Below, piece by piece: positions 1 to 33,077 of a stretch of 33,077 bases of DNA (positions are counted from its first letter, which is position 1; each line of letters starts with the position of its first letter). The position numbers and the translations under genes were made by a program. The notes beneath the pieces are model-generated. The model saw nothing but the letters and a program-made list of their open reading frames with translations. It had not been told where the DNA came from and made no database searches. The DNA lies in the NCBI GenBank assembly GCA_004292595.1, contig RDXM01000127.1, forward strand, positions 1 to 33,077, in the 5' to 3' direction. The DNA comes from Candidatus Kapaibacterium sp. (GTDB lineage: Bacteria > Bacteroidota > Ignavibacteria > Kapaibacteriales > UBA4661).

Positions 1-2
1 AA

Positions 3-152
3 CGAAGTATTCTCACCGATACCCAAGGGGTTTTGCTTGCAGTGGTCATCTGCTCAGGCGCAACAACCGAGAATGATTGCGGGTTTCGGACGATTCATCG
101 CATGAGGCAACTCTTCGAGGGCATCCATTTGATATGGGCAGATGGCGGGTTC
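3..152 (+). pseudogene. IS5-type transposase fragment, truncated at both ends
   Basis: Reading frame 3 from the left edge gives RSILTDTQGVLLAVVICSG followed about 25 residues later by the stretch LIWADGGF. This is the pattern of the DDE catalytic core of IS5-family (IS4/IS5 superfamily) transposases, where a 'VDTxGLLLAVVV' strand carries the first Asp and 'IWADGGY' the second. Similarity to a transposase stops at about 145-152, where a different gene remnant in frame 2 takes over, so the catalytic Glu region is missing. The fragment continues beyond the left edge of the window. It is a remnant and cannot make an active enzyme here. The family call rests on remembered motif similarity, not a search. 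Confidence 0.6.
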
Positions 153-649
153 CCAAAGAGCGTTTTTACAACAGTAGTGTTTATGCGGCACAGGAAGGAA
201 TCACGCAGCACATTCTCGACCCATTTTATGAAGCGCAGGACGCAAGCCGTCTGGAGCGAGATTTTGTGCGCTTTTTGGAAGAGCAAAGCCAGTACGTTGC
301 GTGGTGGTAGAAAAATGGCGATAGCGGACGTGAGCATTTTTCGGTTTCCTACGCTGACACAAACGGCACTTTGCGCCTCTTTTTTGCAGATTTTATCGTG
401 ATGCTCAAAAGCGGCTGTTTTTGCGTATTCGACATGAAAACCCGCGATTCCGACCCGCTTGCCCCCGCAAAACATAACGCTTTGCTGGACTGGGCAACAA
501 AACGCACGAGCGAAGGAACAACAACGATCGGAAGCGTGATACTGCCGCACGGAAACGGCGAAGTACCTGTCTGGAAATATTCTACCACCAGCATTGCAAA
601 CACGAGCGATACAAGCACGTGGAGGACGCTGATTTTTTCGGGATTATGA
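140..649 (+). pseudogene. C-terminal remnant of a restriction-type DEAD/DEAH helicase, with in-frame stop
   Basis: Frame 2 from about 140 reads WRVPKERFYN, then HILDPFYEA, then VAWW, a TAG stop (308-310), KNGDSGREHFSV, LFFADFIV, VFDMKTRDSDP and KHNALLDW, ending with TGA at 647-649. This series is typical of the C-terminal end of type III restriction / DEAD-box helicase proteins, whose usual reading is WW-aromatic-KNGD followed by a PD-(D/E)xK-like strand (DFIV...FDMKT). The TAG falls exactly where the aromatic residue is expected, so a single substitution (TAT or TAC to TAG) would explain it. The N-terminal helicase part is absent and replaced by a transposase fragment at about 140-150. I read this as a decayed restriction or defence gene truncated by an insertion sequence. 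Translation as two short peptides is unlikely to be functional. Confidence 0.6.
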
Positions 650-720
650 GCGGGATGCCATGAAGAAGATAGGGCGAGAGCAAGAAAGCAAGTACGGGCT
701 TGATACTGTTTTCGTGCCAG

Positions 721-1137
721 TTAATTCAGCCAAAACATCGCATCAACGCTTACGCCGTCGGTCATCCAGCAATCACGGTAGCGAGCTTCGCGCTGCAAGG
801 AGAGAGTGAAGGTGTAGATAACGGTTTGGCTTTCTTCGCCAATAACCATAACGCGCTGCTGCGCAATCGTACCAGCAAGTATCACGGGTTCATACAATGC
901 GCTTTTGTGGTTCAGCATCACACCATAGATGGGGTTTCGCACGATTTGCTTAAAACGCGACAGAGGACCAGTATAAACTTTATTTCCAGGGGATGCAAAG
1001 TTAAAGGCAGTGGCGATACCTTCATCATTGGAGGTGTTGTTATGGCGCAAAGCATCAAGTTGGATGCGAATAACTTCATCGGGAGCTAATTCAGGACGAG
1101 GCTGTGGAAGGGTATTGTGTTCTTGATGAGAGTGCAT
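721..1137 (-). CDS. DUF4864 domain protein
   Basis: The gene encodes a 138-residue protein with no signal peptide or membrane segment. The sequence holds the run GIATAFNFASPGNK, then GPLSRFKQIVRNPIYGVML, and ends near CWMTDGVSVD. I recognise this as the DUF4864 family, small soluble proteins of cyanobacteria, plants and assorted bacteria whose function is not established. The length fits a single complete domain. The opposite-strand frame over the same bases (700-1089) has no recognisable motif. The start at 1137 has no clear Shine-Dalgarno, which is common in Bacteroidota-like genomes. The gene stands alone between the helicase remnant and the kinase gene. Confidence 0.72.
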   Translation of the reverse strand: MHSHQEHNTLPQPRPELAPDEVIRIQLDALRHNNTSNDEGIATAFNFASPGNKVYTGPLSRFKQIVRNPIYGVMLNHKSALYEPVILAGTIAQQRVMVIGEESQTVIYTFTLSLQREARYRDCWMTDGVSVDAMFWLN

Positions 1138-1342
1138 AAAAGTACGATAAATGCTGAGATTGGAAGGAAATTGAACGAAAGGAATGTAGTTTTCAGTGAT
1201 AGCATGAACGCGAGAGGTATCTGTTTGCGAGTCTCAAGGTCTTTTGCACAACAATTTTTTACGAAAACAGATTACAAACTTAGGGAAAATTTTTGAAATA
1301 GAAAACAATAGGTACGGTTATTATAAAAAATTACTGTACTGC

Positions 1343-2791
1343 TTACTGTACTGTACCTGTTTTTTTGCCTGTTTTCTTTTCGCCTACTTGCTCGCTCTGG
1401 GCAAGGGGGAGCAGCACACTAATGCTTGTGCCTTTTGCGGGTTCGCTGTGAATGGTGAGCTGTCCTTTGAATAAATCGACAATGCGGGCAATGATAGAGA
1501 AACCAAGCCCCACGCCTTGCTGCTCGTATAAATCGCGGTCGAACTGCGTAAATGCGCCAATAGCACGAATTTGCGATGAACTCATGCCGCGTCCTTCGTC
1601 GCGGATACTGATTTTGCACATTCCTTGCTCTGCCAAGGTAACGCCGATGGTAATTGGTGTGCCAGACTCGGAGAACTTCATGGCATTATCCATAAGTTCA
1701 GAAATAAGATTCGTCAGGTAGGATGCCGTAATGGCAACGTGGATATTTTCCCGCGAAATATTCAACTCAATATCTTTCATGCGGGTTTGTTTTTGTGCTG
1801 CATCTAGCACCATATCGGCAATCATATCGCCAACATTTTCTACCGATTTTTTTCCTAATTGCTCGAGCGATTCTTCATCGTCGGCAAGGGTTTCGAGCTT
1901 GGCAAACAGAAGAATCTTCTCCAGCAAGCGGTTCAAATTATTGGTTGAACCATGCACCATTTTTAGTAATTCTAAAATTTCTGGTTTGCTTAACTGCTCA
2001 AAAGAATCAATGATATATTTTGTTCCGCCGATAATGGTAGAGAGCGGCGTACGAAATTCATGCGGCAGGACGCGCACAAAACCAGAGCGAATTTTTTGCA
2101 AAACGGAATCCATTTGGCGCTGCACGAGCGCACTTTTATGTAAGCGAGCATTGACGGCTTGCATGAGTTCTTTTATCTGAATTGGCTTGGTTAAATAATC
2201 GTCGGCACCAAGATTCATGCCGTGCCGCACCTCGCTCATATCGCTTTTCGAGGAAATAAAGAGCAAGGGAATATGCGTTGTGTGGAGGTCGGCACGAATT
2301 TCCCGCAAGACCTCGTAGCCGCTCAATCCAGGCATGACAATATCAGAAACAATGAGGTCTGGGATATGTTCTTTCGCCATCGCCAAACCTTCGACACCAT
2401 CGCCTGCGCCCAGCACAATATAGCCTTCTTTACGCAAGTGTCGCTCAATGAGTTGGCGCATTTGCGTATGGTCTTCGATAATTAAAATTTTCTTTTGTGG
2501 AATAGCGTCCACGCTACGCTCTTCGCTGCGCTCTTTTATTTCAGTCTTGGGCGGGATAAACTGCTCGTCGTCTTCTGGCGCATAGCGGTCGCCTTCGCCT
2601 GTAATGATGTAGTGATAATTAAATCCATAGCATTTCTCAAACAGCAAGCGATAATCTACCGTATTTCGGTATTTCCAATTCGAGAGTGCCGAGGGCGTAA
2701 TGCCGAAAAACTCGGATAATTCCGCATCGGTGGCAATATCGTATAAATCTTTTACTCGTTGGAGTATTTCGCGGGCGGGGGAATGTTTCAT
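1343..2791 (-). CDS. HTH - receiver - histidine kinase hybrid regulator
   Basis: A 482-residue soluble protein with three parts. Residues 1-65 form a CI-repressor-type helix-turn-helix (ELSEFFGITPSALSNWKYR, then YHYIITGEG), as in PF07022. Residues 100-217 form a CheY-like receiver with acidic pocket E105/D106, phospho-acceptor D150 (SDIVMPG), S180/S181 and K202. Residues 235-465 form a HisKA/HATPase_c kinase with phospho-His H244 (LPHEFRTPL), N box around N369 (ELMDNAMKF), G1 DEGRG (398-402) and G2 GVGLG (426-430). All catalytic residues are present. I chose ATG 2791 because the 59 upstream in-frame residues are not part of the HTH domain and look unconserved. There is no transmembrane or sensory domain, so the input must be cytoplasmic or come through the receiver. 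A DNA-binding domain on the same chain as a receiver and kinase is unusual. Confidence 0.85.
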   Translation of the reverse strand: MKHSPAREILQRVKDLYDIATDAELSEFFGITPSALSNWKYRNTVDYRLLFEKCYGFNYHYIITGEGDRYAPEDDEQFIPPKTEIKERSEERSVDAIPQKKILIIEDHTQMRQLIERHLRKEGYIVLGAGDGVEGLAMAKEHIPDLIVSDIVMPGLSGYEVLREIRADLHTTHIPLLFISSKSDMSEVRHGMNLGADDYLTKPIQIKELMQAVNARLHKSALVQRQMDSVLQKIRSGFVRVLPHEFRTPLSTIIGGTKYIIDSFEQLSKPEILELLKMVHGSTNNLNRLLEKILLFAKLETLADDEESLEQLGKKSVENVGDMIADMVLDAAQKQTRMKDIELNISRENIHVAITASYLTNLISELMDNAMKFSESGTPITIGVTLAEQGMCKISIRDEGRGMSSSQIRAIGAFTQFDRDLYEQQGVGLGFSIIARIVDLFKGQLTIHSEPAKGTSISVLLPLAQSEQVGEKKTGKKTGTVQ

Positions 2792-2963
2792 GGCAGCAAC
2801 AAAAAAGAACGAGAAAGCGTGACAAATAAAAACGATAATAGCGCGGCTTGAAAGGTAAAATCTCTCTTTTTCAGTACATGGACGAGCTACAAATACCGTA
2901 ACCTCTACCATACAAAAATAGCCTTCTTTTCTCCTTCTTGCAAGATTTTTCGGATAAAATTTG

Positions 2964-2993
2964 CACAAAATGTGAAGTTGTTTTCATTTTGTG
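2964..2993. promoter_or_regulatory. Inverted repeat, possible operator upstream of the HTH-kinase gene
   Basis: CACAAAATG (2964-2972) and CATTTTGTG (2985-2993) form a perfect 9-bp inverted repeat with a 12-bp spacer, about 170 bp upstream of the kinase start. Dyads of this size are the usual target of dimeric HTH regulators. The protein encoded downstream carries a CI-like HTH, so self-regulation is possible. No binding is shown; the link is inference. Confidence 0.3.
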
Positions 2994-3020
2994 AAAACAG
3001 ATGCGCCCAGTGTTTTTCAA

Positions 3021-3151
3021 TAGGACTTTCGCAAAAAACGTGGAGTGCGGAATTTAATTCCGCCGTCCGACGCAAACCCGCTTCAGTACGTGATGCGGTT
3101 CTTGCGGAATGAACATTCCGCACTCCAAAACATCCATTTGCGAAACTCCTA
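3021..3151. repeat. MITE-like palindromic element with TA at both ends
   Basis: The ends are TAGGACTTTCGCAAA (3021-3035) and its inverted counterpart TTTGCGAAACTCCTA (3137-3151), with one mismatch in 15. The arms continue imperfectly through TGGAGTGCGGAAT (3041-3053) and its complement at 3115-3125. Two smaller hairpins lie inside (GCGGAATTTAATTCCGC near 3048-3064, and TGCGGAAT/ATTCCGCA at 3103-3122). The outermost bases on both sides are TA, as expected for elements of the IS630/Tc1 type that duplicate TA. There is no transposase, so if mobile it depends on a partner elsewhere. Confidence 0.5.
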
Positions 3152-3196
3152 ATACCGTTTCGATTGTAAAATGAATAGTTTCAATTCTCCGAAACA

Positions 3197-3216
3197 AGGC
3201 AGCATGCTGCCTTGCT
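3197..3216. repeat. 20-bp perfect palindrome
   Basis: CAAGGCAGCATGCTGCCTTG is self-complementary over all 20 bases. It lies between the MITE-like element and the SPOR-like gene. No poly-T follows, so it is not an obvious terminator. It could be a recombination or protein-binding site or a REP-like unit; the window holds no second copy that I noticed. Confidence 0.4.
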
Positions 3217-3501
3217 CAAATCAAAGTATTCAAAATACAGTCAAAAGTATAAGTATAAAGAATCTGAGCGGCGAGCGCAAGGATTGTAAAGCATTCTAAA
3301 AAAAATGGCACTGATTTTGCTTGCTTTTGGCAAAGTGTGAAAGGAACGGTAAAACGTATCTTCATCATTGCTTTTGTTCATTCCGCAGAATATTTACACA
3401 AATTTCTACGAAAATTTCCATGTGAATATTTTCCACGAGAATTTCTCTTTACCGATATGAATGCACTCTTTTGTTTGACTGCTTTGGGCTGTGCGAAAAA
3501 A

Positions 3502-4443
3502 ATGCGCGGCTCTTTCACCGCCTTCGTGTGGTATTGCTTCCTTTTTCTTTCTCTATTTTCGGCAGTAGCCTCAGCACAAACGGGCGCATTCGCTACAAAC
3601 GGCAAAAAAATTGCTGGTGGAAAATCTGCACCACAAAGTGCAGAATACGCCTCTAAGCCAGGTAATATATGGCTTTCGCTGGATGTTGTTGAGCATCAGT
3701 ACAATGCGTCGGGGTCGGAAATTGGCAAGGAAAAATACCGCTCTGATATTGACCTGCAAGTGATTGATAGTGCGAGTAATCGGCAGCTATCTGTCCGCTC
3801 TGGCGAGACGATACAGCTCCAGCCGAAGCGCACGTATTACATTATGTTTGCAGATGTTCCCCAACGATACGGTATGCTTACCAAGCTCGCAGGACAGCAA
3901 ACACAGGTACTCCGCACACCCAAAGCGACTGCAAGCGACGACATAATGTTTGAGCGAAAATTTGTCTTAAATTCCCGACCAGGAGCAGCTACAGCACGAG
4001 AAATAGAGGCATCACAACGAGTTCCTACAGAAGCAAGGACAGCCACAAAACGGAAACTCCCGCCACCAGAAATAGACGATGAACCTGAACCACGTTCATT
4101 TCCTCCTGTCTTTTCTAAAGCACCACCGAAAGCACCTGTAGCTCCGAAAGTCAGTATTGGTGCATCAAAGATGAATACGCTGAATTATTATGTGATTCAG
4201 TACTGTTCGCTTAAAAATCAAGCCGATGCAATGGAAGCACGGTCATTTCTTCTGCGCAATGGCATTCGTGATGCGCGAGTGGAGATTTTTGTGGATAGCT
4301 TTGGTGAATCCTACTACCGCCTCCGCTCTGGTTCGTACAATGATATTCAGACAGCCAAAATGACTATTGAGCAAACACTGTGGAAAAATCGTCAGTTCTT
4401 AGGCTTGAAACAAAAACCCATTGTTGTGCGAGCAGGAGTGTAG
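3502..4443 (+). CDS. Secreted protein with C-terminal SPOR-like domain
   Basis: From ATG 3502 the product is 313 residues. It begins with a clear signal peptide (MRGSFTAFVWYCFLFLSLFS, cleavage likely after VASA), which is why this start is preferred over ATG 3337 or 3457. The middle is poorly conserved and holds a Pro/Lys-rich linker (about residues 190-220). The last 85 residues (about 228-313) start NYYVIQYCSLKNQADAMEAR and contain ESYYRLRSGSYND. This is the pattern of SPOR domains, which bind glycan strands lacking stem peptides in peptidoglycan and often mark division-associated proteins. The expected location is the periplasm or outer membrane. The SPOR assignment comes from pattern; the function of the N-terminal part is unknown. 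The gene stands alone downstream of a long intergenic region rich in palindromes. Confidence 0.62.
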   Translation: MRGSFTAFVWYCFLFLSLFSAVASAQTGAFATNGKKIAGGKSAPQSAEYASKPGNIWLSLDVVEHQYNASGSEIGKEKYRSDIDLQVIDSASNRQLSVRSGETIQLQPKRTYYIMFADVPQRYGMLTKLAGQQTQVLRTPKATASDDIMFERKFVLNSRPGAATAREIEASQRVPTEARTATKRKLPPPEIDDEPEPRSFPPVFSKAPPKAPVAPKVSIGASKMNTLNYYVIQYCSLKNQADAMEARSFLLRNGIRDARVEIFVDSFGESYYRLRSGSYNDIQTAKMTIEQTLWKNRQFLGLKQKPIVVRAGV

Positions 4444-4478
4444 GAACATCGAAGAAGAATCAGGCTAACGGAATGACT

Positions 4479-4841
4479 TTACAGAATAACCTCACCAATC
4501 ATAATTCTGTGTCCTTCAGGCGATTGTACGCCAAATTCCCGCATTCCCCAAGGCTTGTCGGCAAGAGCATGGTGAATCAGAACGCCATTTTTACGGACTT
4601 CTTCATAAAATTCTGCTGCATTATTCACAAGCAAATATCCGAAATAACTGTGGTCGCCGAGATTTTCTGCTGGAAGAGAAGCGCGACAATCGCCCAGCAT
4701 AATCATACAATTATCCCGCTCGACGAATATCCATCCAGGAGGCTCGGAACTGATGGTAAAGCCAAGTTTTCCAAAAAATTCGGCAGTCGCTTTTACGTTA
4801 TGAACAGCAAGAACGTAGTGGTTTTGAAGGATTGTTGCCAT
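4479..4841 (-). CDS. VOC superfamily (glyoxalase/bleomycin-resistance-like) protein
   Basis: This is a 120-residue protein made of two beta-alpha-beta-beta-beta units, the usual size for one vicinal-oxygen-chelate domain chain. The N-terminal unit reads YVLAVHNVKATAEFFGKLGF and the C-terminal unit ends WGMREFGVQSPEGHRIMIGE, the typical closing signature with the metal-ligand Glu. Members act as glyoxalases, dioxygenases, epimerases or antibiotic-sequestering proteins, and the substrate cannot be told from the sequence. It lies on the minus strand just downstream (about 75 bp) of the hydroxylase-reductase gene and could be transcribed with it. Confidence 0.8.
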   Translation of the reverse strand: MATILQNHYVLAVHNVKATAEFFGKLGFTISSEPPGWIFVERDNCMIMLGDCRASLPAENLGDHSYFGYLLVNNAAEFYEEVRKNGVLIHHALADKPWGMREFGVQSPEGHRIMIGEVIL

Positions 4842-4917
4842 GATTGAAATGAGGGTAAAATGTTATGTGAAAAGTTATGTAAAAAATGAGCGAAGCCTTC
4901 AATTATTCGTATGTTTG

Positions 4918-6417
4918 TCATGCTTTTATCGTCGGCTTTCCCTGAAAAAGCCCAAACCAAGGAATGTAGCCGTCGGCAAAGTTTTCGATATGGATATGTG
5001 ATTTTTGAATATTCATGTCTTTCAGATGCTTTGCTACTTCTCCTTTCAGCGTATCTGGTCCGCAAATGTAATATGAGGCATTTGGAGAAATATTCGCGCT
5101 CAAATCTTCTTTGCGTATTCGTTTTTTGCCAGAAATAAAATCTGTGTAGGTGAAGTGGGGATAGTGCTGGGCAAGATGGTGTAGTTCTTTTTGAAAGATG
5201 ATATTTGCTTCGGTTTTGTTGGCATAGAGGAGCGTTACGGTGCTGTCTGGCTCGGTGTACAGCACTGTTTGTATCATGCTGAACAAAGGCGTGATGCCGC
5301 TTCCACCTGCTACCATGACATAATTTTTCACTGAATCTGTGTGAGGACGAAATGTGAAATCTCCAACGGGAAGCAGCGATTCTATTGTGTCGCCAGCTTT
5401 TGCATCACTAAAAAAGTAATGCGAAACTTCACCCTTTAATTTGACCGTTATTCGCAAAAAGTTATCAATGTTTGGGGAAGAACTTAAAGAAAAGCAGCGA
5501 TTATACGTTTTGCCATCTATTTTTACTTTCACGGTGAGATATTGTCCAGCGTGATAGTTGTAAAATGCTTTGTCCGTTGGTCGAAAATAGACGGAAATCG
5601 TGGTGCTATTTTCCTTGACTAATCCATCAATGACGAGCGTTCTGTATGTGGTGTTGTCTATAATTTCTGCATCGTGGCGTTGATGAATTTCGGCAAAGGT
5701 GCTGCTCGTTGTATTCAGTTCGGTATCGCAGACAATATCCCAAAATCGAAAAAAGAGTCCGTAGTTGCCGTTATACTGCGTGTGGTGCAAGCTATGATTG
5801 GTGGCGGTTACAAGCATATTAAACGGCGGAAAAGTAAAAAAACCAGGAAACAATTCGTAGCCAAGATGCGACTTCAAATTATTCAACGTGCCGACAACCT
5901 GCATCACACCAAGCGCAGCCATAGAAACAGGCATGAGCATTCCGAGCGGCAATATCCAGACCGTAAGCAATACCGCTTCAATAACGTGGAAAGACGTAGA
6001 AGTATAGGGATTTACGTCGAGGCTTTTGTGATGCAAGGCGTGAACGTATTTATAGACCTTCGCATGGTGCATTGCTCGGTGACTCCAATAAAACCACGTA
6101 TCCGAGATAAGCACCATGACGACGACCGTCAGTATTTCATACGACCAACCGTATTTTCCCGCCTCCGCATGAAATTTGGTCAATCCATTATCTTTCAGTG
6201 TTACAATACTGAGCATAAACACCGTGCTACCGATGAACGAAAGCAGCGTTGCAACGACTTCTTCCCTGATTTGATGCGCTCCCGCCCGCTTCGAGAGTTG
6301 GATTTTTCTGTTGCGTAAGGTATTGCCAAAAGCGACCCAAAAAATGAGATATGCGGTACTCATTATTGCCAGAGCCGCAGCGACGGTGGTGAAATACTGT
6401 TGAATAAATGCGAGCAT
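4918..6417 (-). CDS. Fatty-acid hydroxylase / ferredoxin-NADP reductase-type fusion enzyme
   Basis: A 499-residue membrane protein combining two enzymes. The N-terminal half (about 1-240) has several hydrophobic segments and the His motifs of the sterol desaturase/fatty acid hydroxylase superfamily (PF04116): HRAMHH (113-118), HALHH (126-130), H184 and NHSLHH (207-212), which ligate a di-iron centre. The C-terminal half (about 255-480) is an FNR-type flavin/NAD(P)H reductase with RCFSLSS (307-313) for FAD, GGSGITP (371-377) for the nicotinamide nucleotide and CGP (452-454). No 2Fe-2S ferredoxin domain follows. The inferred role is a self-sufficient lipid, sterol or carotenoid hydroxylase whose reductase feeds electrons to the iron centre. 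The TetR gene lies 37 bp upstream on the same strand and probably controls it. The substrate is not known. Confidence 0.85.
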   Translation of the reverse strand: MLAFIQQYFTTVAAALAIMSTAYLIFWVAFGNTLRNRKIQLSKRAGAHQIREEVVATLLSFIGSTVFMLSIVTLKDNGLTKFHAEAGKYGWSYEILTVVVMVLISDTWFYWSHRAMHHAKVYKYVHALHHKSLDVNPYTSTSFHVIEAVLLTVWILPLGMLMPVSMAALGVMQVVGTLNNLKSHLGYELFPGFFTFPPFNMLVTATNHSLHHTQYNGNYGLFFRFWDIVCDTELNTTSSTFAEIHQRHDAEIIDNTTYRTLVIDGLVKENSTTISVYFRPTDKAFYNYHAGQYLTVKVKIDGKTYNRCFSLSSSPNIDNFLRITVKLKGEVSHYFFSDAKAGDTIESLLPVGDFTFRPHTDSVKNYVMVAGGSGITPLFSMIQTVLYTEPDSTVTLLYANKTEANIIFQKELHHLAQHYPHFTYTDFISGKKRIRKEDLSANISPNASYYICGPDTLKGEVAKHLKDMNIQKSHIHIENFADGYIPWFGLFQGKPTIKA

Positions 6418-6454
6418 TGTTTTGAAAGAAAATGAAAAATACTGTTGAATACAT

Positions 6455-7114
6455 TTACTCTGTACTAATCCCGTTTTTTACCAAGAGTGCAAGCTCCTGT
6501 GCGACCTTCAGCACTTTTTTCTCGCTCAGTTCTACTATTGGTTTTCGTTCACGAATATTGGCGCGAATGTCAATATCGAAGCGGTCTGCAAGGTAGTCGT
6601 ACATTCCCGATTGCAGTTGGAAAATGCTGTATGCCATCAGGCGCACATCTACATCCTTGCGCACAATGCCGCGTCGTTGCTGCTTTTTGAGCATTTCCAC
6701 TAACACCGTCAAAATATGATTTTTCAGTTCTTTCTGTGTTTCGCGCACGTCGTCGTGCTGTTCCTGCAACACTTTGTACGCAAGTGCCGCAAAAACAGGA
6801 TGTTGCACATCGTAGCGTAATCTTTCCTGAAAATTGCGGACGAGCAATGCAAAAAAATCCTGGACTGGTTCGTGCAAAATTTTTCCTTCATGTTGCAAAC
6901 GCAGTTGCAATCCGTGATTCAGCACATAGCGATACAGAGAAAGTTTGCTATCGAAATAGCGATAAAAGCTGCCTTTGGCAATACCGATATGTTTGATGAT
7001 TTCCGAGAGCGACGCACTTTCGTAATCCTTCAAAGCAAATTCTTCCGCAGCAGCCATAACAACAGCTTCTTTGCGGTCTTCGGGTAAATTGGAGAAAGTC
7101 GAGAGAGCAATCAT
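6455..7114 (-). CDS. TetR-family transcriptional regulator
   Basis: From ATG 7114 the product is 219 residues. The upstream in-frame extension to 7213 is rejected because it would run through the likely operator and lies outside the domain. Residues 16-62 form the TetR_N helix-turn-helix: AAAEEFALKDYESASLSEII, then GIAKGSFYRYFDSK, with the recognition helix at GSFYRYF. The C-terminal helical ligand domain is diverged, as usual. It sits directly upstream of the hydroxylase-reductase gene on the same strand, so it probably represses itself and that gene in response to a lipid-like ligand. That link is inferred from position. Confidence 0.9.
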   Translation of the reverse strand: MIALSTFSNLPEDRKEAVVMAAAEEFALKDYESASLSEIIKHIGIAKGSFYRYFDSKLSLYRYVLNHGLQLRLQHEGKILHEPVQDFFALLVRNFQERLRYDVQHPVFAALAYKVLQEQHDDVRETQKELKNHILTVLVEMLKKQQRRGIVRKDVDVRLMAYSIFQLQSGMYDYLADRFDIDIRANIRERKPIVELSEKKVLKVAQELALLVKNGISTE

Positions 7115-7132
7115 TATCGTAAAAATTGTATA

Positions 7133-7162
7133 GCGACTGATTAGTAGCGACCGACCAGTCGC
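7133..7162. promoter_or_regulatory. Palindromic operator candidate of the TetR gene
   Basis: GCGACTG (7133-7139) and CAGTCGC (7156-7162) are perfect inverted repeats, with GCGACCGACCAGTCGC overlapping at the right side. The site lies 18-50 bp upstream of the TetR start. The GACCGACCAGTC core resembles TetR-family operators. Binding is inferred. Confidence 0.5.
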
Positions 7163-7265
7163 AATTTGTAAAAAATTAGTGAGAAAACAAAATTTTAGAA
7201 AGGCTGTTTTCATAAAACTTTACCACATCAATACTTCGCAGTCGCAGCAGATGAAGCGCGTACTA

Positions 7266-7916
7266 TTATTTTCGCTGTGCGTTCTGCCAATCTTCGTTCG
7301 TATCAATATCCCGCACACAACCATTATCCTGCATTTCAACGCGAATGCAATATTGCTGATATTTTTTGAGCAGTGATTTTGCGCCCACATCGCCTGTAAG
7401 CAGCAGCAAATCTTGCTTGTAGGCTATCGAAAAAAGAACAGGATTACCACGCTGTTCCTCAAAATACGGAACACAAATCGCATTCTTCGGTGCAGATAAA
7501 AATGTGCTACAAAGCTGATAAATACTTGCTCGCGAGCAAAATGGCATATCGCCAAGAGCAATCAGGATTCCTTCGTATTCATGTTCAGCAATGCTTTGCA
7601 CTCCTGTACGCATCGAATATGCCATACCCCGCATGAAATCTGGGTTATAGAGCGTTTGAATCCCTTCTTGTTCTGCAATGTATTGTGTCTGTCTATGGTC
7701 GCGTCCAGTTACACAGATAATCTTGCCAAAGCCCACAGCAGCATACAAACTCAGTGTTGTACCCAGAACAGTGGATGACTGCAAAGGCAAAAGCAGTTTA
7801 TTTTCGCCGCCCATACGCGAAGACTCCCCAGCAGCAAGCACAATACACGCAAGGGAGCTGCAAAGAATACTTTTTCTGTCAAAATCGGCTGTATGCAGCA
7901 TAGCGTCTCGTATCAA
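7266..7916 (-). CDS. MobA/MocA-like nucleotidyltransferase
   Basis: A 216-residue soluble protein of the NTP_transf_3 fold. It shows the nucleotide-binding start LAAGESSRMGGENKLLLPL (28-46), the MRGMAYSMRTGV segment (95-106), the metal-binding GDMPF (122-126), RGNPVLF, GDVGAKSLL and the C-terminal DIDTNEDW. This set matches the molybdenum cofactor cytidylyltransferase MocA and related proteins, which add CMP to molybdopterin for xanthine-dehydrogenase-type enzymes. No molybdoenzyme or other moco gene is nearby in this window, so the precise substrate is open. A start at Met-6 (7901) is also possible. The gene is flanked by the TetR/hydroxylase pair on the left. Confidence 0.82.
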   Translation of the reverse strand: MIRDAMLHTADFDRKSILCSSLACIVLAAGESSRMGGENKLLLPLQSSTVLGTTLSLYAAVGFGKIICVTGRDHRQTQYIAEQEGIQTLYNPDFMRGMAYSMRTGVQSIAEHEYEGILIALGDMPFCSRASIYQLCSTFLSAPKNAICVPYFEEQRGNPVLFSIAYKQDLLLLTGDVGAKSLLKKYQQYCIRVEMQDNGCVRDIDTNEDWQNAQRK

Positions 7917-8078
7917 TGAGTGTTAAAATGAGTGTTGAGAAGTATGCAGACAGGCAAATGAACGCGGAAATATACCTCTCTGCTGCAACTTTTTCCTGCA
8001 CCGTTGCGTAAGTGTTTGTAGGCAAGACAACGGTACTTAAACTCAAACTATCCTTTTTCACTTTGTTTACCAAACACC

Positions 8079-8774
8079 ATGAACACCTTGATTCTCTCGC
8101 ACGTAGCGCGGTATTCGCGCTTCATTCTTCCGGCAATGATGCTTGCGCTTGGCGCACTCCCCGCCTTTGCACAATTCTGGGGCGGCGGCACACGCGGCTC
8201 TGGCAAAATTCTCTCCGACACCCGCACTGTTCCTGCCTTCACGAAAATTATTGTCGCTGGAAGCGGCGATGTGGTGTTCAAAAAAGGCGATAAACGCGAG
8301 GTCATTGTTGAAGCGGACGATAATATTTGGGAAAGCGTTCAAACCGATGTTAGTGGCAATGGAGAGCTTGTACTCGGCATGAAATCTGGCTCGTGGAATA
8401 ATATGCACTTGAAATTTATCATCACCAACCCCACGCTCGAAGCTGCGCAGATTCGCGGAAGCGGCTCAATGGAAATAGAAAATAGTTTTGAAGGACAAAA
8501 ACTTTTCTCCGAGATTAGCGGAAGCGGTTCTCTTCGATACAAGGGTGGTAAAGTGCAACAGCATGAGATTTCCATCAATGGAAGCGGTAGTGTACTTGCC
8601 GAAAAATTGGATGCAAACGACGTAGAAGTGAGTATTGCAGGCTCTGGCAGTGCGAAAGTCATGGCACAAAAAACCTTGAACGCCCGTATTAGCGGCAGTG
8701 GGAGCGTTGTCTATTCTGGCACGGCAAGCGTGAACAAATCTATCTTCGGAAGCGGCAGCGTTGTAAAACGTTGA
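8079..8774 (+). CDS. DUF2807 (GIN-type) secreted surface protein
   Basis: A 231-residue protein with a signal peptide (about 1-32, ending ALPAFAQ). The mature part carries the putative auto-transporter head GIN domain, DUF2807. It starts at RTVPAFTKIIVAGSGDVVF and continues as a right-handed beta-helix-like repeat in which GSGS or GSG recurs roughly every 15-25 residues (IRGSGSMEI, ISGSGSLRY, INGSGSVLA, IAGSGSAKV, ISGSGSVVY). Such proteins are common in Bacteroidota and occur at the cell envelope; their role is unknown. The length is normal for a single complete copy. A strong hairpin terminator follows 43 bp downstream. Confidence 0.88.
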   Translation: MNTLILSHVARYSRFILPAMMLALGALPAFAQFWGGGTRGSGKILSDTRTVPAFTKIIVAGSGDVVFKKGDKREVIVEADDNIWESVQTDVSGNGELVLGMKSGSWNNMHLKFIITNPTLEAAQIRGSGSMEIENSFEGQKLFSEISGSGSLRYKGGKVQQHEISINGSGSVLAEKLDANDVEVSIAGSGSAKVMAQKTLNARISGSGSVVYSGTASVNKSIFGSGSVVKR

Positions 8775-8817
8775 ACGACGTTTCTATACTCAGAGGATAA
8801 GAAAAGAATAAAAAAGA

Positions 8818-8853
8818 AAAACGGCGTAAAACCTTGTGTTTTACGCCGTTTTT
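8818..8853. terminator. Bidirectional intrinsic terminator
   Basis: AAAACGGCGTAAAAC, a CTTGT loop and GTTTTACGCCGTTTT form a perfect 15-bp stem with A-run and T-run on either side. It can end the DUF2807 transcript on the plus strand and the tRNA-Ser transcript on the minus strand. Confidence 0.9.
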
Positions 8854-8855
8854 TG

Positions 8856-8937
8856 CGGAAGGTGAGGGACTCGAACTCTCATGGGATCACTCCCGGCGGT
8901 TTTCAAGACCGCTGCAATACCATTATGCGAACCTTCC
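8856..8937 (-). tRNA. tRNA-Ser (anticodon UGA)
   Basis: Read on the minus strand, the gene starts GGAAGGT and ends ACCTTCC plus a G discriminator, giving a perfect 7-bp acceptor stem. The anticodon stem-loop is GCGGT-CTTGAAA-ACCGC with anticodon TGA, which reads UCA serine codons. A type II variable arm (GGGA-GTGA-TCCC) is present, as required for tRNA-Ser, and the T arm contains TTCGAGT. The discriminator G fits serine identity. CCA is not encoded. Confidence 0.93.
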
Positions 8938-9070
8938 AGTTTACTTGCATGGTGCAGTTGTCCTACATTTCTAGCAGCGCAAAGATGGCGCGTTGAATTG
9001 TAGAGCTTCAAATATACTACGCTGGAAAAGAATGTGCAAGATTTTTTTTCATAATTTTTTACTAAAAGAA

Positions 9071-9103
9071 CCCGCCAGCCAGCAAAGCAGCTGTCATGGC
9101 GGG
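9071..9103. repeat. Hairpin with CCCGCCA/TGGCGGG arms
   Basis: CCCGCCA (9071-9077) and TGGCGGG (9097-9103) form a 7-bp stem around a smaller AGC/GCT pairing. It lies between the tRNA and the enoyl-CoA hydratase. There is no T-run, so it may be a structural or repeat element. Confidence 0.4.
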
Positions 9104-9136
9104 TACTATACTAAAAAGGTTTGCGCTTCAAATTCA

Positions 9137-9167
9137 GATGTAGTCCACCTCAAAGGTGGACTACATC
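9137..9167 (+). terminator. Perfect 14-bp stem hairpin followed by TCATTTTTTC
   Basis: GATGTAGTCCACCT (9137-9150), loop CAA and AGGTGGACTACATC (9154-9167) pair without a mismatch, and a T-run follows on the plus strand. It lies 70 bp beyond the 3' end of the enoyl-CoA hydratase gene. The T-run orientation suits plus-strand transcription, yet the nearest plus-strand gene already has a terminator, so it may instead be a REP-like element. Confidence 0.5.
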
Positions 9168-9236
9168 TCATTTTTTCGCTTTTTATGCAATTCCTATCCA
9201 CTTTTAGTATATCTGATACATTTCATCGTTGTGCTT

Positions 9237-10013
9237 TTACAAGCCTTTCCAGACAGGCATACGCTTTTCCATGAAGGCACGCATACCTTCGCGGGCATCT
9301 TCGGTGGAAAGCAGGAGATAGAAATTTTTGCGCTCGAACTCCAAACCTGCTTCAATACTGAGGTCGAAGGATTTCAAAACGGCTTCTTTGGCTTCGCGCA
9401 CGGCAATCGGCGGCATCGCAGCAATCTCGGTAGCAAGACTTATTGCGGAACTCAGCCATTCTGCTTGCGGCACGATGCGTGTAAGCAAGCCCATATCAAA
9501 GGCTTCTTGTGCGCTCAGATTGCGTCCCGTCAGAACAATATCCATTGCGCGAGCCTTTCCAGCGGCTTTGGTGAGGCGTTGCGTACCGCCAGCACCAGGA
9601 ATAATCCCGATTTTAATTTCTGGTTGTCCAAACTGTGCTGTTTCGCTCGCAACAATCATATCGCAGAGCATTGCTAGTTCGCAGCCGCCGCCAAGCGCAA
9701 AACCGCTTACTGCGGCAATAATTGGCTTTTTGATACCACGAATGTCTTCCCATGCAGAGAATTGATTGCGAATCATCATCTGAACTGTGCTGGAATCGGC
9801 GAGTTCACGAATATCCGCACCAGCAGCAAAGGCGCGTTCATCGCCGTAAATCACATTGCAGCGCACAGAATCATCATGCTCATGCTCACGAAGCGCGTGG
9901 AGAATTTCGCTCATTGTTTTGGTATTGAGCGCGTTCAATACTTTCGGACGATTCAGCTGAATTGCGCCAACGCCGTCAGCAGGGCGCGTTACGAGGATAT
10001 TTGCGTATTCCAT
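9237..10013 (-). CDS. Enoyl-CoA hydratase (crotonase family)
   Basis: From ATG 10013 the product is 258 residues, the normal crotonase length; the in-frame extension upstream to 10154 has no family similarity. The enzyme hydrates trans-2-enoyl-CoA in fatty acid beta-oxidation or related routes. Visible features are the CoA-binding AFAAGADIRELA (61-72), the oxyanion-hole segment SGFALGGGCELAM (103-115) and QPEIKIGIIPGAGGTQRL (130-147). The two catalytic glutamates correspond to E112 and E132, both present, which supports a true hydratase rather than an isomerase with one Glu. It is not in a cluster with other beta-oxidation genes here, so its exact pathway is open. Confidence 0.93.
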   Translation of the reverse strand: MEYANILVTRPADGVGAIQLNRPKVLNALNTKTMSEILHALREHEHDDSVRCNVIYGDERAFAAGADIRELADSSTVQMMIRNQFSAWEDIRGIKKPIIAAVSGFALGGGCELAMLCDMIVASETAQFGQPEIKIGIIPGAGGTQRLTKAAGKARAMDIVLTGRNLSAQEAFDMGLLTRIVPQAEWLSSAISLATEIAAMPPIAVREAKEAVLKSFDLSIEAGLEFERKNFYLLLSTEDAREGMRAFMEKRMPVWKGL

Positions 10014-10360
10014 TGGTAGTATTCGGTGATGAAAAGTGGAAGGGAACAAAATGGTTAAAATGGTTGTACGGGGCGCAAAATAGCAAAGATTCGGCGTGTG
10101 GCAAATAAAAAGTTGATATATCAACAAAAAACACCTCGACAGAAGATATATCAACTATCGTAAACGCTTGAATTATCAATTTACTAATAACAGAAAAATA
10201 CACGAATAAAAAAATTATTTTGCCGATAGTGCTATGAGAAGGTATGCGAAAAACTACGCAACAAAAAGCCCCGATAGACGCGCTTTTGCTGCTATCGGGG
10301 CTTTTTGTTGAGCTTCTACGAACCCATACATATCACCATCAAAATCAAACCGTTGTCGTC
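10014..10360. other. Intergenic region between enoyl-CoA hydratase and rpmG
   Basis: This holds the upstream region of the enoyl-CoA hydratase gene and the terminator at 10263-10306. A small AT-rich part at 10110-10230 includes two copies of ATATATCAAC (around 10115 and 10145). I see no gene here. Confidence 0.6.
10263..10306. terminator. Intrinsic terminator of the rpmB-rpmG transcript
   Basis: AAAAAGCCCCGATAG and CTATCGGGGCTTTTT form a perfect 15-bp stem around a 14-nt loop. The A-run and T-run on the two sides allow it to work in both directions. It lies about 55 bp beyond the rpmG stop codon on the minus strand. Confidence 0.92.
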
Positions 10361-10540
10361 TTATTTTACTTCTTTATGAACGGTATGGCGACGAAGGAAC
10401 GGGTTGTATTTTTTGATTTCCATACGCTCAGGCGTATTAGTTTTGTTCTTTTCGGTAGTGTAGCGAGAAGCTGGCTTGCCTTCTTTTTTTGCTTCGGTAC
10501 ACTCAATAGTAATAATCATGCGGGCAGTTTTCTTAGCCAT
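10361..10540 (-). CDS. rpmG: 50S ribosomal protein L33
   Basis: From ATG 10540 the product is 59 residues, normal for L33; the longer frame from 10600 is rejected because the family begins at [17 protein letters not shown]33 is a small protein of the large ribosomal subunit near the E site. The sequence ends [17 protein letters not shown], the usual L33 tail (KYNPxLRRHTxHKE). The CxxC zinc-binding pairs of C+ forms are absent, leaving only one Cys (IECTE), so this is a zinc-independent (C-) version. It follows rpmB on the same strand with about 100 bp between, and a strong terminator comes after it. Confidence 0.95.
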
Positions 10541-10640
10541 GGTGCAATGTGAAAAAAAATGAAAAGAGTATTGAATTGTCGGAGAAGGTAAAAAACTCAA
10601 ATGAAGCGTTAGGATAATGCACGGAGGAAAAGAGAATTTT

Positions 10641-10874
10641 TTAGAAAATCCCTTTTGCTTCAGATTCTTTCACCATTGCGGTATAGCCTTTTTTGTCTAA
10701 GGTACGCAAAGCGCGGGTAGAAATGCGAAGCGTTACGAAACGCTTTTCTTCGGCAATCCAAATACGCTTTTTCTGCAAGTTCGGCAAGAAACGACGATTA
10801 GTTTTGTTGTTTGCGTGCGAAACATTGTGTCCGTATTGAACGGTTTTACCGGTAAGTTGGCAAACTTTTGACAT
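10641..10874 (-). CDS. rpmB: 50S ribosomal protein L28
   Basis: The product is 77 residues, the normal length. It begins [20 protein letters not shown], followed by [18 protein letters not shown], the classic L28 N-terminal pattern, and ends [17 protein letters not shown]28 is part of the large ribosomal subunit. It lies upstream of rpmG in the order commonly found in bacteria. The single Cys at residue 5 shows it is the zinc-free type, consistent with the zinc-free L33 beside it. Confidence 0.96.
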
Positions 10875-11336
10875 AGCTTTCTGCTGATAAATATGTGTTC
10901 TCTTTCGTTCTACAATCTTGCAATGCTAGATTTGATAAGGATTTTAGCGCAATCCAAAGAGAAACACTATGAAAAGAATTTGTAATTTTGTTCTATATTT
11001 TTGACTCCACGCATTTACATATTATGTATATATTCTGTATGGAGAATTTTCCTAACAAGACAGCTAATTTACTACTTTTCTATACTATTACCAAATATTT
11101 CATTCTGTTTTTGAATTTTGTTACTCGTTCATCGCATAAAATGCACAATTCCACAACAAAGATTTATTTTGTTCTTGCTGGGAATGCAAGTATCTTTGCG
11201 GGATTGATGCTCTTTTGCATCGTAATATATTCTGCAACTTCACGCAGATTTTTTCGTGTATTTGTGTATAATCATTGTACGCAGTTTGCTCTACACAGTT
11301 CGTTGTACACATTTTTTCAAAGCATAGGAGAATTGT
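10875..11336. other. AT-rich intergenic region between rpmB and the chemoreceptor gene
   Basis: This 460-bp stretch carries the divergent upstream regions of rpmB (minus) and the chemoreceptor (plus). A TATAAT hexamer lies at 11267-11272, about 65 bp before the chemoreceptor start, without a clear -35 partner. The frame at 10988-11401 lacks any recognisable domain and overlaps the chemoreceptor start, so I do not call it. Confidence 0.5.
11326..11330 (+). promoter_or_regulatory. Shine-Dalgarno site of the chemoreceptor gene
   Basis: AGGAG lies 6 nt before ATG 11337. A clear SD is uncommon among the other genes in this window and supports the chosen start. Confidence 0.7.
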
Positions 11337-13109
11337 ATGTTAGAAATTCTAAATGCGCAGTTTATCCTGCGCTTTATTCCCGATTCTTTGCGCCAGAATA
11401 AAGATGAATTCCGCCGTGCGCGTCTTACTATCACAATTTCATGGACTACCGCCGTTCTTTCGTTCTTTTCGTTTCTGCAAAATATGCTCTTTGGCGGTAA
11501 TATCTACGCAGAAATCGGTATTGCTCTTTCTCTTATTCTTGCTATTCTTAATCCGTTTTTATTGAGAAAGAACGGCAACTTAAATGCCACGCTCTTCATT
11601 CTTCTTGCTACATTTGTAGCCGTTATTGTTTTACTTTTTTGGGCATATGGCGGCACGGTTTCCACCGTTGAATATTTTCTTCTCTGTGTGCCATTACTGG
11701 CGTTCTCGCTGTCAGGCTTTCAAATGGGGCGGCGGGCAACATTTTCTATGGTCATTGTCGTTTTTCTCATGCTTGTACTCGAATCGTTGCAAATTATTCC
11801 TTTCCCGCCTAATGTCTTTACGCCAGACCAAATGCGCTATTCTACAATGGCTTCCCTCATTTTACTCATGCTTTTTATGAGCGCAGTGCAAGGGCAAACA
11901 GCATTAGCAAAACAAGCAACCGACACACTTTTGGAAGAAACGCGCCTTGAAAGCGAGCGCAAAGCCCAAGAAGACTACCACAAATTGGAGGAAATGAAAG
12001 CAGAAAATGAACGCCGCGCTACCGAAGAGCTTGCCCGCTCTGAAGCACAAAAACAATACCTTGCAAGCAGCATAGATAGACTCTTACAAGACATTCGCCT
12101 TATTGCTCAGGGCGATTTGACTGTACGCTCGCACATACAATCTAACGACGATATTGGCAAATTAGCACATTCCCTGAACCAAACCGTCGAAACCATTGAG
12201 CAAATGCTCGCACGCGTGGCAATGAGCGCAGAGCGCACCGTGAGTGCTGTGCGCGACATCACCTCCGCTACCGAAGGCTTGGCAAATGCTTCTGGCAAAC
12301 AATCCTTACAAGCCACGCACGTGGCGGGCGCAGTAGAAGAAATGTCCTCCACCATTGAACAAACAACTCAGCAAACCTCCGTCGCAGCCCATGAAGCTTC
12401 GCTCGCCAACGACGATGCACAAAATGGAAATTCGGCAATGTCGTCCATGATTGAGAATGTGCGCCGCGTGGCGGATGTGGTGATTCAAGCGGCAGAGAAA
12501 ATCTCGACGCTTGGCAAATCCAGCGAGCAGATTGGCGAAATTGTGCAAGTTATTGACGAAATTGCCGACCAAACAAACCTTCTCGCGCTCAACGCCGCTA
12601 TCGAAGCAGCCCGCGCAGGCGAGCAAGGGCGCGGCTTTGCGGTTGTTGCCGACGAAGTGCGCAAGCTCGCCGAGCGCACACAACAAGCCACAAAAGAGAT
12701 TTCTTCCACGATTCACATTATCCAAAAAGAAACCACCGAAGCCGTTGGCTCAATGCAAGCAGGGACGCGCCTTGTGCAGGACGGCGAAACAATTATCCGC
12801 AAAACTGCCGATGCCTTTCGCGCCATTCTGAACCGCACCGAAAGCGTTTCCGATGTGATGTCGCAACTGGCAACCGCAAGCGAGGAGCAGTCCACCACCA
12901 GCAACACCATGGCAGAAAGCGTGAGCGTCATTACTGGCAGCATTGAAGAATCAGCACGTGAGGTGCAAAATATCGCCGAGAACGCTTCGAGCTTGCGCGA
13001 ACAGGCAGATGAACTGCTCGCACTTATTGGGCAGTTCCGCATCGGCGGGCAAACGTCTTCTGGATATTCTTTGTCTGGAAGCAAGCAAATACGCGCTCTT
13101 CGGGCGTAA
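11337..13109 (+). CDS. Membrane-anchored methyl-accepting chemotaxis protein
   Basis: A 590-residue chemoreceptor. The N-terminal 190 residues hold about six hydrophobic segments (for example [52 protein letters not shown] and [13 protein letters not shown]), with no large periplasmic ligand domain. A charged coiled-coil (about 200-245) leads into a HAMP-like segment ([23 protein letters not shown]) and the MCP signalling domain. The highly conserved hairpin tip is at about 400-445: [42 protein letters not shown]. It would pass signals to CheA/CheW. With only short loops outside, it probably senses something in or near the membrane. No che genes are nearby. A Shine-Dalgarno supports the start. 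Confidence 0.93.
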
Positions 13110-13131
13110 GAACTACAAAGATTAGCTTTTA

Positions 13132-13283
13132 CTTTTATAGATAACAAAACTTCTGAACAGTAGGAAAAATCAGGCTTCAGTGGCACAGGCATTCCTGCCT
13201 GTGTTTATCGCTTGAAACTCGCGCCAACGCTCACAGACAAGAATGTCTGTGCCACTAACGAAGAAATTGTGTTGTGTACAAAG
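13132..13283. repeat. Miniature element copy A (palindromic repeat family)
   Basis: The core (13178-13257) starts CAGTGGCACAGGCATTCCTG and ends CAAGAATGTCTGTGCCACTA, forming inverted arms. The segment AAATCAGGCTTCAGTGGC at its left side is shared with copy C at 23231-23247. The outer ends CTTTTATAGATAACAAAACT and, inverted, CTTTGTACACAACACAATTT resemble the terminal repeats of copy C, and the total length (152 bp) is nearly the same. No target duplication is visible, so this is probably an older, decayed copy. It lies between the chemoreceptor gene and ctpA. Confidence 0.7.
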
Positions 13284-13336
13284 ATTTTTTGCCAAATTCA
13301 ACAAGAACCATTCCCACTCTTTTCCACAAGCGTTTT

Positions 13337-14944
13337 ATGAAAAAATTTCTCCTTGTTGCCATTGGCGTTGTTGTTGGATTATTGGCAGGATACTGGCTTT
13401 CCAAGCGTTCTCAACAGCCGTTTTCCAGCGCAGGAAGTGTGAGTAAAAATGCGGAAAAATTCGAGGAAATTCTTGCCAATGCACAGAAAAACTACGTTGA
13501 TACCGTCAATACCGATAATCTTACCGAATCCGCTATCAAAGGCTTGCTGAACGAACTGGACCCGCATTCCGTTTACATTCCCGTCGTGCAGAAGCAGCGC
13601 GACGATGAGGATTTTCGCGGTAGTTTTGAGGGAATTGGTGTGCAGTTTGAAATTATCAACGACACCATCACGATTGTAACCCCGATAATTGGCGGTCCGA
13701 GCGAAAAACTAGGCATTCGCGCCGGAGATAAAATCGTGAAAATTGATGGCAAAAATGCGGTTGGATTTGCCGATACAAGCGTCATTCGGGCGTTGAAAGG
13801 CAGAAAAGATACAAAAGTAAATGTGGCTATCAAGCGAGGAAATATGCGGGATTTGCTGGATTTTACGATTGTCCGCGATAAAATTCCGATTTACAGCGTC
13901 AGTGCAGCGTTTGTGATTCCAAACACCGATATTGGCTATATTGCGGTTAATCAATTCCGCGCAACGATGTTCGATGAATTTGTGAAAGCCGCACGGAAGC
14001 TACGCTCGGAGGGCATGAAGCGTATGGTGCTGGATTTGCGCGGCAATCCAGGCGGGCTGCTCGACCAAGCCTTTGAGCTTGCCGATGCTTTTATTCCCGA
14101 AGGGCAGCGCATTGTCTATACCAAAGGGCGGCAAACGCAATTTAACGATGAATACATCGGCACGGGCGGTGGCGAGTTTGAAGATATTCCGCTTATCGTC
14201 ATGCTGGATGCGGGTTCTGCCTCTGCAAGCGAGATTGTTGCTGGTGCGGTGCAGGATTTGGACAGAGGTTTAATTGTCGGCGAAACATCCTTCGGCAAAG
14301 GCTTGGTGCAGCGTCCATATGATTTGTCGGACGGCTCGTCGTATCGCCTCACGATTTCACGCTACTACACGCCGTCGGGACGCTCCATTCAACGTCCGTA
14401 CTCGAAAGATTTTGCAAAATATCGTCGCTTGGAAGGGCGCAAAGACGAGGCAGAGGGCGACAACATTGCACACAAAGAAAAAGGCGATTCCTCGCGCCCA
14501 GCATTCAAGACGCTTTCAGGGCGCACCGTCTATGGCGGCGGCGGCATTGTGCCAGATTACATTGTGAAAAGCGATACCGTTACCAAACTCACCATTGAGC
14601 TTGCAAGCAAGGTTTTACGCGAGTTTTGCGATAGTTACCTAGCGCAAAAAGGGGAAAATTTGCGTACCACGTATCACAGTGAATTTGCGCGTTTCCTCAG
14701 TAATTATGCGGTCAGCAGTGATGCCATTGCCAGCCTTCGTGCGCTTGCCGAAAAGCGCGGCGTTACGTGGAACGATGCGCATTACACCACCGACGAGCGC
14801 ATTATCAAAACCTACATCAAAGCACAACTGGCGCGGGGTCTGTGGAATATCAACGAGCAAATTGCCGTCAGCATCACTAACGATAAACAAGTGCAAAAGG
14901 CGTTGCAGCTTTTTCCTGAAGTGAAAAAACTCGCAAAGCAATAG
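13337..14944 (+). CDS. C-terminal processing peptidase (S41 family, CtpA-like)
   Basis: From ATG 13337 the product is 535 residues; the extension back to 13274 overlaps the end of the repeat element and precedes the membrane anchor, so I reject it. Residues 3-20 are a membrane anchor (FLLVAIGVVVGLLAGYW). A PDZ domain follows at about 95-175 (FEGIGVQFEIINDTITIVTP, then GIRAGDKIVKIDGK). The S41 protease core is at about 185-355: LDLRGNPGGLLDQA (232-245), the nucleophile serine within GSASASEIVAGA (293-304) and catalytic K321 in SFGKGLVQ. The enzyme trims C-termini or degrades tagged periplasmic proteins. The gene stands between the repeat element and rlmI, which starts 51 bp downstream. Confidence 0.94.
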   Translation: MKKFLLVAIGVVVGLLAGYWLSKRSQQPFSSAGSVSKNAEKFEEILANAQKNYVDTVNTDNLTESAIKGLLNELDPHSVYIPVVQKQRDDEDFRGSFEGIGVQFEIINDTITIVTPIIGGPSEKLGIRAGDKIVKIDGKNAVGFADTSVIRALKGRKDTKVNVAIKRGNMRDLLDFTIVRDKIPIYSVSAAFVIPNTDIGYIAVNQFRATMFDEFVKAARKLRSEGMKRMVLDLRGNPGGLLDQAFELADAFIPEGQRIVYTKGRQTQFNDEYIGTGGGEFEDIPLIVMLDAGSASASEIVAGAVQDLDRGLIVGETSFGKGLVQRPYDLSDGSSYRLTISRYYTPSGRSIQRPYSKDFAKYRRLEGRKDEAEGDNIAHKEKGDSSRPAFKTLSGRTVYGGGGIVPDYIVKSDTVTKLTIELASKVLREFCDSYLAQKGENLRTTYHSEFARFLSNYAVSSDAIASLRALAEKRGVTWNDAHYTTDERIIKTYIKAQLARGLWNINEQIAVSITNDKQVQKALQLFPEVKKLAKQ

Positions 14945-14995
14945 CAATAATCACCGCCAGACGTAGCATTATTCGGTCTCACCCATTTAAAGCTC

Positions 14996-16237
14996 ATGCA
15001 CACTATCACGCTCAAAAACCGCACCAATGAACGCCTCCGCATGGGTCATGCGTGGGTATTTGCCAATGAAATTGAACAAGTCGAGCAACGCGATTTTGCA
15101 GCAATGGAAGCGGGAAGCCTCGTAAAGGTGCAGGATGCAAGCGGTCGCAGCTATGGAACAGGCATGGTGAACCCCAAAAGCCAAATCGCAGTGCGCCTCC
15201 TGAACACAAGTATTGACGCGCTTTCGGTGGATTTTTTCGCAGAACGCTTTCGGGCGGCGCAGAATCTTCGCGCACGGCTTTTTCCCACCGAAACCAGTTA
15301 CCGCCTTGTGTTTGGCGAATCCGACTTGCTGCCCGGACTTGTGATTGACAAATACACCACACCCGATAATGATAATTCCTCAGATTACTTCGTCCTTCAA
15401 ACGCTGGCATTCGGCATGGATGCTCGCATTCAGGATATTTGCTCGGCACTGCGCGAGGTTTTTCCGAATACAAAAGGAATTGTCGAGAAAAATAATTCCG
15501 CTTTGCGCAAACACGAAGGCTTGGAAGCGCGTGAAAGCGTGATTTGGGGTGAGATTCCCGCAGAAATTCTCATGCGCGAGCAGGGCATACTTTTTTCCCT
15601 CTCGCTCATGGAAGGGCAAAAAACGGGATATTTCCTCGACCAAAAGCTGAACAGGCAGAAAATCAAGGAACTTTGTGGTGGAATGCGGGTTCTGGACTGT
15701 TTCACCAATCAAGGTGGCTTCGCGCTTCATGCGGCGTTGGGTGGTGCGAAAGAAGTGCTTGGCTTGGATTCCTCCGATGCCGCTATTCGCCGATGCCGCA
15801 TCAATACTACTCTGAACGGCATGGATGACCGCGCACGCTTTGAAACATCGGATGTGTTCGATTATCTGCACGACCTCGCTGGCGAGCGCGATGCCGCTTT
15901 CCAGCTGCCGCCCGAAAAACGCTGGGACTGCATTATTCTTGACCCACCCGCTTTTGCCAAAGCAAAAAACGCCATTCCACAAGCAAAGCGGGGCTATGCG
16001 AAAATCAACCGCGCCGCGCTGAAACTCTTGCCCAAAGGCGGTTTGCTGGCAACGGGAAGCTGTTCGCATCACGTTTCGGAAGAAATGCTGTGGGAAATAA
16101 TTCAACAAGAGGCTCTGCGCGAGCGGCGGCAACTACGCCTGATTTTTCGCGGGATGCAGTCGCCCTGCCATCCGATTCTTGCGAGTATGCCCGAAACGGA
16201 GTATTTGAAATTTTTTATTTTTGAACTTGTGCTTTGA
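14996..16237 (+). CDS. rlmI: Class I SAM-dependent 23S rRNA (cytosine-5)-methyltransferase, RlmI type
   Basis: A 413-residue protein. Residues 1-75 form a PUA domain (MGHAWVFANEIEQVE, then LVKVQDASGRSYGTGMVNPK). The middle EEHD-like region contains RLVFGESDLLPGLVIDKY. The Rossmann methyltransferase domain has the SAM site RVLDCFTNQGGFALHAALGG (231-250), GLDSSDAAI, the catalytic DPPAFAK (316-322) and the reactive Cys in SCSHHV (C356). This order is that of YccW/RlmI, which methylates C1962 of 23S rRNA in E. coli. The length matches the family (about 395-400). It is followed by aroK after 9 bp, so the two are probably one transcript. Confidence 0.92.
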   Translation: MHTITLKNRTNERLRMGHAWVFANEIEQVEQRDFAAMEAGSLVKVQDASGRSYGTGMVNPKSQIAVRLLNTSIDALSVDFFAERFRAAQNLRARLFPTETSYRLVFGESDLLPGLVIDKYTTPDNDNSSDYFVLQTLAFGMDARIQDICSALREVFPNTKGIVEKNNSALRKHEGLEARESVIWGEIPAEILMREQGILFSLSLMEGQKTGYFLDQKLNRQKIKELCGGMRVLDCFTNQGGFALHAALGGAKEVLGLDSSDAAIRRCRINTTLNGMDDRARFETSDVFDYLHDLAGERDAAFQLPPEKRWDCIILDPPAFAKAKNAIPQAKRGYAKINRAALKLLPKGGLLATGSCSHHVSEEMLWEIIQQEALRERRQLRLIFRGMQSPCHPILASMPETEYLKFFIFELVL

Positions 16238-16246
16238 ACTTGTACA

Positions 16247-16819
16247 ATGAAACAAGCAAAACCCTCTCAGAACCTCGTCTTTATCGGCTTTCGCGGTACA
16301 GGAAAAACAACGATTTCGCTTGAGTGTGCCACGCAGCGAGGTGCAGAGCGCATTTCCACCGACGAGCAGGTAACCAAGCGCCTCGGAATGAGTATCGCAG
16401 ATTTTGTTCAGCAGCATGGCTGGGCAGAGTTTCGCCGCCACGAACACGAGGAAATATGCGCTCTCTGGGAGAAATATCCTCACAGTTCGCACAATAATTC
16501 TGCTGCCGCATTCGTCATTGATTGTGGCGGAGGTGTGGTAGAAAACCCAGAAAATATGCGGCTTTTGGGCGAGCTTGGCGAAATCGTCTGGATTCATGCT
16601 GAATTGGACGACGTTCTCTCTCGCCTTCTGGCAGAACCCCAAGCGCAAAGCACCAACGCAACGCAGCGACCGCTCCTGAACGCTGCTTCGGATATGCGTT
16701 CCGACCTTATTGCCAATTATACGCGCCGACTGCCAATCTACGAGCAATACGCTGAACGCTGCATCAATACAAGCACAATGAGCATTCAAGAATGTTGCCG
16801 CACGATACTCCGCTCGTAG
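16247..16819 (+). CDS. aroK: Shikimate kinase
   Basis: A 190-residue soluble enzyme that phosphorylates shikimate at O-3 in the chorismate pathway. Residues 14-22 are the P-loop GFRGTGKTT. The shikimate-binding elements follow: STDEQVTKRLG (the Asp), GWAEFRRHE (the Arg), DCGGGVV (the Gly triad) and RPLL before the lid. The order and length fit AroK, although an insert (KYPHSSHNNSAAAF) before the GGG motif is longer than usual. It follows rlmI by 9 bp and is likely co-transcribed. The pathway link with trpE at the right end of the window is functional, not positional. Confidence 0.88.
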   Translation: MKQAKPSQNLVFIGFRGTGKTTISLECATQRGAERISTDEQVTKRLGMSIADFVQQHGWAEFRRHEHEEICALWEKYPHSSHNNSAAAFVIDCGGGVVENPENMRLLGELGEIVWIHAELDDVLSRLLAEPQAQSTNATQRPLLNAASDMRSDLIANYTRRLPIYEQYAERCINTSTMSIQECCRTILRS

Positions 16820-16961
16820 GATTCGCTGCATAAATTCTCATTTTTTTCACCAACTTTTTTTGATAATTTACCTGTCGAAGCAACGCAAACTCTTCGGTCT
16901 TGTCCTCTCTGCACCACGCTTCCCAACTCATCACGACCGCATCATCACTTTCTAAGCATCA

Positions 16962-19900
16962 ATGAGTACAACCGTTCTTTTCCGTGCGCTTCGCGCCGCT
17001 TCAGCACACGCCGCTTCAGCACACATCGCAGCACACCGCCGTTTTTACACTCTCGCTGTGGTGCTGCTGCTGCTCTTTGGTGGAGATATTTTTGCCCAGC
17101 CGACAACGGCGCAGAATCGCTCCAGTCGCGGACGCGATTTTTTTATGACGTTTATGCCAAACGTCCATGACATTTCTTCTGGTCGCTCAAGTGTATCAGA
17201 CTCACTGTATATCTACATCACGAGCGACGTTCCGACAAGCGGACGCATTCGTTTTCGTAGCAGCACTGGTGCCGATTCGGTGCGGTCTTTTCGCATTTCC
17301 AACCCGAATGAAGTATTCATTTTTCGCATCGGTTTTCAAAATTTTGAATTGCGTGGATTTTTCTTGGGTGGGCGCGGCGCAAATGGCGCAGCAGCGATTG
17401 ACCTCGTGAATGCTCAATCTGAGCGCATTGCACCGCAGTATTTTCGCGTAACGGCAGACAACGACGTTACTGTCTATGGCTTAAATCAAGCTCTCTTTAC
17501 CAGCGATGCCTTTCTGGCTTTGCCCAGCACATCGCTTGGGCAAGAGTACGTCGTGCTTTCGTACAAAAGCGATGCACGAGGCGCAAGTTTTAATCCTAAC
17601 GACCCAAACGAGATTAGCACACCGTCGCAGTTTGCGATTGTGGCAACGGACAATGGCACGGAAGTCCGCATAGAACCAAGCGCACCGACGCTGTTAGCGC
17701 AATCCACCGCACCGCAGATTGTGCGGATGAATCAGGGCGATAGCTACCTCGTCCAAGCCGACCCGCGCTCGCGGCAAGGCTTTGCAGACCTGACGGGAAG
17801 CCGTATTCGAGCAAATAAGCCGATTGCTGTTTTTGCTGGACACCAACGAGCAACTATTCCCGTCGAGGAACGCGGCAATCCTTTTCGCACCCGCGACCAC
17901 CTCGTCGAGCAGCTTCCGAGCTTGGAAACATGGGGCAAAAGCGCCTTTGTCACGCCTTTCATCCGCGCACAAGGCGAAATTGACGGCAACGATAAATTTC
18001 GTGTGCTGGCTGCATATGACTCCACACGGGTTTTCTTCAATGGTCAGTTTGTGCGGACACTGGCTGCGGGAGAGCATTTTGAGGAAAATCTTATCAATCC
18101 CGGACGCATTACCGCAAGCGACCAAATTCTTGTTGCACAATACAAAAAAACTTCCAGTCCGCGCGACGGCAACGACTTTCGCGGCGACCCATTTATGATT
18201 GTCATTCCGACAGTGGAGCAGTACGACAACAGCTATCGCGTTGTCAATGTCTCGGCTACAGACATCAGCCTTCCCGCTCCAACAGGCGGACAAGTATTTG
18301 AATTTCATTATGTTACAATCGTTGCGCCGAATGCAACTCTCGATAATATTCGATTTGATGAAACGCTTATTGGACGCAATCGCTTTACCCCGATTCCCAC
18401 TTCGGCATTTTCCTACGTGAATATTCCCACCAGTGCCGGAACCCACACAGCCCGCGCCGATTCTGCCTTCGGCGTGTATGTGTATGGCTATGGCGTTCTT
18501 AATTCCTACGGTTACGTGGGCGGCGGGAAGCTGCGCATTATCGCTCCCGACCGCAATGAACCCTTGATTGTTAGCCGCGATTCGTGCTTTGGTCTTGGGG
18601 GAATAGTTTTCGATACGCTTGCAACGGATTCGCGGATTGCTTCGGTGCAAGCGGAAAATCTGCAAAATGTGAACGTGAACATCGCTTCGTTTCGCCCGTT
18701 TGCTGATAGTGTGCGCTTTTCTGCTACACTCCAAAACACCCTTTCCGATGGCTCGTTTACGCTTGTTGCACGAGATTCTGCGGGCTTTGTAGCACGGCGA
18801 GCATTTTTTATTCCAGGAGCAACCGTCGCCCTGCAAGGCGTAGGCGCAAGCGCACAAATACCTGAACGCCGCTTCACGCTTGATATTGGGCGCAGTCGCG
18901 TTTTTCGTTTTGTGATTGAAAATTACGGCACAACCACGCAAACAGTCAGTAATTTTGCGCGAAGTATTGTAACAAATACTGCTAATGCCGTTGTTGTTCC
19001 TACTCTCGGACCATTACCGATGGTGTTGCGCCCGAATGGACGTGATACCCTGTTTGTGCGTGTAGAAGCGGCGCAGCAAGGAACATTTGTGGCTGAGTTT
19101 GCTGTTCTGAATGGCTGTCTGACCCGCACTATTCTCCGCTTGGTCATTGATGTTGGTAGAGACACAACGCCGCCAACGATTGCTTCTACTGTGGATAACT
19201 GCGCACGGCTTGTTTCCTTGCGCATTGCAGATTCCGAGCCGTATCTTTCTGGTGTGCGCACGGTGCAAGCCCTCGGACAACTCATAAATTGTACCTTGCA
19301 AATTGACCCCATTACCAGCGCAAATGCACAAGATGTGCGGGCGCGGCTGAATATCCTGAACCCCAGACGTGATGCTATTTATGCGCTTCAGGTCATTGAT
19401 TCCGCAGGAAATGAGCGCGTTGTGCGCGACACCGTGCAGGGATTCACGCTGGAGCTTGTGCCTGCGCTGCCTCCAGCCGCGCAAACAGGGGCGTTTGGAG
19501 CAATCGAAATCACGCGCTTGGAATGCCAAACGCTGACCTATCGTAACGTCGGCACAAAGCCATTTGTGATTGAACGCCTCACGCCGCGCCGCAACTTGTG
19601 GTTCTCCATTCCCGAATCTCAGTTTCCTTTTATTGTTCCGCCAAATGGCGCAACGCGCCAGCTCACTCTTTGCTTCTCGCCGCTCGTGCAGCAGCAATAC
19701 CGCGATTCGCTTGTCATTGATGCCTTCTGTGTGCAAGACGTACTGCCGCTTTCGGGCGAAGGCAAGCCGCTTCTCCGCTTAGATACTGGGCGGTGCGAGG
19801 TCGTGATTCGCCTGACGACTAATTCTGCGCCGCGCAGTTACTTCATGGAGCAGAATTTCCCCAATCCCAGCGCAAATTTCACGAGCTTCAATCTTGGTCT

Positions 19901-20096
19901 CGCCGAATCATCGCTGGTAAAAATTTCCATCTTTAATGCACTCGGAACGCTCATAGATACGCCGCTTCATGGCATTTTGTCCAAAGGCGTTCACGACGTG
20001 CAGGTGAATACAAGCCGCTTAGAATCTGGTGTGTACTTCTATGTGCTGGAGGCAAATGGCGAAAAAATTGTGCGCCAGATGTCGGTCATCAAGTAA
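16962..20096 (+). CDS. Large T9SS-secreted protein with IgGFc-binding domain
   Basis: A 1044-residue exported protein. Residues 1-45 are a signal peptide (LAVVLLLLFGGDIFAQP). About 50-530 is an IgGFc_binding domain (PF17517): RGRDFFMTFMPNVHD, LYIYITSDVPTSGRI, FAIVATDNGTEVRIEPSAP, SRIRANKPIAVFAGHQ and RDHLVEQLPSLETWGKSAFV. Middle repeats of Ig-like or choice-of-anchor type follow, with VIDAFCVQDVLPLSGEG near 915-935. The last 90 residues form a type A T9SS sorting domain (MEQNFPNPSANFTSFNLGLA, then GVYFYVLEANGEKIVRQMSV), so it should be exported across the outer membrane and anchored at the surface. The family has been described as adhesins that bind mucin or immunoglobulin-like ligands; the ligand here is unknown. 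The next gene also encodes a T9SS cargo. Confidence 0.85.
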   Translation: MSTTVLFRALRAASAHAASAHIAAHRRFYTLAVVLLLLFGGDIFAQPTTAQNRSSRGRDFFMTFMPNVHDISSGRSSVSDSLYIYITSDVPTSGRIRFRSSTGADSVRSFRISNPNEVFIFRIGFQNFELRGFFLGGRGANGAAAIDLVNAQSERIAPQYFRVTADNDVTVYGLNQALFTSDAFLALPSTSLGQEYVVLSYKSDARGASFNPNDPNEISTPSQFAIVATDNGTEVRIEPSAPTLLAQSTAPQIVRMNQGDSYLVQADPRSRQGFADLTGSRIRANKPIAVFAGHQRATIPVEERGNPFRTRDHLVEQLPSLETWGKSAFVTPFIRAQGEIDGNDKFRVLAAYDSTRVFFNGQFVRTLAAGEHFEENLINPGRITASDQILVAQYKKTSSPRDGNDFRGDPFMIVIPTVEQYDNSYRVVNVSATDISLPAPTGGQVFEFHYVTIVAPNATLDNIRFDETLIGRNRFTPIPTSAFSYVNIPTSAGTHTARADSAFGVYVYGYGVLNSYGYVGGGKLRIIAPDRNEPLIVSRDSCFGLGGIVFDTLATDSRIASVQAENLQNVNVNIASFRPFADSVRFSATLQNTLSDGSFTLVARDSAGFVARRAFFIPGATVALQGVGASAQIPERRFTLDIGRSRVFRFVIENYGTTTQTVSNFARSIVTNTANAVVVPTLGPLPMVLRPNGRDTLFVRVEAAQQGTFVAEFAVLNGCLTRTILRLVIDVGRDTTPPTIASTVDNCARLVSLRIADSEPYLSGVRTVQALGQLINCTLQIDPITSANAQDVRARLNILNPRRDAIYALQVIDSAGNERVVRDTVQGFTLELVPALPPAAQTGAFGAIEITRLECQTLTYRNVGTKPFVIERLTPRRNLWFSIPESQFPFIVPPNGATRQLTLCFSPLVQQQYRDSLVIDAFCVQDVLPLSGEGKPLLRLDTGRCEVVIRLTTNSAPRSYFMEQNFPNPSANFTSFNLGLAESSLVKISIFNALGTLIDTPLHGILSKGVHDVQVNTSRLESGVYFYVLEANGEKIVRQMSVIK

Positions 20097-20110
20097 CGAC
20101 GCGCTCTTGC

Positions 20111-20138
20111 GAGGCTCTCACTTCTTGGTGAGAGTCTC
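20111..20138. repeat. Hairpin after the IgGFc-domain gene
   Basis: GAGGCTCTCAC and GTGAGAGTCTC pair over 11 bp (one G-T) around TTCTTG, 15 bp after the stop codon at 20096. No T-run follows, so termination would be Rho-dependent or absent. Confidence 0.45.
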
Positions 20139-20176
20139 GCTCTCGGCGACAAATTTCACCAGCAATTTTCAATTCT

Positions 20177-21100
20177 ATGAAACAATTTCTGACACGATGT
20201 CTTTTCCTGCTAACCGCACAAATACTTACTTTCCAAGCTATCACAGCACAAACATACGGCGCAGGCGCAGATACCGTCTTTTCGGTAAAATGGGGCATGG
20301 GGCAAGATTTTGGCAGAAGTAATTTCCCCGCAAACGTACTCGGGCTGCCAGACACCAGCGCACGAGCCAACCGCCCCTCCAACAATCCCGCGCAGGTGTG
20401 TTCGCTCGGAATGGGCGGCGAAATCGTGCTTGGCTGGAAAAATGCGATGTTGGTCAATCGCACGGGCGCAGATTTTTCGGTCTTTGAAAATGCGTTTCTT
20501 CGCTTCGATGGAAAAGTATTTGCCGAACCCGCAAAAATAGCAGTGAGCCGAGACGGGGTGCGCTTTGTAGAGTTTCCCTTTGATTCGCTCAGTTTGCAGG
20601 GTTGCGCGGGAAAAACACCGACCAATGGCAACGAAAGCCCCTTCAATCCTCGTGTTTCGGGCGGAGACAGCTTCGATTTAGCAACGATTGGCATGGATTC
20701 GATTCGCTTTGTGAAAATCACCGATATTTCGGCAATCGTTCTGAACAATCCGCGCCATCCTTTTTACGACCCAACTATCACGGGCTTTGATGTGGACGCG
20801 CTTGTCGGCTTTTCGCTTGTGCCAATGCAACCCCGCACATCTGTTGCAATGCCAATATCATCGGAAATTATCATTAAAACCAGCAGCGATATTTTGACGA
20901 TAGAAATTCCGCAAGGATTGTCCGCACAAGCCCATTCTGGCTGGTCTGGGAGCTTGTTCAATGCGCACGGTGCATCAATGCTGGATTTTGCTCCACAAAC
21001 CTTTACCGCGCTTTCGGTCGGGCATTTGGCACGAGGCGCGTATTTCCTTGTGGTGCGCTCAGAAGGGCAGTATTTTTTCAGAAAAATTCTTTTGCTGTGA
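20177..21100 (+). CDS. T9SS-secreted cell-surface protein
   Basis: A 307-residue exported protein. The signal peptide is about 1-24 (LFLLTAQILTFQAITAQ). The body has the pattern LGLPDT, SLGMGGEIVLGWKN, NRTGADFSVFENAFLRFDGK, EPAKIAVSRDGVRFVEFP and ITGFDVDALVGF. This beta-sandwich arrangement is seen in Bacteroidota 'cell surface' proteins often encoded near BtuG-like propellers. The tail (GAYFLVVRSEGQYFFRKILL) is a type A T9SS sorting signal, so the protein is probably placed on the outer surface. The next gene is a BtuG-like lipoprotein. I infer that the pair binds some ligand at the surface, possibly a corrinoid, but no TonB receptor or riboswitch is present in this window. Confidence 0.6.
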   Translation: MKQFLTRCLFLLTAQILTFQAITAQTYGAGADTVFSVKWGMGQDFGRSNFPANVLGLPDTSARANRPSNNPAQVCSLGMGGEIVLGWKNAMLVNRTGADFSVFENAFLRFDGKVFAEPAKIAVSRDGVRFVEFPFDSLSLQGCAGKTPTNGNESPFNPRVSGGDSFDLATIGMDSIRFVKITDISAIVLNNPRHPFYDPTITGFDVDALVGFSLVPMQPRTSVAMPISSEIIIKTSSDILTIEIPQGLSAQAHSGWSGSLFNAHGASMLDFAPQTFTALSVGHLARGAYFLVVRSEGQYFFRKILLL

Positions 21101-21126
21101 ATGAGACCTTATACACGTTAATTTTA

Positions 21127-21202
21127 CAGTGGCACAGACATTCTTGTCTGTGAGTCTTGATGCGGGTTTGAAGAATCACAGACAAGAATGTCTGTGCCAC
21201 TA
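21127..21202. repeat. Palindromic repeat copy B
   Basis: Starts CAGTGGCACAGACATTCTTG and ends CAAGAATGTCTGTGCCACTA, the same arms as copies A (13178-13257) and C (23241-23320), with a different 20-bp centre. The outer terminal repeats of copy C are missing here. Reverse-strand frames through these copies all read AQTFLSV, an artefact of the repeat. Confidence 0.75.
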
Positions 21203-21231
21203 TCTGAAGAGCAAAATAATTCATCCATACT

Positions 21232-22371
21232 ATGTTTTCTGATACGTTGTCCTTCAAACAACAACGCTCAAGCCTAGCATTTATAGGTCTTTCTCGGCAC
21301 TTGCTGCTCTTGGGAACAGTTCTGTTGAGTAGCATTATGCTGTCATGTTGCGAAAAACCTCCCACCACTTCACCTACAAAACCAGTCGCTATGCCCAGTG
21401 TAAGCGGTGCGTATATTTTGTGCGAGGGTTTGTATCGCAACGACAATGCAACACTTTCTCGCTACGATGCGGCTTCTGTGGCGGTTGTGAATGATATTGT
21501 ACCATTGCTGAATCCCAATCTGCGCTTGGGCGATACCGCCAACAACATGGTTTTGCGCGGCGATACGCTCTACATTGCCGTTTCGGTCTCGCGCACGATT
21601 GAGATTTTCCGCGCTTCGACGGGCGTGTGGATTGGACGCATTCGCTTTGCAGGAACACGCCAAGAGCCGCGCCACATCAGCATTGTGAACGATTCAACTG
21701 CGTTTGTGTCATTGCTGAACGATGACAGTATTCAGGAATGGAATCCGAAAAATTTCACCCTGAAAGGCGTACCAATCCTTGTTGGTCCTTCGCCCGAAGG
21801 TATTGCGGCAAGCGAAAAATATGTGTTTGTTGCAAATTCTGGCTTTGGGGATATTCGCGCACAAGAAGCAAAAGCAGGGACAATCTCAGTAATAGAGCGG
21901 GCTTCAGGGCGAGAGTTTGCTCTTTTGGGAAATGTTCCCAATGTGCGCAATCTCATTCTTTCCACCGACAAAACGAGATTATATGCGGCATACACGCACT
22001 TGTACTCAGCAAAGGATTCGCTGGGCGGCATTGTGGAATACGATGCCGTGAATCTCAAGGAATTACGCCGTTGGCGCACCAAAGAGCCGTTTGCACCGCG
22101 CTTGCGCAATGATTCCTTGTTGTGCTTGTCGGCAAAAGGTGTAGAATTGGTGCGCCTCGGCGAGCCTTCGGCGCAGTTGCAAACGCTGTACTCCAGCAAT
22201 GCAAGCAACATTTGGTATGCGCTTGCTCTACATCCCAGTAATGGTGAGGTATGGGTGGGAAATGCACGGAATAATCAGGTTGCGGGCGAAGTGCTTATTT
22301 TTCACGTGCAAAACAAGAATCTACGCCGCTTCGAGGTAGGTTTGAACCCAAATACGATTGTGTTTTATTGA
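21232..22371 (+). CDS. YncE/DUF5074-type beta-propeller lipoprotein (BtuG-like)
   Basis: A 379-residue lipoprotein: the hydrophobic stretch LLLLGTVLLSSIMLSC ends in a lipobox with C39. The mature part starts VSGAYILCEGLYRNDNATLS, then NDIVPLLNPNLRLGDTANNMVLRGD. About seven blade repeats follow (for example IEIFRASTGVWIGRI, PEGIAASEKYVFVANSGFG and VWVGNARN). This is the pattern of DUF5074/YncE propellers. The best-known member, BtuG of Bacteroides, binds vitamin B12 with very high affinity at the cell surface. The family match is by pattern, and a cobalamin role for this protein is inference. It lies after the T9SS protein and 24 bp before the DUF4230 gene. Confidence 0.72.
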   Translation: MFSDTLSFKQQRSSLAFIGLSRHLLLLGTVLLSSIMLSCCEKPPTTSPTKPVAMPSVSGAYILCEGLYRNDNATLSRYDAASVAVVNDIVPLLNPNLRLGDTANNMVLRGDTLYIAVSVSRTIEIFRASTGVWIGRIRFAGTRQEPRHISIVNDSTAFVSLLNDDSIQEWNPKNFTLKGVPILVGPSPEGIAASEKYVFVANSGFGDIRAQEAKAGTISVIERASGREFALLGNVPNVRNLILSTDKTRLYAAYTHLYSAKDSLGGIVEYDAVNLKELRRWRTKEPFAPRLRNDSLLCLSAKGVELVRLGEPSAQLQTLYSSNASNIWYALALHPSNGEVWVGNARNNQVAGEVLIFHVQNKNLRRFEVGLNPNTIVFY

Positions 22372-22395
22372 GATTATTTTTTAAGGAAAAATGCT

Positions 22396-23088
22396 ATGCC
22401 ACGCCGCTCCAAACTTGATATTCTCATGCGTCCCGTCGTTCCGTTGATTGGCGGAGTGATATTGCTGCTCGTTGGCGCAGGAGTGCTGTTTTTTTTCTCC
22501 AACGACGAGACGGATGCTCGCTCCATTGCCAAGCGCACAGCAGACGCATTCAAGCAACGGCTTGGTTTTACGCCATCGGTGAGCGTGAACGGCTTGACGG
22601 TCATTGAACAAACCTTGCCCATTTTAGAACTTGCCAGCGTCCAAGAAAATATTTTCCGTGAATACAAATGGCAACACACCTTTCTGGGAAGCTCGAAAAC
22701 ACTGGTTTTGCGGGGAGAATTTGTTATTAAATCGGGATTCGATTTGAAAGAAGAATTTGCACTCAACATTGATGACGTGCAAGTAGCACCGAACACTTCT
22801 GCCAAAAAGCGCGTAACGATGCGGCTTCCAGAGGCAAAAATCCTTTCGTTAGAAATGAAAAATTACAGCGTGGTAACGGACGAAAACGGCTGGTGGAATA
22901 AAATCACACTCGAAGACCGCACCAATGCTGTGAATGCGATGCAACAAGAAGCCCGCACCGCATCAGAACAAGCAGGAATACGCACCAAAGCAATGAGCAT
23001 GATTCAACGGCAAATTCAAGATATTTTGAAAGATAAAAAAGCTCCCGAAGCCCAGTTTATCGTGATGACAGCGCGAAAACAGCCATAG
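22396..23088 (+). CDS. DUF4230 domain membrane-anchored protein
   Basis: A 230-residue protein with one N-terminal transmembrane segment (about 11-35, RPVVPLIGGVILLLVGAGVLFFF) and a large domain after it. The body has VLRGEFVIKSGFDLKEEFAL and VTMRLPEAKILSLEMK, typical of DUF4230, followed by a helical tail (VNAMQQEARTASEQAGI, then QRQIQDILKDK). The domain probably faces the periplasm or cell exterior. No function is established for the family. It follows the propeller gene by 24 bp and is likely in the same transcript. Confidence 0.75.
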   Translation: MPRRSKLDILMRPVVPLIGGVILLLVGAGVLFFFSNDETDARSIAKRTADAFKQRLGFTPSVSVNGLTVIEQTLPILELASVQENIFREYKWQHTFLGSSKTLVLRGEFVIKSGFDLKEEFALNIDDVQVAPNTSAKKRVTMRLPEAKILSLEMKNYSVVTDENGWWNKITLEDRTNAVNAMQQEARTASEQAGIRTKAMSMIQRQIQDILKDKKAPEAQFIVMTARKQP

Positions 23089-23186
23089 CGCAGAGTGTAT
23101 TACTGGTTCAAACTCATAAATACCGAAGAAAATATCTGTGAGGTAATTCAGGAGTAATTGGAAGTAGTTTCCTGTCTTGATTATAA

Positions 23187-23355
23187 GAAATAATGCTCTG
23201 TACACGACAAAACCTCTGAAAGGTGTATAAAATCAGGCTTCAGTGGCTTGAGGCTTCTTGCCTGTGTTTGTCGTCTGAAACCAGCACCAACACTCACAGA
23301 CAAGAATGTCTGTGCCACTATGAAAGGAGTTTTGTCGTGTACAGAGGAAATAATG
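23187..23355. mobile_element. Miniature transposable element copy C with 9-bp target duplication
   Basis: The element spans 23196-23346 (151 bp). Its ends are CTCTGTACACGACAAAAC (23196-23213) and the exact inverted copy GTTTTGTCGTGTACAGAG (23329-23346), an 18-bp perfect terminal inverted repeat. It is flanked on both sides by GAAATAATG (23187-23195 and 23347-23355), a perfect 9-bp direct repeat of the type made by transposases of IS4/IS10- or IS256-like families. The inside carries the same palindromic core as copies A and B (23241-23320). No coding capacity exists, so movement would depend on a transposase elsewhere. The right-hand duplication ends with the ATG of the next gene, so the insertion occurred exactly at its start codon and rebuilt it. 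Confidence 0.85.
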
Positions 23356-24804
23356 ACAAACAATTCCGCGAAGAATATGGAACAAGGTTACGTTTACATT
23401 CTCATTAGTCCAGCTTTTCCTGATTTGCTCAAAATTGGGATGACAACACGCACTCCTGAAGAACGAGCAAAAGAATTGTCGAAAGGGACGGGATTGCCAG
23501 CTAGTTTTGTTGTGGCATATAGTGAATTTGTCAATAATTGTAGTCTGGCAGAATCGCTTATACATCAGAAACTTGTCAAGCATAGATATATGCAAAACCG
23601 AGAATTTTTCAAGCTATCTCTAAAGGATGCAATACGAACAATAGAAGATATATTGCGTAGCAGCGGTCTAGTTTATGACATCGAAAGGGAACTACGCGAA
23701 TGGTGGTTTTCTCTGAATGAAAGATGGCAACGTATGTTTAGGAAGGCATTGCACCCAGTAGAGAGCTTTGTTGAGGGATGGGAAGAGCTTATACCTACTC
23801 AAGACGATCTAGATAGCATTCAATATTTTCATTGTTATGATGGTGATGTGCGTAATCTAAATCCCTTATTACGTTTGCCTAATCTATCAAATTTAACTAT
23901 TGGCTGCCCAGACGATTTCTTAAATATTCAAGATTTTTCCGCCCTTAAAAAACTGACAAAAATTACTGAACTGTGCCTCTCTTTTGTTAAACCTTTTGAA
24001 ACTGATTTAACACCGATTGGACAGTTACAATCACTACGCTATCTTAGCTGTGAAAATTTACCCTTACAGATAGTCGCTGATTTACAGCAACTTGAATATC
24101 TGTGTATTCGTGTTGATATTGATGCTGACTATGAATTTTTGGTGAAACTCCAAGATTTGCAGACATTATCTTTAGTAATTAACTGTAATTTCGGCTATAA
24201 AATAGTCACACATAATTTTCAGCCGCTTGGATGCCTATCTAAGTTACAGGAGCTAAGAATTTGTGATGATGCAGCGATTTACGGGTATGAGAAGTATCTT
24301 GACACAAATGACTTTCGCTCAATCTGTCACCTTCGACAACTAAAGAAACTGGATTTATCCTGCGGTGGTTTGTTAAATCCTGATTTTTTATCTCCATTAG
24401 AGAACTTAGAATCTCTCTCTATTCATGCCGATTTTGTTACAACTCCTGATTTCTCATTGCTAGGAAATCTAGTTGAATTAAAACTGACAGGTACAAGTAT
24501 GTACCATGAGCAAAGAGAAAGATTTTCTCTTGAGTCGCTTATTGGACTACGAAATCTTCGTTCTTTAAGACTAGTTGTAGCTAAATTTTATGATTTCTCT
24601 GCACTATACGCTCTTAGTTTGCTTGAAGAAATAGACCTATCGGGAACTGAGATTGTTGATTTAGTGCCACTCTATAGTTTGTCAAACCTCAAGAAATTGC
24701 GAATATTCGGTATGCCTCTGCTTTATCCCAAACAAGTGCAAGAGTTTCAAGAAGCAAATCCTAACTGCGAAGTTGAATATTCGCAAAATTTTAACCATAC
24801 TTGA
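23353..24804 (+). CDS. GIY-YIG/T5orf172-type nuclease domain fused to leucine-rich repeats
   Basis: From ATG 23353 the product is 483 residues (or 475 from ATG 23377). Frames starting further upstream run through the inserted element and are rejected. Residues 11-100 match the T5orf172/MUG113 branch of the GIY-YIG nucleases: GYVYILISPAFPDLLKIGMT, TRTPEERAKELSKGTGLP, AESLIHQKL and NREFFKLSLKDAIRTIEDIL. The paired Tyr, the Lys and the Glu/His positions look intact. A linker (WWFSLNERWQRMFRKAL) leads into about 320 residues of leucine-rich repeats (for example LSNLTIG, LTKITELCLSF, LRSLRLVV and LLEEIDLSGTEIVDL). There is no signal peptide. Base composition is clearly more AT-rich than the neighbours, suggesting horizontal transfer. 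A role in defence is possible but unproven. Confidence 0.75.
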   Translation: MTNNSAKNMEQGYVYILISPAFPDLLKIGMTTRTPEERAKELSKGTGLPASFVVAYSEFVNNCSLAESLIHQKLVKHRYMQNREFFKLSLKDAIRTIEDILRSSGLVYDIERELREWWFSLNERWQRMFRKALHPVESFVEGWEELIPTQDDLDSIQYFHCYDGDVRNLNPLLRLPNLSNLTIGCPDDFLNIQDFSALKKLTKITELCLSFVKPFETDLTPIGQLQSLRYLSCENLPLQIVADLQQLEYLCIRVDIDADYEFLVKLQDLQTLSLVINCNFGYKIVTHNFQPLGCLSKLQELRICDDAAIYGYEKYLDTNDFRSICHLRQLKKLDLSCGGLLNPDFLSPLENLESLSIHADFVTTPDFSLLGNLVELKLTGTSMYHEQRERFSLESLIGLRNLRSLRLVVAKFYDFSALYALSLLEEIDLSGTEIVDLVPLYSLSNLKKLRIFGMPLLYPKQVQEFQEANPNCEVEYSQNFNHT

Positions 24805-24834
24805 TCCTTTTAAATTATTTTACAACAACACTCT

Positions 24835-27399
24835 ATGCCCTACAACCACCAATCCACCGAAGCCAAATGGCAGCAATTCTGGGATACAAACCAGACCTTT
24901 CGCACCATCACCGACACGACCAAGCCTAAATACTACGTGCTGGATATGTTCCCTTACCCAAGCGGCGCGGGGCTGCACGTCGGGCATCCCGAAGGCTATA
25001 CCGCAACTGACATTGTGAGCCGCTACAAACGCATGAAAGGCTTCAGCGTCCTGCACCCGATGGGCTTTGATGCCTTTGGTTTGCCGACGGAACGGTATGC
25101 GATGACGACTGGTATTCACCCCGCGAAAGTAACGGCGGACAACATCGTCAATTTCACGCGGCAGCTTAAATCTATCGGCTTCGGCTACGATTGGGAGCGC
25201 GTTATCAACACCACCACGCCCGATTATTACAAATGGACGCAGTGGATTTTCCTCAAAATCTACAACTCGTGGTACGATGAAGACCAGAAAAAAGCGCGTC
25301 CCATCAGCGAATTGCCCATTCCAGCAGAATATAAAACTCCACTTGAAATTCAGGAATATCAAGATACCAAGCGTTTGGCATACATCGCTGAAATCCCCGT
25401 AAACTGGTGCGAACAGCTTGGAACAGTGCTTGCAAACGAGGAAGTTGATGAATGGACATCAAAAGGCTATACCGTCGAGCGTCGCCCGATGCGTCAGTGG
25501 ATGCTCCGCATTACGGCGTATGCAGAGCGTTTGCTGAATGATTTGGCACTCGTGGAATGGCCCCAATCCACAATGGAAATGCAGAAACATTGGATTGGAA
25601 AATCAGAAGGCGCGGAAGTAACATTCCCGCTTGTCGGGCATGAGGAAGGCATCACCGTGTACACAACCCGCCCCGACACGATTTTCGGCGTTTCCTACAT
25701 CGTTCTTGCGCCAGAGCATTCGCTTGTAGAGCGCATCACCACTGAAGCGCAGCGCACTGTCGTTGAGGAATACAAAAAAGCCGTTGCTCTCAAAAGCGAC
25801 CTTGAGCGCACCGAACTTGCGAAGGAAAAATCTGGTGTTTGGACGGGCGCATTCGTGCTGAATCCCGCAAATGGTGAAAAAGTCCCCGTTTGGATTGCCG
25901 ATTACGTCTTGGCGCACTACGGCACGGGTTCAGTGATGGGCGTTCCTTGCGGCGATGTGCGCGATTTCGCCTTTGCAACAAAATTCGGCTTGCCAATTCC
26001 AATCGTCCTCAAGCCCGCAGACGGCACGGAGTGGGACTTTACGAAGAATGGCTACGATGATTACGAGAATGCAATTGCTATCAATTCCAAAAATGAGAAC
26101 GTTTCGCTGGACGGAATGGAATCGAACAAAGCGAAAAAATGGATAACGATGTGGCTTGCCAGCGAGGGTTTGGGCAAATTGAAAATTCAGTACAAACTGC
26201 GCGATTGGCTCTTTTCGCGCCAGCGGTATTGGGGCGAACCCGTTCCCATTGTGTTCTTCGAGGACGGTACACGCCGCTCGTTGGAAGCAGACGAACTCCC
26301 CTTGCAACTGCCCGATGTGAGCGACTTCCAGCCCGCCGGAACGGGTGAATCGCCGCTTGCGAAAGTGGAATCGTGGGTGAATTTCACCGACAAAAAAACA
26401 GGTAAACAAGCCCGCTACGAAACCAACACCATGCCGCAGTGGGCGGGTTCGTGCTGGTATTATTTGCGCTTCATAGACCCCAGCAATGATGCGGTGTTTG
26501 TGGATTCTGCATTGGAAAAATACTGGATGGGAAATACCGAAAATGGCGGGGTAGATTTGTACATGGGCGGCGCAGAACACGCCGTGCTGCACCTTTTGTA
26601 TTCACGCTTTTGGCACAAAGTCTTGTTTGATTACGGTTACGTCTCCACTCCAGAGCCGTTCAAAAAGCTGTTCCACCAAGGCTTGATTTTGGGTGAAGAT
26701 TCGGTAAAAATGTCGAAATCGCGTGGAAACGTGGTCAATCCTGACGATGTTATCAAGGAATACGGCGCGGACGCGCTGCGCGTTTTCGAGATGTTCATGG
26801 GACCACTCGAAGCCGCAAAACCTTGGGCAACCAAAGGCGTGGAGGGCGTTGCACGGTTTTTGAGCCGCTCCTACCGCATGATTGTTGATGAAGAGACGGG
26901 CAAATGTTTACCAAGCGTGAAGGACGCAGAACTCTCGAAAGAACAAGCATTCATGCTGCATTCCACAATTAAAAAAATTGGCGAAGATATTGAAAATCTG
27001 AGCTTCAATACCGCCGTTTCGCAGATGATGATTTTTGTCAATGAGTTCTTCAAAGCAGATGTGAAGCCGCGTTCAGCGATGGAAGCATTTGTGCTATGTC
27101 TCGCGCCGTTTGCGCCGCACCTTGGCGAAGAACTTTGGCAAATACTTGGACATACCACAAGCGTAGCATTGGAGCGGTTTCCAGACTACGACGCAGCGAA
27201 ATTAGTGCAGGACGAAATCGAGATTGTCTTGCAAGTCAGCAGCAAAGTTCGCGCAAAAATCATCGTTCCAGCGAATGCGGATGCCGCAACGCTTGAGAAA
27301 ATTGCTCTTCAAGACCCGACCGTACAAAAATATTTGGATGGCAAAACACCGAAAAAAGTGATTGCAGTGCCAGGAAAACTGGTGAATTTTATTGTGTGA
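24835..27399 (+). CDS. leuS: Leucyl-tRNA synthetase
   Basis: An 854-residue class I aminoacyl-tRNA synthetase, the normal length for bacterial LeuRS. It charges tRNA-Leu. The HIGH-like motif is HVGH at 48-51, within PYPSGAGLHVGHPEGY. The editing domain follows (TRPDTIFGVSYIVLAPEH, then ADYVLAHYGTGSVMGVPCGD). The KMSKS signature is intact at 625-629. The C-terminal part carries the anticodon-binding helices and a short tail (QVSSKVRAKIIVP, ending GKLVNFIV). The start follows a 30-bp gap after the LRR gene and has no clear Shine-Dalgarno. Confidence 0.98.
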   Translation: MPYNHQSTEAKWQQFWDTNQTFRTITDTTKPKYYVLDMFPYPSGAGLHVGHPEGYTATDIVSRYKRMKGFSVLHPMGFDAFGLPTERYAMTTGIHPAKVTADNIVNFTRQLKSIGFGYDWERVINTTTPDYYKWTQWIFLKIYNSWYDEDQKKARPISELPIPAEYKTPLEIQEYQDTKRLAYIAEIPVNWCEQLGTVLANEEVDEWTSKGYTVERRPMRQWMLRITAYAERLLNDLALVEWPQSTMEMQKHWIGKSEGAEVTFPLVGHEEGITVYTTRPDTIFGVSYIVLAPEHSLVERITTEAQRTVVEEYKKAVALKSDLERTELAKEKSGVWTGAFVLNPANGEKVPVWIADYVLAHYGTGSVMGVPCGDVRDFAFATKFGLPIPIVLKPADGTEWDFTKNGYDDYENAIAINSKNENVSLDGMESNKAKKWITMWLASEGLGKLKIQYKLRDWLFSRQRYWGEPVPIVFFEDGTRRSLEADELPLQLPDVSDFQPAGTGESPLAKVESWVNFTDKKTGKQARYETNTMPQWAGSCWYYLRFIDPSNDAVFVDSALEKYWMGNTENGGVDLYMGGAEHAVLHLLYSRFWHKVLFDYGYVSTPEPFKKLFHQGLILGEDSVKMSKSRGNVVNPDDVIKEYGADALRVFEMFMGPLEAAKPWATKGVEGVARFLSRSYRMIVDEETGKCLPSVKDAELSKEQAFMLHSTIKKIGEDIENLSFNTAVSQMMIFVNEFFKADVKPRSAMEAFVLCLAPFAPHLGEELWQILGHTTSVALERFPDYDAAKLVQDEIEIVLQVSSKVRAKIIVPANADAATLEKIALQDPTVQKYLDGKTPKKVIAVPGKLVNFIV

Positions 27400-27567
27400 T
27401 ACTGTGCGGAATACCGTTTTCATTTGATTTGTAATGCTTTACATCAGGCTCTTCACGAAGAGTGCGCGAAGGGATATGACACCGTGACTTTTGGTAATGT
27501 AGAAGAATTACTTTCGGAAACTACCACAACTCACAGAAAAGTTGTATATTCGCGCACCCTTGACAAG

Positions 27568-27706
27568 TGAGCGAGGTTGTTGCTTGCTGTGCTTGCTTGC
27601 TGTCTGATTTAGGGGGACGTTCCAAAGCGGTGTGTTTGCTCTTGTGCAAACGAGAGTCCACATATTGCGCGGAACAGCAGTAAGTTTCATCCTCGCTCAA
27701 TTTTTT
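27568..27706 (+). ncRNA. Candidate structured small RNA (possibly 6S-like)
   Basis: TGAGCGAGG (27568-27576) and CCTCGCTCA (27691-27699) can form a perfect 9-bp closing stem, followed at once by ATTTTTTC, like the 3' end of a terminated transcript. Inside lie CTTGCTG (27596-27602) with CAGTAAG (27678-27684, one G-T pair), GTTCC with GGAAC (27619-27623/27671-27675) and a hairpin GTTTGC-TCTTGT-GCAAAC (27634-27651). The result is one long, interrupted rod of about 140 nt, a shape like 6S RNA, but I do not recognise conserved 6S sequence. A TATATT hexamer lies at about 27545. The function is unknown. Confidence 0.35.
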
Positions 27707-27928
27707 CTTGTCATGGTGTATTCGCGCTTGTCCCCCGCCGATACTGCCGTTGTCGGTCGCTTTATCTCTCTGTGCCGTAAGAATGTAGCGTTGCACGTTG
27801 GTCAAGCACGAGAGCCGCATCCATACTAGATTCATGCTGTTTGTCTGCATTATCATTATATTTCAGATATTCCGAAATTCATACCATTTGTTTTTCACAC
27901 AGTTTCCGTTATTCTCCGACCCTATTTC

Positions 27929-27935
27929 AGGAGAG
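27929..27935 (+). promoter_or_regulatory. Shine-Dalgarno site of the OmpA-family gene
   Basis: AGGAGAG lies 8 nt before ATG 27944 and decides the start. Confidence 0.7.
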
Positions 27936-27943
27936 ATGCAATT

Positions 27944-30370
27944 ATGAATACTTTTTTTCTCCGTCGTTGTGCTACAAAATTTCTTTTAAGTATCAGTATT
28001 GGTGCGGTGTTGCCGACATTTTTTTCTCTAAACGCTGCACTGGCGCAAGCACCAAAACCCGCCGAAATGCCGCTTATTGCCACGCCAGAGGTGCGTTCTG
28101 ATTCGCTGGACTTTGTTAAATTTCCGCCCGCTAAAGATGTTACCTATTTTGGAATTGGTCTTTGGGGCGCAGCAAAAGGAACAATCAATACCGTCTTTCG
28201 CTCGGAAAATCCAAGCTACACACCAACGGCAAGCATTGCTGGCGATAGAGGCTTCAACATTGATTTTTTGCCGCAAGTGGATTTTGGCATTACGCTCATG
28301 GCACCAGCACTTATCGGCGAGACCGTTGGACTGAATCTTGATTTGGGCTTGGCAAACTATAACTTTGGAACGCAGCTTTTTCCTCGCTACATTTTGAATA
28401 GTGCTGCTAGTGCGCAATATCTGGATGCCATCGGGCGCAATCTTTCCGCCGCAGACCGCTTCCGTGCTGAAACTGCGCGATTTTTTACGAATGTTCAGGT
28501 TCTTTCTGCCTCGCCCATGCTCAATATCGGTGGTTTGCTTTTGGGTGTCAATGTCGGTATTCCCTTGCCATTCCTTGCTTCTACCATTCAGACCGAAGGC
28601 GGAGGCGCATTAAATCTCGCGGCAGCAACCGAAACGATTGCTCCAGAAAAAATGCAGATTTTCTGGGAGCCGCGCTTGGGCTTGCAAGTGCCAATTATTA
28701 AAATTCGCGGCACAGGAACGCTCTTTTTTAATGCAAACCTTAGCTATACATTGCCTGGAAATTCGCCTCTCACGCTGGATGCGCTCAACAGCATGAATGC
28801 GAAGGTGCAAGCTGCTCTTACACGACTTGGCTATGATTCAACCACAGCATATCGCTATCCGCTTGTTGCGCAAAGCTCTGGCAGAGATTCTGGCAGAACC
28901 CGCTTCGACCCTATCAGCGTCCAGCCTTTTTCTGCGTCGGTCGGACTCAGTTTTGTTCTGAGCGCGGGCAACAACAACGACCTTTTGAATGAATTACAGC
29001 AAGAAGAACGCCGCACCGATAGCTTGCGCGTTACCAATGCTATCATTGGTCGTACCGTTGATAATCTCCGCCAACGCTCTATCGGGCTTGCGGACAAGGC
29101 AATCAATACCGTTGTTCTGTCCAGCAAAATGGCGGACCGCCTAGCAGCGTTGGAAAAAAATCAACTTGAGCAGCAAAAAACAGCCCTCAAAACCGAGCTT
29201 GTTGATACGAAAAAGAAAGTGTTTCAAGCTCTTTTCACAACAATAACTGGCACAAACGAAGACGGCTCGGAAACAGCAGAAAACCCAACGGTGCGCATTG
29301 AGCAATACAAAGCAACCGCCACAAAAACGCTGCTCCCAAGCGTGTATTTCGACCAAGGTTCTGCGCTCCTTTCAACGCGCTACAAGCGCATTCAGGCTGC
29401 CGAACGCGAAAGCTACAAGCTCCCCTCCGATGCGCTTGGAAGCTCGTATTCGCTCTATCCGAACCTCTTGAACATCATTGGCAAACGCGCTGCTTCCTCG
29501 CAAGGGAAAATCACGCTCACTGGTACGCAGTCCAGCGACGAAACCGATACAAAATTAGCGGAAACCCGCGTGGAAACGCTCGCCACGTACTTGCAAGATA
29601 TTTGGAAAATTCCTGCTTCACGTTTGAACAAAAAAGTTAATAAAGGCACAGGTTCGTCGTCAAGTTCCAGCGCACAAGACCGCCGCGTGGATATTTCTTC
29701 CGAAAACGCAGATATAACCGCACCTCTCGGCATGGACTACACCGCCCGTCTAGCAAACCCGCCCGTTGTGAACATTGGCATAGACATCAGTACTGGTGCG
29801 GGATTGAAGCAATGGGAACTAGAAATTCAGCAAATTGTGAACAATCAAGGCGTGGTGCTGAAAGACACCAACGGTGGCGCGAATTATCCGCCGCGTTTTG
29901 TCTGGCGTTTGAACGAAGAACCAGCAACGATGCCGCAGTCGTCCGAACCAGTATCTATGCGCCTTGGAGCATTTGACATCAACAATGCGGCTGCGCCCGA
30001 TGCGCCCTTGAAAACCTTGAAAGTAGAGCAAATCACGCTGGAACAAAAACGCGCAAATAAACGTGCAGATAAATCCATTCAGCAATTTGAATTTGTTGTT
30101 GTCAATAGTTTGACCGACCTCGATGCCGCATCAAATCAGGTGTTGGCGGCAGCGAAGGCAGCTTTGTCGGCACAATCCAGAGTACATATCACGGTGTATG
30201 GCGGCAATACAAACTTTTCCGCTCGCAGTGTCGCACAGGCACTGGGTTTGGATGACCGCAATGCGATTTTGCGCGATGCTGGAACGCCGCTTCTGACTTC
30301 ACAACTCCCCGAAGCGAGCGTGTATAACCGCGCCGTGCGTATTCGCATCGAAACGCCAAGCGGGAACTAA
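27944..30370 (+). CDS. OmpA-family outer-membrane protein with two OmpA-like C-terminal domains
   Basis: An 808-residue exported protein with a signal peptide (about 1-35, ending AALAQ). Residues about 60-350 look like a membrane beta-barrel of the outer membrane (alternating patterns such as IDFLPQVDFGITLMAP and VGLNLDLGLANYNFG). A coiled-coil follows at about 360-430. Residues about 461-590 form an OmpA-like peptidoglycan-associated domain (LLPSVYFDQGSALLS, ITLTGTQSSDE, LAETRVETLATYLQ and DRRVDIS). A second, weaker OmpA-like segment occupies about 715-803 (VVNSLTDLDAASNQVLAAAK, then RSVAQALGLD). It probably links the outer membrane to peptidoglycan. A Shine-Dalgarno supports the start. The small lipoprotein gene follows after 25 bp. 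Confidence 0.82.
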   Translation: MNTFFLRRCATKFLLSISIGAVLPTFFSLNAALAQAPKPAEMPLIATPEVRSDSLDFVKFPPAKDVTYFGIGLWGAAKGTINTVFRSENPSYTPTASIAGDRGFNIDFLPQVDFGITLMAPALIGETVGLNLDLGLANYNFGTQLFPRYILNSAASAQYLDAIGRNLSAADRFRAETARFFTNVQVLSASPMLNIGGLLLGVNVGIPLPFLASTIQTEGGGALNLAAATETIAPEKMQIFWEPRLGLQVPIIKIRGTGTLFFNANLSYTLPGNSPLTLDALNSMNAKVQAALTRLGYDSTTAYRYPLVAQSSGRDSGRTRFDPISVQPFSASVGLSFVLSAGNNNDLLNELQQEERRTDSLRVTNAIIGRTVDNLRQRSIGLADKAINTVVLSSKMADRLAALEKNQLEQQKTALKTELVDTKKKVFQALFTTITGTNEDGSETAENPTVRIEQYKATATKTLLPSVYFDQGSALLSTRYKRIQAAERESYKLPSDALGSSYSLYPNLLNIIGKRAASSQGKITLTGTQSSDETDTKLAETRVETLATYLQDIWKIPASRLNKKVNKGTGSSSSSSAQDRRVDISSENADITAPLGMDYTARLANPPVVNIGIDISTGAGLKQWELEIQQIVNNQGVVLKDTNGGANYPPRFVWRLNEEPATMPQSSEPVSMRLGAFDINNAAAPDAPLKTLKVEQITLEQKRANKRADKSIQQFEFVVVNSLTDLDAASNQVLAAAKAALSAQSRVHITVYGGNTNFSARSVAQALGLDDRNAILRDAGTPLLTSQLPEASVYNRAVRIRIETPSGN

Positions 30371-30395
30371 GGAATAGACGTAGCCCACGTACCAT

Positions 30396-30776
30396 ATGAA
30401 TTATCCACCAATGCACACGTTTCCGAAATTTTTTGCGGCTGCCGCATTGTTACTTGTTCTAGTAAGCTGTGCCTTTCCAAGCACCTACAATCGCTCACGG
30501 ATGTTTTATGTGGGAAAATTCTTCCCGCCTTCGACGCGGGTTGATGTTGTGTATGATGAGCGAGATTTGCGCACAAATCGTTTTGAGTACATCGGTGAAC
30601 TCGCATGGACAGGCGTTCTGGTGCAACGAGACGATTATGCGCTGCTCGAAAAAGAACTTGCTGATGAGGCACGCTTTCGCGGCGCAGATGCTCTGATTGT
30701 GAGCGTTGTACCGCTCTATGACAGTTCGGTCGTGCGTCATAGCTTGCGTGTGCGCTTGGTAAAATATGTGGTGTGA
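30396..30776 (+). CDS. Small lipoprotein of unknown function
   Basis: A 126-residue protein. The stretch FFAAAALLLVLVSC (12-25) ends in a lipobox with C25, so it is a lipid-anchored envelope protein. The start could also be Met-6 at 30411. The mature domain has VDVVYDERDLRTNRFEYIGEL and ARFRGADALIVSVVPLY, a fold type seen in small envelope lipoproteins with a GADALI-like segment. I do not recognise a named family. It follows the OmpA-family gene by 25 bp and is probably co-transcribed, suggesting a shared role at the outer membrane. Confidence 0.7.
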   Translation: MNYPPMHTFPKFFAAAALLLVLVSCAFPSTYNRSRMFYVGKFFPPSTRVDVVYDERDLRTNRFEYIGELAWTGVLVQRDDYALLEKELADEARFRGADALIVSVVPLYDSSVVRHSLRVRLVKYVV

Positions 30777-30875
30777 AACCTACACTATGTCCAGCAAAAT
30801 CTCTGATACAGTCATTTTCTTCTCGAATACTTTGAAATGGCTCATTTAACACTCAATTTTTTTTGAATACTCGCT

Positions 30876-31406
30876 ATGACCCGACCACAACTAGCTCGTA
30901 CTATTTTCGACATCGCTCATTTGACGGGAACGTTTCTTCTTCGCTCTGGCATGACCAGCAATGAATACTTCGACAAATACTTATTTGAAAGCCGCCCCGA
31001 TGTGCTTCGTGCTATCGCACAGCATCTGCACGCCTTGATTCCGAGCGGCGTAGAGGTGCTTGCTGGTCTGGAAATGGGCGGTATTCCGATTGTAACAGCA
31101 TTATCGCTGGAAAGCGGCTTCCCTGCTGCCTTTGTTCGCAAAAAAGCCAAAGACTACGGCACACGCAAATGCTCCGAAGGTGCGCAGGTGTATGGCAAAA
31201 AAACGCTCATTATTGAGGACGTGATTACAAGCGGCGGACAGGTGATTTTGAGTGCGCAAGACCTGAAAAATGCTGGTGCGGATATTGTTGGTGTGCTGTG
31301 TGTGATTGACCGCGAACAAGGCGGACGCGAAAAGCTAGCAAAATCGGGCTTAGAACTACACGCACTCTTTACGATGACAGAGCTAAAATCTCCCGTGCTC
31401 GAGTGA
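30876..31406 (+). CDS. pyrE: Orotate phosphoribosyltransferase
   Basis: A 176-residue enzyme of the type I phosphoribosyltransferase fold; it converts orotate and PRPP to OMP in pyrimidine synthesis. The PRPP loop is LIIEDVITSGGQ (111-122), with the key acidic pair E114/D115. Other family marks are GLEMGGIPIVTALS and AFVRKKAKDYGTRKCSEGA, the flexible loop with the catalytic Lys. The length is slightly short but typical of the compact family. It is not in a pyr operon here. The start has no clear Shine-Dalgarno. Confidence 0.92.
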   Translation: MTRPQLARTIFDIAHLTGTFLLRSGMTSNEYFDKYLFESRPDVLRAIAQHLHALIPSGVEVLAGLEMGGIPIVTALSLESGFPAAFVRKKAKDYGTRKCSEGAQVYGKKTLIIEDVITSGGQVILSAQDLKNAGADIVGVLCVIDREQGGREKLAKSGLELHALFTMTELKSPVLE

Positions 31407-31472
31407 ACGACGCGCTGACCACTGCTTGCTGGCGATTGCTTGACACTTTGCCATTCACCTTTCTCTATCTTC

Positions 31473-32909
31473 ATGCACCACACCACGACACTCAAACCCC
31501 GCTTTATTACAATGCTTGCCGACACATTCACGCCGGTCAGTATTTATTTGCAAGTCCGCGACGTATTTCCGAATAGCGTTTTGCTGGAAAGCTCGGATTA
31601 TCATGGGAACGAAAACTCCTGTTCGTACATTTGCTGTAAGCCAATTGCGGGATTTGTTGTGGAGCAACACGGCACGAAAAACACGATTTCATGCCGCTTG
31701 CCAGACAATTCCCACGAAACTTGCGCCGATGTGCCAGCAAACGAGATACTGCCTGCCTTGCGGCAATTTATCGCGGGTTTTCATACCGAACGCTTGGATA
31801 TTCCCTATCTACACGACGGAATTTTTGGCTACATCACCTACGATGCCGTGCAGTATTGCGAAGATATTACGCTTGCGCAAACAACAGAAGAAAGCCGCGT
31901 CATTCCTTGCTTGCAGTATCATTTGTACCAATACATCATTATTCTGAATCACTTCACCAATGAAGTTTTTTTGGTCGAACACGTGCCAGAAGATGTGCCA
32001 GCACAGAACAATGATGATTCTTTACAAGCACTCGCACAGCTGATTAGCAAAAAAACCTTCGCAAGCTACCATTTTACGCCGTCGGAAGAGGAGCAATCGA
32101 ATTTTACCGATGAAGAATTTCTCGCAACGCTGGAGCAAATAAAGCCGCATATTTATCGTGGCGATGTGTTCCAAATTGTGCCGTCGCGCCGCTTCCAACG
32201 GAGCTTCAAGGGGGATGATTTCAACGTGTATCGGTCGCTTCGCAGCGTGAATCCTTCGCCGTATTTATTTTATTTTGATTATGGCTCGTTTCGTCTTATG
32301 GGGTCGTCGCCAGAGGCGCAAATTATTATCCACAACGGCAAAGCAGAAATTCACCCGATTGCAGGCACGTTTCGGCGCACCGGCAACGACGCAACCGATG
32401 CCGAACACGCAGCCGCATTGCAAAAAGACCCGAAAGAAAATGCTGAACACGTGATGCTTGTTGATTTAGCGCGAAACGACCTCAGCCGCCACTGCAAGAA
32501 CGTGCAGGTAGAAGTCTATAAGGAAGTGCAGTATTACTCGCACGTCATTCACTTAGTCTCGAAAGTAACGGGACAGCTTACTACCAGCAATGACGCGCTC
32601 TCTGTGCTTGCCGATACCTTCCCAGCTGGTACGCTCTCTGGCGCACCAAAATACATGGCAATGACGCTCATTGACCGCTACGAGCGCGGCGCACGTGGCT
32701 TCTACGGTGGGGGAATTGGCTTTATTGATTTTCGAGGAAATGTCAATCACGCCATTATGATTCGCTCGCTTATGAGCAAAAATAATACGCTGACATACCA
32801 AGCAGGAATGGGCTACGTGGCAGATTCTCAGCCTGAAAGCGAGCTTCAAGAGGTGAAGAACAAACTGGGGGCATTACGCAAAGCGATTGCGCTGGCGGCG
32901 AAGTTGTAA
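31473..32909 (+). CDS. trpE: Anthranilate synthase component I
   Basis: From ATG 31473 the product is 478 residues, aligning with Bacteroidetes-type TrpE at LLADT-like MLADTFTPVSIYLQVRD; the frame upstream to 31440 is an unneeded extension. It makes anthranilate from chorismate, using ammonia or glutamine through TrpG. NSVLLESSDYHG carries the usual tryptophan feedback element (LLESS). The catalytic chorismate-binding domain shows DVFQIVPSRRF, HPIAGTFRRTG, AEHVMLVDLARNDL, VIHLVSKVTG, TFPAGTLSGAPK and GFYGGGIGFIDFRGN. All look intact. No trpG follows in the 168 bp left in the window; a HEARO-like RNA sits there instead. Confidence 0.95.
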   Translation: MHHTTTLKPRFITMLADTFTPVSIYLQVRDVFPNSVLLESSDYHGNENSCSYICCKPIAGFVVEQHGTKNTISCRLPDNSHETCADVPANEILPALRQFIAGFHTERLDIPYLHDGIFGYITYDAVQYCEDITLAQTTEESRVIPCLQYHLYQYIIILNHFTNEVFLVEHVPEDVPAQNNDDSLQALAQLISKKTFASYHFTPSEEEQSNFTDEEFLATLEQIKPHIYRGDVFQIVPSRRFQRSFKGDDFNVYRSLRSVNPSPYLFYFDYGSFRLMGSSPEAQIIIHNGKAEIHPIAGTFRRTGNDATDAEHAAALQKDPKENAEHVMLVDLARNDLSRHCKNVQVEVYKEVQYYSHVIHLVSKVTGQLTTSNDALSVLADTFPAGTLSGAPKYMAMTLIDRYERGARGFYGGGIGFIDFRGNVNHAIMIRSLMSKNNTLTYQAGMGYVADSQPESELQEVKNKLGALRKAIALAAKL

Positions 32910-32977
32910 AAAAGGCTGGAAAACGTGATGCAAGGAGGTTTTGTTTACTTCCATGTCTATTTCCATTTTTATCAGAT

Positions 32978-33077
32978 ATGCCGTAAAACCCCTAGCTTTA
33001 GCTATGGGGATATAAGGCATTGTGCTTCAGCCAGGAAGTAGTGTCGGTTTGACCCGTCTTCGGGGCAAGGCGACGCT
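32978..33077 (+). ncRNA. HEARO / omega-RNA-like structured RNA, cut by the window edge
   Basis: From 32978 the sequence folds into nested stems: ATGCC (32978-32982) with GGCAT (33016-33020); CCCCTAGC-TTTA-GCTATGGGG (32989-33009), an 8-bp stem with a single unpaired T, the type of hairpin recognised by IS200/IS605 TnpA; AGTGTCG (33040-33046) with CGACGCT (33071-33077); and CCCG/CGGG inside it. The run GTGCTTCAGCCAGG, followed after about 10 nt by GTCGGTTTGACCCG, resembles the HEARO RNA family (HNH Endonuclease-Associated RNA and ORF), now known as the guide-bearing omega RNA of IscB/IsrB nucleases. In that system the guide lies at the 5' end, here near 32958-32977, and the nuclease ORF follows downstream, outside this window. 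The family call is from memory of the consensus. Confidence 0.65.
32989..33009 (+). mobile_element. IS200/IS605-type hairpin with bulged T
   Basis: CCCCTAGC and GCTATGGGG pair around TTTA, leaving one T unpaired at 33005. Single-strand transposases of the IS200/IS605 group bind imperfect hairpins of this shape near element ends. Cleavage sites (TTAC-like at 32945-32948, 40 nt upstream) are uncertain. The rest of the element is beyond the window. Confidence 0.55.

What the first reader, a model, noticed from the sequence alone, without database searches (positions are those of the whole stretch)
32958..33077. Window ends inside a HEARO/omega RNA, so an IscB- or IsrB-type RNA-guided nuclease probably lies just beyond the right edge
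Three interlocking stems, a TnpA-type hairpin with a bulged T, and a sequence pattern matching my memory of the HEARO family all fall in the last 100 bases. In known loci this RNA carries a transposon-derived guide at its 5' end and is followed by the iscB or isrB gene. The 20 bases before the first stem (32958-32977) would be the guide, read from DNA flanking the insertion, here the trpE 3' flank. Such systems are compact ancestors of Cas9 and few have been studied in this phylum.
Basis: partly seen in the sequence, partly recalled or inferred. Interest (0 to 1): 0.82.

Follow-up and report, generated by a model that had tools for sequence, protein, structure and literature searches.

The report
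Left end of a tnpB insertion sequence
The last 109 bases of the window are the left edge of a common jumping gene that carries the RNA-guided nuclease TnpB, not the guide RNA of an IscB nuclease; the only unusual part is a long, evolutionarily maintained hairpin just inside that edge.

Summary
The stretch is the left end of a multicopy IS200/IS605-type element. The genome has at least 11 copies, nearly all at contig ends, because the repeat breaks the assembly; the window's contig stops there too. Copies that read further lead into tnpB, and two complete ~1.4-kb copies in a sister species encode TnpB. The right half of this insertion was probably found: contig C155 begins with the tnpB 3' end and right end, then an LRR gene that follows trpE, without insertion, in one sister species (TTAT|TTCC junction). 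The nuclease is therefore TnpB, and its guide should come from the right flank, not from 32958-32977. A genuine HEARO-IscB pair exists elsewhere in this genome (contig C70). Just inside the end, a ~70-nt hairpin shows strong covariation and is shared by tnpB-only, tnpA+tnpB and gene-less copies; no Rfam family matches it and its role is unknown. A new member of a known kind.

The parts
31440..32909 (+). trpE (anthranilate synthase component I), the gene left of the insertion
   Evidence: Pfam PF04715 and PF00425; 84% DNA identity with the sister-species locus G005:C21
32969..32972 (+). TTAT target tetranucleotide at the insertion point; predicted TnpB TAM
   Evidence: TTAT precedes every complete left end of this subfamily in the own genome and G002; the empty site in G005 reads TTAT|TTCCATG and contig C155 continues TTCCACG directly after the right end. 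Calling it a TAM is inference from ISDra2 (PMC8612924)
32973..33077 (+). Left end of an IS200/IS605-type tnpB element, cut off by the end of the contig
   Evidence: At least 11 copies in the own genome; complete copies with tnpB in G002; a 54-bp match to annotated tnpB elements in Alicyclobacillus and Bifidobacterium plasmids, and a 42-bp match to a tnpA-tnpB element in Campylobacter
32978..33020 (+). Terminal stem-loop: outer stem ATGCC/GGCAT (32978-32982 with 33016-33020) around the TnpA-type hairpin
   Evidence: Fold; outer-stem pairs invariant in 14 copies, inner hairpin pairs with compensatory changes
32989..33009 (+). TnpA-type imperfect hairpin CCCCTAGC-TTTA-GCTA-T-GGGG with bulged T at 33005
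   Evidence: Fold; also in the Alicyclobacillus tnpB element
33023..33077 (+). First 55 of 70 positions of the conserved subterminal hairpin; its 3' part lies beyond the contig end
   Evidence: Model R1 59.9 bits, E 2.8e-14, cut off at 3'; covariation in 10 of 27 pairs

Best explanation
32973-33077 is the left end of an IS200/IS605-type element of about 1.4 kb that carries tnpB and no tnpA of its own. It sits behind TTAT between trpE and a convergent LRR gene. Shown: the left end, the tnpB gene in sister copies, a contig with the matching right end, and the empty site in one relative. Inferred: a Y1 transposase (TnpA) supplied in trans recognises the terminal hairpins and excises and inserts the element as single-stranded DNA next to TTAT. 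TnpB binds an RNA made from the 3' end of tnpB plus the right end; its guide is the right flank (about TTCCACGTAATAATGG). It cuts the rejoined TTAT+flank site after excision, so that repair restores the element. The ~70-nt subterminal hairpin lies before the tnpB start and a Bacteroidota-like promoter motif. It most likely acts in cis, either as part of the end structure or as a barrier to transcription from outside (inferred, low confidence).
For: At least 11 copies in the own genome, nearly all at contig ends. The C109 copy runs on into MLRAFKYRLYPT..., the start of TnpB: the homologous frame in G002 matches PF12323, PF01385 and PF07282 and is 95% identical to it over 87 aa. Two complete copies of 1390 and 1406 bp in G002. 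C155 begins with the tnpB 3' end and right end, followed by the LRR gene; in G005 the same LRR gene follows trpE without an insertion. No HEARO. tnpB annotated behind the same left end on plasmids and tnpA-tnpB in Campylobacter. TAM and guide logic from ISDra2 TnpB (PMC8612924).
Against: The inside of this very copy is not assembled, so its tnpB could be damaged or missing, as in the 417-bp C93 copy. The pairing of C106 with C155 rests on synteny in one relative, and the left flank is too diverged to align base by base. Several tnpB-like frames in the genome carry stops or are partial. No intact tnpA was found in the own genome: one Y1 match has two stops and lies at a contig end, the other is weak. 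No expression data.
Confidence: 0.95

Rival explanations
1. HEARO/omega RNA of an IscB or IsrB locus: the guide lies at 32958-32977 and the nuclease gene with RuvC (and HNH) follows.
For: IscB elements share the IS200/IS605-type ends, a structured RNA lies at their 5' end, and the genome does contain one HEARO-IscB pair.
Against: No HEARO match in the window, in longer copies or in a complete copy (up to E 5). The C70 HEARO sequence shows no visible resemblance. The gene behind this end is tnpB in all readable copies.
Confidence: 0.02
2. A gene-less (MITE-like) derivative: the left and right ends are present but the interior is deleted, and it is moved in trans.
For: Such a copy exists on contig C93 (417 bp between ends, no tnpB match in the own-genome tnpB search).
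Against: C155 begins with tnpB 3' coding sequence in front of the right end, so at least that part of the gene is kept if C155 is the right partner.
Confidence: 0.04
3. The subterminal hairpin is itself a small regulatory RNA or an attenuator in the tnpB 5' leader, like the structured 5' end of the IS200 tnpA transcript in Salmonella.
For: Strong covariation; a 5'-derived structured sRNA is known from IS200 tnpA (PMC12594629).
Against: The promoter-like motif TACTTTTG lies downstream of the hairpin and next to the ATG, so a transcript from it would not contain the hairpin. The hairpin is kept in a gene-less copy.
Confidence: 0.3

Closest known systems
IS200/IS605 family elements that carry tnpB (ISDra2 and relatives; tnpB-only, IS1341-like types)
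   Same: Left end with imperfect bulged hairpin, tnpB with OrfB_IS605 and zinc-ribbon domains, right-end hairpin directly behind tnpB, TTAT-type target with no target duplication, helper tnpA on related copies
   Different: A ~70-nt conserved subterminal hairpin between the left-end hairpin and the gene, absent from the Alicyclobacillus relative, which has a shorter left end and no match to the model
HEARO / IscB / IsrB OMEGA systems
   Same: Transposon-borne, RNA-guided RuvC nuclease next to a structured 5' segment
   Different: No HEARO model match; nuclease is TnpB, without HNH or RRXRR; guide expected from the right flank
IS200 structured 5' leader of tnpA (5'tnpA sRNA, art200)
   Same: Strong stem-loops at the left end, upstream of the reading frame
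   Different: Different sequence and length; here shared by tnpB-only and gene-less copies; no expression evidence

Membership tests
HEARO RNA (RF02033) | Covariance-model match above 83 bits | tested here: not met
   None in the window; none in C109, C75 or C118 copies; none up to E 5 in the complete G002 C220 copy. The same model finds the C70 locus at 145 bits
IscB/IsrB locus | RuvC(-HNH) or RRXRR gene directly downstream | tested here: not met
   Downstream gene in all readable copies is tnpB, or tnpA then tnpB. Not testable on this very copy because the contig ends
IS200/IS605-type tnpB element | Left-end hairpin with bulge next to a short fixed target sequence | tested here: met
   TTAT then hairpin in all aligned copies of the subfamily
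IS200/IS605-type tnpB element | tnpB gene with HTH_OrfB, OrfB_IS605 and zinc-ribbon domains | tested here: met
   Complete sister copies and the C71 copy in the own genome; in this copy only the 3' end is seen, on C155
IS200/IS605-type tnpB element | Right-end hairpin directly after tnpB, and insertion without target duplication | tested here: met
   C155 right end GCCCCCGCC-TTTA-GGCG-T-GGGG then TTCAC; flank continues as in the empty site of G005, one relative only
IS200/IS605-type tnpB element | Mobilisation by a Y1 (HUH) TnpA | tested here: inconclusive
   tnpA with the same left end in the sister genome G004:C46 (PF01797); only one broken and one weak Y1 match in the own genome
TnpB RNA-guided endonuclease | reRNA from the right end guides cleavage at a TAM | not testable with these tools
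   Needs RNA-seq and cleavage assay; known for ISDra2 (PMC8612924)

The most novel reading that the evidence does not exclude
The subterminal hairpin is a previously undescribed cis-acting element of a genus-restricted IS200/IS605 group, kept by selection on its structure across tnpB-only, tnpA+tnpB and gene-less copies, which controls either transposition or expression of the nuclease.
Probability: 0.3. Interest if true: 0.35.

Novelty: new member of a known kind. Interest (0 to 1): 0.17.

Why it matters
It corrects an attractive but wrong filing: a left end with strong hairpins can look like an omega RNA when the contig stops inside it. The general lesson is that a contig end inside a repeated IS should prompt a check of the other copies before an IscB locus is claimed. 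The covarying subterminal hairpin is the one part that could interest specialists in IS200/IS605 regulation.

Tried and rejected
HEARO model at gathering and at E<=10 on the window: nothing. Rfam on the element copies: no family at gathering score except the separate HEARO on C70, so neither the leader hairpin nor the right-end RNA matches a curated family. The automatic consensus fold of A1 chose the truncation-type stem for the leader with almost no covariation support (-0.22 kcal/mol); the long hairpin was tested instead on the complete copies, with the caveat that it was derived from those sequences. The trpE search in named genomes only placed the organism in Bacteroidota, with the nearest fragment (67% identity) from a Candidatus Kapaibacterium MAG; it gave no close named relative. 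The trpE-LRR neighbourhood was found only in G005, not in the G006, G002, G007 or G009 stretches examined.

Full report
What is there. The window is one whole contig (G000:C106, 33077 bases), so the finding lies at a contig end, not at an arbitrary cut. Bases 32969-33077 are strongly structured (RNA z -4.1, DNA z -5.1, no shuffle as good). The hairpin CCCCTAGC-TTTA-GCTA-T-GGGG with its bulged T is real (32989-33009) and sits inside a second stem (32978-32982 with 33016-33020). The folds are hairpins in a row rather than interlocking stems.

It is not HEARO. Rfam finds no HEARO in the window at the gathering threshold or up to E=10 on the last 378 bases. Truncation is not the reason: copies that read further and a complete copy give none either. 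The same model finds one HEARO in this genome, on contig C70 (145 bits), in front of a gene with RRXRR and HNH domains, i.e. iscB. So the genome does have an IscB locus, but elsewhere.

It is the left end of a repeated element. The own genome holds at least 11 copies of this end, nearly all at contig ends, which explains why the contig stops here. Alignment shows that similarity begins sharply at TTATC, with unrelated DNA before it. The C109 copy runs on for 283 bases into a frame starting MLRAFKYRLYPTAPQQ, the start of TnpB. Contigs C20 and C71 carry the rest of a related tnpB and the right end. Two complete copies in the sister genome G002 measure 1390 and 1406 bp and encode TnpB with PF12323, PF01385 and PF07282. 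On public plasmids the first 54 bases match the left ends of annotated tnpB elements of Alicyclobacillus and Bifidobacterium, and 42 bases match a tnpA-tnpB element of Campylobacter.

The other half of this insertion. In the sister genome G005, trpE is followed by a convergent LRR gene without insertion. In the window's genome the matching LRR gene (83% identity) lies on C155, 99 bases from the contig start, and those 99 bases are the tnpB 3' end plus right end. The empty site in G005 reads ...TTAT|TTCCATGTGATAATGG; C155 reads ...GGGGTGATTCAC|TTCCACGTAATAATGG; the window reads ...TTTTTAT|CAGATATG. The insertion point is thus TTAT, without target duplication, at the very end of the LRR gene, whose frame now runs on into the element (423 instead of 398 codons). 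This pairing rests on one relative; four other stretches examined did not show the same neighbourhood.

How it probably works. By established knowledge of the family, Y1 TnpA recognises the end hairpins and moves the element as single strands. No intact tnpA was found in the own genome, but a sister genome has a copy with the same left end followed by tnpA and tnpB, so the tnpB-only copies are probably moved in trans. ISDra2 TnpB binds an RNA from the tnpB 3' end and right end whose last ~16 nt come from the right flank, and needs a TAM equal to the left target sequence (PMC8612924). By analogy the guide here would be TTCCACGTAATAATGG... on C155 and the TAM TTAT.

The subterminal hairpin. Between the terminal hairpin and tnpB, complete copies carry a ~70-nt imperfect hairpin (TGCTTC...GAAGCA). 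On ten distinct copies 95.5% of cells pair, 10 of 27 pairs show changes on both sides and the covariation score is 0.305 against 0.132 in shuffles and at most 0.079 in slid versions. The structure was derived from these sequences, which favours it on cells paired, but the double changes (e.g. TGCTTC/GAAGCA against CGTCGC/GCGACG) are plain in the letters. A model of it matches 29 places in four of eight genomes of the genus searched and none of the 33 other genomes (strict filters), and the window as a match cut off at its 3' end (E 2.8e-14). It is found with tnpB, with tnpA+tnpB, and in a gene-less copy. A Bacteroidota-like promoter motif (TACTTTTG) follows it just before the ATG, which argues that it is not part of the normal tnpB leader. 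Its function is open; a cis role in transposition or as a transcription barrier is the preferred guess.

Verdict. The observation of structure is right, the family name is wrong, and the biology is an ordinary tnpB-bearing insertion sequence with one mildly interesting conserved hairpin.

Noticed in passing
   Followed up: partly
G000:C93 about 839-1260 (-), L167: A gene-less, MITE-like copy (417 bp between ends) with terminal hairpins and the subterminal hairpin, with compensatory changes relative to the main group.
   Followed up: partly
G004:C46, L165 603-1792: A relative with the same left end and leader hairpin that carries tnpA (PF01797) followed by a tnpB only 38% identical to the main group: a possible helper element.
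   Followed up: partly
G000:C155 1-1289, L208: The insertion removes the stop codon of an LRR gene, whose frame continues into the right end (423 codons against 398 in G005).
   Followed up: partly
window 8856-8937 (-): A tRNA gene (51.9 bits), the only Rfam match in the window.
   Followed up: no
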